Assembly: GCF_030548175.1 (NCBI RefSeq) | Contig: NZ_JAUORX010000003.1 | Coordinates: forward strand, 62,001-126,000 | Reading direction: 5' to 3' | From: Cognatishimia sp. 1_MG-2023 | GTDB lineage: Bacteria; Pseudomonadota; Alphaproteobacteria; Rhodobacterales; Rhodobacteraceae | DNA: 64,000 bases | Shown here: piece after piece, positions 1-64,000 of the stretch | How positions within the stretch are numbered: position 1 is the first letter of the stretch | How the letters are laid out: every line of letters starts with the position of its first letter | Notes under the pieces: model-generated | Seen by the model: the letters and a program-made list of their open reading frames with translations, nothing else | What the model was told of the DNA's origin: nothing | The model's database searches: none | Translations under genes and position numbers: made by a program

Positions 1-1
1 G

Positions 2-1060
2 GTGCCGCGTGTCGCACGTGATCGCAAAATGATTTGCGGCTTTCAGCCTTCGTTGAAAAACCCATCCGCAACGGCATCGGCCGCACCTGTCAGCAACAAA
101 GTTGTACAGATCGTACCAAACGCCGCGCCAGTGCAGACAAAAACCAAGGCACCCAAGAAGGTCGCGACTGTTTCCAAAAAGCCTGCGAAGGTCGTGCAGC
201 CAGCTCGCGTTGTCGCACCTCAAAAACGGGTCGTGAAGACCCAGCCGGTTGTTGCAGCACCCGTCGCTCCAAAAGTGACACGCAAGTATTCAGTCAAACA
301 AGTCGCGCCGAACCAAGTTGCAACCAGCACACAATGCGCCGGTATTAGCGCGCAGTCTCAGAAATATCTGAATCACCCAACAGCGAACGTGCGTTGTGGT
401 GGCCAAACCATGGCCCCACATTTCGCAGACGCACAGGGGACACCAACAACTACCATTGCACATCAACCGACATATACAGCACCTGCTGTGAAACAGCGTT
501 CTGTTGTCCGTACAAAGCCAGTGCAGGTCGTGACAGCGACCCAAGTACCAAGCAACACACGTGTTGTGCCGCGCCACGTTTATGAAAAACGCGCGAATGC
601 AATCACCATCACCAAACCACCGCGCGGCTACAAAGCCGCTTGGCAAGATGACCGGCTGAACCGCCACCGTGCAGAGCAAACTTTTGACGGCATGGCGCAA
701 GCTGACGCAATCCTGACCCGTGGCACGCCACGTCGTCTGAAATCAGTGCAGGCACAAGAAATCGTAACAGCGCAGCGCGTCAAAACCGTTGTCGCCTCCA
801 AGGGCAACTCTGGTCAGAAACGCATGCACGTGAACACCGGGGGCTACGTTCAGGTCGCGACCTATCGCACCTCCAAAGACGCCCAAACCGTCGCGCGCCG
901 CGTCAAAGCACTGGGCCTACCGGTTCGCGTTGGCAAGGTTACAAAGGGTGGCCAAACCTACCGCATGGTTCTGGCTGGTCCATTTGCCTCAACCGCACAA
1001 GCGCAATCCGCGCTGAACAAGGCACGCTCTGCAGGTTATAACAACGCCCGCATTCGCTAA
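2..1060 (+). CDS. SPOR-domain protein, 5'-truncated by window edge
   Basis: The reading frame is open from the first base, so the true start and any signal peptide lie outside the window; the GTG at 2 is probably internal. The visible 352 residues are a long Pro/Ala/Val/Lys-rich, low-complexity linker followed by a C-terminal SPOR domain from about residue 280 (starting GGYVQVATYR, with the typical LAGPFAS segment near its end). SPOR domains bind denuded glycan strands of septal peptidoglycan, so an envelope or cell-division role is expected. The gene ends in a strong terminator. It is not FtsN by any feature I can see; the domain call is firm, the specific role is open. Confidence 0.8.
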   Translation: MPRVARDRKMICGFQPSLKNPSATASAAPVSNKVVQIVPNAAPVQTKTKAPKKVATVSKKPAKVVQPARVVAPQKRVVKTQPVVAAPVAPKVTRKYSVKQVAPNQVATSTQCAGISAQSQKYLNHPTANVRCGGQTMAPHFADAQGTPTTTIAHQPTYTAPAVKQRSVVRTKPVQVVTATQVPSNTRVVPRHVYEKRANAITITKPPRGYKAAWQDDRLNRHRAEQTFDGMAQADAILTRGTPRRLKSVQAQEIVTAQRVKTVVASKGNSGQKRMHVNTGGYVQVATYRTSKDAQTVARRVKALGLPVRVGKVTKGGQTYRMVLAGPFASTAQAQSALNKARSAGYNNARIR

Positions 1061-1083
1061 GTAAAATTAGATAAGATAACTTG

Positions 1084-1110
1084 AAAAGCTCGGCCTTGGC
1101 CGGGCTTTTT
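1084..1110. terminator. Bidirectional rho-independent terminator
   Basis: AAAAGCTCGGCC, a two-base loop, then GGCCGGGCTTTTT form a GC-rich stem flanked by A and T runs. It serves the SPOR gene on the plus strand and touches the stop codon of the convergent gene. Confidence 0.85.
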
Positions 1111-2122
1111 AGTTTGTGCAGATCTCTTGCAAAGCCACCCATTCCCCGTCGCTTAGGACTGGGGGGATATTGCCCAACAACGTGGTATCTGCCTCGATCA
1201 GATCAATCGTGGTTTCGCCTGAAATATCAATTGCATAGGCATAGGGTGTGCCCGGCAATTCTAAGCCTGCGAAATGCTCTGCCAAATCTGCATGCGGCAC
1301 CACTGGCGCGGTTTCGGTGGCCAATGCCTCGGCGTAGCCAATCAACGTATCTTCGGTCAACTGGCCAGTTGTCAGCAAACGAAAGCTCGCGCTGATGCCG
1401 CCGGTTTCTAGCAGATGCGCCAGCGGGTCACGCATTTGAATTCGCAACGCTTCGGCAGCCACATAGCCCGCCACAACAGCGGGGTCTTCGTGGTCTTCCA
1501 AGATCGTGCGCGACACTAAAATTGCGCCACCCGGCAATCCAGCCGTGTCGCGAATACCGCCGGGAACCACAATAATCTCACGCACACCAGCGCGGCTTGC
1601 CAGCCGTTCCAACGCCGCGTCTGCCACTTCTTCGTGACAGGGCGATCCGGTAATAGAACCCATCTGGCTTAGGACATCTTGCCCAATCACCACGCGATTG
1701 ATCTGCGGCACCACAGACGTCACATGCGCCCGCAACGCGTCCGGCAGCCAAAACACAGCACCTGCCGCAACCGCCGCGACAGAGGACATCATGATTAACA
1801 CACGCACGCGGCCAGAACGCGGTTCGCTCTTGTGAATGGCTTTGCGCAGCTTTTCGATGGCGCCCACCATTTCGGCCTCGCCTTCGCCAAGTTCTAACGT
1901 CTCACCGGTATCGCCATAGGGGTGAAAAACCGCAGGTGTCTTGCCCGGATTTGCGCGTTCAATCGCAGCAATAGACCAATGCGCCAAAGGGCGGTCTTGC
2001 ATGTCGGAAATCACAAGGGTCGCATCGCCAATGGACGCAATCACTTCGCGGCGTTGCGCATCGGCATCAGCACGCCAAAGCCCCGAGGCTTCGAGCCGTT
2101 GGTATTTGTTCAGCGCGGTCAT
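1109..2122 (-). CDS. Single-pass membrane protein resembling a degenerate M48 peptidase
   Basis: 337 residues, with a soluble N-terminal part (1-105), one membrane segment around 106-128 (LIMMSSVAAVAAGAVFW) and a C-terminal domain. The stretch LPGGAILVSR followed by an acidic helix and VVAGYVAAEALR matches the layout of M48 metallopeptidases (a PGG strand, then the HExxH helix). Here AAEAL stands where HExxH belongs, and no zinc-binding histidine pair is visible. I infer a catalytically dead or repurposed peptidase-like domain. The gene is convergent with the SPOR gene and shares its terminator. No named function. Confidence 0.6.
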   Translation of the reverse strand: MTALNKYQRLEASGLWRADADAQRREVIASIGDATLVISDMQDRPLAHWSIAAIERANPGKTPAVFHPYGDTGETLELGEGEAEMVGAIEKLRKAIHKSEPRSGRVRVLIMMSSVAAVAAGAVFWLPDALRAHVTSVVPQINRVVIGQDVLSQMGSITGSPCHEEVADAALERLASRAGVREIIVVPGGIRDTAGLPGGAILVSRTILEDHEDPAVVAGYVAAEALRIQMRDPLAHLLETGGISASFRLLTTGQLTEDTLIGYAEALATETAPVVPHADLAEHFAGLELPGTPYAYAIDISGETTIDLIEADTTLLGNIPPVLSDGEWVALQEICTN

Positions 2123-2245
2123 GACATCTGCTCATTATTATTTTGGCCGAAATTTACACTGAATCTGTCACTATCGCAATTGCTCGAATTTCATTGCGGG
2201 GTTTGGCATTCGACGCTAGCGAAATACACGTTTGGCGACTAGCAT

Positions 2246-2896
2246 ATGCACATGATCTTATCGCGCGGCCGCCGCTACATCTTTGTGCATATTCCTAAAA
2301 CCGGCGGCACAGCCTTGTCGCTGGCGCTAGAGGATCGCGCAATGAAGGACGACGTGATGCTGGGCGACACGCCCAAAGCCATCAAACGCCGCCGCCGCAT
2401 CAAAGGGGTAGAGGCATCGGGCCGCTTGTGGAAACATTCCATGCTGTCAGACATCGATGGCCTCGCAACTCTGGAAGAGATCCAAGACTTCTTCACCTTC
2501 ACCTTGGTACGAAACCCATGGGACCGGGGCGTTAGCTATTTCCATTGGCTGCGCGAGCAAAAGTTTGAACATACCGCCGTCCAACTTGCCAAGTCACTGA
2601 CGTTCAAAGAGTTCCTGCATCACCCACACACGCGCGCAAGCCTTGGGGCGTCACCCTATGCGCGTTACATGACGACAATTGATGGGAATGAATGCTGCAA
2701 TCTCTACATTCGTCTGGAACATTTCCACGCGGATGCAGCACCTCTGTTTGATCACCTTGGGTTCACCCTGAACATTCCCCATGTGAACGCGTCACCACGT
2801 GATGCCGATTACCGCATCTATTACGATGACGAAGATGCCGCCCTATTGGGCGACATCTGCAACGCGGATATCAAGCGCTTTGGCTATAGCTACTAA
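2246..2896 (+). CDS. Sulfotransferase family protein
   Basis: 216 residues. The N-terminal FVHIPKTGGTALS is the PAPS 5'-phosphosulfate-binding loop of the sulfotransferase family-2 type, and FTLVRNPWDRGVSYFHWL is the 3'-phosphate-binding segment; both sit at the usual spacing. Such proteins move sulfate from PAPS to sugars or other hydroxyls, but the acceptor cannot be read from sequence. ATG 2246 and ATG 2252 are both possible starts. The gene stands alone between divergent and convergent neighbours and shares the last four bases (CTAA) with the gene on the opposite strand. Confidence 0.75.
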   Translation: MHMILSRGRRYIFVHIPKTGGTALSLALEDRAMKDDVMLGDTPKAIKRRRRIKGVEASGRLWKHSMLSDIDGLATLEEIQDFFTFTLVRNPWDRGVSYFHWLREQKFEHTAVQLAKSLTFKEFLHHPHTRASLGASPYARYMTTIDGNECCNLYIRLEHFHADAAPLFDHLGFTLNIPHVNASPRDADYRIYYDDEDAALLGDICNADIKRFGYSY

Positions 2897-5082
2897 GCCG
2901 CATCAGCTGTGCTGAACCGGTCGTAAAACCCATCCATATCCTCAGCCAACTGGCGCAACAGCGCAGGGCAATTAAAGCGCGCGCCAAACTTGGCCTCGAG
3001 CGTATCGCATTGTTCCGCCGCCCAAGCCGCACCAACAATGTCGAGCCAAGCAAATGGGCCACCAGACCACGGCGCAAAGCCCCAGCCCAAGATCGCGCCC
3101 ACGTCACCCTCGCGAATGTCTTCCAACACGCCTTCTTCCAGCGCACGCACCGCTTCTAGAACCTGCGCAAACATCAACCGGTTTTGCACCTCGGTGACAT
3201 CGGGCTGTTCGTCCATCCGCGGATATTGCTCGGCCAAGCCATCCCAATAACCAAGGCGCTTGCCCTTGTCGTCATAGTCATAGAACCCGGCACCAGATTT
3301 TCGGCCCAAACGCTCTTTTGCCTCCATCCAAAAGATCACCTCATCCACGGCGCCATCTGGATAGGCATCACCCATCCCAGCCTTGGTCGCCCGCGCAATC
3401 TTTGCGCCCAAGTCAATCGAGGTTTCATCCACCAATTGGATCGGCCCAACAGGAAAGCCCAGCAACTGCGCGGCATTATCGATCAGGGCAGGGGCCACGC
3501 CCTCACCAATCATCCGCAGACCTTCGTTGATGTATGGAATGATGCAGCGGTTGGCGTAGAAGAACCGCGCATCATTGACCACAATTGGCGTCTTCTTGAT
3601 TTGACGCACATAATCCAACGCCTTGGCCACCGCTCGATCACCGGTTTCTTTGCCTTTGATGATTTCCACCAACAGCATCTTTTCCACCGGACTAAAGAAG
3701 TGGATGCCAATGAACTGCTCTGCACGGCTGGAAGCCTTGGCCAGTTCCGTAATCGGCAGGGTAGAGGTGTTAGACGCAAAAATGGCATCTTCCGGAATAA
3801 TCGCCTCAACCTTCTTGGTCATCTCGGCTTTGACCTTGGGGTCTTCAAACACCGCTTCAACGATCAGATCAACGTCTTTCAACGCATCTAGATCGGTTGT
3901 CGCGTTGATCTTACTCAGTAGCGCAACCTTTTGATCTTCTGTCGCTTTTTTGCGTTTAATGCCTTTGTCCATATAGGTCTCAGCATAGGACTTACCACGA
4001 TCAGCAGCCTCTTGGCTCTGGTCAATCAGCACCACATCAATGCCCGCCTTTGCTGACACCAACGCAATCCCAGCACCCATCATGCCAGCGCCCAAAACAC
4101 CAACCTTTTTAACACGCTCATCGGCCACGTCAGGACGGTTCGCCCCCTTTTCCAACGCTTCTTTGTTGATGAACAGACTACGGATCATCGCGCCAGAACT
4201 TGGGTTCATCAAGATATTGGTAAACCACCGCGCCTCGATCTTTAGCGCTGTGTCAAACGGCACAGTCGCGCCCTCATAGACGGCTGACAACAACGCCTTA
4301 GCCGCAGGAAACGCGCCCCACGTCTTGCCATGCACCATCGCTGACGCACCCACATAGGTCATGAAGCCCGCCGGATGATACGGCGCGCCACCGGGCATTT
4401 TGTAACCCTTTTCATCCCACGGCTTTACGAACTTCGGCTCTGACAGAACCCAAGCCCGCGCATCCGCCATCGGATCATCGCTGACCTCATCGATCAATCC
4501 AGCCTGCTTGGCCTTGGCAGGCGAGCTCAGCTTCCCCTCTAACAAGAACGGCGCTGCCATCATCGCGCCCATCTTGCGCACCAGACGGGTAGTGCCACCA
4601 GCACCCGGGAAAATCCCAACCATGATCTCAGGCAAACCAATCTTGGCCTTCGGATTGTCAGCGGCAAAAATCCGATGCGTCGCCAGCGGGATTTCCAACC
4701 CAATGCCCAACCCTGTACCCGGCATCACCGTCGCAATCGGCTTACCGCCTTTGTTGGTCTTTGCATCCATCCCCGCGCGCTCAATCTTGCGCAGGATGCG
4801 GTGCATGTTCATCACACCATCAAACAGACCCTTAGCCGGATTATCGCCAGCCATTTCTTTCATCTTGGCGATGATGTTCAAATCCATCCCGCCCGCAAAG
4901 GTACCTTCCTTGCCAGAGGTGATGATCACACCCTTCACAGCCTCATCCGCTAGGGCGGCGTCAATATGCGCCTCAAGCTCTGCCAAGGCTTCAAGGTTCA
5001 GCACGTTCATGCTTTTGCCAACGGTATCCCAGACAATCGTCCCAACACCCTCGGCGTCAATATTCAGTGTGAAATCAGTCAT
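2893..5082 (-). CDS. fadJ: Multifunctional enoyl-CoA hydratase / 3-hydroxyacyl-CoA dehydrogenase (FadJ/FadB type)
   Basis: 729 residues. Residues 1 to about 300 are a crotonase domain with GTGLGIGLEI and a catalytic-Glu region GLPEIMVGIFPGAGG. From about 325 there is a Rossmann fold, VGVLGAGMMGAGIA, followed by the 3-hydroxyacyl-CoA dehydrogenase segments (ASNTSTLPI, GIHFFSPVEKM) and a C-terminal HCDH domain. It catalyses the hydration and NAD-linked oxidation steps of beta-oxidation. It is the last gene of an operon with the cupin and thiolase: its ATG overlaps the cupin stop (ATGA). The symbol fadJ follows the family; the naming as FadB or FadJ is not decisive. Confidence 0.9.
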   Translation of the reverse strand: MTDFTLNIDAEGVGTIVWDTVGKSMNVLNLEALAELEAHIDAALADEAVKGVIITSGKEGTFAGGMDLNIIAKMKEMAGDNPAKGLFDGVMNMHRILRKIERAGMDAKTNKGGKPIATVMPGTGLGIGLEIPLATHRIFAADNPKAKIGLPEIMVGIFPGAGGTTRLVRKMGAMMAAPFLLEGKLSSPAKAKQAGLIDEVSDDPMADARAWVLSEPKFVKPWDEKGYKMPGGAPYHPAGFMTYVGASAMVHGKTWGAFPAAKALLSAVYEGATVPFDTALKIEARWFTNILMNPSSGAMIRSLFINKEALEKGANRPDVADERVKKVGVLGAGMMGAGIALVSAKAGIDVVLIDQSQEAADRGKSYAETYMDKGIKRKKATEDQKVALLSKINATTDLDALKDVDLIVEAVFEDPKVKAEMTKKVEAIIPEDAIFASNTSTLPITELAKASSRAEQFIGIHFFSPVEKMLLVEIIKGKETGDRAVAKALDYVRQIKKTPIVVNDARFFYANRCIIPYINEGLRMIGEGVAPALIDNAAQLLGFPVGPIQLVDETSIDLGAKIARATKAGMGDAYPDGAVDEVIFWMEAKERLGRKSGAGFYDYDDKGKRLGYWDGLAEQYPRMDEQPDVTEVQNRLMFAQVLEAVRALEEGVLEDIREGDVGAILGWGFAPWSGGPFAWLDIVGAAWAAEQCDTLEAKFGARFNCPALLRQLAEDMDGFYDRFSTADAA

Positions 5083-5552
5083 GTATCATCTCCCGGATAA
5101 GGGCTGCCGTCTTTGCGCGTAAACTCAAACGCGCCATTTTCGACGGTCACTTTCATATCAATATCGCTGTACCAGGCGGTTTCCGTCGGCGTCCGCGTGC
5201 CCACAATGAAAAACCGCGCCTCGGCATCGGAATGGTTCACAATGCAATGCCCATTGGCATCACCGGCAGGGAAGGCGGCGCAGTCACCAACGTTCAAAAC
5301 CGTCTCGCCATGGTCATCCACCAAGGTGCATGTCCCCTGCAAAACCACCATCAGCTCGTCCTGCTTTTCATGCCAATGACGCAGGCTGGATTTCGCTCCC
5401 GGCTGCAATATTGTGATATTCGCACCAAACTGCGTCAGACCACCTGCATCCCCCACACGAAGGCTGGAACGTCCTTCCATCTCAGCCGCATGTTTGATCG
5501 GATAAATCGATCCGGTCTTTGGCTCTAAACTCTCAAGATCAATCTTTGGCAT
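5079..5552 (-). CDS. Single-domain cupin protein inside the beta-oxidation operon
   Basis: 157 residues with one cupin barrel. The metal-ligand motif is visible as RHWHEKQDELMVVLQG (two His and one Glu), and the second motif as FPAGDANGHCIVN. It is translationally coupled on both sides: its ATG overlaps the thiolase stop (TGATG) and its stop overlaps the FadJ start (ATGA), so it is made in step with beta-oxidation enzymes. No catalytic function is recognisable; a small-molecule-binding or dioxygenase-like role is possible. The placement between fadA-like and fadJ-like genes is unusual. Confidence 0.8.
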   Translation of the reverse strand: MPKIDLESLEPKTGSIYPIKHAAEMEGRSSLRVGDAGGLTQFGANITILQPGAKSSLRHWHEKQDELMVVLQGTCTLVDDHGETVLNVGDCAAFPAGDANGHCIVNHSDAEARFFIVGTRTPTETAWYSDIDMKVTVENGAFEFTRKDGSPYPGDDT

Positions 5553-6763
5553 CAGACCCTCTCAATAATCGTTGCAGCACCCATGCCGGAACCGATGCAC
5601 AGCGTCGCCAGACCTGTCTCTTTGTCGGTGCGCTCTAGCTCGTCCAGCAAGGTACCTAAGATCATCGCGCCCGTTGCACCCAATGGATGCCCCATTGCAA
5701 TGGATCCACCATTCACGTTCACCTTGGCAGGGTCCGCGTCAAACGCCTGCATGAACCGCATCACAACACTGGCAAAGGCCTCGTTCACCTCAAACAGGTC
5801 CAGATCACCAATCTCCATCCCGCTTTCGCGCAGGATTTTCTGTGTCACTGGTACAGGGCCGGTCAGCATAATCGTTGGGTCAGTCCCAATCTTGGCCGTC
5901 GCTTTGATGCGCGCACGTGGGGTCAGCCCCATCCGCTCGCCATATTCCTTATTGCCAATCAACACCGCAGCAGAGCCATCCACAATGCCCGAGCTATTGC
6001 CCGCATGGTGAATGTGATTGATCCGCTCAAGATGCGGGTATTTCATCAGCGCGATCTTATCAAAACCGGGCATCACTTCGCCCATCTGCTGAAACGCAGG
6101 GTTCAAACCACCAAGCGACTGCATATCAGTGCTCGGACGCATGTATTCGTCGGTTTCCAAAATCGGCAAGCCGTTGATGTCAAAGATCGGAATAACCGAT
6201 TTTTCGAAATGCCCAGCATCCCACGCAGCCTTGGCGCGTTTCTGGCTTTCCACAGCCAGCGCATCGGCCTGATCACGGGTAAACCCATATTCCGTCGCGA
6301 TAATATCCGCTGAAATCCCCTGAGGGACAAAGTAGTTATCAATGGCAATCGACGGGTCCACCGCAATCGCGCCGCCATCCATGCCCATTGGCACGCGGCT
6401 CATGCATTCCACACCACCGGCAATATAAGCATCGCCGCCGCCGCCACGCACTTGGTTCGCGGCCATGTTCACGGCTTCAAGGCCAGATGCACAGAACCGG
6501 TTGATCGAAACGCCCGGAATGCTTTCATCCAGATCAGAGGCCAAAACAGCCGTCCGCGCCAAACACGCGCCCTGTTCCGCCACCTGCGTGACATTCCCCC
6601 AGATCACATCCTCAACGGCGTGACCTTCCAAATTATTCCGCGCTTTCAAGGCGTTCAACACTGCCGCGCTCAGCTTCGGAGCAGTGACTTCGTGCAACGA
6701 TCCATCCTTGCGCCCTTTGCCGCGCACGGATCGCACGGCGTCATAAATATAAGCTTCGGTCAT
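5552..6763 (-). CDS. fadA: Acetyl-CoA C-acyltransferase (thiolase)
   Basis: 403 residues from ATG 6763. This start is preferred over an in-frame GTG at 6778 because AAGGAG lies six bases before it. Thiolase signatures are all present: the nucleophile region NRFCASGLEAVNMA, the C-terminal GGSIAMGHPLGATGA with its His, and the second active cysteine in CIGSGMGAA. It cleaves 3-ketoacyl-CoA to acetyl-CoA and a shortened acyl-CoA, working with the FadJ-type enzyme downstream. It is coupled to the cupin gene by a one-base stop/start overlap and follows the GST gene closely. A biosynthetic role (PhaA-like) is less likely given the operon partners. Confidence 0.9.
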   Translation of the reverse strand: MTEAYIYDAVRSVRGKGRKDGSLHEVTAPKLSAAVLNALKARNNLEGHAVEDVIWGNVTQVAEQGACLARTAVLASDLDESIPGVSINRFCASGLEAVNMAANQVRGGGGDAYIAGGVECMSRVPMGMDGGAIAVDPSIAIDNYFVPQGISADIIATEYGFTRDQADALAVESQKRAKAAWDAGHFEKSVIPIFDINGLPILETDEYMRPSTDMQSLGGLNPAFQQMGEVMPGFDKIALMKYPHLERINHIHHAGNSSGIVDGSAAVLIGNKEYGERMGLTPRARIKATAKIGTDPTIMLTGPVPVTQKILRESGMEIGDLDLFEVNEAFASVVMRFMQAFDADPAKVNVNGGSIAMGHPLGATGAMILGTLLDELERTDKETGLATLCIGSGMGAATIIERV

Positions 6764-6774
6764 GCTCGTCTCCT

Positions 6775-7416
6775 TCACAAACCACGATCACTGGGGTGAC
6801 CCGGCATCAAATCATAGGGATGTTTCCAACCCGGTGTGTTTTCAATATTGCTGATCCAACGGTCGATATTCGGCCAATCCGCGCGGTCAAATCCAAACGG
6901 CTCTGGGTAAAACAGATACCCACAGCACGAGATATCGGCATTGCTCAGCCCATCACCAACAATCCAGTCGCGCCCCTCAAGATGGGTATTCAATGTGTTA
7001 TAGGCGGCCTTTAGGCGCCCCTGCATGAACCCAATCGTTTCAAGTGGCCGTTTGTCTTCTGGCAAGAAATTCATCAGAAAGCGGGTCAGACCAGCCTGGC
7101 TAGATAACTTGTGATTGTCCCACAAAACCCAACGCAGAATTTCGTAACGTTCCGCATCCGTTGTGCCGCCAAACTTGCCGGTCTTCTCAGAAATATATTG
7201 CTGAATAGCGCCAGACTGGCTGGTCTTGAAATCCCCATCAACCAAAACCGGCACTTCGCCCATTTCGTTGATCTGCTCATGATATTCAGCGCTCCGCGCT
7301 TCGCCTTTGAAAAAATCCACAAAGACCGGCTCCCAGTCCAGCCCAGATAATTCCAACGCAAGCGCTGCCTTATAGGCGTTTCCACTTTCGCCGAAGCAAT
7401 AGAGTTTTATCGTCAT
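6775..7416 (-). CDS. Glutathione S-transferase family protein
   Basis: 213 residues. The thioredoxin-like N-terminal half reads MTIKLYCFGESGNAYKAALA (Ser in the catalytic position), with the cis-Pro segment GEVPVLVDGDF and the glutathione-contacting TSQSGAIQQYI; an all-helical C-terminal half follows. The start is supported by AGGAGAG upstream. It lies immediately before the thiolase gene and is probably co-transcribed with it. The substrate is unknown; detoxification of reactive acyl or electrophilic intermediates is a guess from context. Confidence 0.8.
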   Translation of the reverse strand: MTIKLYCFGESGNAYKAALALELSGLDWEPVFVDFFKGEARSAEYHEQINEMGEVPVLVDGDFKTSQSGAIQQYISEKTGKFGGTTDAERYEILRWVLWDNHKLSSQAGLTRFLMNFLPEDKRPLETIGFMQGRLKAAYNTLNTHLEGRDWIVGDGLSNADISCCGYLFYPEPFGFDRADWPNIDRWISNIENTPGWKHPYDLMPGHPSDRGL

Positions 7417-7472
7417 GTGTCTCTCCTAGAGGTGAGGGCAGGAGGGGGGGTTTCACACCCCCGCACCCCCGT

Positions 7473-7494
7473 GGAGTATTTTTAGAAAGATGAA
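7473..7494 (+). repeat. Dispersed GAGTATTTTT/GAAAGATGAAG motif, copy 1
   Basis: GGAGTATTTTT then GAAAGATGAAG, preceded by a G-run/C-run pair around GGTTTCAC. The same motif recurs inverted at 7632-7653 and again at 30503 and 50154. The intergenic stretch 7417-7682 otherwise holds no gene. Confidence 0.6.
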
Positions 7495-7631
7495 GGCAGA
7501 AATTTACTTTGAATTAAGAGTAATGCGGTTTTGTTGAGACGCGGTACAGGCTGGAGAGCCGATGGCCGCGAAAGGTGAAGCCTCTCTTGTTTGCCAATAT
7601 CGATTAGGCAAGTAGGGGAGGTGGACCACCT

Positions 7632-7653
7632 CTTCATCTTTCCACAAATACTC
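7632..7653 (-). repeat. Dispersed GAGTATTTTT-type motif, copy 2 (inverted)
   Basis: CTTCATCTTTCC followed by ACAAATACTC on the plus strand is the reverse complement of the 7473 copy with about two changes. Together the two copies form a widely spaced inverted pair 137 bases apart. Confidence 0.6.
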
Positions 7654-7682
7654 AATTTCCTCCCTCTCCTCAGATGTATCGC

Positions 7683-7895
7683 CTAGCGCTTTCGCGCATC
7701 GAGTTCAGAGTTGAACTGGCGCAACCGTTGCGCCAGCCCTTCGTCATCAGTGACTGCGTCAAAGTTCTCAAACAGAAAGGACAATGCCTCGCCTTCGTCC
7801 AACCCCGCTTCAGCAGAAAACCGTTTCAAACGCCGATAGGCATCTTCGGTCATTGCGATTGGCATGCGACGGGTCAAACGAAAGCGTTTTGGCAT
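7683..7895 (-). CDS. Small RHH-like protein of unknown function
   Basis: 70 residues, basic N-terminus MPKRFRLTRR, then MPIAMTEDAYRRLKRFSAEA and a second helix GLDEGEALSFLFENFD. A short strand followed by two helices is the pattern of ribbon-helix-helix proteins. It begins nine bases after the acyl-CoA dehydrogenase stop, so it is co-transcribed with it. It could be a small DNA-binding regulator or an antitoxin-like protein, but no toxin is adjacent. Confidence 0.6.
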   Translation of the reverse strand: MPKRFRLTRRMPIAMTEDAYRRLKRFSAEAGLDEGEALSFLFENFDAVTDDEGLAQRLRQFNSELDARKR

Positions 7896-7904
7896 TATCA
7901 GTCC

Positions 7905-9680
7905 TTAAAATTGCTCAGCGTCCAGCGCCATAACGGTATCTGAACCGCTCTCGATCCGAGCCAAATGCATGGCCGTCGCGGGCAAGCGGCGTGCCATATA
8001 GTAGCGCGCTGTTGTCAGCTTTGTTTCATAGAACGCAGCGTCAGAGGTGCCCTCTGCCAAAGCCGTGTTCGCCGCCTTTGCCATACGCGCCCACATCAGA
8101 CCCAGGCAGACATGCCCAAACAGATGCATAAAGTCATAAGATCCTGCCAGCGCATGGTTCGGGTTCTTCATGCCGTTCTGCATGAAATACATGCCCGCCG
8201 CCTGCAGGTGCTTTGACGCGTCTTTCAGCGGGCCAACGAAATCAGCCATCGCCTCATCATCCCCATGCTCTTTGCAGAAGGTTTTCACGATTTCAAAGAA
8301 GGCCATGACGTGTTTACCACTGTCTTGAGCCAGCTTTCGTCCAACCAAATCAAGCGCTTGCACCCCATTGGCTCCTTCGTAGATCATTGTGATCCGCGCA
8401 TCACGGGTGAACTGGCTCATGCCATGTTCTTCGATGTAGCCGTGCCCGCCGTAAACTTGCTGCGCTTGAACAGTGGATTGATACCCTTCGTCGGTCAAAA
8501 AGCCTTTGATCACCGGCGTCATCAGTGACACCAGCCCGTCCGCGTCCTTGTCCTCAGACCGGTGCGCCTGATCAATCAGGTTTGCGCCCCACAACAGGAA
8601 CGCGCGCCCACCTTCGACAAAGCTTTTCTGATCCATCAGCGCACGGCGAATATCAGGATGCACAATCAGCGGGTCCGCCGGACCATCTGGGTTCTTTGCA
8701 CCCGTCACATCGCGACCTTGCAGACGGTCCTTGGCGTATTCGACAGCGTTTTGATACGCTGCTTCAGCTTGGGAAAGCCCCTGCATGCCCACACCCAAAC
8801 GCGCCTCGTTCATCATGGTGAACATGGCCCGCATGCCCTTGTGCTCTTCACCCAGCAGATAGCCGGTGGCCTCGTCGTAGTTCATCACACAGGTGGAATT
8901 GCCGTGAATACCCATCTTGTGTTCAATCGCGCCAACAGACACGCCATTGCGCGCGCCCAGCGATCCATCTTCATTCACCATCACCTTTGGCACGATAAAC
9001 AGCGACACGCCCTTGATCCCATCGGGGCCCCCGGGGATCTTCGCCAGAACCAAATGTACGATGTTTTCAGCCATGTCGTGATCACCGGCAGAGATGAAAA
9101 TCTTTTGGCCCGAAATCTTGTACGACCCATCACCCTGCGGCTCTGCCTTCGTGCGCATCAAACCCAGATCGGTGCCACAATGCGGCTCGGTCAGGTTCAT
9201 AGTGCCGGTCCATTCACAGCTGACCATTTTCGGCAAATACGTCGCTTTTTGCTGCTCTGTCCCGTGTACCAAAATGGCCGAGGCCGCGCCGTGCGTCAGG
9301 CCCTGATACATGGTGAACGCTTGGTTGGCGCCGGAAAACAATTCGCCAACTGCGGTGCCGATCACCGCTGGCATATTCTGTCCGCCAAACTCTTCGGGCA
9401 TATCCAGCCCGGTCCAGCCGCCGTCTTTGACCTGCTCAAACGCCTCTTTAAACCCGGTGGGTGTGCCAACCACGCCATTTTCAAACGAACAACCCTCGGC
9501 GTCACCCACAACATTCAGCGGCGCAACCACGCCACCGGCCAGCTTGCCTGCCTCTTCCAGAATTGCATTGGTGAAATCGCGATCCAAATCGGCGTAACCA
9601 GGGATGTCGCTTGCGCTGACGTTCAACACATCATGCAGGACAAACTGCATATCCTTTGTGGGGGCGGTATAAGTTGGCAT
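7905..9680 (-). CDS. Acyl-CoA dehydrogenase, long AcdH-C-terminal type
   Basis: 591 residues, longer than the usual 380-residue enzymes because of an extra C-terminal domain (about 460-591), as in DmdC and related FadE-like proteins. Visible FAD and substrate motifs include [44 protein letters not shown] and [14 protein letters not shown]; the catalytic Glu is probably that in [18 protein letters not shown]. It introduces the double bond in the first step of acyl-CoA oxidation. The start has GGAGGACTTT just before it. It lies 21 bases after a MerR gene, hence the same operon. Methylmercaptopropionyl-CoA dehydrogenase (DmdC) activity is an alternative that sequence reading alone cannot exclude. 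Confidence 0.85.
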
Positions 9681-9701
9681 AAAGTCCTCCGGGTGCGAAA
9701 A

Positions 9702-10103
9702 TTATTCGGCTGCGTTTTTTTGCTGAGTCAGCGAGGAAATCATCTTTTCTCCCCACTTCAGCTGTTCTTTGAGGTCCATGATGGCATCATCAAGTTCCTC
9801 ACGTTGCCGTTCCAAATCAGCAAGCCGCTCTTGCGCCACGGCATAGGTTTGCGTCAGCTGCGTTTGCTGCTGATCCCCCATGTCGTACAGGTTCAAAAGT
9901 TGGCGAATCTCTTCGAGTGAAAACCCAAACCGCTTGCCGCGCAAAATCAGCTTAAGCCGTGCGCGATCTCGACGCGTGAACAGGCGTTTTTGCCCGTCAC
10001 GAATTGGGAACAGCAGTTCCTTGCTTTCATAAAACCGAAGTGTGCGCGGCGTCACGCCGAAGCTGTCGCACATTTGGCGAATGGTCATTTGATCTTCAGT
10101 CAT
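9702..10103 (-). CDS. MerR-family transcriptional regulator (first of two paralogues)
   Basis: 133 residues from ATG 10103, which has GAGG eight bases upstream. The N-terminal winged helix reads MTIRQMCDSFGVTPRTLRFY, followed by ARLKLILRGKRFGFSLEEIR and a long coiled-coil dimerisation helix ending in KNAAE. There are no metal-binding cysteines, unlike MerR/CueR, so it is closer to the type controlling acyl-CoA and branched-chain degradation. It is the first gene of the acyl-CoA dehydrogenase operon and has ACGT-core palindromes about 90 bases upstream, which suggests autoregulation. Confidence 0.85.
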   Translation of the reverse strand: MTEDQMTIRQMCDSFGVTPRTLRFYESKELLFPIRDGQKRLFTRRDRARLKLILRGKRFGFSLEEIRQLLNLYDMGDQQQTQLTQTYAVAQERLADLERQREELDDAIMDLKEQLKWGEKMISSLTQQKNAAE

Positions 10104-10190
10104 CACAGGTCCTCATCCGTGGTGTCGTAGATAAGCTGGGAACGTTTCTGAGTCGTTACAATGAAAATTCGAGTTTACGTAGTTGGTACG

Positions 10191-10231
10191 TTACGTCAAT
10201 TTATCGTTGACGTAACTTCCGTTAACGTAAC
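10191..10231. promoter_or_regulatory. Cluster of TTACGTCAA/TTGACGTAA palindromes (putative MerR operator)
   Basis: TTACGTCAA (10191-10199) and TTGACGTAA (10207-10215) form a perfect 9-bp inverted repeat with a 7-base spacer. GTTAACGTAAC follows at 10221-10231, and GTTTACGTA precedes at about 10173. The cluster lies in front of the MerR/acyl-CoA dehydrogenase operon. ACGT-core palindromes of this kind are typical of LiuR-like MerR regulators (recalled, not checked). Confidence 0.6.
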
Positions 10232-10302
10232 TCTGTGTTTTGGGTAATTTGTGAACGTCCAAAGGTGCTTTTGCGTCACGGCCATTGACCCATTTACCAA
10301 TA

Positions 10303-10332
10303 GAAAAAGGGGCGAAACCAATGTTTCACCCC
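10303..10332 (-). terminator. Rho-independent terminator of the second merR gene
   Basis: On the minus strand GGGGTGAAAC, a 4-base loop and GTTTCGCCCC (one internal mismatch) are followed by TTTTTCT. It separates the two merR transcription units. Confidence 0.75.
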
Positions 10333-10380
10333 CTATAGATCATGGAATTTTCGTAGGCGTTTGTGCCGAAACGGCCCCGC

Positions 10381-10749
10381 TCACTCCGAAGATTTTTTCG
10401 CCACGTCGCGCACACGCGTTAATTCAGCAATCGCTTCGTCCAACTGTTCGCGCTGATCCTTCAGCTCGTCAAGCTGACGATTGGCGACGTCAACAAAGGC
10501 CGCCATTTGGGCTTTGCTGCCTTCGTTTTCATACATCAAAAGCCATTGGCGCAGCTCTTCCAGTTTGATGCCGAACTTGCGACCTCGCAAAATCAGCGTC
10601 ATCCGCGCTATTTCGCGCGCACCATAGAACCGGGAGCGCCCCTCGCGATCAGGTTGCAGCAGCTCAATATATTCGTAATAGCGCAAAGTCCTTGGCGTAA
10701 CGTCAAATTTCGCGCACATTTCCTTGAACGTAAGACGTTCTGCAGTCAT
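10381..10749 (-). CDS. MerR-family transcriptional regulator (second paralogue)
   Basis: 122 residues. The winged helix LTFKEMCAKFDVTPRTLRYY is followed by RMTLILRGRKFGIKLEELR and a C-terminal coiled coil. It is clearly paralogous to the protein encoded at 9702-10103 and also lacks metal-binding cysteines. It is transcribed alone, with its own terminator, and is divergent from the PaaI thioesterase pair; a TTGACGTAACATCAA site lies between them. I infer that it regulates itself, the thioesterases, or both. The effector is probably an acyl-CoA or related metabolite, but that is inference. Confidence 0.85.
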   Translation of the reverse strand: MTAERLTFKEMCAKFDVTPRTLRYYEYIELLQPDREGRSRFYGAREIARMTLILRGRKFGIKLEELRQWLLMYENEGSKAQMAAFVDVANRQLDELKDQREQLDEAIAELTRVRDVAKKSSE

Positions 10750-10814
10750 GTCATAATCTCCCTCATAGGGAATTTAGGCGGGTATTTCAAAATGAGCAAC
10801 AGGGCTTGCTTGTC

Positions 10815-10829
10815 TTGACGTAACATCAA
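10815..10829. promoter_or_regulatory. 15-bp imperfect palindrome between merR and paaI (putative MerR operator)
   Basis: TTGACGTAACATCAA is a palindrome with one mismatch and shares the TTGACGTAA core with the 10191-10231 cluster. It lies 24 bases before the GTG start of the thioesterase. Confidence 0.5.
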
Positions 10830-10852
10830 ATCGGGGGCGAAAGGTTAATTTC

Positions 10853-11278
10853 GTGACAACAGATAAGGCCAAACTGGCAAAGCAATTTATCGAAGCGATT
10901 CCACACGCCAAAGCTTTGGGAATGGACATGACCGAAATCGGTGATGGCATAGCCCAGCTTGAAATGGACTATGACGAACGCTTTATCGGCGATCCCGAAA
11001 CCGGGGTGATTTCTGGCGGTGCGGTTTCTGCATTGATGGATACCTGTTGTGGCGCTGCCGTCATGAGCCATCCACAGGTCAAAGGCGCAACAGCCACGAT
11101 TGATCTACGCATCGACTACATGCGCGCAGCCGTTCCAGGCCAACGCATCCGCGCGCGGGCAGAGGTGTATCACCTCACACGCACCGTCGCCTTCGTTCGC
11201 GCCAAGTCCTATGACGACGACAGCGAAAACCCCGTTGCCACCGCCACTGGTGCCTTCACAGCGGAGCGTAAATCATGA
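10853..11278 (+). CDS. PaaI-family hotdog thioesterase, first of a pair
   Basis: 141 residues from a GTG start (AAGG about nine bases upstream). It is a hotdog-fold protein with GVISGGAVSALMDTCCG, where the usual HGG is replaced by SGG but the Asp is kept, and ATIDLRIDYMRAAVPGQRIR, the conserved strand pair of the 4HBT superfamily. It probably hydrolyses acyl-CoA or aryl-CoA thioesters in the cytoplasm. Its stop overlaps the start of a second hotdog gene (ATGA), so the two products may act together. The acyl specificity is not readable. Confidence 0.8.
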   Translation: MTTDKAKLAKQFIEAIPHAKALGMDMTEIGDGIAQLEMDYDERFIGDPETGVISGGAVSALMDTCCGAAVMSHPQVKGATATIDLRIDYMRAAVPGQRIRARAEVYHLTRTVAFVRAKSYDDDSENPVATATGAFTAERKS

Positions 11279-11784
11279 GCCGCCCACGTCCAGAACCCGT
11301 TCAAGTCGTCAAGCAACGCCGCGATGCCGCGCTCAGCGCTTTAGTCAGCTCCATTCCTTACAGCCAATTCCTCGGCATCCACTTTGATCGCCGCGGTGAC
11401 GAGCTAACCGCCACCATGTCCTTTGACGAAAAGATCATTGGCAACCCATTGCTGCCCGCGCTTCATGGCGGTGCCACCGCTGCCTTTCTAGAGATCACAG
11501 CGGTCATCGGCCTCAGCTGGTCGCGTCTTTGGGAGGACATGGAAACCGGCGTGCTGTCTTTGGACGAGATAGAGGCGGGCCACATGCCGCGCCTGCCCAA
11601 AACCATTGATTTCACTATCGACTACCTGCGCTCCGGCCTACCACGGGATTCCTACGCCCGTGCGCGTGTTAACCGCTCTGGCCGCCGCTACGCATCCGTT
11701 CACGTCGAAGCATGGCAAGACAACCGCGCCAAACTCTTCGCGCAAGGCACTGGCCATTTCCTCATTCCAGAACGCAAACCCTAA
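11275..11784 (+). CDS. PaaI-family hotdog thioesterase, second of a pair
   Basis: 169 residues. The hotdog segment LPALHGGATAAFLEIT keeps the His-Gly-Gly and has Glu where the first protein has Asp; TIDFTIDYLRSGLPRDSYAR is the matching strand pair. It is coupled to the first thioesterase by a 4-base overlap and followed one base later by the MATE pump gene. The two hotdog proteins carry complementary versions of the active-site elements, so a heteromeric enzyme is possible. Confidence 0.8.
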   Translation: MSRPRPEPVQVVKQRRDAALSALVSSIPYSQFLGIHFDRRGDELTATMSFDEKIIGNPLLPALHGGATAAFLEITAVIGLSWSRLWEDMETGVLSLDEIEAGHMPRLPKTIDFTIDYLRSGLPRDSYARARVNRSGRRYASVHVEAWQDNRAKLFAQGTGHFLIPERKP

Positions 11785-11785
11785 C

Positions 11786-13096
11786 GTGACCACGCCCGAG
11801 ATCACCCATCGCCGCATCCTCAAAATCGCGCTTCCCGTGGTTTTGTCCAACGCCACCGTGCCGATCCTCGGCGCGGTTGACGTAGGCGTCGTGGGCCAAT
11901 TGGGCGAGGCAGTGCCCATCGGCGCGGTCGCCATGGGCGCAATCATTCTTAGCACGATCTACTGGATCTTCGGCTTTCTACGTATGGGCACCGCAGGCCT
12001 CGTTGGCCAAGCCGCCGGTGCAGGCGACGATGCCGAAGTCTCAGCCTTCCTCACCCGCGCTCTGCTGATCGCCGGGGCAGGGGGTTTGGCCCTGATCCTT
12101 CTGCAACCGCTCATCTTTGCTGGGGCCTTCTGGCTATCTCCCGCCTCGCCAGAGGTCGAAAGCCTCGCCCGCGAATACCTCTTCATCCGCATCTGGACCG
12201 CCCCCGCTGCCATCGCCGTCTACGCGCTCACCGGATGGCTTGTCGCGATGGAACGCACAACCGGCGTCTTTTGGGTGCAACTCATCATGAACGGCGCCAA
12301 TATCCTGCTTGATCTCTGGTTCGTGCTGGGGCTGGGCTGGGGTGTGCAGGGCGTTGCCATTGCCACAGTCATTGCCGAACTCATGGGCGCAGGTGTCGGC
12401 ATCTACCTCTGCCGTGACGCCTTTCAAAACGTCGAATGGCGTAACTGGCTGCGGGTTTTTGACCGCGCCAAGCTGATCCGAATGGGCCTGCTAAACGTAG
12501 ACATCCTGATCCGTTCGGCCCTACTGATGGCCATCTTCACCAGCTTCGTTTTCGTCGGTGCGCGTTTTGGCGACGTGACCTTGGCGGCAAACGAAGTCCT
12601 CATCCAATTCACCTATATCACCGCCTACGCGATGGATGGATTTGCCTTCGCAGCCGAAGCGCTCATCGCCCGCGCTATCGGTCAGAAAAACCCAAAACGC
12701 CTGCGCAAATCCGCACTGAAGTGCAGCTTTTGGGGCATGGTCACATGCGTTTCAATGTCGATCTTTTTCGCATTCGGCGGCACATGGTTGATCTCTGTCA
12801 TGGCCAAATCCACAGAGGTACAAACCACCGCCGCAGACTACCTGCCATGGATGATAGCCGCACCTATCTTGGGCTGTGCGTCATGGATGCTGGATGGAAT
12901 TTTCATTGGGGCCACACAGGGCCGCGATATGCGCAACATGATGATCCTTAGCGCGATCATTTACGTGATCGCCGTCATCACCCTGATCCCAACCTATGGC
13001 AACCACGGCCTCTGGGCCGCGCTTGTCATATCATTCGTAGCTCGGGGCATCACACTCGGCGCGCGCTACCCCGCGTTAGAACGATCCCTCGCCTAA
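11786..13096 (+). CDS. MATE-family efflux transporter (DinF-like)
   Basis: 436 residues from GTG 11786, one base after the thioesterase stop. A longer in-frame extension upstream would overlap the thioesterase and is rejected because 436 residues is the normal MATE length. About twelve hydrophobic segments are visible in two halves; the first begins ILKIALPVVLSNATVPILGA, followed by DVGVVGQLG. These proteins export cationic or other toxic compounds using Na+ or H+ gradients. The operon link with thioesterases may be incidental. Its stop interlocks with that of the convergent ArsC-like gene (CTAA). Confidence 0.85.
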   Translation: MTTPEITHRRILKIALPVVLSNATVPILGAVDVGVVGQLGEAVPIGAVAMGAIILSTIYWIFGFLRMGTAGLVGQAAGAGDDAEVSAFLTRALLIAGAGGLALILLQPLIFAGAFWLSPASPEVESLAREYLFIRIWTAPAAIAVYALTGWLVAMERTTGVFWVQLIMNGANILLDLWFVLGLGWGVQGVAIATVIAELMGAGVGIYLCRDAFQNVEWRNWLRVFDRAKLIRMGLLNVDILIRSALLMAIFTSFVFVGARFGDVTLAANEVLIQFTYITAYAMDGFAFAAEALIARAIGQKNPKRLRKSALKCSFWGMVTCVSMSIFFAFGGTWLISVMAKSTEVQTTAADYLPWMIAAPILGCASWMLDGIFIGATQGRDMRNMMILSAIIYVIAVITLIPTYGNHGLWAALVISFVARGITLGARYPALERSLA

Positions 13097-13431
13097 AGGA
13101 TCTCTAAAACAGAGGTCGGAGGCCGACCCAACCGCGCCTGACCACCTGCAATCACAACCGGACGTTCGACCAGTTTCGGCACGGCAACCATCGCTGCAAT
13201 CAGCTCATCCTCTGAGCTGTCCTTAGACAGCCCACGTTCTTTGAACTCGGCTTCGCCCTTGCGGATCAGATCAATCGCCTTGATCCCCAACATGCCCAAA
13301 ACCTCACGGATTTCCGCCTCTGTCGGCGCATCCTCTAGGTACTTGCGGATCGTCACCGGGCCTTTTTCTTCAACCAATGCCAAAGTCTCGCGCGATTTCG
13401 AACAGCGCGGGTTATGCCAAATCTCGGTCAT
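13093..13431 (-). CDS. arsC: ArsC-family reductase (arsenate reductase, glutaredoxin type)
   Basis: 112 residues from ATG 13431, which overlaps the pyrD stop as ATGA; a TTG two codons earlier is less likely. The active-site [16 protein letters not shown] and the arginine-containing [16 protein letters not shown] are those of glutaredoxin-coupled ArsC. It would reduce arsenate to arsenite in the cytoplasm, but there is no arsenite pump or ArsR beside it, so an uncharacterised thiol-reductase role is also possible. Confidence 0.8.
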
Positions 13432-14486
13432 AGCCAATCACTCCGTTTGCTGCCAACAGCGTCAGCAACGTTGTCAAATCCATCCCGCGCCAGCAGATCA
13501 TCCAACCCGCGCGCAATATCCGCGACCATAGACAACCCACCATAAACCAGCGCCGTATAAAGCTGCACAACAGAGGCACCCGCACAAATCTTGGCATAGG
13601 CTTGCTCGGCATTTGAAATGCCGCCAACACCCACCAACGGCAGCTTGCCCTCAGTCATCGCAGACAACTGCGCCAAAACCCGCGTCGATTTCTCAAACAA
13701 CGGCGCACCGGATAGACCGCCCATCTCGCCCTTGTGCTGCGACATCAGCCCATCGCGATCCAACGTCGTGTTGGTCGCAATAATCGCGTCCAATCCACTT
13801 TCCAACGCGACCTCAGCAATCTCTGCCAATTCCGCTTCGGATAAATCCGGCGCAATCTTCAAAAACACCGGGATCTTCTTCGAAAGCCCTTCACGCGCGT
13901 CCATCACACCCGCCAGCAACGCCGACAGCGCCGCTTTGCCCTGCAAATCCCGCAGCTTTTCGGTGTTCGGAGAACTCACATTCACCGTCGCAAAATCCAG
14001 ATGCGCGCCACAATGCGCCAACACCTTGGCAAAATCCGCTGCACGATCCTCTGAATCCTTATTCGCCCCAAGGTTCAAACCAATCACAGCATCCCGCGGC
14101 CGCTGCGCCAGGCGGCTTGCAATCGCTTCCATACCGTCATTGTTAAACCCAAACCGGTTGATCGCCGCACGATCCTCGGTCAAGCGAAACAACCGAGGCT
14201 TCGGATTGCCCGGCTGCGCCCGCGGAGTCGCGGCCCCAACTTCAAAGAACCCAAATCCCGCACGCGACAAGCCCAACAAAGCCGTCGCGTTTTTATCAAA
14301 ACCAGCCGCCAATCCCACAGGGTTCGGCACATCCAGCCCTGCAAATGACGTGCGCAACCGTGGTGACGTCACCAACCCGGGCGACGCAGCCGCGCCCAAT
14401 TGCAACGCTTTGATTGCCAAACCATGCGCGGTTTCTGGGTCCACTTTATGCAACAACGGCATGCCCAGTTTTTCCATCAAATTCAT
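13428..14486 (-). CDS. pyrD: Dihydroorotate dehydrogenase (quinone), class 2
   Basis: 352 residues. Class 2 features are an N-terminal membrane-associating segment ([20 protein letters not shown]) and the FMN/substrate motifs [38 protein letters not shown] (catalytic Ser), [18 protein letters not shown] and [12 protein letters not shown]. It oxidises dihydroorotate to orotate in pyrimidine synthesis, passing electrons to ubiquinone at the inner membrane. It is coupled to the DUF952 gene upstream (ATGA) and the arsC-like gene downstream (ATGA). Confidence 0.95.
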
Positions 14487-14824
14487 TGCGTCATCTCCTC
14501 AGGGAAAACATGTGCGCCGTCCACAAACGGCAACGGCTTGGCCCACAAAACCTCATCCAGCCTCATCGCGCGATACAGATGCGGGAACTTATCGCCACCG
14601 CGGGACACTTCCCACTTCAGCGCGTCGCCCAAATCATCCGCCTCCAGCGCCAGCAGCCACAGCCCATCCAGCCCAGCGAAATGCTTCGCCGCCGTCTCAG
14701 CCGCTTGCGACCCGGTGGAAAAATGCACAAAGCCATCGGCCAAATCTATCGGAGCGCCCAAAGTTTCACCTTTGGCCTGCAACGTGGCCCATTCATTGGC
14801 CTTAAATATCTTGAAAATCAGCAT
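14483..14824 (-). CDS. DUF952 family protein
   Basis: 113 residues if started at ATG 14824 ([12 protein letters not shown]), which matches the usual DUF952 N-terminus and length; an in-frame ATG at 14872 would add 16 residues. Neither start has a clear ribosome-binding site. Conserved features are [44 protein letters not shown] and the C-terminal [11 protein letters not shown]. The fold is ADP-ribosyltransferase-like in related families, but no activity is established. It is translationally coupled to pyrD. Confidence 0.8.
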
Positions 14825-14928
14825 GTCGCTCAAATGCCCGCCCGCTGCCTTAAGGTCAAGCTTTCCAGCCATGTCATGCGGCTGTTACCAATAATTCTGT
14901 ATTCAACGCCCATGAACACAAAGAAATT

Positions 14929-14944
14929 TTGACTCGCGGGTCAA
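14929..14944. promoter_or_regulatory. Near-perfect 16-bp palindrome upstream of the 5'-nucleotidase gene
   Basis: TTGACTCGCGGGTCAA matches its reverse complement at 14 of 16 positions and lies 44 bases before ATG 14988. It is a candidate operator; no cognate regulator is adjacent. Confidence 0.35.
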
Positions 14945-14987
14945 TTTTATGCCCAACTCTACGGATCTATAGCGAAAGGGGAGCAAT

Positions 14988-16547
14988 ATGTTTTCGCGTC
15001 TACTAACATCCGCTGCTGCACTGGCCGTCACCACAGGTATGGCCTCTGCCGATTATGCACTGACAATTCTTCACACAAATGATTTTCACGCGCGCTTTGA
15101 GCCGATCAGCCGATTTGATTCTGGCTGCTCTGCCGACAGCAACGCCGAAGGCAAATGTTTCGGCGGTTCCGCCCGTCTGAAATCCGCCGTCGACGCAGCC
15201 CGCGCGCAATACGAAAACTCCATCCTTGTGGATGGCGGCGACCAATTCCAAGGCACGCTGTTTTACACCTATTACAAAGGCAAACTCACAGCCGAGATGA
15301 TGAATACACTCGGCTATGACGGCATGACCGTGGGCAACCACGAATTCGACGATGGCCCCGAAGTGCTGCGCGGCTTCATGGATGCCATCAACTTCCCGAT
15401 CCTGATGTCCAACGCTGACGTGTCCGCGGAACCCCAGCTTGCGGGTGTTTTGCAGAAATCCACCGTCATCGAAAAGGGCGGCGAAAAGATCGGCATGATC
15501 GGCCTGACCCCAGAAAACACCGATGAACTGGCGTCACCGGGGGACAACATCACCTTCACCAGCGCAGTAGACGCGGTCCAATCCGAAGTCGATCGTCTGA
15601 CCGCCGAAGGCGTGAACAAGATCATCGTCCTGTCCCACTCTGGTTTTGCCAAAGACAAGATGGTCGCGGAAATGACCACGGGCGTGGATGTCATCGTTGG
15701 CGGCCACACGAACACCTATCTGTCAAACATCTCTGACCGCGCCGAAGGTCCGTACCCAACGGTCGTAGGTGAAACACAGATCGTATCGGCCTATGCCTAC
15801 GGCAAATTCCTTGGCCAGTTGAACGTTGTGTTTGATGACGACGGCGTCGTCAAGTCCGCACAGGGTGAGCCGTTGATCATGGATCGCTTCATCACTGAAA
15901 ACGATGCTGTTAAGGCCCGCATCGCCGAAGCTGCCAAACCGCTGGACGAAATCCGCAACAAAGTTGTGGCCGAAACAGCGACCGAAATCATCGGTGTCCG
16001 CGAAGAATGCCGTGCCGTTGAATGCGCCATGGGCAACCTAATCGCCGATGCGATGCTAGACCGTGTTAAAGACCAAGGCGTTGAAATCGCCATCCAAAAC
16101 GGTGGCGGCATCCGTGCCTCCATTGACGCGGGCGAGGTCACAATGGGCGAAGTCCTGACCGTTCTGCCATTTCAAAACACACTGTCCACATTCCAAGTGA
16201 CTGGCGCAACCATGGTTGCTGCACTTGAAAACGGTGTGTCCCAAGTGGAAGAGGGCGCAGGCCGTTTCCCACAAGTGGCGGGCATAACATTCGCTTTTGA
16301 CGCTGCAAAACCAGCGGGCGAACGCGTGTCTGATGTCATGGTCGGCGGCGCAGCCATTGATCTGGCCAAATCCTACAACGTTGTGTCCAACAACTATGTG
16401 CGTAACGGTGGCGACGGCTACAAGATGTTTAAAGATGCAGCAAATGCCTATGACTTTGGTCCAGACTTGGCAGATGTCACTGCCGAATTCATCGCCAAAA
16501 ACGCGCCATATACACCGTACAAAGACGGTCGCATCACTAAAAAATAA
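14988..16547 (+). CDS. Periplasmic bifunctional metallophosphatase / 5'-nucleotidase
   Basis: 519 residues. A signal peptide (MFSRLLTSAAALAVTTGMASA) is followed by the dinuclear-metal phosphoesterase domain with ILHTNDFHARFEP, DGGDQFQGT, VGNHEFDDG, SHSGF and VGGHTNTYL. The C-terminal 5'-nucleotidase substrate domain has NGGGIRASIDAGEVTMGEVL and NNYVRNGGDGY. It dephosphorylates nucleotides, and perhaps sugar nucleotides, in the periplasm, which serves phosphate and nucleoside scavenging. It is a single-gene unit with its own terminator; the ribosome-binding site is GGGGAGC before the ATG. Confidence 0.9.
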   Translation: MFSRLLTSAAALAVTTGMASADYALTILHTNDFHARFEPISRFDSGCSADSNAEGKCFGGSARLKSAVDAARAQYENSILVDGGDQFQGTLFYTYYKGKLTAEMMNTLGYDGMTVGNHEFDDGPEVLRGFMDAINFPILMSNADVSAEPQLAGVLQKSTVIEKGGEKIGMIGLTPENTDELASPGDNITFTSAVDAVQSEVDRLTAEGVNKIIVLSHSGFAKDKMVAEMTTGVDVIVGGHTNTYLSNISDRAEGPYPTVVGETQIVSAYAYGKFLGQLNVVFDDDGVVKSAQGEPLIMDRFITENDAVKARIAEAAKPLDEIRNKVVAETATEIIGVREECRAVECAMGNLIADAMLDRVKDQGVEIAIQNGGGIRASIDAGEVTMGEVLTVLPFQNTLSTFQVTGATMVAALENGVSQVEEGAGRFPQVAGITFAFDAAKPAGERVSDVMVGGAAIDLAKSYNVVSNNYVRNGGDGYKMFKDAANAYDFGPDLADVTAEFIAKNAPYTPYKDGRITKK

Positions 16548-16572
16548 GCCTCCTATACCAAGGTTGGTTCGA

Positions 16573-16602
16573 AACCCGGCAGCACTATCTGCCGGGTTTT
16601 TT
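16573..16602 (+). terminator. Rho-independent terminator after the 5'-nucleotidase gene
   Basis: AACCCGGCAG, a 6-base loop and CTGCCGGGTT form a perfect 10-bp stem followed by a T run. Confidence 0.9.
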
Positions 16603-16654
16603 CGTTTGATTTCCCGCCTTCACAGCCTCGGATCAAATCGTTAATAACATCTTT

Positions 16655-16960
16655 ATGGACCACCCGCTGATAGATCTAATTAATCAAAAAATCGCCGAAG
16701 CAGAGGCGAAGGGCGATTTTGATAATCTTCAAGGCGCGGGTAAACCGCTGCCGCCTGCGGACGACCCAGAAAATGCGCTGCTCAATCGGTTGGTAAAAGA
16801 AAGCGGCGGCGTGCCCGAATTTGTCTCGCTCTCTCGCGAACTGGATCGCCTGCGCGCCGAATTGCGCGAGACCGGGGACCGCACCCGTCGCCGTGACATC
16901 ATGAAAGAGATGTCGATGATGGAGGCCAAGATCGACATCGCCCGTAAAGCGCATCGCTAA
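16655..16960 (+). CDS. DUF1992 (DnaJ-related, YhdN-like) protein
   Basis: 101 residues. The N-terminal HPLIDLINQKIAEAEAKGDF and NLQGAGKPLPPADDPENAL are the DUF1992 signature; the rest is charged and helical (LDRLRAELRETGDRTRRRD). In some organisms this domain is fused to a J domain, but none is present here. The cellular role is unknown. It stands alone, with no operon partner. Confidence 0.8.
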   Translation: MDHPLIDLINQKIAEAEAKGDFDNLQGAGKPLPPADDPENALLNRLVKESGGVPEFVSLSRELDRLRAELRETGDRTRRRDIMKEMSMMEAKIDIARKAHR

Positions 16961-17046
16961 GCCTCGGCGATATTATTGCCAAAAAAATCCATCAAATTAA
17001 CGGCCCATTTTCATGGTTTTCCAAAAAACGCATCAAAATCGGGCTG

Positions 17047-17087
17047 AAACGTACGTTTCAACACGGGAATCGCACGAATTTCACATT
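17047..17087 (-). repeat. 41-nt hairpin repeat, copy 1 (minus orientation)
   Basis: Relative to the copy at 58363-58403, the reverse complement differs at only about four of 41 positions. The core is CGTACGTTTCAA with GCACGAATTTCAC. The 16-bp palindrome TGAAACGTACGTTTCA spans its edge (17045-17060). The gap 16961-17238 holds no gene. Confidence 0.7.
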
Positions 17088-17238
17088 TATCGGGTCTTAA
17101 CCTGACGCACTTTGTGGCCGACTCAGCGGCGACCCACCACATGTCGCCCCTCGAATCTGCGGATTTCGGGCCCAATTTCATGGTTAATACACCGTACGCC
17201 CCTCTGGGCATCCGCCGAAATTCGGGTAATCTGCCCTC

Positions 17239-17895
17239 ATGTGCGGACGAATAGCCATCACCTTACCAACTGACGCTATGGCGCAAATGTTTGCCGCCAT
17301 GCCCGCAAATAATCTGCCAAATGTCCCCAATTATAACGTCTGCCCCACAACGGATATTCACGTGGTCATGGCGGCCGAGGGCCAGCGTCAGCTCGTTAAA
17401 ATGCGTTGGGGTTTCTTGCCACATTGGTACAAAACCCCAACTGACGGCCCGCTTTTGATCAACGCTCGCGCTGAAACCATCGCGGAAAAACCAGCGTTTA
17501 GAACAGCTTGCCGCACACGCCGCTGTATCGTGCCCGTATCAGGGTTCTATGAATGGACCAAAGACGAGGCCGGCAAACGTTGGCCGTGGTACATCCATTC
17601 TGACGAACCACTCGCCCTTGCCAGCATCTGGCAAGACTGGGGCCAAGGCGAAGAAACCCACCGCACCTGCGCCGTTGTCACAACCGGCGCCAATGAAACC
17701 ATCTCTCAAATCCACCATCGCATGCCCGTCATTCTGGCAGAGCGCGATTGGGGCAAATGGCTCGGCGAAGAAGGCCACGGTGCCGCCCCCCTCATGACCG
17801 CCGCACCAGAGGATCTATTATCCTTCTATGCTGTTGATCCTAAAGTGAATTCCAACCGGGCCTCGGGGCCGGAATTGATCGAACCGTTCGACTGA
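17239..17895 (+). CDS. SRAP-family protein (YedK/HMCES type)
   Basis: 218 residues. It begins MCGRIAI, with the catalytic Cys2 exposed after Met removal, and carries NYNVCPTTDIHVV, MRWGFLPHWY, INARAETIAEKPAFR, RRCIVPVSGFYEW and IHHRMPVIL. These include the Asn, Glu and His residues used by SRAP proteins to form a thiazolidine crosslink with abasic sites in single-stranded DNA. It is expected to shield abasic sites during replication or SOS repair. It is a single gene; I saw no LexA-type box. Confidence 0.9.
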   Translation: MCGRIAITLPTDAMAQMFAAMPANNLPNVPNYNVCPTTDIHVVMAAEGQRQLVKMRWGFLPHWYKTPTDGPLLINARAETIAEKPAFRTACRTRRCIVPVSGFYEWTKDEAGKRWPWYIHSDEPLALASIWQDWGQGEETHRTCAVVTTGANETISQIHHRMPVILAERDWGKWLGEEGHGAAPLMTAAPEDLLSFYAVDPKVNSNRASGPELIEPFD

Positions 17896-17990
17896 TTATC
17901 AAAGCAAAGCTTATGCAGCTTCAGGTTTGAAACCTCTTGGGTTTTACCTGTAAAAAGCGTTTCATAAGGCATTCTTACAAAGGCGACCCA

Positions 17991-18812
17991 ATGTCTGACC
18001 CAACCTATTTCGCGCCGCTCGGTGGCTTGCCGCCCCAAACCCAACTGACCACAAACCGCGCCGTTTTTACTGATGCATATGCCGTTATCCCACGCGGCGT
18101 GATGACCGATATTGTGACGTCAAATTTGCCATTCTGGACAGACACCCGCGCTTGGATTTTGGCCCGCCCCATGTCTGGATTTTCCGAGACATTCTCGCAG
18201 TATATCCTAGACATAGCCCCAGGTGGCGGCAGCGATAAACCCGAACTTGATCCAAACGCACAGGGCGTGTTGTTTGTCGTTTCGGGCGAAATCACCGTAA
18301 CTTTGCAAGGCAGCGATCACGTTCTAACAGAGGGCGGCTATGCCTACCTGCCACCATCCACTGGCTGGACGTTGCGCAACAGGGGCACAGAGCCCGTCAA
18401 GGCGCACTTCATTCGGAAATCCTATGAGGCGGTAGAGGGCATCGACACGCCCGATGCATTTTTTGTTAACGAAAACGATATAGACCCTATCGCCATGCCC
18501 GGCACCGAAGGCCGCTGGGCAACCTCGCGTTTCGTAGACCCAAACGACATGCGCCACGACATGCATGTGAACATTGTCACCTTTGAGCCGGGCGGGGTGA
18601 TCCCGTTTCCAGAAACGCATGTGATGGAACACGGGCTGTATGTTCTAGAAGGCAAGGCAGTGTATCTGCTTAACCAAGAATGGGTCGAGGTTGAGGCTGG
18701 CGATTTCATGTGGCTCCGCGCCTTTTGTCCGCAGGCGTGCTATGCGGGCGGACCGGGGCGCTTCCGGTATCTGTTGTACAAAGATGTGAACCGTCACGCC
18801 AAATTGGGGTGA
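17991..18812 (+). CDS. allE: (S)-ureidoglycine aminohydrolase, bicupin
   Basis: 273 residues from ATG 17991 (AAAGG ten bases upstream; a longer in-frame extension has no site). Two cupin barrels are visible: the first with GVLFVVSGEITVTLQG, the second with the metal-ligand region HDMHVNIVTFEPGG, FPETHVMEHGLYVLEGKA and GDFMWLRAFCPQACYAGG. It releases ammonia from (S)-ureidoglycine to give ureidoglycolate in allantoin breakdown. It would feed the ureidoglycolate lyase encoded at 25784-26269, yet sits seven kilobases away, next to a GAPDH gene. Also known as ylbA. Confidence 0.88.
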   Translation: MSDPTYFAPLGGLPPQTQLTTNRAVFTDAYAVIPRGVMTDIVTSNLPFWTDTRAWILARPMSGFSETFSQYILDIAPGGGSDKPELDPNAQGVLFVVSGEITVTLQGSDHVLTEGGYAYLPPSTGWTLRNRGTEPVKAHFIRKSYEAVEGIDTPDAFFVNENDIDPIAMPGTEGRWATSRFVDPNDMRHDMHVNIVTFEPGGVIPFPETHVMEHGLYVLEGKAVYLLNQEWVEVEAGDFMWLRAFCPQACYAGGPGRFRYLLYKDVNRHAKLG

Positions 18813-18851
18813 TGTGTTGGTACAATCAGGGGGGTGGTCATTTCTCTGCAA

Positions 18852-18882
18852 AGGATGTGAACTGCCGCTAGGTTCACATCCT
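18852..18882. promoter_or_regulatory. Perfect 11-bp inverted repeat in the leader of the GAPDH gene
   Basis: AGGATGTGAAC (18852-18862) and GTTCACATCCT (18872-18882) pair fully around a 9-base loop. No T run follows, and GGAGA of the downstream gene lies just after it, so it looks more like an operator or leader stem-loop than a terminator. Confidence 0.6.
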
Positions 18883-18896
18883 GTCGGAGATCCTGC

Positions 18897-19895
18897 ATGG
18901 CGATCAAGAAAACACATATATTTATCAATGGCTTCGGTCGTATCGGGCGCAGCTTGTTGCGAATCCTCATGCTTGACCCAGCCTATAAAAATTTCGAAAT
19001 TATAGGGTTGAATGACATCGAGTCACTAGAGACATGCGCATACTTGTTTGAATATGACTCTGTCTTTGGCCCATTTCCCGGCGCCGTCGAACACACGGAC
19101 ACAGCATTGATTGTAAACGGAAAATCTATTCCGTTTACCGCCGCTCAGGATATTGCTGCGCTGGATTTATCGGCTGTGGATGTTGTTTTGGAATGCACGG
19201 GCATGACCGGCAATCGCGCGATTGTGGAGCGTGGCCTAGATGCAGGCGCAAAAGACGTTTTGATTTCAGGACCTTCTGATCAAGCGGATGTAACCGTAGT
19301 GCTGGGCGCTAATGACCAGATGCTTGGAGATCACCACGTGGTTTCCAATGCATCATGTACCACCAACGCCCTCGCGCCATTGATCAAAACTCTGGACGAG
19401 GCATATGGCCTGATCAGCGGGCACATGACAACGGTGCATTGCTATACAGGCTCTCAGCCCACGGTCGACAAGCCCCGCGCTAACCCTGAACGCAGCCGTG
19501 CAGCGGCCTTATCTATGGTGCCAACAACCACCAGCGCGCATCACATGATAGAGCATGTATTACCCCATCTAAAAGGCCGCGTCGAAGCGCGTGCGATCCG
19601 TGTTCCAACGGCTTCTGTCAGTGCTATTGATCTGACAATCCAAACTGAGAAACGGATGACATCTGAAGGCGTGAATGCCGTTCTAAAAGCGCAGACGGAA
19701 CATGGCATTTTAGGTTGGACGACCAAACCGCTGGTCTCCACAGATTTGCGCATGCGCCGCGAGTCTCTTGTGGTCTGTGAACGAGAAACCTCTGTTTCTG
19801 TTGGAGGATTGCTGCGCGTGTTTGGCTGGTACGATAACGAATGGGGTTTTTCGTGCCGCATGCTCGACATGGCCCGTTTGATGGCCGCGCGATAA
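18897..19895 (+). CDS. gap: Type I glyceraldehyde-3-phosphate dehydrogenase, divergent
   Basis: 332 residues. The NAD-binding fold starts IFINGFGRIGRSLLRIL and has ND at the ribose-binding turn, which points to NAD use. The catalytic Cys154 (SNASCTTNALAPL) and the His of TTVHCYT are present. The phosphate-site segment, normally TGAAKAV, reads TSAHHMI, and the following strand AIRVPTASVSAIDL is regular. The protein is therefore active-looking but atypical in the inorganic-phosphate pocket; it may be a secondary isozyme or use another aldehyde. It ends in a strong terminator. Confidence 0.82.
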   Translation: MAIKKTHIFINGFGRIGRSLLRILMLDPAYKNFEIIGLNDIESLETCAYLFEYDSVFGPFPGAVEHTDTALIVNGKSIPFTAAQDIAALDLSAVDVVLECTGMTGNRAIVERGLDAGAKDVLISGPSDQADVTVVLGANDQMLGDHHVVSNASCTTNALAPLIKTLDEAYGLISGHMTTVHCYTGSQPTVDKPRANPERSRAAALSMVPTTTSAHHMIEHVLPHLKGRVEARAIRVPTASVSAIDLTIQTEKRMTSEGVNAVLKAQTEHGILGWTTKPLVSTDLRMRRESLVVCERETSVSVGGLLRVFGWYDNEWGFSCRMLDMARLMAAR

Positions 19896-19898
19896 GCA

Positions 19899-19923
19899 AA
19901 AGCCCCGCGTAAGGCGGGGCTTT
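19899..19923. terminator. Bidirectional terminator between gap and lpd
   Basis: AAAGCCCCGC, a 5-base loop and GCGGGGCTTT form a perfect 10-bp stem between convergent genes. Confidence 0.9.
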
Positions 19924-19928
19924 CGATA

Positions 19929-21671
19929 TTACTTGCGTTTCTTCGGCGGCATCAGATCAGTGATTGTGCCTTCGAACATTTCGGCAGCAAAGTTCACGGT
20001 TTCTGATAACGTCGGATGCGGGTGAATGGTGTGACCAAGGTCCACCGCATCAGCACCCATTTCGATGGCCAGAGCGACTTCAGCAATCAGATCACCTGCA
20101 TTCGGCCCAACAATCCCCGCGCCAATCACGCGCTCGTTGCTTTCATCAAACAGTACTTTGGTCAAACCTTCGGAGCGGCCAAGTGACAAGGATCGACCAG
20201 ATGCAGCCCAAGGGAATACACCCTTGCCAACCTTGATACCTTCGGCTTTGGCTTGCGTTTCTGTCACGCCAACCCAAGCAACCTCTGGATCGGTGTAGGC
20301 AACAGACGGGATCACACGCGCATCAAAGAAGCGCTTGTGACCTGCGCAAACTTCGGCGGCCACTTTACCTTCGTGAACCGCTTTGTGCGCCAGCATTGGT
20401 TGGCCGACCACATCGCCAATCGCAAAGATATGCGGTTGTCCGGTACGTTGTTGATTATCCACGGCAATAAAGCCGCGTTCGTCTACAGCTACACCCGCTT
20501 TGTCTGCGTCAATCAACATGCCATTCGGCTTTCGGCCAACGGCGACCAACACCTTGTCAAAGGTATCTGTGGTCTCGCCATCCGGACCCTCCATCGTGAC
20601 TTTTAGTCCCTTTTTCTGGGCCTCAATCGCGGTCACTTTGGTTTTGGTCAAGATTGCTTCGTAGCGGCCTTCGATGCGCTTGTGCAGTGGTTTGACGATG
20701 TCTTTATCCGCACCCGGAATAAGCTGGTCCATGAATTCAACGATGGTCACTTTCGATCCCAATGCATCATAAACAGTGGCCATTTCCAAGCCAATGATGC
20801 CACCACCCAAAACAAGCAACCGTTCTGGAACATCTTCCAATTCAAGCGCACCTGTTGAGTCAATCACGCGTGGATCGTCATGCGGGATAAACGGCAAAGT
20901 GACCGGGACCGAACCAGCCGCAATGATGCATTGGTCAAAGCTGACGGTGGTTTTCACGCCGTCATTGTCGACCTCAATCATGTTTGGCCCGGTGAACTTA
21001 CCGTAACCATTCACAACCTTCACTTTGCGAGCCTTTGCTAAGCCACCCAAACCGCCAGTCAACTGATTAACAACGCTTTCTTTCCAGCCGCGCAGGGCGT
21101 TCAGGTCAATTTCTGGCTTGGCGAATTTCACACCGAAATGGCCCATTTCTTCGGCTTCGGTGATGACTTTCGCGCCATGCAACAATGCTTTGGATGGGAT
21201 ACAGCCCACGTTCAAACAAACGCCACCTAGGTTGCTATCCTTTTCGATCAGGATAACTTTCTTACCCAAGTCCGCTGCGCGGAAGGCTGCGGTGTAACCA
21301 CCAGGGCCAGAGCCCAAAACGACCACTTCGCCGTGATGGTCGCCTGCACCCGTCGCGCTGCCAGTTGCGGCAACCGTTGTAGGTGCTTCGGGTGCGGCTG
21401 GCGTGGCGGGCTCGACGTCCGCTGCGCCAGCACTTTCGGCTGCGTCTAGGATCAAGATCAGTGATCCTTGGGCAACATTGTCGCCTTCGGCCACTTTGAT
21501 CTCTTTCACGACACCCGCCGCTGGTGAGGGCACTTCCATCGTTGCTTTGTCAGATTCTAGCTCGATCAAGGCGTCTTCTGCGGCGACGGTGTCGCCAACA
21601 GAAACCAAGATGGAAACAACAGGAACCGCGTCGAAATCGCCAATATCAGGAACTTTAACTTCCATTGTCAT
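19929..21671 (-). CDS. lpdA: Dihydrolipoyl dehydrogenase with N-terminal lipoyl domain (PDH E3)
   Basis: 580 residues. Residues 1-80 are a biotinyl/lipoyl domain with the acceptor Lys in [13 protein letters not shown]. An Ala/Pro/Thr linker follows (about 85-110), then the flavoprotein disulfide reductase with [16 protein letters not shown] (redox cysteines), [16 protein letters not shown] and the C-terminal HPHPTLSE (His-Glu). It reoxidises dihydrolipoamide with NAD. It is the last gene of aceE-aceF-lpd, seven bases after aceF; GGGAG precedes the ATG. Lipoyl-carrying E3 is the arrangement described in beta-proteobacterial and some other PDH operons. Confidence 0.92.
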
Positions 21672-21678
21672 CGCTCCC

Positions 21679-22932
21679 TTACAGCATCAACCGGCGCACA
21701 TCGCCGAGCAGGTGTTTCAGGGTTGCGCAGAAGCGTGCCGCCAAGGCACCATCAATCGCGCGGTGATCGTAAGACATCGAAAGTGGCTGCATCAAACGCG
21801 GCTCAAACTCGCCGCTTTCTTTGTTCCAAACCGGTGCCATTTTTGACCGGGTCAGGCCCAAAATTGCAACTTCTGGAGCGTTCACGATAGGCGTGAAACT
21901 GGTGCCGCCAATGCCGCCGAGCGATGAAATGGTGAACGTCGCGCCAGACATGTCGTCGCCTTTCAGCTTGCCATCACGTGCTTTGCCAGACAATTCCATC
22001 AAGTCTTTGGAAATCTCTACAATGCCTTTGCGATCCGCGTCTTTGATGACCGGAACCATCAGGCCGTTTGGCGTATCGGCTGCAAAACCAATGTTGTAGA
22101 AGTCTTTCTTGATCAGCTTGTCGCCATCCGGATGGATCGAACTGTTCACTTCCCAATGCTGTTTCAATGCAGAAACAGAGGCTTTTACAACGAAGCTTAG
22201 CAGAGTAACGCGATAGCCTTCGGTCTTGGCAATGCCATCAAGTTCACGGCGGTATCCGTCAAGATCGGTGATGTCTGCTTCTTCGTTGTGTGTCACATGT
22301 GGAATGTTCAACCAACTGCGGTGCAGCGCAGGGCCAGAGATCTTTTTGATCCGTGGCATTTCAACATCTTCGACTTTGCCGAACTTGCTGAAATCAACAG
22401 CTGGAATCGGTGGTATACCCATGCCGCCCTGTGCCGGAGACGCCGCCGCTGGTGCAGCAGTCGCTTTCAGATGCGCAGTGATGTCGTCACGCAGGATACG
22501 GCCGGCACGGCCGGTGCCATTCACTTTGGCAATGTCGATGTCCAATTGGCGCGCAAAGGCGCGGACAGATGGCGATGCATGGGCTTTCCCAAAGCCGCTG
22601 TCCACAACAGCCACAGGTGCAGGGGCTGCCGCTGGGGCAGGGGGCGCCGCAGGTGCTGCTGCTGGAGCGGTTGGAGCCACCGCAGGTGCGGAAGCTGCTT
22701 CGCCTTCTAGGATCAGAACCACCGCGCCTTCGCCGATGTTGTCGCCTTCGGCAACTTTGATTTCCAATACTTTACCGGCAGCTGACGAGGGCACTTCCAT
22801 CGTGGCCTTGTCGCTTTCCAATTCGATGATTGGATCTTCTTCGGCGATGACGTCGCCGACGCTTACTAGGATGGATACAACAGGAACTTCCGCGAAATCC
22901 CCAATGTCTGGTACTTTGACTTCAATTGTCAT
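21679..22932 (-). CDS. aceF: Dihydrolipoyllysine-residue acetyltransferase (PDH E2)
   Basis: 417 residues, on the short side because there is only one lipoyl domain (residues 1-80, acceptor in [13 protein letters not shown]). An Ala/Pro-rich linker follows, then a peripheral-subunit-binding domain ([32 protein letters not shown]) and the catalytic domain ending [16 protein letters not shown], whose His is catalytic. It transfers acetyl groups from lipoamide to CoA. It lies 21 bases after aceE. The lipoyl domain is nearly identical to that of the E3 gene next door, suggesting duplication or exchange between them. Confidence 0.93.
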
Positions 22933-22953
22933 GATCTTGTCTCCTCTGTCCGA

Positions 22954-25608
22954 TCACACCAGCCGTGGGTTCGGCTTGTTTCCGTCGATGTCATATTTTG
23001 CCAATGCTTTTTCGAGCACTGCTTTTGTGATGCTGCCTTCGCGATACAAGTCGACCATGGCCGCTGCTGCGATGTGGTTTGCATCTACCTCAAAGAACCG
23101 GCGCAGGTTTACGCGGCTGTCCGAGCGGCCGTAGCCGTCGGTGCCCAACACGGTGTAATGCCGTGGCACACATGCGCGAATTTGTTCTGCAAAGTTCTTC
23201 ATATAGTCGGTCGCCGCAATTACCGGACCTTTGGACTTTGCCAATTGCTGCGCCACGAATGGTACCCTTGGCTCTGCCAGCGGGTTCAGGCGGTTGTGAC
23301 GCTCTGCGTCCTGACAGTCGCGCGCCAGCTCGTTAAAGCTTGGGGCAGACCAAATTTCAGCTGTGACGCCAAAGTCTTCTTCGAGCATTTCAGCCGCCTT
23401 GATCGCTTGGATCAAGATGGTGCCAGAGCCCATCAAAGTAACGTGCTTCTTCGTTGGCTTCGCGACCTCTTTGAAACGATACAGGCCTTTGACGATGTCT
23501 TCTTCGACGCCCATCGGCATATCAGGATGCGCGTAGTTTTCGTTCATCAGGGTCAGGTAGTAGAACACGTCTTCCTGATCTTCGTACATGCGCTTCATGC
23601 CGTGTTGAATGATCACCGCGACTTCGTGTTGGAAGGTCGGGTCATAGCTGATGCAGTTCGGAACGGTGCCCGCCAGAATATGGCTGTGGCCATCTTCGTG
23701 CTGCAAACCTTCGCCGTTCAAAGTAGTTCGGCCAGCGGTGCCGCCCAGCATAAAGCCACGTGCACGGCTGTCGCCTGCGGCCCAAGCCAAATCGCCAATC
23801 CGTTGGAAACCGAACATAGAGTAGTAGATAAAGAACGGGATCATCGGCACACCGTGATTGGAATATGACGTCGCCGCCGCGATCCAATCCGCCATAGCAC
23901 CGGCTTCGTTGATACCTTCTTGTAGAACCTGACCATCGACGCTCTCTTTATAGAACATCATTTGATCAGCATCTTGTGGTGTGTATTTCTGGCCAAGCGG
24001 GTTGTAGATGCCGACGGAACGGAACAGACCTTCCATACCAAATGTACGGCTTTCATCCGGCACGATGGGCACGACGTTTTTGCCCACGTTTTTGTCACGC
24101 AAGAGCGTTGTCAGGATGCGGACAAAGGCCATTGTCGTTGAAATTTCGCGATCACCCGTGGATTTCAACTGCGCTGCGAATTTGTCGAGCGCTGGGATTT
24201 CCATTTTTGGTGAAACAGTTTCACGTTTTGGGAATTCACCACCCAAAGCTTTACGACGATCTGCCAAATACGCTTTTTGGGCGTTGTTCAATTGAACGAA
24301 TGGCGCTTTGCCTACATCTTCGTCACTGACCGGAATCTGGAAACGATCGCGGAAGGCGCGCAGTTGATCTTCTGTCATTTTCTTTTGCTGGTGGGTCGTG
24401 TTCTGACCTTCGCCAGCAGAGCCCATACCGTGGCCCTTAACCGTTTTTACCAGCAAACAGGTCGGTTGACCCTTGGTGTCTGACGCGCGTTTGAACGCGG
24501 TATAAACTTTCTGAGGGTCATGACCGCCGCGACGTAGGGACCAGATTTGTTCATCTGTCCAGTCGGCAACCAAAGCAGCTGTTTCTGGGTATTTGCCAAA
24601 GAAATGTTCGCGAATATAGGCGCCGTCTTTGGATTTGAACGTCTGATAGTCGCCGTCCAAGGTTTCATCCATCAGCTGACGAAGTTTACCAGAAGTGTCT
24701 TTTTCCAGTAGGTCGTCCCAGCCTTTGCCCCAAAGCAATTTGATGACGTTCCAGCCCGCACCGCGGAAGTCGCCTTCGAGCTCTTGAACGATCTTGTGGT
24801 TGCCGCGTACCGGGCCGTCTAGTCGCTGTAAGTTGCAGTTCACAACAAAGATCAGGTTATCCAGACCTTCGCGCGCAGCAAGGTCGATCGCACCGCGAGA
24901 TTCCGGCTCGTCCATCTCGCCATCACCAAGGAAGCACCAAACCTTACGGTCGGCCATATCAATGTGACCACGGTTGTGCATGTATTTCATGAACCGCGCT
25001 TGATAGATCGCCATAAGTGGGCCCAGACCCATCGAAACCGTCGGGAACTGCCAATAATCAGGCATCAACCATGGGTGAGGGTAGGACGACAGGCCTTTGC
25101 CGCCCACTTCGGAACGGAAGTTTTCAAGCTGCTCTTCGGTTAGGCGACCTTCCATAAAGGAGCGCGCGTAGATGCCCGGGATCACGTGGCCTTGGAAAAA
25201 CACCAAGTCGCCACCGTGGATCGCTGATTTTGACCGCCAGAAGTGGTTTAGGCCGATGTCATACATCACTGCCGAAGACGCGAAAGAGGCAATATGCCCG
25301 CCATATTCGCTGGATACTTTGTTACGGCGCACAACGGTCGCCATCGCGTTCCAACGGTTAATGGTGCGGATGCGCCATTCCATATCCATGTCACCTGGGA
25401 ACGGCTCTTGCTCGTCCGCTGGGATCGTATTTTGATAAGGTGTTGTTGCTGAAAAGGGTAGGTTGGCACCAGCTGCCCGTGCCTGTTGAACCGCTTTATC
25501 TAATAGGTAATGGGCCCGATCTGCGCCGTCCCGCGCAATCACGTCTTCGATGGCTTCTTGCCATTCGCGAGACTCTACCGGGTCGATGTCTTCGAATTTC
25601 GTCGCCAT
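22954..25608 (-). CDS. aceE: Pyruvate dehydrogenase E1, homodimeric type
   Basis: 884 residues from ATG 25608, which has GGAGGAGGA upstream; the earlier in-frame start at 25638 is rejected. Thiamine-diphosphate motifs are visible: VWCFLGDGEMDEPESRGA (GDG...) and the N-terminal SSYPHPWLMPDYWQFPTVSM. The C-terminal third has the transketolase-like GTAGRTTLNGEGLQHEDGHS. It decarboxylates pyruvate and acetylates E2. Alphaproteobacteria usually carry the two-gene heterodimeric E1 (pdhA/pdhB), so this AceE-type operon is notable. An 18-bp palindrome lies 37 bases upstream. Confidence 0.95.
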   Translation of the reverse strand: MATKFEDIDPVESREWQEAIEDVIARDGADRAHYLLDKAVQQARAAGANLPFSATTPYQNTIPADEQEPFPGDMDMEWRIRTINRWNAMATVVRRNKVSSEYGGHIASFASSAVMYDIGLNHFWRSKSAIHGGDLVFFQGHVIPGIYARSFMEGRLTEEQLENFRSEVGGKGLSSYPHPWLMPDYWQFPTVSMGLGPLMAIYQARFMKYMHNRGHIDMADRKVWCFLGDGEMDEPESRGAIDLAAREGLDNLIFVVNCNLQRLDGPVRGNHKIVQELEGDFRGAGWNVIKLLWGKGWDDLLEKDTSGKLRQLMDETLDGDYQTFKSKDGAYIREHFFGKYPETAALVADWTDEQIWSLRRGGHDPQKVYTAFKRASDTKGQPTCLLVKTVKGHGMGSAGEGQNTTHQQKKMTEDQLRAFRDRFQIPVSDEDVGKAPFVQLNNAQKAYLADRRKALGGEFPKRETVSPKMEIPALDKFAAQLKSTGDREISTTMAFVRILTTLLRDKNVGKNVVPIVPDESRTFGMEGLFRSVGIYNPLGQKYTPQDADQMMFYKESVDGQVLQEGINEAGAMADWIAAATSYSNHGVPMIPFFIYYSMFGFQRIGDLAWAAGDSRARGFMLGGTAGRTTLNGEGLQHEDGHSHILAGTVPNCISYDPTFQHEVAVIIQHGMKRMYEDQEDVFYYLTLMNENYAHPDMPMGVEEDIVKGLYRFKEVAKPTKKHVTLMGSGTILIQAIKAAEMLEEDFGVTAEIWSAPSFNELARDCQDAERHNRLNPLAEPRVPFVAQQLAKSKGPVIAATDYMKNFAEQIRACVPRHYTVLGTDGYGRSDSRVNLRRFFEVDANHIAAAAMVDLYREGSITKAVLEKALAKYDIDGNKPNPRLV

Positions 25609-25644
25609 GGACGCGTCCTCCTCCGGGAATAACTGCAAACCTTA

Positions 25645-25662
25645 TAGTTTAATATTAAACTA
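25645..25662. promoter_or_regulatory. Perfect 18-bp palindrome upstream of aceE (putative operator)
   Basis: TAGTTTAATATTAAACTA equals its own reverse complement. It sits 37 bases before the aceE ATG, in the position expected of a repressor site. A related copy is at 25780-25797. Confidence 0.6.
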
Positions 25663-25779
25663 CATAGGTAGCCCGTCAGCGTCATAGCAGCCATGCGCTC
25701 AGCGGGAAACAGAAAATAGTCGCAAGAATTTGCGTTTCACTGAGCGAAATTAGAAATTGGGAAGGTGACGGTCTCTATT

Positions 25780-25797
25780 TAGTTTAGCGATGAACTA
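25780..25797. promoter_or_regulatory. Second, imperfect copy of the aceE-type palindrome
   Basis: TAGTTTAGCGATGAACTA keeps the TAGTTT/AACTA ends and the 18-bp length of the 25645 site, 135 bases away. It overlaps the stop region of allA, upstream of aceE in the transcription direction. Confidence 0.4.
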
Positions 25798-26269
25798 TAC
25801 TGAAGGGGGCCTCAAAGAAGTGTTCTTCAAGGTTGGTGTCACTCGCAATGCGATCCACAACCGCAAACAATCCGGGGGCATGAAGCGGGGTCAAAACGCC
25901 ATGCCATGTGCCCATATGCAAGTTTATCCCTTGCCCGGGGGCAGTAACGAAAGCCCTTGGTATTGCGGGGATATTTCCAACATCTTCTGCCACAATCACC
26001 AGAAATGGGGAAAGAGACATAGGGATGAAAGCCTGACTGCCCTTCGGATGCCGCTCGACCATATCTAAGGTATACGGAAATTGACGGGGCTCTGAGTCAA
26101 ACAGGCTAATGCCAGGCTTTCCGCTGGTGAAATCAAGCTGTGCTAAGTCATGATGACGGCCACAGTAGCCTTGGTTTATTACTTGATCAGGTTTGGACTT
26201 TAATTCCAAGACATCGCCAAAGGGCGCAAATGCGTCTGCCGTCAAAGGCTCTGTCGTGATGCGCTTCAT
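25784..26269 (-). CDS. allA: Ureidoglycolate lyase
   Basis: 161 residues. Features of the AllA cupin family are DAFAPFGDVLE, INQGYCGRHHDLA, FPYTLDMVERHPKGSQAFIP and INLHMGTWHGVLTPL. It splits ureidoglycolate into glyoxylate and urea, the last step of allantoin use. Its ATG overlaps the stop of the allantoinase fusion (ATGA), so the two are coupled. The glyoxylate and ureidoglycine steps would connect with the aminohydrolase encoded at 17991. Confidence 0.9.
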   Translation of the reverse strand: MKRITTEPLTADAFAPFGDVLELKSKPDQVINQGYCGRHHDLAQLDFTSGKPGISLFDSEPRQFPYTLDMVERHPKGSQAFIPMSLSPFLVIVAEDVGNIPAIPRAFVTAPGQGINLHMGTWHGVLTPLHAPGLFAVVDRIASDTNLEEHFFEAPFSIVHR

Positions 26270-27681
26270 GGCAAAATCGCTTCAAGCCGAATTGCTGCGA
26301 TCCGCTCAACCTGCCGGCAGGATTCTTGGAACTCTGTTTCGCTACTGTTGTCGATCCGTCGTTTAAATGCCCTAAGAATACTCGCTTTATCGTGGTCGCG
26401 GACGGCAATGATAAAGGGGAAACCGTGTTTCTTTACATATTCCGTGTTCAGGCTTTGAAAGGTGCTGCGCTCTTGATCCGTTAGCAAATCCAACCCGGCA
26501 CTTGCCTGTTCTGATGTGGACTCGTTGGTCAAAGCGCCAGCCGCAGCAAGTTTGCCTGCCAGATCAGGGTGGGCATTTAACACCTCTAGCTTTTGTGCCT
26601 TTGATGCACTGCGAAACACTCGCGCAAGAACACTGTGCAATCCAACCGCGGTGTCATGTGCTGGCCCCAGCTCCATGGCATGTGCGGCTTTGGCGATCCA
26701 AGCCGAATGCTCAAAGATACTGCCGAACTGTTGAACAAACCGATCCGCAGACATCTGACTTGGCCGTTCGATCCGTTCGTGCGGATGTGTTTTTGCCCAA
26801 TGCTCGGCAATCTCAATACGGCGCGGTGTCCAAACACCTTCAAACTCTTGTATGTATTCTATAAATTTCCGTAGCCCCGCGATCTTGCCGGGGCGCCCCA
26901 TCAAGCGGCAATGCAATCCGATGCTCATCATTTTGGGCTGACCATCGCGACCTTCGGCATAAAGTTCGTCAAAGGCGTCCTTTAAATAGGTAAAGAAATC
27001 TTGCCCCGTCACCCAACCCGGTGCCGTGGCAAACCGCATATCGTTGGCTTCTAGCGTGTAGGGGATGATCAGTTGATCCTGCTCACCATATTCACGCCAG
27101 TAAGGTAGATCATCGTCATACGTGTCTGAAATATAGTCAAAAAGACCAGTTTCAGCGACCAAGCGGACCGTGTTGTCGGAGCAGCGCCCCGTGTACCACC
27201 CCTGTGGTTGTTCCCCGACAACTTCGGTGTGTAAACGGATCGCTTCGGCAATAGCGGCGCGCTCTTCTGCTTCTGGCATGTCCTTATGTTCAATCCACTT
27301 CAACCCATGCGATGCAATTTCCCATCCAGCCGATTTCATCGCAGCCACTTGATCAGGGGAGCGGGCCAAGGCGGTCGCAACCCCATAAACAGTTACGGGG
27401 ATTTTCGCGCCTTCGAACAACCGATGCAAACGCCAGAACCCTGCGCGCCCACCGTATTCGTACATTGATTCCATGTTCCAATGCCGTTGTTCAGGCCACT
27501 GAGCCGCGCCGGGAATATCGCTAAGAAAGGCTTCAGACGCTGCGTCGCCATGCAGTACACAGTTTTCGCCACCTTCTTCGTAGTTCAGCACAAATTGAAC
27601 GGCGACGCGCGCGTGTCCTGGCCACTGAGCATCCGGTGGGGTTTGGCCATAGCCACGCATGTCTCTTGGGTATCTGTTCAT
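26266..27681 (-). CDS. puuE: Fusion: PuuE-type allantoinase + OHCU decarboxylase
   Basis: 471 residues. Residues 1 to about 305 are a polysaccharide-deacetylase-like PuuE allantoinase (YPRDMRGYGQTPPDAQWPGH, FVLNYEEGGENC, GWEIASHGLKW, GWYTGRCSDNT). Residues from about 310 are a 2-oxo-4-hydroxy-4-carboxy-5-ureidoimidazoline decarboxylase (UraD) with FEHSAWIAKAA, LNAHPDLAGKLA (catalytic His) and HGFPFIIAVRDHD. One polypeptide therefore decarboxylates OHCU to S-allantoin and then opens the ring to allantoate. The start has CGAGGAG upstream. It is coupled to allA. Confidence 0.92.
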   Translation of the reverse strand: MNRYPRDMRGYGQTPPDAQWPGHARVAVQFVLNYEEGGENCVLHGDAASEAFLSDIPGAAQWPEQRHWNMESMYEYGGRAGFWRLHRLFEGAKIPVTVYGVATALARSPDQVAAMKSAGWEIASHGLKWIEHKDMPEAEERAAIAEAIRLHTEVVGEQPQGWYTGRCSDNTVRLVAETGLFDYISDTYDDDLPYWREYGEQDQLIIPYTLEANDMRFATAPGWVTGQDFFTYLKDAFDELYAEGRDGQPKMMSIGLHCRLMGRPGKIAGLRKFIEYIQEFEGVWTPRRIEIAEHWAKTHPHERIERPSQMSADRFVQQFGSIFEHSAWIAKAAHAMELGPAHDTAVGLHSVLARVFRSASKAQKLEVLNAHPDLAGKLAAAGALTNESTSEQASAGLDLLTDQERSTFQSLNTEYVKKHGFPFIIAVRDHDKASILRAFKRRIDNSSETEFQESCRQVERIAAIRLEAILP

Positions 27682-27822
27682 CTCAGCTCTCCTCGGCGTT
27701 TAACTAACGCGACTTAGCGGCCGTTGTTTTCATCTTTATTTTGAAAGAGCTCATTGCATCTGTACAGTGGTCAAGAAGAATAACATTCGCTTTATGTAAT
27801 AAAGTATCTGGGGGGCTTAGAA

Positions 27823-28176
27823 ATGAGCGGTTATTTAACAACGCATGTTTTGGATACAGCACGGGGCTGTCCGGCCGAAGGCGTAAAGATTTCATTGTAT
27901 CGCGTAGATGAAGACCAGCGCGAATTCATAAGCGAGGCCGTAACCAATCCCGACGGGCGGACAGATTCACCTATATTGCCTAAAGAGCAATTCGCGATGG
28001 GGATTTATGAGTTGGTGTTTTCCTGCGGTGGCTACTTTCAAGGAAGCGGGCAGGCGGGTCGTTTACCTTTGTTCCTTGAGGAAATCCCTATTCGGTTTGG
28101 GATGAACGAAGAAAACCACTACCACGTACCGCTGTTGCTTTCTCCATACGGTTATTCAACCTACCGCGGTAGTTAG
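27823..28176 (+). CDS. uraH: 5-hydroxyisourate hydrolase
   Basis: 117 residues, transthyretin-like. The N-terminal LTTHVLDTARGCPAEGV and the C-terminal YHVPLLLSPYGYSTYRGS carry the catalytic His residues and the YRGS ending that separates HIU hydrolases from transthyretins. It opens 5-hydroxyisourate to OHCU, the step between PuuD and the UraD domain. It is divergent from the puuE fusion across a 141-base promoter region, and its stop interlocks with that of the LysR gene (TTAG). Confidence 0.93.
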   Translation: MSGYLTTHVLDTARGCPAEGVKISLYRVDEDQREFISEAVTNPDGRTDSPILPKEQFAMGIYELVFSCGGYFQGSGQAGRLPLFLEEIPIRFGMNEENHYHVPLLLSPYGYSTYRGS

Positions 28177-29087
28177 GCCCTTATTTCCTTCAGTGCGGCT
28201 GTGATTTTGGTTGCCATGAAATCAATCAGCAAACGGGTTTTGGGATCCTGATGTCTGCGGTGAGTGTAAAGACAGGCGAGTTGCACCGGAACAGGTGGGA
28301 ACTCTGTTAGTACTGGTATCAACGCTCCGGACTCTAAGTGAGGGGCGACTTCGAAATAGGGTTTTAATACAATTCCGTGTCCGTCGAGCGCCCAATTTGT
28401 AAGCACGTCGCCGTCATCTGTCTCAAACGGTCCTGTTACGGCAATCTTTTTAACGCCCTCTGGTGTTTGGAGCGGCCATTGAAATTCCGGCGCGCCGGGG
28501 TAACGTAGGTTCAGGCAGGCGTGGCTACCATCCGCGAGGCTTTCGGGATCGGTTGGATCCCCCTTTTCTTGCAAGTACTTAGGTGCCGCACAAAGTAGGC
28601 GAGGGCAGTCGGCGATTTTGCGTATTTTTAAGGTGCTGTCCTGGGGAAGGCCCAAGAAAAACGCGACATCCAAACCTTCGGCCGTAAGGTCAAGCTTACG
28701 ATCTGAGAGCCTAAGGCGAAGGTCGATTAACGGAAATTCTTCTTTGAAAGCAGGGACATGGGGCGCGATAAATCGTCGACCTAAACCGAGAGGGGCCGCG
28801 ACAAACAATGAACCGCGGGGGCTTTGGGTGACGGACTGTACATCAGCTTCGGCGTTTTCGACGGCCTGCAGGATTTTGCAGGCGCCGGTATAAAACAACT
28901 CACCTTGTTCAGTGGGGTTCAGTTGTCGCGTAGTACGTTGAAAAAGCCTAACATTTAGCCGATCTTCGAGTTGTGCAATACGGCTGCTGGCAACGGCGGC
29001 AGAGATTCTTTGGTCTCTGGCGGCTGCAGACATGTTGCGGAGCTCGTAGACTCGGACGAAGGTTTGGATATTCTCGAAGTAGGACAT
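28173..29087 (-). CDS. LysR-family transcriptional regulator of the uricolytic cluster
   Basis: 304 residues. The N-terminal winged helix reads FENIQTFVRVYELRNMSAAA with RIAQLEDRLNVRLFQRTTRQ, and the effector domain follows (LFVAAPLGLGRRFIAPHVPA, GLDVAFFLGLP). It is divergent from puuD with a 95-base intergenic region, the classic arrangement for a LysR regulator and its target. Control of urate catabolism is inferred from position only; the effector might be urate or an intermediate. Confidence 0.85.
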   Translation of the reverse strand: MSYFENIQTFVRVYELRNMSAAARDQRISAAVASSRIAQLEDRLNVRLFQRTTRQLNPTEQGELFYTGACKILQAVENAEADVQSVTQSPRGSLFVAAPLGLGRRFIAPHVPAFKEEFPLIDLRLRLSDRKLDLTAEGLDVAFFLGLPQDSTLKIRKIADCPRLLCAAPKYLQEKGDPTDPESLADGSHACLNLRYPGAPEFQWPLQTPEGVKKIAVTGPFETDDGDVLTNWALDGHGIVLKPYFEVAPHLESGALIPVLTEFPPVPVQLACLYTHRRHQDPKTRLLIDFMATKITAALKEIRA

Positions 29088-29182
29088 TGTTTGGATTTAC
29101 TTGAAACTGTTCGGGTTTATTTGAGGATAGCTGAAAATAACGTGCTGCGCTAGAGTGACAATAAAACAGGTTAGGTCGAAAT

Positions 29183-30418
29183 ATGTTTGAAATTCCAATA
29201 CTTTACGAATGGTTGGCCTTTGCTGTGCGCTGGGTGCACGTGATAACGGCGATCGCTTGGATTGGGTCTTCGTTCTATTTTATCGCTCTGGACCTTGGAT
29301 TGAACCGAAGCGGCGACTTTGGCGGGGCGGATGGCGAAGAGTGGCAGGTGCATGGAGGCGGATTTTACCATGTTCGCAAGTACTTAGTCGCGCCAGAAGC
29401 GATGCCAGAGCATCTAACCTGGTTCAAATGGGAGAGCTATTCGACATGGCTGTCCGGTTTTGCGCTGTTGATGGTGGTGTATTGGATGGGCGGCGAGCTG
29501 TTCCTGATTGATGCCAATAAGTCTAACCTATTGCTGTGGCAGGGAATTTTGCTATCGGCCGCCGTGTTGACGATTGGTTGGGTTGTTTATGACTTCCTGT
29601 GCAAATCACCGCTTGCGAAACATCCGACCGTTTTGATGGTTCTGCTGTTTTGTCTTTTGGTTGTAATGGGTTACGGGTTAAATCAGGTGTTCACCGGGCG
29701 GGCTATGATGCTGCACCTTGGGGCCTTTACCGCGACGATCATGACGGCCAATGTTTTTTTTATTATCATGCCAAATCAACGGGTTGTGGTCGCTGACTTG
29801 CAAGCAGGGCGTGTGCCGGATGCGAAATATGGAAAGATCGCGAAATTGCGGTCGACGCATAACAATTACCTGACGCTTCCCGTTATTTTCTTAATGTTAT
29901 CAAATCACTACCCGCTGGCATTTGCGACTCAGTACAATTGGATCATCGCGGCGCTGGTGTTTTTGATGGGGGTGACCATCCGACATTTCTTTAATTCCAT
30001 GCATGCCAAGAAGGGCATGCAGTGGTGGACGTGGTGCGTTACTGCGATTTTGTTTATTCTTATCATGTGGTTATCTAGTGCAGGGCCCGTTGTGAAACCG
30101 TTAGAAGAGGCAGAGTTGGATATGCCTGCCGCCGGGGTGCAATTTGCAGAAGCTGAGGGATTTCAGCAGGTTAGCGATATTGTGTTGGGACGTTGTTCTA
30201 TGTGCCACGCACGCGAGCCAAGTTGGGACGGTATCCATCGAGCGCCAAAGGGTATCTTATTGGAAACACAGGGAGAAATCGCCGTGAATGCGCAGGCGAT
30301 TTATGTCCATGCGGGCGTGACTGACGCCATGCCACCCGCGAATGTAAGCTGGATGGAACCGGATGAACGCGCAGCGATTGTGGCGTGGTTCAAAGCGGCG
30401 GGGCGCACGCCGGGGTAA
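29183..30418 (+). CDS. puuD: Membrane urate oxidase/hydroxylase with C-terminal cytochrome c
   Basis: 411 residues. About eight hydrophobic segments span residues 10-310, starting WLAFAVRWVHVITAIAWIGS. A C-terminal periplasmic cytochrome c domain has the haem motif C338-S-M-C341-H342 and a likely axial Met in TDAMPPANVSWM. This is the membrane-bound urate oxidase of Rhodobacterales and relatives, which passes electrons to the respiratory chain rather than making peroxide. The product, 5-hydroxyisourate, goes to UraH. It is transcribed divergently from the LysR gene. Confidence 0.93.
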   Translation: MFEIPILYEWLAFAVRWVHVITAIAWIGSSFYFIALDLGLNRSGDFGGADGEEWQVHGGGFYHVRKYLVAPEAMPEHLTWFKWESYSTWLSGFALLMVVYWMGGELFLIDANKSNLLLWQGILLSAAVLTIGWVVYDFLCKSPLAKHPTVLMVLLFCLLVVMGYGLNQVFTGRAMMLHLGAFTATIMTANVFFIIMPNQRVVVADLQAGRVPDAKYGKIAKLRSTHNNYLTLPVIFLMLSNHYPLAFATQYNWIIAALVFLMGVTIRHFFNSMHAKKGMQWWTWCVTAILFILIMWLSSAGPVVKPLEEAELDMPAAGVQFAEAEGFQQVSDIVLGRCSMCHAREPSWDGIHRAPKGILLETQGEIAVNAQAIYVHAGVTDAMPPANVSWMEPDERAAIVAWFKAAGRTPG

Positions 30419-30427
30419 CATTCGGTA

Positions 30428-30468
30428 AATGTGAGTTTCGTACGTTTCGGTGCTTGAAACGTACGATT
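30428..30468 (+). repeat. 41-nt hairpin repeat, copy 2
   Basis: TCGTACGTTTC (30438-30448), a 7-base loop and GAAACGTACGA (30456-30466) form a perfect 11-bp stem inside a 41-nt element. It matches the 58363 copy at about 34 of 41 positions. It lies ten bases after the puuD stop. Confidence 0.7.
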
Positions 30469-30502
30469 CGAGATCGACGCGTTTGGCGCGCCGTTTGGAT
30501 TT

Positions 30503-30525
30503 GAGTATTTTTGGAAAGGTGATGC
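30503..30525 (+). repeat. Dispersed GAGTATTTTT-type motif, copy 3
   Basis: GAGTATTTTTGGAAAGGTGA followed by TGC: the same motif as at 7473, with one base changed in the GAAAGATGA part. It is immediately followed by the 30527 stem-loop. Confidence 0.5.
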
Positions 30526-30526
30526 A

Positions 30527-30542
30527 GGGGCGGTAGCGCCCC
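30527..30542. terminator. Stem-loop between convergent genes
   Basis: GGGGCG, a 4-base loop and CGCCCC. No T run is present; it may stabilise 3' ends of puuD or of the convergent gene. Confidence 0.4.
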
Positions 30543-30558
30543 GGCAGCATTGTTGCGC

Positions 30559-31077
30559 TTATTTGCGGTAAAAGAAGATCGGCGCGTTAGTGAAATCTTC
30601 ATGTGTTCCAGCCAAAGCTACGAACTCAGGCGCGTTCAGCACCTCCCACATGTACCAGCGACCGCGCTCGCGGTAGACGATGAGTGTGAGGGGGCGGGCA
30701 TCGCTGAAGAGCGTTTTTACGAGGGAGGAGTCGATTGGCATGATGCCATAGATACGGCCGGTTTCAGTTTTGGAGAACTTCATGGGCGCGCCGGGGCGGA
30801 AATAGTAATTTGGGTCGGCCTTCATCACTTCTTGGGCGAAGGGCAGTAGGGTGTAGTCGATCTTGCCAAGGGATGTGCCAGCCATCAACGCGAGCTTGTG
30901 CATGACCTGAGGTTCCGACAGGTCTGCCATGGTATAGACGTCAGCCTTGTGCGATGCCTCGACATAGCTTTTGACCATATTGGCCATATTGCGCCAGTCA
31001 CGTTGGGTTAGGGTTTCGGCAGAGGCTGTTGATGCCAGAATGAGTAAACTGGCCAAGAGCGCAGAAAGGCGTTTCAT
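30559..31077 (-). CDS. Secreted protein of unknown function
   Basis: 172 residues from ATG 31077, which has GAGGA upstream and begins a clear signal peptide (MKRLSALLASLLILASTASA, cleavage after SASA-type site). The mature part has no cysteines or repeats; segments such as RDWRNMANMVKSYVEASHKA and LTLIVYRERGRWYMWEVLNA suggest a compact alpha/beta domain of the SnoaL/NTF2-like kind, but I do not recognise the family. It is probably periplasmic. It is a single gene, convergent with puuD. Confidence 0.7.
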   Translation of the reverse strand: MKRLSALLASLLILASTASAETLTQRDWRNMANMVKSYVEASHKADVYTMADLSEPQVMHKLALMAGTSLGKIDYTLLPFAQEVMKADPNYYFRPGAPMKFSKTETGRIYGIMPIDSSLVKTLFSDARPLTLIVYRERGRWYMWEVLNAPEFVALAGTHEDFTNAPIFFYRK

Positions 31078-31170
31078 AAAATCCTCATTAATCAAATGTT
31101 TACCGGACCTTACGAGGGCTCGTTTATTTGGTCAATGCGGGGATAATGGATTGAGAGGCGCGATGGCGTT

Positions 31171-31188
31171 GCCGGGCTGAAGCCCGGC
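31171..31188. repeat. REP-like palindrome
   Basis: GCCGGGCTGAAGCCCGGC is a perfect 8-bp stem with a 2-base loop, flanked by GCGTT and CTACAG. This resembles REP elements found between genes in many proteobacteria. It is 28 bases past the parE stop. Confidence 0.5.
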
Positions 31189-31216
31189 CTACAGTTTGTT
31201 GCGAAGAAGGCGGGTC

Positions 31217-33172
31217 TTAGACGTCCAGTTCCTCGACAAACCGGGCGTTTTCTTGGATGTATTCAAACCGTTTCTCTGGTTTTTTGCCCATCAGGCGTTC
31301 GACCAGATCGCCGGTTTCGCCGGGTTCGTCCTCGTCGATGGTGACGCGGATGAGCTTCCGCGAAGTTGGGTCCATCGTGGTTTCTTTAAGGTCTTTTGCG
31401 TCCATCTCGCCAAGACCCTTAAAGCGGGAGACGTCGATTTTGCCTTTGCCGCCAAGGCCCTTTTCCAGAAGCGCGTCGCGCTCTGCTTCGTCGGTGCAAT
31501 ACACGCGTTTCGCGCCTTGGGTTAGGCGGAAGAGCGGTGGGCAAGCGAGGTAGAGGTGACCTTGGTCGATCATCGGGCGCATTTGGGTGAAGAAGAAGGT
31601 CATCAAAAGCGCGGCAATGTGGGCCCCGTCAACATCCGCATCGGTCATGATGATGATCTTGTCGTAGCGCAGATCGTCGGTGCTGAATTTTGAGCCAAGG
31701 CTCACACCCAGCGCTTGGGTGAGGTCGCTGATCTCGGCGTTGGTGCCGAGTTTATTGGAGGCCGCGCCAAGAACGTTGAGGATTTTACCACGCAGGGGCA
31801 GAAGCGCCTGGTTTTTGCGGTTGCGGGCCATTTTGGCAGAGCCGCCCGCGGAGTCACCCTCGACAATAAAGAGTTCAGTGCCGTCGCGGTTGGTGGCCGA
31901 GCAATCGACCAGCTTGCCGGGCAGGCGTAGCTTTTTCGTTGCGGTTTTGCGTTGGGTTTCTTTTTCTTGTTTGCGGCGCAGGCGTTCCTCGGCGCGCAGC
32001 ACAAGGAAGTCGAGAATGGCGCCAGCGGATTTGTTGTTGGCGGCGAGCCAGTTGTCAAAGTGGTCGCGGACCGAGTTTTCGACCATGCGCTGCGCTTCGA
32101 CGGTGGCAAGGCGGTCTTTTGTTTGGCCAACGAATTCCGGTTCGCGGATAAAGCAGGACACGAGGGCGCCGGCCCCTGTGGTCAGATCCTCGCGGGTGAT
32201 GGTCGCGGCTTTTTTGTTGTTTACGAGTTCGCCGTAGGCCTTGATGCCTTTTAGGATGGCGGCCCAGAACCCGGCCTCGTGCGTGCCGCCCTCGGGTGTG
32301 GGGACGGTGTTACAGTAGGATTGGATGAAGCCGTCGCGGGCCGGGGTCCAGTTGATGGCCCATTCGACTTTGCCCGGTGCGCTGAATTTTTCGAAGGAAA
32401 CCGTGCCGGTGAAGGGCTGGTCGGAATAGGTTGTGGAGCCTTCGAGGGTTTCGTTGAGGTAATCCGCGAGGCCGCCGGGGAAGTGGAACTTGGCCTCAAG
32501 CGGGGTGTCGCCGTCAACGATGGCAGTTTTCCAGCGGATTTCGACGCCAGAAAAGAGGTACGCCTTGGAGCGGGCCATTTTGAACAGGCGGGATGGTTTG
32601 AGTTTGAGCTTACCGAAGATTTCAGCATCTGGATGGAAGGTGACCGAGGTGCCGCGGCGGTTTGGGGCTGCGCCGACTTTGGCGAGCGGGGCTTGGGGCA
32701 CGCCACGGGAGAATTCCATCGCGTAGAGTTCTTTGTTGCGGGCGACTTCGACGCGCAGGTGATCGGAGAGGGCGTTTACAACAGACGAGCCAACGCCGTG
32801 CAGACCGCCAGATGTTTCATAGCTGTCGCCCGAGAATTTGCCGCCTGCGTTCAGAGTGCAAAAGATGATTTCGAGCGCGGATTTGCTAGGGTCTTTGGGG
32901 TGCGGGTCGGTTGGAATGCCGCGCCCGTTGTCGCGTACCGAGACGTGGCCGTTTTCATGCAGCTCGATTTCGATCCATGTGGCGTGGCCTGCGACGGCTT
33001 CGTCCATGGAGTTATCGACGATCTCGGCAACCATGTGATGCAGCGCCCGGTCATCCTTGCCGCCGATGTACATGCCCGGCCGGAGGCGGACGTGTTCCAT
33101 ATCCTCGAGGACTTGGATCGAGGAGGCGTCATAGGAGTTTTCCGTTTTGGTATCTGCAAGGAGATCGGTCAT
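31217..33172 (-). CDS. parE: DNA topoisomerase IV subunit B
   Basis: 651 residues from ATG 33172; a 20-residue longer frame is unlikely because it lacks a site. GHKL ATPase motifs are present (AEIVDNSMDEAVAGHA, VRDNGRGIPTDPHP, GLHGVGSSVVNALS), then the TOPRIM domain with EGDSAGGSAKMARNRKNQAL and ITDADVDGAHI-like MTDADVDGAHIAALLMTFF. The length and the absence of the GyrB insertion favour ParE over GyrB. It pairs with ParC (elsewhere) to decatenate chromosomes. Confidence 0.92.
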   Translation of the reverse strand: MTDLLADTKTENSYDASSIQVLEDMEHVRLRPGMYIGGKDDRALHHMVAEIVDNSMDEAVAGHATWIEIELHENGHVSVRDNGRGIPTDPHPKDPSKSALEIIFCTLNAGGKFSGDSYETSGGLHGVGSSVVNALSDHLRVEVARNKELYAMEFSRGVPQAPLAKVGAAPNRRGTSVTFHPDAEIFGKLKLKPSRLFKMARSKAYLFSGVEIRWKTAIVDGDTPLEAKFHFPGGLADYLNETLEGSTTYSDQPFTGTVSFEKFSAPGKVEWAINWTPARDGFIQSYCNTVPTPEGGTHEAGFWAAILKGIKAYGELVNNKKAATITREDLTTGAGALVSCFIREPEFVGQTKDRLATVEAQRMVENSVRDHFDNWLAANNKSAGAILDFLVLRAEERLRRKQEKETQRKTATKKLRLPGKLVDCSATNRDGTELFIVEGDSAGGSAKMARNRKNQALLPLRGKILNVLGAASNKLGTNAEISDLTQALGVSLGSKFSTDDLRYDKIIIMTDADVDGAHIAALLMTFFFTQMRPMIDQGHLYLACPPLFRLTQGAKRVYCTDEAERDALLEKGLGGKGKIDVSRFKGLGEMDAKDLKETTMDPTSRKLIRVTIDEDEPGETGDLVERLMGKKPEKRFEYIQENARFVEELDV

Positions 33173-33420
33173 GCGCTGCTCTTTTTGCTTATCATTGTTA
33201 CGCATTATTTCACTGCAATGGCTTTGGGGCAAGAGCGGTGGTGGGGTGGAAAAATTCTATTTTTTTAGGGGGTAAGGGATCAGTTGGGGTATTTCCGCCA
33301 AATCGAAGGTTAATGAAGTGTTAACGGCGCGTTGTTTTTAAAGCATTTTTTTGTTGCAATATGAGACTTGTGAACGCAGGGTTGTTGAAATAGGCAATAT
33401 ACACCCCAGAGGAGAGTGTC

Positions 33421-34401
33421 ATGGTATGGAATGACACCATGGGATCCGTGGGCCGTACACAAGGCCCCGCCGCACGTGAAAGCGAACGGAAAGAAAAGGA
33501 TCAACAAAGGCGGGCGATGGAGCGATCCAACGCCAAGGACCTGAATGAGCTTGATAGCTACATTCGGCATATTACTGGTTTGCACCACGAAACGATCAAG
33601 GTCATAGATTGGCAGGCACTGGCTGCGAAACCTGCGCCATTGGCCCCAGAAATGGATTTAACCAACTCTGAGAATGTCAGACGGCAGTTGGCGCAGCATG
33701 AGGCTGGCTTTGTTGAATGGTTGATGGGACGGGGAAAGCAGACGCGTGCGGCGCTTGAGCGGGCGCTTGATTTAGCGAGATCCCGTCAGCACCGTGAAAT
33801 TCTGGCAAAACTTGCCCCTTATCATAGCCTTGTGCAGGCTTGGGAAACGGAACAAGCGGTTTGCCATGGTGTGATGACAGGCGATGATGGTGCTATGTTG
33901 AGCGTGATCAAAAGCCAGCAAACGCTTACGAAAATTCATAAGCTTGGGCGTGGGTTGGGGTTTTCGGTGCAAGGGGGCGTCGTTCATGCGGTGCTGTCAC
34001 TGCATAAGACCAATATCGTGCCTGACTTTCAGTTTAAATACATGCCCAGCGGCAAGCTGACTGAGGTAAAGATGCCTCGGGAAAAGACAATGAAGCTGTA
34101 TCGGGCCTATGCGTCGAGCGCCGTTTTGAAAGTGGCGTCGGATTTGTTCCGCGTTATTCCACGCGAAAGCGTGATTGTGTCCTGTGTGGCGCCTTGTCAT
34201 GTGGCTGATAGCGACTACGACGAGGAATGGCCGGTTCTTTCTGTAAGGTTTAATCGCCGCGATGTGATGGCCTTGCCGATGGACCGCACCGATCCTGTTC
34301 AGGCGATGCGGCTGTTTAATGTGGCCGAAGCGTTTCATCCGATCCATGGGTTTGGGCGGATCGCGCCGATCTTGGATATTCCGGTTCGGATGGCGATCTG
34401 A
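33421..34401 (+). CDS. Uncharacterised 326-residue protein
   Basis: The start is clear (GAGGAGAG before the ATG). The N-terminal 50 residues are highly charged (ARESERKEKDQQRRAMERSN), followed by a helical domain with DLNELDSYIRHITGLHHETI. A C-terminal domain has FKYMPSGKLTEVKMPREK and LYRAYASSAVLKVASDLFR, a pattern I have seen in unannotated proteins of Gram-positive bacteria but cannot name. There is no signal peptide or membrane segment. It is alone between parE and a PLP decarboxylase, with a divergent promoter region of 248 bases to parE. Confidence 0.65.
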   Translation: MVWNDTMGSVGRTQGPAARESERKEKDQQRRAMERSNAKDLNELDSYIRHITGLHHETIKVIDWQALAAKPAPLAPEMDLTNSENVRRQLAQHEAGFVEWLMGRGKQTRAALERALDLARSRQHREILAKLAPYHSLVQAWETEQAVCHGVMTGDDGAMLSVIKSQQTLTKIHKLGRGLGFSVQGGVVHAVLSLHKTNIVPDFQFKYMPSGKLTEVKMPREKTMKLYRAYASSAVLKVASDLFRVIPRESVIVSCVAPCHVADSDYDEEWPVLSVRFNRRDVMALPMDRTDPVQAMRLFNVAEAFHPIHGFGRIAPILDIPVRMAI

Positions 34402-34522
34402 CGAGACGATTGGCGTTCCGAAGCTGCGACGCTGTGTTCCTCCCTTCGCGCAGTTTCGGGATGCGTTTGTCTTGGCCGTGTAGTAGACCCCACGCAACAA
34501 TATGACGTGTGGAGGCCTGCGT

Positions 34523-35938
34523 GTGACTGATCATTCTCTTGACCCGAAAGACTGGGATGCGTTTCGTGCCGAGGCGCAGGCGTTGTTGGATCATTGTATC
34601 GATCAGATGCAAAATGCGGGCGACCGCCCGTGGCAACATGTGCCCGATGGGCTCGAAGCGCGCTATGCGATTGGTCAGACGGCGGCACAGGGCGGCGATG
34701 TTATGGCGCGGTTGCGTGACGACGTGCTGCCGTATCACGCGGGCAATACGCATCCGAAATATTGGGGCTGGGTGCAGGGCACGGGTCTGACAACGGATGT
34801 GACGGCCGGAATGGTCACGGCGGTGATGAATTCCAACTGTGGGGGCCGCAATCATGGGGCTAACTACATGGAACGCGCGGTGATTGACTGGGCCCGTCAG
34901 CAGATGGGTATGCCCGACACAGCATCGGGCGTGTTGGTGACTGGCACGTCTCAGGCGACTGTGATTGGATTTTCCGCGGCGCGTATGCGGGCGTTGGGCG
35001 CGGATGTGCGTAAGGTCGGGCAGGGTGCTGTGCGCTTGACCTGCTATGCGGGGCAAGGCGTGCATAACGCGACACGCAAGGCGATTGAATTGCTGGGCAT
35101 CGGGTCTGACAACTTGCGGATGGTGCCGTTGATTGACGGCTGCATGGACATCGCGGCCTTGCGGGCCATGATTGCAGAGGATCGCGCGGCAGGCGCTGTG
35201 CCATTCTTGGTGGTTGGTACGGCGGGATCGGTTGATCTTGGGCTGTTTGATGATTTCAACGCCCTTGCGGATGTGGTCGCGGACGAGGGGCTTTGGTTGC
35301 ATGTGGACGGCGCATTTGGCGCGTGGACACGGTTGGCCGCGGAACCTTATCGCAGTTTGAGCGACGGTATTGGGCGCGCAGATTCGATTGCGTTGGATTT
35401 CCACAAGTGGATGTATGTCGGATACGATTGCGGGCTGGCTTTGCTGCGCAATGAGGATGAACATCGCGCGGCCTTTGCGGCGCGGCCAGCCTATTTGGAT
35501 GGTAAGGATCGGGGTGTGGCCAGCGGTGATCCGTGGTTCTGCGACTACGGGATTGATCTGTCACGCGGGAACCGGGCGCTGAAGGTTTGGATGGCATTGG
35601 AAACGCATGGCGCTGATGCTTTTGGCGATGCGATCACGTTTAACTGCACGTTGGCTAAGGTGATGGCCGATGAAGTGCGCGCACATGATCAGATGGTGTT
35701 GGGGCGCGATCCTGTGTCGAATGTCTGTGTGTTCTCGGCACGCGGTGATCTGGATGCGGCGGCGCAATCGGTGCTGAACAACCGGATTGCAGTGGAGTTG
35801 CAGGAAGGTGGCGAAGCGGTGTTTTCAACCACGATCATTGATGGGGTGGAAATGCTGCGGGCGGCGATTGTGAACCACCGATCAACCGAACAAGACGTGC
35901 GCGAGGCGGTGCGTGCCGTGGCGCGATTGGCCGGTTAA
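34523..35938 (+). CDS. PLP-dependent group II amino-acid decarboxylase
   Basis: 471 residues from GTG 34523, which is preferred because GGAGG lies seven bases upstream, inside a longer frame from ATG 34502. Group II decarboxylase features are THPKYWGWVQG, NSNCGGRNHGANYMER, VVGTAGSVDLGLFDD, WLHVDGAFGAW and the PLP lysine in ALDFHKWMYVGYDCG. Relatives decarboxylate aromatic amino acids, glutamate or aspartate; substrate cannot be assigned. It interlocks stops (TTAA) with the convergent DUF2461 gene. Confidence 0.85.
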   Translation: MTDHSLDPKDWDAFRAEAQALLDHCIDQMQNAGDRPWQHVPDGLEARYAIGQTAAQGGDVMARLRDDVLPYHAGNTHPKYWGWVQGTGLTTDVTAGMVTAVMNSNCGGRNHGANYMERAVIDWARQQMGMPDTASGVLVTGTSQATVIGFSAARMRALGADVRKVGQGAVRLTCYAGQGVHNATRKAIELLGIGSDNLRMVPLIDGCMDIAALRAMIAEDRAAGAVPFLVVGTAGSVDLGLFDDFNALADVVADEGLWLHVDGAFGAWTRLAAEPYRSLSDGIGRADSIALDFHKWMYVGYDCGLALLRNEDEHRAAFAARPAYLDGKDRGVASGDPWFCDYGIDLSRGNRALKVWMALETHGADAFGDAITFNCTLAKVMADEVRAHDQMVLGRDPVSNVCVFSARGDLDAAAQSVLNNRIAVELQEGGEAVFSTTIIDGVEMLRAAIVNHRSTEQDVREAVRAVARLAG

Positions 35939-36585
35939 GTCAGCGTTCTAAGTTGCTTTGTTAGGGGCGAGAGATCTTTGAAGGTCTCTTGCAGAGCTTG
36001 GGTCGGTGCGTCTAACGCCTCGGCATAGTCGCGCCATGCGGATAGGCTTTTGCGTTTCAGCAGCTCGCCGCGCGGGTGATCTTTGTCATAGGGGCTGGGA
36101 ACGCGTTTGAGTTCGGGGTCGGCTATGCGAAAGCCGTTGGATTTGAGCTGTTCAATCGTTTCAGCAAATTCCGGGCCATGGGGGCCGTCGATGGCGAGGC
36201 GCCATTGGGTGAGGGTGTCTTTTTCAAAGCCCATCAGGCCTGCGCCGATAGAGATGTAATCCAAGCCAATACCAAAGAACCAACCGATGGGCTGGCGGCC
36301 GCCTGTGTCTGTTGTCCAGAGCATGTGAAGGTGCTGGTGGTAGGGTGTTTTATCTTTGGAGAACCGCACATCGCGGTGGGGCCGGAAGAGTTTGGTTTTA
36401 ACAGGATGACCGGTGAGCTTGCCTAGGTCTGCGGCACCTTGTTCTAGCAGTAATTCTGCAGGGCGTTTCAGGTGGCTGTCATAGCGGGTCTTGTTGTCTA
36501 GGAACCACTCTCGACTATTGTTCTGCGCCAATTCGGAAAGAAAGGCGCGGGCATCTGGGATGAGGGTGGCAAAACTGTCGGACAT
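35935..36585 (-). CDS. DUF2461 (TIGR02453) family protein
   Basis: 216 residues. Diagnostic segments are ARAFLSELAQNNSREWFLDN, FRPHRDVRFSKDKTPYHQHL and FGIGLDYISIGAGL. The family is widespread, without a settled function. The ribosome-binding site GCAGGGAG precedes the ATG. It is cytoplasmic, with no membrane segment, and single-gene. Confidence 0.85.
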   Translation of the reverse strand: MSDSFATLIPDARAFLSELAQNNSREWFLDNKTRYDSHLKRPAELLLEQGAADLGKLTGHPVKTKLFRPHRDVRFSKDKTPYHQHLHMLWTTDTGGRQPIGWFFGIGLDYISIGAGLMGFEKDTLTQWRLAIDGPHGPEFAETIEQLKSNGFRIADPELKRVPSPYDKDHPRGELLKRKSLSAWRDYAEALDAPTQALQETFKDLSPLTKQLRTLT

Positions 36586-36737
36586 AGCAACTCCCTGCTT
36601 TGATTGTAGTTTTGACGGATGAATTACGATCGTCCAGTGGTTTTTTTGTCATGGTGTCAAAGTGAGATTGATTGACTGCTTATTAGTTAAGCAAATGCCG
36701 CTTGCGAGAGGCGTTTAAGGTGATAAGGATTTCACCT

Positions 36738-38108
36738 ATGGATCGCATTCAAATGACATATGGCGGGCACATGCGTGCCCTTTTCACACTTGGGCTGCCG
36801 TTGATCGGCGGGCATGTGGCGCAGTTTGCAGTTGGATTGACCGACACTATCATGTTGGGCTGGTATTCTGTGGACGCGTTGGCGGCTGTTGTGCTGGCTA
36901 CACAGTTGTTTTTCTTAGTCTTTATTCTGGGGTCTGGATTTGCCTTTGCGGTGATGCCGATGGTTGCCGAAGCTTTGGCAACCGAAGATGACACTGCCAT
37001 TCGTCGAACCACGCGGATGGGGCTGTGGCTGTCTGTTATCTATGCTTTGGTGTGTTTGCCGCTGTTCTGGTTTTCGCGGCCCGTGTTGGTGGCAGCGGGG
37101 CAGGATCCGATTCTGTCCGAGGCCGCGCAGGGGTATTTGCGCATTGCTGGTGTTGGGCTGATCCCTGCGCTGATTGTTATGGTGCTCAAGAGCTATCTTG
37201 CCGCCTTGGAGCACACGCGCGTGGTGTTTTGGATCACAATTGCGGCGGCTGTGATCAATGGATTTGTGAATTACGCCCTGATTTTCGGCAATTGGGGCGC
37301 GCCAGAACTGGGCATTCAGGGGGCAGCGATTGCTTCATTGTCGGTGCAGGTGGTGATGCTGATTGGCGCGGTGCTTTATGCTGTTTGGGCCTTGCCGCAA
37401 GATGATCTGTTTACCCGTATCTGGAAACCGGACTGGGAGGCCGCGCGGCGTGTCTTTATGCTGGGTGTGCCGATTGGGTTCACCACCTTGGCGGAGGTTG
37501 GCTTGTTTGCTGCAGGCACCCTGATGATGGGCTGGCTGGGTACTGTTCAACTGGCGGCGCATGGGATTGCGCTGAACCTCGCTGGGTTGATGTTTATGGT
37601 GCATCTTGGGTTAAGTAATGCGGCGACCGTCCGAGCGGGGAACGCTATGGGTCGGAAAGATGCCGAGCATTTGGCCAGGGGTGCGCGCACTGCGATTGCG
37701 ATGAGTATGGTTTATGCGGTGTTCTCGGTGATCATCTTTGTGACCCAATCCGAGTTTTTGGTGTCACTGTTTCTTGATCCAAATGACGCGAACTTTGATG
37801 CAATCTTAGCGGCGGGGGCCGTGTTGTTGATTGCGGCGGCGATGTTCCAATTTGTGGATGGATTGCAAGCCATGGCGCTGGGCGTGTTGCGCGGGATCAT
37901 GGATACACGCGGCCCGATGATCATGGCGGCGATTAGCTATTGGTTGGTTGGCGTGCCGTGCAGCTACTTTATGGGTTTTACACTTGGTTGGGGTGGACTT
38001 GGCGTGTGGTTCGGCCTGGGTCTTGGCTTGGCCGTGGCGGCGGTGCTGTTGTTGTGGCGATTTTGGCGCGGGAAATTGGGTGTGCTGCGCAAGAGCTTTG
38101 CGGGGTAG
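36738..38108 (+). CDS. MATE-family multidrug efflux pump (NorM-like)
   Basis: 456 residues from ATG 36738; AAGGA lies in the loop of a small stem (AGGTGA/TCACCT, 36718-36737). About twelve membrane segments are visible, beginning LFTLGLPLIGGHVAQFAVGL, then TDTIMLGWYSVDALAAVVLA. The LTDTIMLG and GFTTLAEVG segments fit the NorM branch, distinct from the DinF-like pump at 11786. It exports cationic drugs with Na+ or H+ coupling. It is a single-gene unit. Confidence 0.87.
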   Translation: MDRIQMTYGGHMRALFTLGLPLIGGHVAQFAVGLTDTIMLGWYSVDALAAVVLATQLFFLVFILGSGFAFAVMPMVAEALATEDDTAIRRTTRMGLWLSVIYALVCLPLFWFSRPVLVAAGQDPILSEAAQGYLRIAGVGLIPALIVMVLKSYLAALEHTRVVFWITIAAAVINGFVNYALIFGNWGAPELGIQGAAIASLSVQVVMLIGAVLYAVWALPQDDLFTRIWKPDWEAARRVFMLGVPIGFTTLAEVGLFAAGTLMMGWLGTVQLAAHGIALNLAGLMFMVHLGLSNAATVRAGNAMGRKDAEHLARGARTAIAMSMVYAVFSVIIFVTQSEFLVSLFLDPNDANFDAILAAGAVLLIAAAMFQFVDGLQAMALGVLRGIMDTRGPMIMAAISYWLVGVPCSYFMGFTLGWGGLGVWFGLGLGLAVAAVLLLWRFWRGKLGVLRKSFAG

Positions 38109-38205
38109 TTCCTGTGCGACTTTGGCACCGTTAGGATAAACATTTTTCTTCTTGCGCGATTTTAGTAGGTTCTGTTGGCACATCTAATCGCTGCGGAGCG
38201 GAGCT

Positions 38206-39009
38206 ATGTCGAAGAAGACCCTGACCTCTGAAATTACAAAGAAGAACCTTATCGCGTGGGACGAGGCGGCACCCATTCATGCGCGGCATAACATGACGTG
38301 GTTGCTGGAGGCGGTGAAAGCCCCGGATTTTACCTGTTTGGATGCGACAGAAATGGGCGTTTTGACCGAGCTGGATGTTGTCGGGAAAAATGTTGCGCAG
38401 ATGTGTTGTAACAATGGGCGCGAGTTGATTTCTGTCAAGAACATGGGGGCTGCGCGATGTGTTGGCTTTGATGGTGCGCAGGGCTTTGTTGATCAGGCCC
38501 GAGCACTGGCCGAGGCTGCGGGGCAGGACACAGAATTTGTCTGTTGCGATGCGTATGACATTCCAGCCCAGTACCAAGGGCAGTTTGATCTGGTCACAAT
38601 CACGATTGGTGTGTTGGGCTGGATGCCTGACTTGAACGCGTTCTTTGCCGAAACTGCCAAACTCCTGAAACCAGGTGGTGCCATCTTTATCTATGAGCAT
38701 CACCCGATTGTCGTGATGGTGGAGCCCGGCGCAGCCGACGCCCCGATTAAATGGGAGCTTTCCTATTTCCGCACTGATCCCTATGTGGATTCAAGCGGGT
38801 TGGATTACTACGGCGGCGAGACCTATGAGGCGACGCCGAACGCTTCGTTTAGCCACAAGATGTCTGACATCATTATGGCAGGCGTGCGTGCGGGGATGGC
38901 GGTGGAGCAGTTTGAAGAGCTACCGAACCACATTTCGCATATGTGGTGGAATGTCGAAGCCTCGGGCATTGGTTTGCCGATGAGTTATATTTTGGTGCTG
39001 CGGGGGTAG
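38206..39009 (+). CDS. Class I SAM-dependent methyltransferase
   Basis: 267 residues. Motif I appears as VAQMCCNNGRELISVKNMGA with unusual paired cysteines in place of the normal GxGxG, acidic residues follow in CVGFDGAQGFVDQARALAEA, and FDLVTITIGVLGW and LLKPGGAIFIYEHHP are motifs III-IV. The substrate is unknown. It follows the MATE gene on the same strand but 97 bases away, so co-transcription is uncertain. Confidence 0.8.
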   Translation: MSKKTLTSEITKKNLIAWDEAAPIHARHNMTWLLEAVKAPDFTCLDATEMGVLTELDVVGKNVAQMCCNNGRELISVKNMGAARCVGFDGAQGFVDQARALAEAAGQDTEFVCCDAYDIPAQYQGQFDLVTITIGVLGWMPDLNAFFAETAKLLKPGGAIFIYEHHPIVVMVEPGAADAPIKWELSYFRTDPYVDSSGLDYYGGETYEATPNASFSHKMSDIIMAGVRAGMAVEQFEELPNHISHMWWNVEASGIGLPMSYILVLRG

Positions 39010-39022
39010 GGTGCGTAACAGC

Positions 39023-39427
39023 TTAGTCGTCACCCAGCATCCGTTCTGCTTTTTTGCGGACCAGCACGGTTCGTAGGTCGTGCATTGCCATCAGCAGGGA
39101 ATCTGTGACCATCTCTAGCTGTTCATCCGTCGCTTGGCTTTGGGTCCAGTGGGCGGTGTGGTGGAGGTGGTCGATGGCGCGCAGGATGTCGTCCATTTGG
39201 CGCCAGTCGAGCGTTTCGCGGCGGTCGGCGATCCAGGTTTTGATCGCGGCTTTGTCTTCGTCCGTTAGTTTGCGGTCGCCATGCGCGCGGATTTCTCCGG
39301 TGCGCATGACGACGGTTGCAATCTGATCCATTTCGATCCGCCGGTGACGGTTGCCTGTATCCACGCGGAATACAGAGGCGCCGGTGTCGCGGGTGCGAAA
39401 GAAATATTCGGGCAGATCGACGGCCAT
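39023..39427 (-). CDS. Conserved protein of unknown function
   Basis: 134 residues, soluble. The N-terminal half (YFFRTRDTGASVFRVDTGNR, IATVVMRTGEIRAHGDR) looks beta-rich; the C-terminal half is helical (MDDILRAIDHLHHTAHWTQS, ending VRKKAERMLGDD). There is no recognised domain. It begins 16 bases after the aspC stop, so it is probably co-transcribed with aspC. AGAGGAAC precedes the ATG. Confidence 0.7.
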   Translation of the reverse strand: MAVDLPEYFFRTRDTGASVFRVDTGNRHRRIEMDQIATVVMRTGEIRAHGDRKLTDEDKAAIKTWIADRRETLDWRQMDDILRAIDHLHHTAHWTQSQATDEQLEMVTDSLLMAMHDLRTVLVRKKAERMLGDD

Positions 39428-39443
39428 TGGGTGTTCCTCTGTC

Positions 39444-41044
<1,601 letters not shown>

Positions 41045-41129
41045 CTTGCATTTTAGGCATTGCGCCTAATTTAACGGATTTTTCGCGTTTAGGGTGCAGT
41101 TTCCTTCTCAGATTGAGACGGAGACTGGT

Positions 41130-41627
41130 ATGAGCATACATCCTTCCTTGGGCCTAGCGACTGATCGCGGGTTTATGACCGGCTATCTAGACGCCCTTGC
41201 GCTTGTTGAACGGCTGCACCGGCTTCTGTTGGACGTTATCAAAGATGAGTTTGAACGCGTGGGCGTTCTGGAAATCAATGCGGTGCAGGCGCTGTTATTG
41301 TTTAATATTGGTGACAATGAGGTAACGGCAGGCGAACTAAAGTCGCGCGGTTATTATCAGGGCAGCAATGTCAGTTATAACCTGAAGAAACTGGTCGAGA
41401 CCGGCTATATGCATCACGAGCGATGCGCCATGGATCGGCGCTCTGTGCGTGTGCGGTTAACGGAAAAGGGACGTGGCATTCGGGACGTCGTGACCGACCT
41501 ATTTGAACGCCACGCCGAAGGGCTGCAAACCAAAGGCGTGATTGGGCCCGAAGGGCTGGAAGATATTACTTCTTCGTTAAAACGGATGGAGCGGTATTGG
41601 ACGGATCAAATCCGCTACATCTATTAG
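41130..41627 (+). CDS. MarR-type winged-helix regulator
   Basis: 165 residues from ATG 41130 (a 12-residue longer frame exists). The wing and recognition helix are NEVTAGELKSRGYYQGSNVS and YNLKKLVETGYMHHERCAMD, followed by RRSVRVRLTEKG. The layout recalls the alphaproteobacterial LdtR group (from memory, not checked). One Cys sits in the wing (ERCAMD), a position where some MarR proteins sense oxidants. No target gene is adjacent on either side. Confidence 0.75.
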   Translation: MSIHPSLGLATDRGFMTGYLDALALVERLHRLLLDVIKDEFERVGVLEINAVQALLLFNIGDNEVTAGELKSRGYYQGSNVSYNLKKLVETGYMHHERCAMDRRSVRVRLTEKGRGIRDVVTDLFERHAEGLQTKGVIGPEGLEDITSSLKRMERYWTDQIRYIY

Positions 41628-41635
41628 CGCTGGGC

Positions 41636-42064
41636 TTACCAGTGGCCTGTGTTTTCCATGCTGGCCCATGGTTCGGCTGGGGCAAGCGCATCGCCATCTT
41701 GCAGAAGCTCGATGGAAATGTTGTCAGGTGAACGCACAAAGGCCATGCGCCCGTCGCGGGGTGGTCGGTTGATGGTCACGCCATTGTCCATCAGGTGCTG
41801 ACACATGTCGTAGATGTTTTCGACGGAATAGGCCAAATGACCGAAATGCCGACCGTCGCTGGGCAAGGCATCATCGCCATCCCAGTTGTAAGTCAGCTCG
41901 ACCGGGCACTCTTCTTGGCCTTCGGGGGCCATAAAGATCAATGAAAAACGACCTGCCTCATTGTCCCAACGGCGGGTTTCTTTCAGACCCAAAAGTTCAA
42001 AAAAGGCCATGGATTTCTCAAGATCAGCAACGCGGACCATGGTGTGGAGATATTTGATTTTCAT
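41636..42064 (-). CDS. gloA: Lactoylglutathione lyase (glyoxalase I)
   Basis: 142 residues. Two VOC repeats are visible: KYLHTMVRVADLEKSMAFFE with GLKETRRWDNEAG, and GHLAYSVENIYDMCQHLMDN with FVRSPDNISIELLQ. The metal ligands are the His of LHTMV, the Glu of VELTYN, the His of GHLAYS and the Glu of IELLQ. It converts the methylglyoxal-glutathione adduct to S-lactoylglutathione. It is convergent with the MarR gene with only eight bases between them. Confidence 0.9.
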   Translation of the reverse strand: MKIKYLHTMVRVADLEKSMAFFELLGLKETRRWDNEAGRFSLIFMAPEGQEECPVELTYNWDGDDALPSDGRHFGHLAYSVENIYDMCQHLMDNGVTINRPPRDGRMAFVRSPDNISIELLQDGDALAPAEPWASMENTGHW

Positions 42065-42265
42065 GTGGAGGCTCCCTTTGAACGGCAGTTTAGTCGCCGA
42101 CTTAGCAAAGTCGAGAGGTTGATCATGCGTTTTGTAAGAAAGGGGGCAATGCCCGGCCTATCTAGTCGCGAGAAAAAATTGGTTAACAAGATGTAGCGCA
42201 ACGCCTGCGCTTCCGTTATCAGGAGAGTCACCTCTTTTACGACTGGACCTGATTAGGAGGCGGCG

Positions 42266-43099
42266 GTGAAACAGTATCATGAAGCCCTACAGACCATTCT
42301 GGACAATGGCGAGACAACGACGGATCGCACAGGCACTGGAACGACGTCTTATTTTGGCATGCAATGCCGCTATCCGCTGGCTGACGGATTTCCGTTGGTC
42401 ACAACCAAAAAACTGCATCTGAAATCCATCATCCACGAGCTGTTGTGGTTCCTGAGTGGCGACACCAATATTCGCTATCTGCAAGAAAATGGTGTGTCGA
42501 TCTGGAATGAATGGGCGGATGAGAACGGCGATTTGGGTCCGGTTTATGGCCACCAATGGCGTAAGTTCCCGGCGCTTGAGCCGGTGGATGCACCAGAGGG
42601 GCAAGAACAGCTTTACCGCAAAAAGACCGTGGATCAGATTTCGGATCTGGTTGAGATGATCAAGACCTCGCCCAATAGCCGACGGTTGATCGTGTCTGCC
42701 TGGAACCCGGCGGATGTGCCGGATATGGCCTTGCCGCCGTGTCACACGCTTTGGCAGGTTAAGATTTTGGGTGGGAAACTGCATCTGCAGCTATATCAAC
42801 GCTCTGCTGATATGTTCTTGGGCGTGCCTTTTAACATTGCATCCTATGCATTGTTGCAGGTGATGTTGGCCCATGTAACGGGCTACGAGCCGGGCGATTT
42901 CGTGCATACGATGGGGGATGCACATATCTATTCCAACCATATGGAACAGGTGCAAACGCAATTGTCGCGCACGCCAAAGGCGCTGCCGCAGTTGCGGATC
43001 AAGCGGCAGGTGAACTCAATTTTTGATTTCACTTATGATGACTTTGAAATTTTGAATTACAATCCAGAACCGGGCATCAAAGCGCCTGTGGCGGTATAA
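42266..43099 (+). CDS. thyA: Thymidylate synthase
   Basis: 277 residues from GTG 42266 with AGGAGG five bases upstream. All ThyA signatures are visible: [19 protein letters not shown], the active Cys159 in [30 protein letters not shown] and [16 protein letters not shown]. It makes dTMP from dUMP using methylene-tetrahydrofolate. folA follows three bases later, so product dihydrofolate and its reductase are made together. Confidence 0.97.
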
Positions 43100-43102
43100 G
43101 AT

Positions 43103-43585
43103 ATGATTACATTGATGGTAGCGCGTGCCCATGGCGGGGCAATCGGCAAAGACAACGACATCCCGTGGTATGCTCCTGAAGATTTAGCGGCATTTAAGCG
43201 TGAGACGCTTGGCGGGGCGATGATCATGGGGCGCAACACCTGGGACAGCCTGCCGTTTAAGCCGCTGAAAAATCGTTTGAATATTGTCGTTAGCTCGCAA
43301 TCTGGGCTGGGCGAGATTTGCGTGCCGTCGGTTGAGGCCGCAATAGAGGCTGCGCAAGAGGCCGGGTATCAACGGATTTATGGCATGGGTGGCTTTGGGA
43401 TTTACAAAGCCATGTTGCCGCTGGCTGATCGGTTGCTGATCACCGAGGTCGATCTGGATGTGCCGGATGCCGATACGTTTTTCCCAGAATTTTCGACGGA
43501 TGATTGGCGTCTGACCGGGACGCATGCGTTGCGCAAATCTGATCCGGGATGCGTGTTGCACGAATATTTACGGCGTCAGGCCTAA
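43103..43585 (+). CDS. folA: Dihydrofolate reductase
   Basis: 160 residues. DHFR features are LMVARAHGGAIGKDNDIPWY, DLAAFKRETLGGAMIMGRNT and the NADPH-binding IYGMGGFGIYKAML. The catalytic acid is the Asp of the PEDLAAFK segment. It regenerates tetrahydrofolate after the ThyA reaction. It is in an operon with thyA. Confidence 0.95.
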   Translation: MITLMVARAHGGAIGKDNDIPWYAPEDLAAFKRETLGGAMIMGRNTWDSLPFKPLKNRLNIVVSSQSGLGEICVPSVEAAIEAAQEAGYQRIYGMGGFGIYKAMLPLADRLLITEVDLDVPDADTFFPEFSTDDWRLTGTHALRKSDPGCVLHEYLRRQA

Positions 43586-43728
43586 AAACCGCATTGAAAA
43601 TGTCACGTTTGCCACCAAAGCGTATGGTTTCAGTGACAAAAATTGACTAGGCCACAAAATGTAGTAGTCTTGCGACGTAAGACCACCTGTATAAAAACGT
43701 GAGCAGTTCGAGAGAAAAGGTGTCACAC

Positions 43729-44079
43729 ATGTTTAAGAAAATGCTGATCGCCGCAGCTTTGGTATCCGTCGCAGCCCCCGCGCATGCGACCTGCGTCATC
43801 TTTCCTTGTAAGATCAAGGAAGATCCGATCATCGAATTTATCCCACAGATTCCGCCACAGACGCCAAACGGGTGCGCCTATCGCGCCTCTGCGTCACGCG
43901 ACAACATTTGCCCCGCTGGGCTGCAGCCTGTGCAAGCAGGTGGTATGATCAGCTGTGGTGTTCCTGTTGCTGGTGAGATTTGTAACCCGCCAGTTGTGAA
44001 GAGCGTGAAAAAGAAGAAAGTTCACCGCTCTCGGATCGTTTGCCCAGTTGGGGAAAAAGGGTGTTACACCACCAACTAA
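43729..44079 (+). CDS. Small secreted cysteine-rich protein of unknown function
   Basis: 116 residues from ATG 43729, which begins a signal peptide (MFKKMLIAAALVSVAAPAHA). The mature part contains eight cysteines in pairs of short motifs (TCVIFPCK, GCAYR, NICPAG, SCGVP, EICNPP, VCPVGEKGCYTTN), many followed by Pro. Disulfides in the periplasm are expected; copper or haem binding is possible but not shown. It is a single gene, convergent with a cold-shock gene. Confidence 0.75.
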   Translation: MFKKMLIAAALVSVAAPAHATCVIFPCKIKEDPIIEFIPQIPPQTPNGCAYRASASRDNICPAGLQPVQAGGMISCGVPVAGEICNPPVVKSVKKKKVHRSRIVCPVGEKGCYTTN

Positions 44080-44115
44080 GGCTGGTGGCGTGACTTAGGT
44101 TGTTCGAAATTGTGA

Positions 44116-44134
44116 GGGGCGTATGGTACGCCCC
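44116..44134. terminator. Stem-loop between convergent genes
   Basis: GGGGCGTA, a 3-base loop and TACGCCCC form a perfect 8-bp stem between the Cys-rich gene and csp. No T run follows on either strand, so termination is only suggested. Confidence 0.5.
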
Positions 44135-44142
44135 GCGCAGTC

Positions 44143-44349
44143 TTAAGTGAGTTTCAGATCGCCAGCCATTTGGCGACCGTCGCGGCCTTCGCTCAGTTCG
44201 AATTCTACCTTCTGATTGTCGGCCAAACCCGTCAATCCAGAACGCTCTACGGCTGAGATGTGAACAAAAACGTCTTTTCCACCATCATCAGGTGCAATAA
44301 AGCCGTAGCCTTTGGTTGTATTAAACCACTTTACGGTGCCAGTTGGCAT
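44143..44349 (-). CDS. cspA: Cold-shock domain protein
   Basis: 68 residues from ATG 44349 (GGAGA upstream); a longer open frame continues upstream but has no support. The RNA-binding motifs are TGTVKWFNTTKGYGFIAP (RNP-1) and KDVFVHISAVE (RNP-2). It acts as an RNA chaperone. About 200 bases of leader separate it from the divergent gene and contain a short CCGGTC/GACCGG stem (around 44390), which could be part of a thermosensitive 5' UTR. Confidence 0.92.
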   Translation of the reverse strand: MPTGTVKWFNTTKGYGFIAPDDGGKDVFVHISAVERSGLTGLADNQKVEFELSEGRDGRQMAGDLKLT

Positions 44350-44553
44350 ACCGTCTCTCCTTCTACTTCGATCAGTCTCCCCGGTCAGACCGGATGCAAC
44401 ACCTAATCCCCTGAGCCAGTTGGTTAATACCCATGGCGCATGAAGGCGCAAATGCCACGAACGGATGATTGCATGGAGAATGTAAAAAGCAAGCAAAACT
44501 GCTAGGAAAGTTTCAAACTTTGGGACAATTGCCACAAGGCACAAGAGGATATA

Positions 44554-44874
44554 ATGCGTTTATTTGGCTTAAAAAACTGTGATACCTGCCGTAAGGCATT
44601 GAAAGCATTGCAATCTGCAGAGCTGGTTGATGTGCGCGCCGATGGCGTTCCCGATGTCATAATGGCACAAGCGTTTGAGCAATTTGGCGACGCTTTGGTG
44701 AATAATCGCTCAACAACGTGGCGCCAATTAAGCGAAGAAGAGCGTAAAATAGCGCCTTTAGCGCTGTTGGCGCAGCACCCTACGCTGATGAAACGGCCCC
44801 TGATTGAGGCCGATGGCACCTTGTATTTGGGGTGGGGTAAGGATGTGCAGGCGGCCCTTGGCGTTGGGTCCTAG
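44554..44874 (+). CDS. ArsC-family reductase with CxxC (YffB/Spx-like)
   Basis: 106 residues. The thioredoxin-fold start reads RLFGLKNCDTCRKALKALQS with a CDTC active site, then NNRSTTWRQLSEEER and MKRPLIEADGTLYLGW. The CxxC separates it from the single-Cys ArsC at 13093. Members of this group are glutathione- or thioredoxin-dependent reductases of unknown substrate. It is divergent from csp. Confidence 0.8.
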   Translation: MRLFGLKNCDTCRKALKALQSAELVDVRADGVPDVIMAQAFEQFGDALVNNRSTTWRQLSEEERKIAPLALLAQHPTLMKRPLIEADGTLYLGWGKDVQAALGVGS

Positions 44875-44910
44875 GACCCTTATGTAGGGTAGCAACTACA
44901 GGAGATATCT

Positions 44911-45279
44911 ATGCGGAATGCAGCACTTGTACTTGGGATCATTGCCGGAATTGTCGGGATGATCGTTGGCTTTTTTGGCTGGGGGTACACCGCATTGATC
45001 GCGGAATATGGCGAACTGGACGGAATTGCCGAACAGGTCAATAATGTCGAGCTGGTACGGATCTCTGCGCTGGTGTCGCCTTTGTTGGCGATTGCCGGGG
45101 GCGCGATGGCGCGTGCACGTGCGTTATGGGGTGGGGTGTTATTGCTCGCCTCAGCGGCTGGAATGTATTTGGGATTTGGGTTCAACGTATTCACGATGTT
45201 CCCGATTGCCTTTGCGGGGCTCGCTGGTCTGCTGGCCGTAGCGGCGGGCAAACCAGACGAGCCTAAGGCGCATTTCTAA
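44911..45279 (+). CDS. Small integral membrane protein of unknown function
   Basis: 122 residues with about four hydrophobic segments (ALVLGIIAGIVGMIVGFFGW, LVSPLLAIAGGAMA, GGVLLLASAAGMYLGFG, FPIAFAGLAGLLAVAAG). There is no recognised family. It lies 36 bases after the ArsC-like gene and may be co-transcribed. Its TAA is directly abutted by the stop of the convergent doxX gene (TAATTA, zero gap). Confidence 0.7.
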   Translation: MRNAALVLGIIAGIVGMIVGFFGWGYTALIAEYGELDGIAEQVNNVELVRISALVSPLLAIAGGAMARARALWGGVLLLASAAGMYLGFGFNVFTMFPIAFAGLAGLLAVAAGKPDEPKAHF

Positions 45280-45837
45280 TTAGGCAATGGCCGCTTCGCG
45301 GCGGCTTGCCAAGATGCGGTCCACTGACAGTGGGCCTGCGCCTTTGATGACAAGAACCAGCAGCAAGAATACCCAGAACGCGCGTTGATCAAGGATATGC
45401 GCGTCTGACACCCGGTCAAACCATGCGCCGATGGTTTCGGCACCTGCGCCATGGCCGTAGATGTCTGTCAGCGATTGCACGACGACAAAGCCAATCATAC
45501 CAAGTGCAGCCAGACGAGTGGCAAGGCCCGCAAGGATCGCGAGTGGCAGAACGAATTCTGCAACAGTGCCAGCCCAGACAACAGCCCAGTGGAAGATGCC
45601 AAGCTGGCTGGTGTCATAGCTGACGGATTCCAGAACCTTTGGCCAGATTTGCGCGTAGGCACCGGTGCTGGGCACAAAGATACCAAAAATGCCGTCGCCC
45701 AATTTTGTTAGGCCGGAGTTCCAAAAGTACATGAACAGCACGGCAACAAAGATAAAGCGGGCCAGAGTTGGTAAAATCCAGTCCTGACGTTCAAGCCTGT
45801 CAAAGACCGCGTTGTGGAGCGAAATCAAAGTGTTCAT
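45280..45837 (-). CDS. bufD: DoxX-family membrane protein, BufD-like
   Basis: 185 residues. DoxX features include LARFIFVAVLFMYFWNSGLT, GTVAEFVLPLAILAGLATRL, GFVVVQSLTDIYGHG and LLLVLVIKGAGPLSVDRIL; four membrane segments. It is the last gene of bufABCD, coupled to bufC by ATGA. Proteins of this type accompany DUF692/DUF2063 pairs in bufferin operons. Redox partner or membrane anchor roles are proposed for the family, not visible here. Confidence 0.82.
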   Translation of the reverse strand: MNTLISLHNAVFDRLERQDWILPTLARFIFVAVLFMYFWNSGLTKLGDGIFGIFVPSTGAYAQIWPKVLESVSYDTSQLGIFHWAVVWAGTVAEFVLPLAILAGLATRLAALGMIGFVVVQSLTDIYGHGAGAETIGAWFDRVSDAHILDQRAFWVFLLLVLVIKGAGPLSVDRILASRREAAIA

Positions 45838-46595
45838 TGCTGTTCCTCATATGTGATCTTGGTGATGGCTGCGTTTGACAGCAATAGACCCAATAGGGCC
45901 CCAAGATCGAAGTCTTCTGCTATTTCAGTGGCGCGTTCTGCGGCGTCGCCAAGGGTGGCCCCTTGGATCATAGCGGTTAAAAATGCCGCGCCGCCGGGTG
46001 GCAGTGGGTGGGGTTCTGGATCAAACTCTGCACGCAAGACGATAACATCCTGGGCGATGGCCTGTGGTTTTGGTGCGCCTTCGATCATGTTGTAAGCCCA
46101 CAAATCGTAGATCGGCCATTGCGACGGTACAATCTCCATCGCTGGCGCAAAGGTAAATGTGACCGCTGGCAGGCGCTCTGGTGCGATTTGCGCCAAGGCG
46201 TCCGGTGCAATCGGAGTGGCGTCAGCGGCGTGATACGCGCGGCGCAGGGCCAGTTCGATTTCGGCAACATCGCCTAGGTAGGCGAGGTGTTTGATGGGTT
46301 CAAATGTGCGCAGGAAGTTCGGAAAGTCCGCGCCGTAGTGCATCATGACCGGCGCTTGTGGCGGTGATTGACGCAGGTAAATCCCGGCGATGGGTTTGAA
46401 ATTGGCATCGCCCAAAAGCTTGGCAATGACGGGGAAACCGGTTTCCAAAGACTCCGTCAGCGAAACGGCGACATTGTTGCGGTACACACTAAAGCGGCGG
46501 CCGGCAGGGTTGCCTTGGCCGTCCAGCAGACCTTCGGGGACGTCAATTGCGGCGTCCATCATCGCCGCGCGGAATACTGTCTGGCTGATGGTCAT
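45834..46595 (-). CDS. bufC: DUF2063 partner protein of MNIO enzyme, BufC-like
   Basis: 253 residues from ATG 46595, coupled to bufB by ATGA. The N-terminal domain RFSVYRNNVAVSLTESLETG, FPVIAKLLGDANFKPIA is the DUF2063 (putative DNA-binding) fold, and a second domain follows (QWPIYDLWAYNMIEGAPKP, FLTAMIQGATLGDAAE). In MNIO systems this partner recognises the precursor peptide and presents it to the DUF692 enzyme. Overlaps on both sides point to stoichiometric expression. Confidence 0.85.
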   Translation of the reverse strand: MTISQTVFRAAMMDAAIDVPEGLLDGQGNPAGRRFSVYRNNVAVSLTESLETGFPVIAKLLGDANFKPIAGIYLRQSPPQAPVMMHYGADFPNFLRTFEPIKHLAYLGDVAEIELALRRAYHAADATPIAPDALAQIAPERLPAVTFTFAPAMEIVPSQWPIYDLWAYNMIEGAPKPQAIAQDVIVLRAEFDPEPHPLPPGGAAFLTAMIQGATLGDAAERATEIAEDFDLGALLGLLLSNAAITKITYEEQQ

Positions 46596-47452
46596 GCGGC
46601 AGGTACTTTGGTTAGGGCTGTGGCTGCGCGTTGGGCTTCGTTGGCCAAAACGGGCCATTCGGGCACATCGGTGTCCCATTCGATCAAAATGGGGCGTGGC
46701 CCAGATAATTCGAGGGTGTGATCAAGCAGGGCCCAAACTGGATCGACGATGGCTGCACCATGGCTGTCGATGAGCAGGGGTTTACCGTGGTCATCCTCGT
46801 CCTCATCATGGCCGCCAAGGTGGATTTCTCCAACTTTATCAAGAGGATATTCCGCGATGTAGTCGCGCGGATCGTATTCAAGATTGGTGGCAGAGACAAA
46901 GACGTTGTTCACATCCAGCAAAAGGCCACAGCCGGAACGGTTTGCCACTTCGCGTAGGAAGTCAGGCTCGGACCAGGTGCTTTCGGCAAAAGCCAGATAG
47001 CTGGATGGGTTTTCCAGCATCATCTGACGTCCGATGGTGTTTTGCAGTTGATCAATGTGATCTGCTACCCGTGTGAGTGTCGCTTTGGTGTAAGGCAAAG
47101 GTAGCAGATCGTTAAAATAGCTGCCGTCATGGGTCGACCAGGCGAGGTGTTCTGAGAACACAGTGGGGTTCAACCAACTGACGAGGTGCTTCAGGCGTGC
47201 AAGGTGTTCTGGATCAAGCGGCGCTTCGCCACCGATCGACAGGCCAACGCCATGCACGGAAATTGGGAATTTTTCAGTAAGGTGACGCAGTTGCGCCAAG
47301 GGGCGTCCGCCCATGCCCATATAGTTTTCTGCGTGAATTTCGAGCCAGCCAACCGGATCGGCGTTTTCCATAATCTCTGCAAAGTGCTGTGGCTTGTAGC
47401 CAACACCGGGCTTGCAGGGCAGAGCAGGGAAATGTGACGGCGCATCAAGCAT
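46592..47452 (-). CDS. bufB: DUF692 multinuclear iron-dependent oxidase, BufB-like
   Basis: 286 residues from ATG 47452 (an in-frame TTG one codon earlier is ignored). The TIM-barrel metal ligands are visible in GVGYKPQHFAEIM, WLEIHAENYMG, ISVHGVGLSIGG, FSEHLAWSTHDG, LENPSSYLAF, GLLLDVNNVFVSA, GEIHLGGHDEDED and LIDSHGAAIVDPVW. Such enzymes oxidise precursor cysteines; in bufferins they form thiooxazole-type heterocycles. It begins 61 bases after the precursor gene stop, beyond a stem-loop. Confidence 0.9.
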   Translation of the reverse strand: MLDAPSHFPALPCKPGVGYKPQHFAEIMENADPVGWLEIHAENYMGMGGRPLAQLRHLTEKFPISVHGVGLSIGGEAPLDPEHLARLKHLVSWLNPTVFSEHLAWSTHDGSYFNDLLPLPYTKATLTRVADHIDQLQNTIGRQMMLENPSSYLAFAESTWSEPDFLREVANRSGCGLLLDVNNVFVSATNLEYDPRDYIAEYPLDKVGEIHLGGHDEDEDDHGKPLLIDSHGAAIVDPVWALLDHTLELSGPRPILIEWDTDVPEWPVLANEAQRAATALTKVPAA

Positions 47453-47479
47453 CAAAGGGGCCTTTGGTTATTGTAGAGT

Positions 47480-47504
47480 GTCCCGCCCGAAAGACGGGCG
47501 GGAC
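47480..47504 (-). promoter_or_regulatory. Intercistronic stem-loop between precursor and enzyme genes
   Basis: GTCCCGCCCG, a 5-base loop and CGGGCGGGAC form a perfect 10-bp stem nine bases after the bufA stop. No U run follows in the transcribed direction, so partial termination or mRNA end protection is likely, giving more precursor than enzyme. Confidence 0.6.
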
Positions 47505-47513
47505 GTAGATAAT

Positions 47514-47822
47514 TTATGCTGGCAGGTCGCGTGTTAGCTCTTCCAAAGAACCCATGCGTGCTTTGCCGTCTGCCATTGCTGGCAGTTCGATTGTTGTGCA
47601 TGTGCCTGCGTCAACCAGTGTCCATGCGTTGCCTTGGTAGTCAACCTTGGAAGTACCGGCGCATGTTGTGCCTGGGCCAGCTGCGCAGTCGTTTTTACCT
47701 GCAAGAGATACACCGAAGCATTTTTCTTTGCCGTCCATTGCGGATGCGGTGTGAGCTGTCACTGAAGTCAAAGCTGCTGCAACAGAAGCGGCGACGGCGA
47801 GAGATTTTACGGTTTTCGACAT
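47514..47822 (-). CDS. bufA: DUF2282 bufferin-type precursor peptide
   Basis: 102 residues. A Sec signal peptide spans residues 1 to about 28 ([15 protein letters not shown]). The mature part has four cysteines at 35, 46, 54 and 75 in the pattern [36 protein letters not shown], which is the DUF2282 signature. In bufferins the two middle cysteines are modified by the MNIO enzyme and the product binds copper in the periplasm. It is first in bufABCD. The start has AGGGA nine bases upstream. Confidence 0.88.
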
Positions 47823-47903
47823 TTTATCTATCCCTAAAAAGGTTCAAGTGTTGCCACGAAATGTGGCGTACCTGCACTCTAGCCGGGAGTGGTGATAAAC
47901 CTC

Positions 47904-47938
47904 CAATAACGCATTCGTGGGTCACGCGCGCGTTATTG
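47904..47938. promoter_or_regulatory. Inverted repeat upstream of bufA
   Basis: CAATAACGC (47904-47912) and GCGTTATTG (47930-47938) form a perfect 9-bp inverted repeat with a 17-base spacer, about 80-115 bases before the bufA start. It is a candidate operator for a copper- or stress-responsive regulator. A smaller GCCAC/GTGGC stem lies at 47853-47867. Confidence 0.45.
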
Positions 47939-47981
47939 AATGTCAAATTCTAAATGCGTTATGTCCCTATAAAATAAGAAA

Positions 47982-48003
47982 AACCGGACCCTAAGGCCCG
48001 GTT
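47982..48003 (-). terminator. Rho-independent terminator of thrS
   Basis: On the minus strand AACCGGGCC, a 4-base loop and GGTCCGGTT (one mismatch) are followed by TTTCTTATTTT. It is about 50 bases past the thrS stop. Confidence 0.8.
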
Positions 48004-48052
48004 CTATCAGCGGATTTTGGCCGCCAATTGTTACAAAATTGGTTAACTTGGA

Positions 48053-50002
48053 TTAACGCATGTCTGGAGGAGTGGCCTCTGTGTGCAGAATTGAAACAAT
48101 TTCGTCCAAACTTTGTACCTGAGTTTGTTTGTTCCCCAAGCGACGGGTCGAAACGGTGCGTTGTTCTACTTCTTTCATACCGACCGCTAGAATGACTGGA
48201 ACTTTGCCAACCGAATGCTCGCGGACTTTGTAGTTGATCTTTTCGTTGCGCAGATCGGCCTCGGCGCGGACGCCTACGGCTTTCAACGCTTCGACAACTT
48301 CAAGCACGTAATCATCGGCATCGGAAACGATGGCTGCAACAACGACCTGACGCGGGGCAAGCCAGAACGGCAGCTTGCCTGCGTGTTCTTCGATTAGAAT
48401 GCCGATGAACCGCTCAAACGAACCAAGGGTCGCGCGGTGCAGCATGACAGGGCGGTGCTTGCCACCGTCCTCGCCAATGAATTTCGCATCCAGACGTTCC
48501 GGTAGGTTGGCATCCACTTGCAATGTACCACACTGCCAGTTCCGGCCGATTGCGTCGGTCAGAGTGAATTCCAGCTTTGGACCGTAGAATGCGCCTTCGC
48601 CTTCGAGGATTTCAAAGTCGTGGCCTGCCGCTTTACATGCGTCGCCCAAGGCTTTTTCCATCTCGTCCCAAGTTTCATCAGAGCCGATGCGCTGTTCTGG
48701 GCGGGTAGAAAGCTTGATGGTCCAGTCGTTAAAGCCAAGATCGCCGTAGATGTCTGACAAGAAGTCGATGAAGGTCTTGGTTTCTGCTGTGATTTGATCA
48801 TCTGTGCAGAAGATGTGGCCATCGTCCTGCGTAAAGCCACGCACACGCATGATACCGTGCAAAGCGCCTGATGGTTCGTAACGAGCACAAGAACCGAACT
48901 CTGCCATACGCAATGGCAGGTCGCGGTAGGATTTCATTCCTTGGTTAAAGATCTGCACGTGGCACGGGCAGTTCATCGGCTTTAGCGCGTTGACAGCTTT
49001 TTCACGTGCATGTTCCTCGTCAACTTCGACGATGAACATGTTCTCTTGGTATTTGTCCCAGTGGCCGGATTGTTCCCATAGCTTACGGTCGACAACCTGT
49101 GGTGTGTTCACCTCGACATAGCCACCTGCGCGCTGTTTGCGGCGCATGTAGTCTTGGAGTTCGGTGTAAACAGTCCAGCCATTTGGGTGCCAGAATACCT
49201 GACCCGGTGCTTCGGGCTGCATGTGGAACAGGTCCATCTCGTTGCCGAGTTTACGGTGGTCGCGCTTGGCGGCCTCTTCCAGCATGTTTAGATGCTTTTT
49301 CAGGTCTTCTTTGTTTTTGAACGCCACGCCGTAGATACGCTGCAACATCGCGCGATCGGAATCACCGCGCCAATACGCGCCAGCCACAGACATCAGTTTG
49401 AAGGCGTCTGCCGGAACTTGACCGGTGTGTTGCAGGTGCGGACCACGGCAAAGGTCTTGCCATTCGCCATGCCAATACATGCGCAGAGGCTCGTTGCCTG
49501 GAATGGAATCAATCAACTCTACTTTATAAGGCTCGCCGCGGTCCTCGTAATATTTGATCGCAACATCGCGGTCCCAGACCTCTGTGCGGACAGGATCGCG
49601 TTTGTTGATGATCTCTTTCATCTTCTTTTCGATCAGGCCCAAATCTTCGGGTGTGAACGGCTCTGCGCGGTCAAAGTCATAATACCAACCGTGATCAATC
49701 ACAGGGCCGATGGTGACTTTGACGTCTGGCCAAATCTCTTGCACGGCACGCGCCATGATGTGTGCGCAGTCATGACGGATCAGCTCAAGCGCTTCGGCGT
49801 CATTGTCTTTTAGAGTGTTGATCGCGATTTGTGCGTCAGCCTCGATTGGCCACGCCAAATCCCAATGCTGACCGTCCACGGTTGCAGAGATGGCTTTTTT
49901 TGCGAGTGAAGATGCGATGGAGGCTGCGACCTCGGCAGGGGTGACGCCTGCGTCATAGGAACGTGCATTGCCATCGGGGAAAGTTAGGGAAATCTGGGTC
50001 AT
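48053..50002 (-). CDS. thrS: Threonyl-tRNA synthetase
   Basis: 649 residues. The order is TGS domain ([16 protein letters not shown]), editing domain with [14 protein letters not shown], then the class II core: motif 2 with [20 protein letters not shown], motif 3 with [19 protein letters not shown] and a zinc-binding Cys in [10 protein letters not shown]. The anticodon-binding domain is C-terminal. It charges tRNA-Thr. It is a single-gene transcription unit with its own terminator; I saw no T-box-like leader. Confidence 0.97.
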
Positions 50003-50106
50003 TGCCAGAAGCTCCTCGTCAATTTGGCGCCCACGGAACGCCCGGTTGCGGGTATATGGTTCGTCGCTTTAGTGGCTTTTGTTTAAGAGTGTGTCAACCA
50101 TGGAAG

Positions 50107-50175
50107 AGGGGTTTCACCCCTCCGGCTGAAACGAAGTTTCATCCTCCTCCCCAGAGTATTTTAGGAAAGATGAAG
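50107..50175 (+). repeat. Composite intergenic element with GAGTATTTT-type motif, copy 4
   Basis: GGGGTTTCACCCC is followed by TGAAACGAAGTTTCA (50127-50141, a 6-bp stem), a CCTCCTCCCC tract and then GAGTATTTTAGGAAAGATGA at 50154. The 7447-7494 region has the same GGTTTCAC-then-motif arrangement. The rest of 50003-50246 shows no gene. Confidence 0.5.
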
Positions 50176-50246
50176 CGGAGCGTGGCTTATGGCTTTGACG
50201 GTGTCGGGTTTCTCGGGTTTAAGATGAGAAAAAAGAGGGGGCTGAT

Positions 50247-50984
50247 GTGACAGAGTTTCTTGAGACACCACAGGGGCGGCGGATTGCATATCATAAGACA
50301 GAAGGCACAGGGCCTTGTGTCGTGTTCTTGGGCGGTTTGAAGTCTGATATGGAAGGCACGAAGGCTGTGCATCTTGAGGCCTGGTGCAAAGCGCAGGGGC
50401 GCGCGTTTCTGCGGTTTGATTACTCTGGTCATGGGGAAAGCTCGGGCACCTTTGAGGAAGGTTGCATTGGCGATTGGCACGAAGATTCTGTGTTTTCGGT
50501 CAATAGCTTGGTTGAGGGTCCCTATGTTTTGGTCGGCTCGTCCATGGGGGGCTGGCAGGCGCTGTTGTTGGCGCGATTGCAGCCCGAGCGTTTGGCGGGG
50601 CTCGTGACCATTGCGGCGGCACCGGATTTTACCGAAGACGGCTATTGGGCGAATTTCTCAGACGGTCAGAAAGAGACACTAGAGAAGGTCGGTCAGGTGG
50701 AGCTGCCCAGCGATTATATGGAGCCATACATCATCACAAAGCGGATGATTGAAGATGGTCGTCAGCAGTTGGTGCTGCGCGATGCTTTGGATTTGCCGTG
50801 CCCAGTGCGGTTCTTGCAAGGAACCGAAGATACCGCCGTAACAACGGCGACAGCCGTGCGATTGCTGGAACATGCAACTGGCGATGATATGCGACTGACG
50901 CTTGTGAAGGGGGCGGATCATCGGTTTTCAGACGAGCAGTGTTTGGCTTTGATCGAGGCCGCCGTGCAAGAGGTCAGCGCCTAG
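50247..50984 (+). CDS. Alpha/beta hydrolase
   Basis: 245 residues from GTG 50247 (GAGGGGG upstream). The nucleophile elbow is VLVGSSMGGWQALLL, the oxyanion strand is CVVFLGGLKSDMEG, and the likely acid and His are in LQGTEDTAVT and KGADHRFSDEQC. It resembles carboxylesterases with small acyl substrates; the exact substrate is unknown. Another alpha/beta hydrolase follows 40 bases later, so the two may be co-transcribed. Confidence 0.85.
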   Translation: MTEFLETPQGRRIAYHKTEGTGPCVVFLGGLKSDMEGTKAVHLEAWCKAQGRAFLRFDYSGHGESSGTFEEGCIGDWHEDSVFSVNSLVEGPYVLVGSSMGGWQALLLARLQPERLAGLVTIAAAPDFTEDGYWANFSDGQKETLEKVGQVELPSDYMEPYIITKRMIEDGRQQLVLRDALDLPCPVRFLQGTEDTAVTTATAVRLLEHATGDDMRLTLVKGADHRFSDEQCLALIEAAVQEVSA

Positions 50985-51023
50985 GATCGGCGTGAATTGA
51001 TTAACGAGGAGCGTGCAAACCGC

Positions 51024-51722
51024 ATGGCTGAACCAATTGTATTTTTACCGGATGTTCTTTGCGATGCGCGGCTGTTTGGGCCGCAGCTGGCCGAGCTGTC
51101 GTCCGACTATGGCGTGATGACCATGCCCTTGGGAGAGGGCGAGCGGATTTCTGATTTGGCTGAGAAGGTACTAGCCTTGGGGCCAAAGCGGATGGCTCTG
51201 GTTGGTACGGGGCTTGGTGGATTGGTGGCGATGGAGATCATGCGCCGTGCGCCAGCTAGCTTGTCGCGTTTGGCTTTGATCGCGACCTCGCCTTTGCAGG
51301 AAAGCCCGTTTGCGTCCATCGACTACGAGCCCATGTTGATTGCGGCGCGGACTGGGCGGTTGGCCGAAATTGTCCCGACGTTGACGGGTGTATCGGCTGA
51401 GGATGGAGAACTGTTGGCACTATTGCAAGACATGGCGCAGGCGGTTGGGGTTGAACGGTTCGTCGCCCAAGTGCGCGCCTTGCAGCGGCGGCGCGATATG
51501 CAGGCGGTTTTGCGTAAATGCGCGTGCCCGGCCGTTGTGATTTGCGGGGCTGATGACACGCTGACACCGCCAAAGCGGCATCAGATCATGGCCGAGTTTA
51601 TTCCGGATGCAGAATTTTGCGTGATAGAAGGCGCGGCACATGTGCCAACATTACAAGCGCCTGCTCAGGTCACGGCGGCGCTGCGCCAATGGATGGCGCA
51701 GCCGCTTGTTTTGCGCAGCTGA
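51024..51722 (+). CDS. Alpha/beta hydrolase
   Basis: 232 residues from ATG 51024 (GAGGAG 13 bases before; a longer frame starts with TTG at 50997). IVFLPDVLCDARLFGPQLAE is the first strand, and the elbow reads MALVGTGLGGLVAMEIM, where Gly replaces the usual nucleophile Ser (GTGLGG). The acid and His segments are VICGADDTLTPPKRH and IEGAAHVPTLQAP. Loss of the Ser suggests altered or absent hydrolysis. It is convergent with phaZ. Confidence 0.78.
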   Translation: MAEPIVFLPDVLCDARLFGPQLAELSSDYGVMTMPLGEGERISDLAEKVLALGPKRMALVGTGLGGLVAMEIMRRAPASLSRLALIATSPLQESPFASIDYEPMLIAARTGRLAEIVPTLTGVSAEDGELLALLQDMAQAVGVERFVAQVRALQRRRDMQAVLRKCACPAVVICGADDTLTPPKRHQIMAEFIPDAEFCVIEGAAHVPTLQAPAQVTAALRQWMAQPLVLRS

Positions 51723-51731
51723 CGCGGGGCT

Positions 51732-53000
51732 TTAGGCCGCCGCGTTTTTGTTAGCTGGTTTTTTCGACGTCTTGCTGTTGGATTTGATGAAATCCAGCAC
51801 AAGCGGGCGGATGTTATTGCGCCAGCTTTTGCCCGCGAAGATTCCGTAGTGACCAGCGTCTGGTTCAAGGTGGCTGGCTTTTTTGCTATCCGGTAGCCCG
51901 GTTAACAGATCAAGCGCTGCAACACATTGACCAGGTGCAGAAATATCGTCTTTTGCGCCCTCAACTGTTTTTACAGCAACATCGGTGATCTTACCAATAT
52001 CCACTTTGCGGCCATTGACCGTAAATTCGTTTTTCGCGATCTCACCGTTTTTAAAGATACGTTCGACCGTCGATAGATAGAATTCGGCAGGCATATCCAT
52101 GACAGCCAGATATTCGTCATAGAACCGGTTGTGTGCATCATGATCAGATGCTTCGCCTTTGGCGACGCGGGTGATTTGATCGACAAAGGCCTTTGAGTGG
52201 CGTTCTGCGTTCATCGACATAAAGGACGACAATTGCAGCAAGCCTGGGTAAACCATGCGGCCTACACCGTCATATTTAAAGCCGACCTGTTGGATCATCG
52301 TTTCTTCGAGCTGACCCATTGTCACGCTATGACCAAAATCGGTGACGTCGGTTGGTGACGCACTTGGGTCAATTGGACCACCGATCAAAGTCAATGTGCA
52401 CGGCTGTGCGTCTGGATCTTCTTCGGCAAGGTACGCTGTGGCAGCCAATGTTAGCGGCGCTGGCTGGCAAACTGCAATAACATGAGTGTCAGGCCCAAGA
52501 TGACGCATAAAGTCGACCAGATAGAGCGTGTAATCTTCGACGTCGAATTTTCCAGAGCTTACCGGGATGTCGCGCGCGTTATGCCAATCGGTCACATAGA
52601 CTTCACAATCAGGCAATAACGAGATTACAGTAGATCGTAGCAGAGTCGCGTAGTGCCCAGACATTGGCGCGACAAGCATCACTTGCTTGCGGCGGCGTTT
52701 GCGTCCAAGCACCGAGAAATGAATGAGGTCACCAAAATCACGTTCTACAACGGTTTCAATCTGAACAACGTGATCTTTGCCATCTTCGCAGGTGAAAGAG
52801 TGAATTCCCCAATCTGGCTTGGTGACCATACGCGCAAACGTGCGTTCAGTTACTTCGCCCCAGGCGCTCATCCATTGGAGAGCGGGATTGGGTATCATCG
52901 AGAACATAGGATAGGACGCCATCGCGAGCGTAGAGGCCCCCAACCATTGGTTGGTGTTGCGAATTGTTTCCATCAGGTCGTACGTGGCCATGTAGCGCAT
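51732..53000 (-). CDS. phaZ: Intracellular poly(3-hydroxybutyrate) depolymerase
   Basis: 422 residues from ATG 53000 (GGGAGACG upstream); the longer open frame to 53114 is rejected because it crosses the phaC promoter. The catalytic Cys sits in HVIAVCQPAPLTLAATAYL, the box typical of PhaZ-type depolymerases, with MVYPGLLQLSSFMSMNAERH and DAGHYGIFAGKSWRNNIRP (His). The C-terminal tail is Lys/Asn-rich. It mobilises stored PHB. It is divergent from phaC, sharing a 107-base regulatory region. Confidence 0.93.
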   Translation of the reverse strand: MRYMATYDLMETIRNTNQWLGASTLAMASYPMFSMIPNPALQWMSAWGEVTERTFARMVTKPDWGIHSFTCEDGKDHVVQIETVVERDFGDLIHFSVLGRKRRRKQVMLVAPMSGHYATLLRSTVISLLPDCEVYVTDWHNARDIPVSSGKFDVEDYTLYLVDFMRHLGPDTHVIAVCQPAPLTLAATAYLAEEDPDAQPCTLTLIGGPIDPSASPTDVTDFGHSVTMGQLEETMIQQVGFKYDGVGRMVYPGLLQLSSFMSMNAERHSKAFVDQITRVAKGEASDHDAHNRFYDEYLAVMDMPAEFYLSTVERIFKNGEIAKNEFTVNGRKVDIGKITDVAVKTVEGAKDDISAPGQCVAALDLLTGLPDSKKASHLEPDAGHYGIFAGKSWRNNIRPLVLDFIKSNSKTSKKPANKNAAA

Positions 53001-53071
53001 TGGCGTCTCCCTAGTATTCCCGCTATCGTGCGGGATAAGATTGCCGGTTTTGAGACCAACAGTATGCAATT

Positions 53072-53084
53072 GCTGCACAGCAGC
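53072..53084. promoter_or_regulatory. TGC-rich PhaR-type box between phaZ and phaC
   Basis: GCTGCACAGCAGC is a perfect palindrome, preceded by a TGCAAT half-site. It matches the boxes before phaP and phaR. Confidence 0.6.
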
Positions 53085-53107
53085 GACGATAAGGTGTGAA
53101 GATTGAT

Positions 53108-54901
53108 ATGACAACTGACGAGGATGCCGCAGTCGCGGAAAACGACGAACTCAGTGAAAATCTTACAAAAGTAGAGGAACTTTCTCAGCGTTTGGTTGAG
53201 TTGTTGGCGAAACATAAGCCCGTTCGACGAGAGTTGGCCGCACCGAATCAGGATGTCTTTACCGGGGCCGCATCTGCATATTGGTCAGAAATGATACAAA
53301 ACCCGGGCAAAATCCTCGAACAACAAATGGAATTTTGGGGAAAGTCCGTTAAGCATTTTGTCGAGGCCCAGCATGTGCTCGCGCAGGGCAAGCTAGAAGC
53401 CCCCGAAGATCCAACCCCCTTTGATCGTCGCTTTGCGCATCCGATGTGGAAGTCCAATCCATACTTTAATTTTGTGAAGCAACAATATCTTATGAATGCC
53501 GAAGCCATTCATAAGGGTGTTGAGTCCATTGATGGATTACAAGGCAAAGAACGTGCGCGTCTAAAGTACTTTGCTGAACAGATCGTTGAAATGATGGCGC
53601 CGACGAACTTTCTGGCGACCAATCCAGATGCGTTGGAAAAAGCGATAGAAACCGAGGGGCGCTCTTTGGTCTCTGGTTTGGAAAACCTCATTCGTGACCT
53701 CGAAGCCAACAATGGCGAGCTAATCGTGCGTCTGGCTGATGAAACGGCGTTTGAATTGGGCGCGAATATCGCGACCACACCCGGAAAAGTTGTTTACCGA
53801 AATCGGATGATGGAATTGATCCAATACAGCCCATCTACCGATGAGGTTCATGAAATCCCTCTGGTCATCTTTCCGCCGTGGATTAACAAGTTTTATATCC
53901 TCGACCTCAAGGAAAAGAATAGCTTGATCAAATGGCTCGTCGATCAGGGCTATACCGTCTTTATCGTCAGCTGGATGAACCCAGACCGATCCCATTCAGA
54001 TATCGGGATGGAACAGTACATAGAAGAGGGCTACCTGACCGCGATCGAAGAGGTCAAAAAACTAACCAAACAAAAGCAAGTGAATGCGGTAGGCTATTGT
54101 ATTGCCGGTACGACATTAAATTTGACGCTGTCGTTGATGAAGAAACGCGGTGACAAATCTGTTAAATCCGCGACCTTCTTTACGACATTGACCGATTTTG
54201 TGGATCAGGGTGAATTTACTCCGTTTCTACAGGACGATTTCGTTGATGGAATCGAAGCTGAAGCAAATGAAGAGGGCATGCTGCGCTCTTTTATTATGCA
54301 GCGCACGTTTAGCTTTCTACGGTCCAACGACTTGGTCTACGGACCTGCCATTCGCAGCTATATGATGGGCGAGGCGCCACCGGCCTTTGATCTGTTGTAT
54401 TGGAATGGCGACGGATCGGGCCTGCCGGGCAAGATGGTTGTGCAGTATTTGCGCAAGCTGTGTCAGGCCAATACCTTTGTGAATGAAGGGTACGAGCTGT
54501 TGGGCGAGACGTTGCACATCAAAGATGTGACTGTGCCGATTTGTTCTGTCACCTGCGAAACCGATCATATCGCACGTTGGAAAGACTGCTATCGCGGGTT
54601 CCAACAGGCGGGAAGTAAGAACAAGACGTTTATCGTATCGCAGTCAGGGCACATCGCTGGCATCGTGAATCCACCGTCCAAAAAGAAGTATGGCCATTAC
54701 ACCAACAAAGACCTCAAGCAGGATGCAGAGGGCTGGATGGAAAGCGCGACATTCACAGATGGCTCATGGTGGCCGCGTTGGGATAAGTGGCTGACACCCA
54801 TGTCTGGCAAGATGGTTCCGGCGCGTGAACCGGGTGATTCGGAGCATCCTGTGTTGGAAGATGCCCCCGGAACCTATGTGAAGGTGCCTGCAACTCGTTG
54901 A
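53108..54901 (+). CDS. phaC: Class I polyhydroxyalkanoate synthase
   Basis: 597 residues from ATG 53108; GTG 53096 in frame has its AAGG too close. The lipase-like box is VGYCIAGTTLNLTL with catalytic Cys331; FPPWINKFYILDLKEKNSLI, WMNPDRSHSDIG and the His of SQSGHIAGIVNPPS complete the class I pattern. It polymerises 3-hydroxyacyl-CoA into storage granules. The N-terminal region (1-100) is acidic and helical. It is followed by phaP with boxes in between. Confidence 0.95.
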   Translation: MTTDEDAAVAENDELSENLTKVEELSQRLVELLAKHKPVRRELAAPNQDVFTGAASAYWSEMIQNPGKILEQQMEFWGKSVKHFVEAQHVLAQGKLEAPEDPTPFDRRFAHPMWKSNPYFNFVKQQYLMNAEAIHKGVESIDGLQGKERARLKYFAEQIVEMMAPTNFLATNPDALEKAIETEGRSLVSGLENLIRDLEANNGELIVRLADETAFELGANIATTPGKVVYRNRMMELIQYSPSTDEVHEIPLVIFPPWINKFYILDLKEKNSLIKWLVDQGYTVFIVSWMNPDRSHSDIGMEQYIEEGYLTAIEEVKKLTKQKQVNAVGYCIAGTTLNLTLSLMKKRGDKSVKSATFFTTLTDFVDQGEFTPFLQDDFVDGIEAEANEEGMLRSFIMQRTFSFLRSNDLVYGPAIRSYMMGEAPPAFDLLYWNGDGSGLPGKMVVQYLRKLCQANTFVNEGYELLGETLHIKDVTVPICSVTCETDHIARWKDCYRGFQQAGSKNKTFIVSQSGHIAGIVNPPSKKKYGHYTNKDLKQDAEGWMESATFTDGSWWPRWDKWLTPMSGKMVPAREPGDSEHPVLEDAPGTYVKVPATR

Positions 54902-54924
54902 TATTTCTGTAAAAGGTAAGGATT

Positions 54925-54968
54925 TGCTGCATTGCAGCATATTTTTCTTGAAATGCCGCACCGCAGCA
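54925..54968. promoter_or_regulatory. Two tandem PhaR-type boxes upstream of phaP
   Basis: TGCTGCATTGCAGCA (54925-54939) is a near-perfect palindrome (central base odd), and TGCCGCACCGCAGCA (54954-54968) is a related site 29 bases on. Phasin promoters with such TGC...GCA boxes are repressed by PhaR in Paracoccus (recalled). Confidence 0.7.
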
Positions 54969-55029
54969 TGCATATTGTTTTCAGATACAGACGCGGGACT
55001 GGCCCGCTTCATCGATAAGGAATTTGGAA

Positions 55030-55473
55030 ATGGCTAAGGCACAAGACATCAACGCCGTCCTGAAAGACATGATGGGCGCATTCCCTGTGGACACTTCTGC
55101 GTTGGACGACGCATTCAAAAACACTGCTGCTTTGAACGAAAAGCTGGCAACTGTTGCGTTGGACGCAGCTGAGAAATCTTCTGAGATTTCCAGCAAATGG
55201 ACAAAAGACACTCTGGCGAAAATGGCAGACATGTCTAAAGCAAAAGCAGATCCTGCTGACTACGCAAAAGCGATGACAGATTTCGCGTCTGCTCAAGCTG
55301 AAGTTGCTGCAGAAAACATGGCGGCATTCGCTGAAGTCGCGAAAAAAGTTCAAACTTCTACAGTTGAACTGATGATGTCTGCTTCTAAAGAAGCAACCGA
55401 AGGTGCAACTGCCGCGGTTAAAAAAGCGACTGACGAAGTGACTGCTGCTGCTAAGAAAGCAACATCTAAATAA
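55030..55473 (+). CDS. phaP: Phasin (PHB granule surface protein)
   Basis: 147 residues from ATG 55030 (AAGGAA upstream). It is Ala/Lys-rich, helical and without cysteines, with MAKAQDINAVLKDMMGAFPV and AEVAAENMAAFAEVAKKV. The C-terminus is an Ala/Lys repeat (TAAVKKATDEVTAAAKKATS). Phasins coat PHB granules and control their size; expression is usually very high, which fits the tandem boxes and strong terminator. Confidence 0.88.
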   Translation: MAKAQDINAVLKDMMGAFPVDTSALDDAFKNTAALNEKLATVALDAAEKSSEISSKWTKDTLAKMADMSKAKADPADYAKAMTDFASAQAEVAAENMAAFAEVAKKVQTSTVELMMSASKEATEGATAAVKKATDEVTAAAKKATSK

Positions 55474-55506
55474 GTCGAAAGACATTGGGCCTAGGCCCTA
55501 AATGAT

Positions 55507-55538
55507 AAGGGCGAGCCTCGTGCTCGCCCTTTCTTTTT
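55507..55538 (+). terminator. Rho-independent terminator after phaP
   Basis: AGGGCGAGC, a 5-base loop and GCTCGCCCT form a 9-bp stem followed by TTCTTTTT. Confidence 0.92.
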
Positions 55539-55558
55539 GTTCTGCACTCGCATAAGCT

Positions 55559-55576
55559 TTGCTGCAACGCTGCATT
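55559..55576. promoter_or_regulatory. TGC-rich PhaR-type box upstream of phaR
   Basis: TGCTGCAACGCTGCA lies 20 bases before the phaR start, suggesting autorepression. Confidence 0.6.
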
Positions 55577-55593
55577 TAGAGGAGAAATGCCCA

Positions 55594-56145
55594 GTGGCAG
55601 ATACTGATAAGCCTCTCTTAATTAAACGTTATGCGAGCCGTCGGCTCTATAACACTGAGACCAGTGACTATGTGACGTTAGACGACATCGCGACGTTTAT
55701 CCGAGATGGTCGAGAGGTGCAGATTGTTGATCTGAAAACCGGCGACGATCTAACGCGTCAGTACCTACTTCAAATCATCGCAGAGCACGAAAGCCGCGGT
55801 GAGAATATGCTTCCGGTGAATGTTTTGAACGATCTCGTGCGTTCGTACACATCTCAGGCGACCAGCATCGTGCCGCAGTTCTTAGCGCAAAGCTTTGAGA
55901 TGTTGCGTGAAGGTCAGACCAAGATGATGGAAAACATGTCCACCATGAATCCGATCAATCCGATGGGAACCATGCAAGCGCAGCAAGAAGCCTTTCTAAA
56001 GGCGATGACCGGCGGCATGGCGAATTGGAAAAGCAACGCGACCACCGAAGCAGAGACCAAACCCGCCGAGGAAGAAGGCGAAGGGTTGGACGACATAAAG
56101 CAGCAATTGGCTGAATTGCAGGCGAAGTTATCAAAGCTGTCCTAA
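55594..56145 (+). CDS. phaR: Polyhydroxyalkanoate synthesis repressor PhaR
   Basis: 183 residues from GTG 55594, which has GGAGA nine bases upstream; earlier in-frame starts have no site. The N-terminal DNA- and PHB-binding domain reads LIKRYASRRLYNTETSDYV, DIATFIRDGREVQIVDLKTG and DDLTRQYLLQIIAEHESRG. The C-terminus is helical and Gln/Glu-rich. It binds both PHB and TGC-rich boxes, derepressing phaP when granules form. It is followed by a strong terminator. Confidence 0.93.
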   Translation: MADTDKPLLIKRYASRRLYNTETSDYVTLDDIATFIRDGREVQIVDLKTGDDLTRQYLLQIIAEHESRGENMLPVNVLNDLVRSYTSQATSIVPQFLAQSFEMLREGQTKMMENMSTMNPINPMGTMQAQQEAFLKAMTGGMANWKSNATTEAETKPAEEEGEGLDDIKQQLAELQAKLSKLS

Positions 56146-56166
56146 GCAAATGCTTCATCTAGAATA

Positions 56167-56200
56167 AAAAACGCGGCCCCATTTCGGAGGCCGCGTTTTT
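56167..56200. terminator. Bidirectional terminator between phaR and the DegT gene
   Basis: AAAAACGCGGCC, a 10-base loop and GGCCGCGTTTTT form a 12-bp stem with T runs on both strands. Confidence 0.9.
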
Positions 56201-56217
56201 CTTTTCATTTCTAGCGT

Positions 56218-57423
56218 TTATGCGACTGACGAGGGCGCCATCACATCGTTAACCGCAGCCAAAAGCGTTTCAGAAATTGCATCCAAATCAGGTGTTTTTA
56301 GACGCGCGGGCAGGCGCACATCGCATGCCTTCATCAGCATCGCACGTGTTTGCGGCAGCTCTGGAAGGTTAGGGATGAATTGCCAGTTCCAAAAGGCGCG
56401 GGCATTGTCCTGAGACGCGCCAAAGACTTGCACCTTGATGCCGCGTGCCTGCGCAGCCCTTTGAAAGGCCTCGATTTTATCGTCATCCATATCAACCAGA
56501 TTGAACTGGATGCTATCCGGTGCGCGTTCTTCAGGGGCCAGCTTGTCTGGCACTTGCACCCATTGGCTTTGGTTCAATTGACCAGCAACATAATCGTGGT
56601 TGGCACGTCCATCGCGCACGCGGCGCGCGACTTCGCCAAGCTGCGGGCGAATGATTGCGGCCGACAAGTTACCTAAGCGTAAGTTATATAAGGGTAATTT
56701 GTTCTGCCAGCGGGAAAACGCATCGGCCAGTTCGGTGGTGTTATCACCGGTTGGGCCTTTGTGTTTCTGCCAGTTGTGCTCATAGGCACCAGACATGATG
56801 ACCATGCGGGCGATTAGGTCGGCGTCGTCGGTGACTAGGATGCCGCCTTCGCCTGCGTTAACTAGTTTGTAAGATTGGAAGGAAAAACAGCCAATTTTAC
56901 CAATAGTACCGATGTTACGGCCATGCCAGGTTGTGCCTAGGCTGTGGGCGGCATCTTCGACGACTGGGATGTTGCGCGCATCACATAGCGCCATGATTGC
57001 ATCCATGTCGGACGTATGGCCGCGCATGTGGCTGATGATAACGGCCTGAACCTCGTCCAGCTTGGCCTCAAAGTCTGCGATGTCGATGCGGTAATTGTCC
57101 GAAACTTCGCACAAAACCGGCAGTAAATCCGCGTGGATGACAGAGGAGGGAACGGCGGCAAACGTAAAGCCGGGGATCAGTACTTTGGAGTCTCGTGGCA
57201 GACCTAAGGCTTTGAGAGATAAGAATAAAGCAGCAGAACATGAACTCACTGCCAGTGCATATTTGCTACCCAATAAGGCGGCGTATTCCGCTTCGAGCAG
57301 GGCAACCGGCGCGTCCTCTGGAGCTGTGTAGCGAAAGAGATCACCGGTTTGTAAAAGGCGATCAATCTCTGGACGGGCAGATTCTGGGATGGGCTCGGCG
57401 GAATAGACGTCTGGTAGAGTCAT
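56218..57423 (-). CDS. DegT/DnrJ/EryC1/StrS aminotransferase
   Basis: 401 residues from ATG 57423; a longer frame is rejected. The PLP lysine is in CFSFQSYKLVNAGEGGILVT, and VLIPGFTFAAVPSSVIHA and PVVEDAAHSLGTTWHG (Asp binding pyridine) are the family motifs. Relatives add amino groups to NDP-keto-sugars for surface polysaccharides or glycans. No sugar pathway genes are near, so it is an orphan; the acceptor is unknown. Confidence 0.85.
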   Translation of the reverse strand: MTLPDVYSAEPIPESARPEIDRLLQTGDLFRYTAPEDAPVALLEAEYAALLGSKYALAVSSCSAALFLSLKALGLPRDSKVLIPGFTFAAVPSSVIHADLLPVLCEVSDNYRIDIADFEAKLDEVQAVIISHMRGHTSDMDAIMALCDARNIPVVEDAAHSLGTTWHGRNIGTIGKIGCFSFQSYKLVNAGEGGILVTDDADLIARMVIMSGAYEHNWQKHKGPTGDNTTELADAFSRWQNKLPLYNLRLGNLSAAIIRPQLGEVARRVRDGRANHDYVAGQLNQSQWVQVPDKLAPEERAPDSIQFNLVDMDDDKIEAFQRAAQARGIKVQVFGASQDNARAFWNWQFIPNLPELPQTRAMLMKACDVRLPARLKTPDLDAISETLLAAVNDVMAPSSVA

Positions 57424-57532
57424 AGATTTGGCTTTGCTTAAGTTATTCTTCCAGAAACTTAAAACTACAGCGCAAATAACACGAGTCAAAACTTGAACGG
57501 CGGTTCAATTTTCATGGGCTATTGCAGGGATG

Positions 57533-58216
57533 TCACGCGCTGCGAGACATGCGTAGGAAATCCGCGATTTGGTCAGTGATAACCTCGTTTGCGGTTGGCT
57601 CTGCGAGGTTCTCAAACACCTCGTCCAACTGCTCTTGGGGCACCTTTCCGGGGCCCGCAAACCGCATCAAGCCCTCGATCGCATCAGGGCCGAATTCTGG
57701 GTGGAATTGAAAGGTCAACGCGCGGTCGCCATAGGCGATGGCTGCATTGGTGCAGGTGGCGTTTGAAGCAATCACACGGGCACCTTCTGGCACCTCGATT
57801 ACTTGGTCCTGATGCCATGCATTTAGCGGCAATTCTAGGCCACCAAAATCATATTCTTGCCGCCCGACGTTCCAACCACCTTTGAACTTTTCTACTTTTC
57901 CACCAAGGGCTTGCGCGATCAGTTGGTGGCCAAAACAGATACCAACGATAGGGCGACCAACGGTCACGGCTTCGCGCACGAAATTCTCTAGCGGAGGGAT
58001 CCATTCGTGGTCTTCATAGACGCCGTGCTTTGATCCTGTCAGCACCCAGCCGTCGCAGTCTGTGGCGCTGGCTGGAATGTTATTTTCGAACACGCGATAG
58101 ACTTCAAAAGTGAAGTCTTGGCCGGACAGCATTGCCTTAAAAACATTGTCTACGTCTCCGGTCACGTCGAGCATTTCTGGTGCAAAGGAACCAGCCTGTA
58201 GAATGCCAATTTTCAT
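57533..58216 (-). CDS. Class I glutamine amidotransferase
   Basis: 227 residues from ATG 58216. The triad is visible: Cys in GRPIVGICFGHQLIAQAL, and His and Glu in LTFQFHPEFGPDAIEG. The N-terminal part reads MKIGILQAGSFAPEMLDVTG. It has no synthase partner beside it, so it belongs to the free-standing GATase-like group (GMP-synthase-like, or gamma-glutamyl hydrolases such as PuuD of putrescine catabolism). Co-occurrence with the amino-acid transporter beyond the VOC gene hints at amine or gamma-glutamyl metabolism. Confidence 0.83.
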   Translation of the reverse strand: MKIGILQAGSFAPEMLDVTGDVDNVFKAMLSGQDFTFEVYRVFENNIPASATDCDGWVLTGSKHGVYEDHEWIPPLENFVREAVTVGRPIVGICFGHQLIAQALGGKVEKFKGGWNVGRQEYDFGGLELPLNAWHQDQVIEVPEGARVIASNATCTNAAIAYGDRALTFQFHPEFGPDAIEGLMRFAGPGKVPQEQLDEVFENLAEPTANEVITDQIADFLRMSRSA

Positions 58217-58362
58217 CTGTGTTCTGCGTCCATCTTTTGGTGTCAAAATTCCGAGTCGGCAGAGTTTGCCATAAGCGTTGATCCGCCGCCAGATTGGAAA
58301 TGTTGCGCAATAGTGCGCCGTTGCACAAGCAACCCTGCCGTTCGGCGCAATAACGATCGGCT

Positions 58363-58403
58363 AATGTGAAATTCGTGCGTTTCACGGGTTGAAACGTACG
58401 ATT
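58363..58403 (+). repeat. 41-nt hairpin repeat, copy 3
   Basis: TCGTGCGTTTC, a 7-base loop and GAAACGTACGA pair with one mismatch inside a 41-nt unit shared with 17047-17087 (reverse) and 30428-30468. The 58217-58540 gap between divergent genes holds no ORF I can support. Confidence 0.7.
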
Positions 58404-58540
58404 CCTTTTTGAATGTGGGAGGGAAAGCAAAAGTCACGCTGCTGACATAAAGCGGCAGCAAGGATAGCTGACAGAAACTGGCACCAGTCCAAGGTACATC
58501 AACGCAGCAAATCACTGCTTAGCGAATGGACAGCTACATT

Positions 58541-58897
58541 ATGAAAATGAATTACTTTGTCGTCGGAACAAACGACATGGATGCCGCGACCAAATTCTAC
58601 GATTCACTGTTTGAGGACACGGGGCTTATGAAGGTGCCGGCGTCGGATCGGATGACCTACTGGCTGTGCGATGATTTCGCCTTTGCGGTTGCATTGCCGT
58701 TTGATGGGCAACCGGCGACCAATGGCAATGGCACGATGGTTGGGTTTGCGTTTGATACCCAGGAGGATGTGATCAGGATGCATAAAAAGGCGATTGCCTT
58801 GGGCGGCACCTGCGAAGGGGAGCCAAGCCAAAAGGGACCGAAGTTTTCGGGCTACGTGCGCGACTTGGATCAGAACAAAATCTGTATCTCTGATTAG
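58541..58897 (+). CDS. VOC-family (glyoxalase-like) protein
   Basis: 118 residues from ATG 58541; an ATG five codons earlier is also possible and neither has a clear site. Features are MNYFVVGTNDMDAATKFYDS, MVGFAFDTQEDVIRMHKKA and GYVRDLDQNKICISD. The usual metal-binding Glu near the C-terminus is replaced by Cys (KICIS), and the first His is missing, so an ordinary metalloenzyme role is doubtful. Its stop interlocks with that of the convergent permease gene (TTAG). Confidence 0.78.
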   Translation: MKMNYFVVGTNDMDAATKFYDSLFEDTGLMKVPASDRMTYWLCDDFAFAVALPFDGQPATNGNGTMVGFAFDTQEDVIRMHKKAIALGGTCEGEPSQKGPKFSGYVRDLDQNKICISD

Positions 58898-59700
58898 CGG
58901 ATCAGGTTTGGTCGGATGCGCAGGCGTTTGCGTTGGGTCTGGGGCAGGTGGCGGTTCAGGTATTTGTTGGCGATGCCAAAGACGCCGATCACAGCCAAGG
59001 TGAGCAGGATGAAAAAGCCTGCCAAGATTGGATAGGGGATGAATGGGTTGAACGTTTTGTCTGCAAAGTAGCTGGCATAATACAGCGCGTCGCCCCGTTG
59101 GCTAAGCGCTGGAAATCCAGAGAAGAACACCAACGTCGTTGCGTGGAACAGAAAGATCGCCTCGTTCGTGTAGGCGGGCCATGCGAGGCGCATCATTGTT
59201 GGAAAGGTGATGCGCCGGAATCGTGACCAGCCAGACATGCCGTAGGCATCAGCGGCTTCGATGTCGCCCTTGGGGATCGACAGCAGCGCGCCATAGAAAA
59301 TCTCTGCCGAGTAAGCCGCCGTGTTGCAGAACAGGACAACCAACGCCCCAGCATAGGCCGAGCTAAAGGGGGCAAAGATGGGGGACACGCTTTTGAGGCT
59401 GACAAAGGCGAAATAGGCAAAGAAGATTTGGATAAACAGCGGGCTGCCGCGAAAGATAAAGATGAACCATCGTGCCAGTTGGTTCGGCAATGTGCGGTTG
59501 CTGTATTTGCCAACCGCCAAGGCGACGGCAAAGAAGAAACCGGTGATCAGGGCAATCACACCGAAATAGATATTCCAGATCATGCCAGAGCCGATCAGGG
59601 TGAACTGCTCGCACAGGGTAAAGTCACTGCGGGGCAATAGGCGTTCGCCGTAGCCGATGGAGCGAAGGCCGTAGGCTTGAAGTGTTTCAAAACAGCTCAT
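58894..59700 (-). CDS. Polar amino-acid ABC transporter permease, HisM-like
   Basis: 268 residues, about five to six membrane segments. The EAA loop is EAADAYGMSGWSRFRRITFP, which contacts the ATPase. It is last in the transporter operon and coupled to the HisQ-like gene (ATGA). With the HisQ-like partner it forms the membrane channel for the amino acid bound by the periplasmic protein encoded at 60635. Confidence 0.9.
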   Translation of the reverse strand: MSCFETLQAYGLRSIGYGERLLPRSDFTLCEQFTLIGSGMIWNIYFGVIALITGFFFAVALAVGKYSNRTLPNQLARWFIFIFRGSPLFIQIFFAYFAFVSLKSVSPIFAPFSSAYAGALVVLFCNTAAYSAEIFYGALLSIPKGDIEAADAYGMSGWSRFRRITFPTMMRLAWPAYTNEAIFLFHATTLVFFSGFPALSQRGDALYYASYFADKTFNPFIPYPILAGFFILLTLAVIGVFGIANKYLNRHLPQTQRKRLRIRPNLIR

Positions 59701-60503
59701 GCGGCGGCCTTTCGTTGGGCTTCGCCACCGGATGTGGCTTGGCCTTTGGTCAGGCGCGCCATGATCCGATCCAGCGTCATTTCAGAGACTTTGGTAAAGG
59801 CGAGGTAGAAAATCAGCAGCGCAAAGAAATACCACATGCGCCAATCGCCGTGCGGGTAGTCAGTGAAGCGGGCGTTTTTGGTGCCACCCAGTTCGCGGGC
59901 CCAATATACGATGTCTTCGACGCCCAGAAGGAACAGCAAAGGCGTGGCTTTGATCAGCACCATCCACAGGTTGGACAGGCCGGGCAGGGCATAGACCCAC
60001 ATTTGCGGCACAAGGATGCGCCAGAACGCTTGGCGGCGGGTCATGCCATACGCCTCTGCGGTTTCGATCTGGCCCTTGGGGACGGCGCGCATCGCTCCGA
60101 ATAGGATGTTGGCCGCAAAGGCACCAAAGACGATGGAAAACGTCAGGACGGCTAGGAAGAACCCATAGGTTTCGTGGACCCATTGCGGTGCGTTGCTAAG
60201 GGGCAGTTTGGCGGCGTCACAGACGACAAAGTCGATGCCTTGGCGAATGGGTTGGTCCCAATCGGGGCATTTGATTTTGTGGCGGAGCCATTCAAAGCCT
60301 TGGTCTAAGGCAATGACAAAGAACAGGAAAAACGCAATGTCCGGCACGCCGCGCACGATGTTGGTGTAGCCTTTGCCAAACCAGCGTAGGGGCGCGATGC
60401 GGGATCGTGACGCCGTGGCGGCACCAAAGCCGAATGTCAGAGCAACTGGGGCGGTGATTGCCAATAGCGCCAGGACCACGAACACGGAGGTATAGAGGTT
60501 CAT
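59697..60503 (-). CDS. Polar amino-acid ABC transporter permease, HisQ-like
   Basis: 268 residues from ATG 60503 (AGGAAAAC upstream); a 41-residue longer frame is rejected. The EAA loop is IETAEAYGMTRRQAFWRILV. The central part carries an unusual insertion of about 45 residues (KIKCPDWDQPIRQGIDFVVC) between membrane segments, predicted periplasmic and with two cysteines. It is separated from the binding-protein gene by a stem-loop. Confidence 0.88.
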   Translation of the reverse strand: MNLYTSVFVVLALLAITAPVALTFGFGAATASRSRIAPLRWFGKGYTNIVRGVPDIAFFLFFVIALDQGFEWLRHKIKCPDWDQPIRQGIDFVVCDAAKLPLSNAPQWVHETYGFFLAVLTFSIVFGAFAANILFGAMRAVPKGQIETAEAYGMTRRQAFWRILVPQMWVYALPGLSNLWMVLIKATPLLFLLGVEDIVYWARELGGTKNARFTDYPHGDWRMWYFFALLIFYLAFTKVSEMTLDRIMARLTKGQATSGGEAQRKAAA

Positions 60504-60604
60504 GTGTTTTCCTGTTGTTAAATAACAGGAAAGCCATTGAAATCCGTCAAGGGTGCTGGGGTCGGTGCAATAGGAAAACATCGCGGGCCTTAAATTGGGA
60601 ATGA

Positions 60605-60622
60605 CCCGCGCCGAAGCGCGGG
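60605..60622 (-). promoter_or_regulatory. Stem-loop after the binding-protein gene
   Basis: CCCGCGC, a 4-base loop and GCGCGGG lie 12 bases past the stop, in the 131-base gap before the permease genes. It is typical of structures that favour high binding-protein expression over permeases. Confidence 0.55.
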
Positions 60623-60634
60623 CCATAGATCAGA

Positions 60635-61354
60635 TTACCACTGAGAGGACACTTGCCATTTGGCAATCAGCTCGTTCAACGAGCCGTCGTCTTTCATGGT
60701 TTGGATCGCTGCGTCGAACTTGCCGCGTAGCTCTGCATCGGATTCACGCAGGCCCATGCCAACGCCGCCGCCGAGGGCTTCGATGCGCTCTAGTTTCACC
60801 AGGCCGTCAGTGCCAGCGACTGTGTCGATGAACGAGCTATCCGCCAGAACGGCATCCGCTTCGCCATTGCGAACGGCTGCGACTGTTTCTTCTGGTGTTG
60901 CGAATTCGATCAAGGTCCAACCCTGTTCCGCCACAAAGCCCGCCTGAATGGTGGAAGCCTGCGCCGCAACGATCGCGCTGCTTAGGTCAACGTCGGCGTT
61001 TAGCGCAACGTATGCAGAGGGATCTGGTGGTGTGTACGCTTGGGTGAAGTCGATGACCGCTTCGCGCTCGTCTGTGATGGACATGCCCGCGATGATCACA
61101 TCGTAGTTGCCCGACACTAGGTTAGGAATGATGGAGTCCCAGTCATTCTTGACCCATTCGCAGGTCAGTTCTGCGCGTTTGCAAAGTTCATCGCCAAGAT
61201 CGCGCTCAAAGCCATCGATCTCGCCTTTGTCGTTTACAAAGTTCCATGGCTCATAGGCGCCTTCGGTACCCAGACGAACAACAGAGTGTCCATCAGCCAT
61301 TGCAAAGCTGGCGGTGAGTGCAAGCAGCGCCGTGCTAAGTGTAAGTTTTTTCAT
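60635..61354 (-). CDS. Periplasmic amino-acid-binding protein of the ABC transporter
   Basis: 239 residues from ATG 61354 (GGGAGCG upstream). A signal peptide (MKKLTLSTALLALTASFAMA) is followed by the SBP_bac_3 fold: RLGTEGAYEPWNFVNDKGEI, GFERDLGDELCKRA, WDSIIPNLVSGNYDVIIAGM and SITDEREAVIDFTQAY (the ligand-carboxylate Arg in the last). Ligand choice is a polar or basic amino acid such as Lys, Arg, ornithine or His. Two cysteines (DELCKRAELTC) are as in HisJ/LAO proteins. Confidence 0.9.
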   Translation of the reverse strand: MKKLTLSTALLALTASFAMADGHSVVRLGTEGAYEPWNFVNDKGEIDGFERDLGDELCKRAELTCEWVKNDWDSIIPNLVSGNYDVIIAGMSITDEREAVIDFTQAYTPPDPSAYVALNADVDLSSAIVAAQASTIQAGFVAEQGWTLIEFATPEETVAAVRNGEADAVLADSSFIDTVAGTDGLVKLERIEALGGGVGMGLRESDAELRGKFDAAIQTMKDDGSLNELIAKWQVSSQW

Positions 61355-61380
61355 GGTTTTCGCTCCCATAAAGTTTGAAA

Positions 61381-62157
61381 TTAGGCGGATACAGTCGAAG
61401 ATAAGAACTGTTTCAACCTGTCGGATTTGGGCGCTTTGAACAGGTGTTCGGGCGCGCCTTCTTCTTCAATCAGCCCCTGGTGCAAGAACACCACGTGGCT
61501 AGATATGTCTGCGGCCATTTTCATGTCGTGTGTCACGATCAGCATGGTCCGGCCCTCTGCGGCGAGGGATTTGATAACTTTGATAACTTCTTGTTCCAGC
61601 TCTGGATCAAGCGCGGATGTGGGTTCGTCAAACAACAGCGCCTCTGGTTCCATACACAGACCGCGCGCGATGGCGGCGCGTTGTTGTTGGCCCCCAGAAA
61701 GCTGTGCTGGGTACACATCGCATTTGTCGCCAATACCAACCTTGTCGAGGTACTCGCGGGCTTTCATTTCGACTTCGTGTTTGTCGCGACCCAGAACCGT
61801 GACGGGTGCTTCCATGACGTTTTGTAGGATTGTCATGTGCGACCACAGGTTAAATTGCTGAAAGACCATCGACAGGTTGGTGCGAATGCGCAGCACTTGC
61901 TTGGGATCGGCTGGCACACGGTTTAGACCTGTGCCTTTCCATTTCACGGGCTCGCCTTTGAAAAGGATTTCGCCCTGCTGGCTGTCCTCTAGCAGGTTGC
62001 AGCACCGTAGGATGGTGGACTTGCCAGAACCAGAACTGCCAATCAGCGAAACGACGTCGCCTTTATGCGCTTTGATGTCGACGCCTTTGATAACTTCAAG
62101 GTCGCCATACGCTTTGTGCAGGCCATTGATTTCCAGCACCGGCAGTGTGTCGGTCAA
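61381..62157 (-). CDS. Polar amino-acid ABC transporter ATPase, HisP-like
   Basis: 258 residues. Walker A is LIGSSGSGKSTILRC, the Q-loop is MVFQQFNLWSH, the signature is AQLSGGQQQRAAIARGL, Walker B is ALLFDEPTSALDPE and the H-loop is LIVTHDM. It is the first gene of ATPase-binding protein-HisQ-HisM and powers import. The 177 bases upstream hold the promoter; I see no clear operator. Confidence 0.92.
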   Translation of the reverse strand: MTDTLPVLEINGLHKAYGDLEVIKGVDIKAHKGDVVSLIGSSGSGKSTILRCCNLLEDSQQGEILFKGEPVKWKGTGLNRVPADPKQVLRIRTNLSMVFQQFNLWSHMTILQNVMEAPVTVLGRDKHEVEMKAREYLDKVGIGDKCDVYPAQLSGGQQQRAAIARGLCMEPEALLFDEPTSALDPELEQEVIKVIKSLAAEGRTMLIVTHDMKMAADISSHVVFLHQGLIEEEGAPEHLFKAPKSDRLKQFLSSTVSA

Positions 62158-62334
62158 AGCAGCATTTCCCCAGTTGATGTCTTAGTCTATTTTTTTATTG
62201 CTGACCAATTGGGACGAAAAGCCGGAGGATTGCAACTCGCAAAACGGAAGAAAGCGGTGTGAATCGTCCGAATTGCGCTAGGCTACTGGAATTTTGTTCA
62301 AAGTTTAGCAACGAAACAAGATACTGCAGGATTC

Positions 62335-62775
62335 TTACGACTGGCCAGTCACACGCTGCCGCGCGAGGGCGCTGTCACGGTCATTGATGCCTAATAGATT
62401 GGCCGCAAGACGCACAATGGCGTCCTCTTCGGCATCCCGTTCCCCATCGGCCAAGACGACCTGCCACAGGGATTCTATCACACCAATGCGCTCTTCATGG
62501 GCCACCGCATCCTTGATCGCGCGTGTGAACCGCACGGTGTCTGGTGCTTCGGTTTCCAAGGTCTCTGCCTCTTTGCGCAGGGCTGTCGCCTCGAATGGGG
62601 ACAGGCCATAGCGGCTGGCAACAATGCGATCAATTCGTTCGATTTCCGCCGGGGCATAGTCCCCATCCGCACGGGCAATGCGCACCAAAAGGGCGGTCAA
62701 CGCAAGACGCGCATCTGTGTCAGACAAAGGGGCCGGGGCGGGTGCGGTCAGGCGCTTTAGGAAATCAGCAAACAT
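62335..62775 (-). CDS. TerB-like (tellurite-resistance/DjlA-type) protein
   Basis: 146 residues. The all-helical TerB domain is recognised by RLALTALLVRIARADGDYAP and LWQVVLADGERDAEEDAIVR, acidic helices that could bind metal. A second related protein is encoded at 63746-64000, with a deacetylase gene between them. The function of lone TerB proteins is not established. Confidence 0.82.
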   Translation of the reverse strand: MFADFLKRLTAPAPAPLSDTDARLALTALLVRIARADGDYAPAEIERIDRIVASRYGLSPFEATALRKEAETLETEAPDTVRFTRAIKDAVAHEERIGVIESLWQVVLADGERDAEEDAIVRLAANLLGINDRDSALARQRVTGQS

Positions 62776-62823
62776 AAGCGATAGATCGGGCTTCTGACGC
62801 GAAAGGTCAAGCGGTGGAGGGAA

Positions 62824-63738
62824 ATGGTGTGGCCAAGTGAAACAAGCGATCCTATGGTCATAGCATTATCTGAATGTGAATTGATCCATATGCCTTTGAA
62901 AACTGTGCTCTTTAGCCTTGCGATTTTGTTGATTGTTTTGAGCCAAGTGGCGTTTTCTGCCGAGGTTGCCATTACCTTGGACGACCTGCCGTACGTCAAC
63001 CCGTCCCAAAATTCGCCAGATGAGGGGCTGGCCATTGTGAAAGCTGTGAATGGGGCGCTTTCCCTGCACGGCATTACCGCGATAGGTTTTGTTGTTGGTG
63101 GGCAGATTTCCCGGAAAACCAAACCAGCTTTGCAGGCCTTTATTGATGACGGCCATCAGGTTGGGAACCACAGTTGGACCCATCCTGACTATGGAACATT
63201 GACTGTCAAAGAATTCCGCAAAGAGGTTCACAAGACGGATCGCGCCTTGCGAGGATGGATGGGGGACACCAAGTTCTTTCGGTTCCCTTATTTGCGTGAA
63301 GGGGAGACGCCAGAGGCAAAAGCCGCTGCCGAGAGCGTGTTGGCCGCATTGGGGTATGTGAATGCACCTGTTTCAATCGACAATGATGAGTGGCGATACA
63401 ATTCAGAATACGTAATGGCCTTGGCCGCAGGAGATGCCGCGCGCGCAAAGGCGATAGGGGCGGAGTATGTGGAACATATTCAGGAACGCACGGTTCATTT
63501 TCAAACCCTCGCGCAGGACGCTTTGGGCCACGATGTAAAACACATCCTTTTGCTGCATATGAACAAGATCAATGCGGATTATCTTGGCGATCTGCTGGAT
63601 TGGTATGCGGGCGAGGGGTGGTCCTTTATCTCTCTCAAAGAGGCGATGTCGGATCCCCTATATTCCGCACCAGACCTATATGCGGGCCCGCGCGGGCTGT
63701 CGCAAATTGAGCGCGTTGTCGGATTGAAAAGCAACTAA
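62824..63738 (+). CDS. Polysaccharide deacetylase (NodB) family protein, exported
   Basis: 304 residues from ATG 62824, with GGAGGG four bases upstream. The hydrophobic signal (TVLFSLAILLIVLSQVAFSA) then begins only at about residue 27, so ATG 62890 is a plausible alternative start. NodB motifs are VAITLDDLPY (catalytic Asp pair) and GNHSWTHPDYGTLTV (metal His). The C-terminal HILLLHMNKINADYLGDLLD contains a His at the third motif. It probably acts on envelope glycans in the periplasm. Confidence 0.82.
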   Translation: MVWPSETSDPMVIALSECELIHMPLKTVLFSLAILLIVLSQVAFSAEVAITLDDLPYVNPSQNSPDEGLAIVKAVNGALSLHGITAIGFVVGGQISRKTKPALQAFIDDGHQVGNHSWTHPDYGTLTVKEFRKEVHKTDRALRGWMGDTKFFRFPYLREGETPEAKAAAESVLAALGYVNAPVSIDNDEWRYNSEYVMALAAGDAARAKAIGAEYVEHIQERTVHFQTLAQDALGHDVKHILLLHMNKINADYLGDLLDWYAGEGWSFISLKEAMSDPLYSAPDLYAGPRGLSQIERVVGLKSN

Positions 63739-63745
63739 GCGCCTT

Positions 63746-64000
63746 CTAAGGCGCCGGGCTGTCCTTTGGGTCGATTCCCATGACGCGTTCGATTTCGTGA
63801 AGTGCGGCGTCTTCTTCGGGGGTGTCGCGGCCATCGGCTAGGATGACTTTCCACATGGCGTTTACCATTTCCAAACGGTGGGCGTAGTCGACGTGTTCGC
63901 GGATGATCAGGCCGAAATCGGGGGTGCCGGGGGCTTGGGCCTCTAGCTTTTCGCAGGTGGCGCGCATTTTGGCGGCCTCTACGGCGTTGATTTCGAATGA
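63746..64000 (-). CDS. TerB-like protein, truncated by window edge
   Basis: The reading frame runs to the last base of the window, so the N-terminus lies outside. The visible 84 residues include EMVNAMWKVILADGRDTPEE and the ending VMGIDPKDSPAP, matching the C-terminal helices of the gene at 62335 (LWQVVLADGERDAEED). The ATG at 63967 is probably internal because the open frame SFEINAVEAAK continues before it. It is convergent with the deacetylase gene, seven bases apart. Confidence 0.75.
   Translation of the reverse strand, partial: SFEINAVEAAKMRATCEKLEAQAPGTPDFGLIIREHVDYAHRLEMVNAMWKVILADGRDTPEEDAALHEIERVMGIDPKDSPAP

Follow-up and report, generated by a model that had tools for sequence, protein, structure and literature searches.

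A conserved double operator suggests CenK-CenR control of a roseobacter bufferin operon in place of sigmaF/NrsF

A complete Buf1-type operon

Within the window (the whole stretch of 64,000 nucleotides that was analysed), four open reading frames run along the minus strand from 47822 to 45280, and all four lie at the coordinates at which an earlier note, made from the letters alone, had placed a bufABCD operon (Table 1). The ATGA overlaps described there are likewise present, at 46592-46595 between bufB and bufC and at 45834-45837 between bufC and bufD; because relatives and these overlaps support both, ATG starts were adopted for bufB, which the list of open reading frames begins one TTG codon earlier, and for bufC, which that list begins further upstream.

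Table 1. Positions of genes and control elements in the window.
Feature	Position	Strand	Basis
bufA: Buf1 (DUF2282) bufferin precursor, 102 aa	47514-47822	minus	PF10048
bufB: MNIO (DUF692) bufferin maturase, 286 aa	46592-47452	minus	NF050167
bufC: DUF2063 partner (PME type 1) with C-terminal RRE-like region, 253 aa	45834-46595	minus	PF09836, fold match
bufD: DoxX-family membrane protein, 185 aa	45280-45837	minus	PF07681
Intercistronic hairpin, 10-bp G+C-rich stem	47480-47504	minus	Folding energy, kept in relatives
31-bp double operator TAACGCGCGCGTGACCCACGAATGCGTTATT	47905-47935	minus	Conserved in relatives, matches CenR sites
Putative -10 element TAGAGT, 25 nt after the operator	47876-47881	minus	TANNNT spacing in relatives
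Terminator-like stem-loop with T-rich tail, after thrS	47980-48005	minus	Separates bufA from upstream thrS

A precursor, an MNIO enzyme, a DUF2063 partner and a DoxX protein form the published core of Buf1 operons (PMC12452194). BufA scores 85.5 bits against PF10048 (cut-off 22.4), BufB 350 bits against PF05114 and 373.9 bits against the NCBIfam model NF050167 (MNIO_BufB; cut-off 310), BufC 77.7 bits against PF09836 (cut-off 27.2), and BufD 29.4 bits against the DoxX family PF07681 (cut-off 23.6); bufA and bufB are the only DUF2282 and MNIO genes of their genome. The reading of the locus as a bufferin operon, put forward in the earlier note, gains support from the published gene set, the NCBIfam score of BufB and the fold of BufC, and membership in the Buf1 type is well supported by the family scores, the metal-site residues of BufB and, again, the BufC fold. 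We are therefore highly confident that the locus is a complete Buf1-type bufferin operon, carried by a marine member of the Rhodobacteraceae closely related to Cognatishimia and Shimia. As such, bufABCD is an ordinary copy of an operon type that is already described and common in the family.

A comparison of DUF2282 sequences, suggested by the earlier note and run here on the family, found a BufA relative in 143 of 199 genomes (each from a different genus, the genome counts not being phylogenetically independent), and each of the 126 relatives examined contains exactly four cysteines. The nearest named relatives of BufB belong to Cognatishimia, Shimia and Ruegeria. About 80 relatives share both the gene order of bufABCD and its flanks. 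In 79 of 80 named related loci the upstream neighbour is thrS, the exception being L104, which begins where its contig ends; on the downstream side, most loci have a small membrane-protein gene and an ArsC-like gene in common. Because these neighbours recur on both sides, the position of the operon appears stable, and the operon was probably inherited vertically.

The two genes that converge on bufD in the window, a small DUF4064-like membrane-protein gene (below the family cut-off; 44911-45279, plus strand) and an ArsC/Spx-like gene (44554-44874, plus strand), occupy the same position in most related loci. Shimia species frequently have two bufA genes in tandem, the second also encoding exactly four cysteines; such loci, recognised in the interval between thrS and bufB, are L038, L040-L046, L048, L049, L060, L061, L071, L085, L096 and L109. 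Some Shimia carry an inserted gene between thrS and bufA that seems to encode a Hint-type domain protein (L035:3425-4447; about 3650-4450 in L037, apparently degraded); these insertions (L035, L037) do not look like a regulator and were set aside as such.

Separating bufA from bufB is a hairpin with a computed energy of -25.6 kcal/mol (z -5.9 against dinucleotide shuffles). Measured against mononucleotide shuffles, this interval folds at z < -2 in 54 of 72 loci, whose sequences differ from one another, and those hairpins of relatives that were inspected mostly have stems of 9-15 bp. No T tract follows the hairpin in the window. Its role is likely to be RNA stabilisation or partial termination, either of which would leave more precursor than enzyme.

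Predicted product and maturation proteins

BufA divides into a signal-peptide-like segment (residues 1-28) and a mature part (29-102). Judged by eye, its N-terminus resembles a Sec signal, with a charged start, a hydrophobic core and A-S-A before residue 29, and A28 is conserved in 123 of 127 sequences. The cysteines stand at 35, 46, 54 and 75, as the earlier note had read them, and are invariant over 127 aligned sequences; a 15-residue stretch is almost invariant among relatives. That note had not settled how many cysteines are modified, or which, a view that proves too cautious given this invariance and the assignments available in the Buf1 literature, in which the two central cysteines are modified and the outer two are joined by a disulphide (PMC12452194). 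From these family roles it follows that Cys46 and Cys54 are predicted to be modified and Cys35 and Cys75 to be bridged, with a mass change of about -10 Da. The bufferin modification is a 5-thiooxazole, which removes four hydrogens per cysteine and absorbs near 305 nm (PMC13097082). For residues 29-102 we compute 7554.47 Da for the modified and 7564.55 Da for the unmodified form, and a 16-residue tryptic peptide of BufA is expected to lose 8.06 Da if modified. By analogy with the family, BufA would be modified and would bind copper in its own species as well. An AlphaFold model of BufA (44 relatives) reached a pLDDT of 55 and was discarded as unusable for disulphide geometry; a profile search of PDB sequences with BufA gave no match.

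The MNIO metal-site residues are kept in BufB, as judged from an alignment with TglH and 3bww in which H67, H102, E147, D180, H211, D229, H231 and E258 are identical to the aligned residues of TglH. By motif position, D260 of the BufB IEWD motif corresponds to the catalytic base Asp249 of FonB, whereas Lys20-Pro21 and Thr261 stand where FonB has Arg15-Arg16 and Phe250. The predicted model of BufC (pLDDT 92.9) has as its top Foldseek matches TglHI structures (8hci_A, 8hi7_A) and NGO1945 (3dee), with nothing besides TglI and NGO1945 at E < 0.001; a profile search of PDB sequences returned no match for BufC, which is thus placed by fold search only. Because this fold matches that of MNIO partners, the old proposal, made for NGO1945, that DUF2063 proteins act as DNA-binding autoregulators (PMC2954202) was dropped.

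The operon resembles several known systems. The bufferin 1 operon of Caulobacter (CC3254-CC3257 / CCNA_03363-03366) has the same order of DUF2282, DUF692, DUF2063 and DoxX genes, and its precursor likewise has four cysteines, together with a signal peptide of which BufA carries a putative counterpart. The gigPABT operon of Cupriavidus metallidurans and the GIG operon of Legionella pneumophila comprise the same families and respond to copper and gold; their similarity to bufABCD in sequence is only distant, and regulation differs, with gigPABT lying next to the ECF gene rpoQ and an anti-sigma gene. Captophorins (oxazolin hvfABC, fontiphorin, gonophorin) share with the present system an MNIO enzyme and a DUF2063-RRE partner, and they install on cysteine the 5-thiooxazole that is predicted for BufA, but their precursors carry EGKCG repeats (seven modified cysteines in fontiphorin), where two central modified cysteines and a disulphide pair are expected for BufA.

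A double operator upstream of bufA

The operator just upstream of bufA has the form TNAC-N6-GTGA-NN-CAC-N6-GTGA-NT, that is, two NNAC-N6-GT(G/T)A boxes with a period of 15 bp. Among 109 bufA upstream regions, 107 match the pattern ACG-N4-CGTGA-NN-CACG-N4-CGTGA at no fewer than 12 of its 17 fixed positions, a level that shuffled sequences reach in 10 of 545 trials. When the 199 family genomes were searched with at most two mismatches, 77 of 102 sites fell 64-114 bp before a bufA gene; the reversed pattern, used as a control, was found three times in total. The site at bufA is the only double-operator match in its own genome, and because a class-wide search was nearly empty, returning this site and one weak match elsewhere, the operator says little beyond the family. 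A TANNNT element follows the operator after 24 or 25 nt in 84 of 107 relatives (25 here), a spacing that would place the end of the operator just upstream of -35, in the position of an activator. A scan for the sigma70 consensus did not flag the bufA promoter, as expected if a good -35 is absent.

The presence of this operator is related to that of the anti-sigma factor NrsF. A search of the own genome for NrsF (PF06532) gave no match, the Caulobacter control being positive; across the family, NrsF scores above the cut-off in 28 of 199 genomes and is often encoded beside bufA. Of the 141 genomes in which bufA is clear, 22 have NrsF and 119 do not; the double operator occurs in 1 of the former and 76 of the latter, such that NrsF and the operator are nearly exclusive (Fisher p 1e-7, a value that is indicative because the genomes are related). 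Of 20 NrsF genomes examined, 17 have GTAACC-N15-17-CGAA before bufA with at most two mismatches; the telling part is the 12 in which the sigmaF-type promoter has one mismatch, since two mismatches are attained by 30% of shuffled sequences and one by 1%. Most of the 20 also have one TCAC-N6-GTGA-like box, which lies a few bases beyond the sigmaF promoter on its upstream side, and for this reason both promoter forms may descend from a promoter that already held a CenR box. Forty bufA genomes have neither feature at the strict cut-off, and in 18 of them the double element is present with 3-4 mismatches, a match not reached in 200 shuffle trials. In the open-licence literature we found no description of the bufA operator or of its near-exclusivity with NrsF.

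CenR as the candidate regulator

The CenR of Rhodobacter sphaeroides recognises TGA-N8-TGA immediately ahead of -35 (PMC9275681), and a repeat linked to CenR in S. meliloti, TCAC-N6-GTGA (PMC9561847), has the same form as the bufA boxes. The boxes fit both descriptions and would hold the same place relative to -35; two published R. sphaeroides sites, TGACGCGGGCGTGAA and ACACGAGCGCGTGAG, which belong to an L,D-transpeptidase gene and a response-regulator gene respectively (PMC9275681), resemble the two boxes of the operator. The bufA operator differs from that regulon in its tandem of two boxes at 15 bp and in its target, a metallophore operon that is not listed there; the R. sphaeroides target table includes no bufferin gene (PMC9275681), and CenR is not described as a copper regulator in the papers that we found.

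A CenR matrix built only from 31 published R. sphaeroides sites (PMC9275681) was applied to the 200 bp upstream of bufA in relatives, where the best score has a median of 12.7 and is at least 10.4 in 98% of cases; by comparison, the regions before thrS, bufB, bufD and the two flanking genes of those loci have medians of 5.1-7.5, with no more than 12% attaining 10.4. Box 1 has a median score of 12.5, as against 10.5 for the training sites of the matrix. In the window, box 1, which is palindromic, scores 10.0 bits (12.6 bits in the reverse reading) and is the second-best site of the whole 64 kb, and the second box is a weak match of 6.2 bits. The top match in the window, at 703, lies inside a gene and was taken as chance.

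Two of the double sites away from bufA point in the same direction. One lies directly upstream of an OmpR-type (cenR-type) regulator gene, which, from its likeness and its gene neighbourhood, we take to be cenR. A second, a strong site in a genome without bufA (L145:4315-4345; G113:C7:58314-58344), stands 65-70 bp before a YkuD L,D-transpeptidase gene. Genes for a cenR-type response regulator and for YkuD L,D-transpeptidases are among the kinds of CenR target reported in R. sphaeroides (PMC9275681). The own genome encodes a cenR-type ortholog (G000:C3:29622-30299) that is 91% identical to the regulator beside the first of these sites (in L146), has Response_reg and Trans_reg_C domains and is preceded by a matching box, ACACGACGGCGTGAA; in all, the genome encodes about eight full-length regulators of the OmpR type, this putative CenR among them. 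On these sequence comparisons, CenR of the CenK-CenR envelope-stress system is, with moderate confidence, the regulator of bufABCD.

Weighing the alternatives

A paralogue of CenR is the main rival for ownership of the operator. That the bufferin operon is real but its double operator belongs to another regulator, be it an OmpR-family paralogue (ChvI-like, for example) or a dedicated metal sensor encoded elsewhere, we hold to be possible rather than probable. Several OmpR-type regulators are indeed present in the genome, S. meliloti has similar inverted repeats at promoters that include chvI, and the double site occurs almost exclusively at bufA, in contrast to the dozens of CenR targets in R. 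sphaeroides, where cenR is an essential gene. What is confined to bufA, however, is the double arrangement and not the single box; box 1 fits the CenR matrix as well as the sites used to train it; and two of the double sites elsewhere fall at the cenR-type and L,D-transpeptidase genes described above. Control through an ECF sigma factor paired with the anti-sigma factor NrsF, both encoded outside the locus, has a precedent in Caulobacter, where the bufferin operons depend on sigmaF and on the promoter GTAACC-N16-CGAA, and the sigmaF-type promoter at bufA in 17 of 20 NrsF-bearing family members extends it to closer kin; but it is very unlikely here, given that the own genome is without NrsF, that NrsF-less genomes show the double operator instead, and that the own bufA upstream region has, beside its CenR-type double operator, a TANNNT -10 element at the conserved spacing. 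On balance we favour, if with some reserve, the reading that the roseobacter bufferin operon is under the control of CenK-CenR through a double CenR operator, rather than of the ECF pair sigmaF/NrsF.

Two further alternatives concern the genes and their product. A chance juxtaposition of four unrelated small genes can practically be dismissed: synteny, with gene order kept over some 80 loci, already refutes it, and the genes are coupled by ATGA and belong to families that all score above their cut-offs. It is also rather unlikely, though with more in its favour, that the product mainly counters another stress (oxidative, chromate, cadmium or gold), copper sequestration being secondary. Homologous operons respond to chromate, cadmium and gold, CenR targets include the periplasmic redox and protein-quality genes msrA and dsbC, and DoxX proteins have been linked to oxidative or sulphur stress; against this, a sigF mutant of Caulobacter is copper-sensitive, and the literature on the family describes bufferins as copper chelators.

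Proposed mechanism and significance

We propose that transcription would start from a sigma70-like promoter under positive control of a response regulator of the OmpR family, with CenR the most likely candidate, which would occupy the double operator next to -35 on its upstream side; the hairpin that follows bufA would probably shift the balance towards precursor and away from enzyme. BufA would be synthesised with its predicted Sec signal peptide and presented by BufC to BufB, an iron-dependent MNIO that, in the cytoplasm, would turn Cys46 and Cys54 into 5-thiooxazoles, each through a four-electron oxidation. Modified BufA would then be exported, the Cys35-Cys75 disulphide would form, and the 74-residue product would bind excess copper in the periplasm, with BufD in a presumed accessory role at the membrane. 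The chemistry, the roles of the cysteines and the copper function in this scheme are carried over from the family literature.

Bufferins are widespread as copper-sequestering peptides of bacteria, and the route of their induction is known in few species. The interest of the present case lies in the regulatory rewiring that we infer, the operon itself being ordinary: if the rewiring is true, copper buffering would be part of the cell-envelope stress response, a general response to envelope damage, in roseobacters, which are abundant marine bacteria. The conserved operator offers one small site at which CenK-CenR control can be tested.

A separate element occurs upstream of bufA in a Shimia-type group of loci (L038, L040, L041, L044-L046, L048, L049, L061, L071, L085 and L096): the near-palindrome CCTTCCAGCGCTGGAA, which is found besides the CenR-like element and resembles the operators of MerR-family (CueR-like) regulators. 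It is present in 12 of 109 bufA upstream regions, at a shuffle rate of 0.0009.
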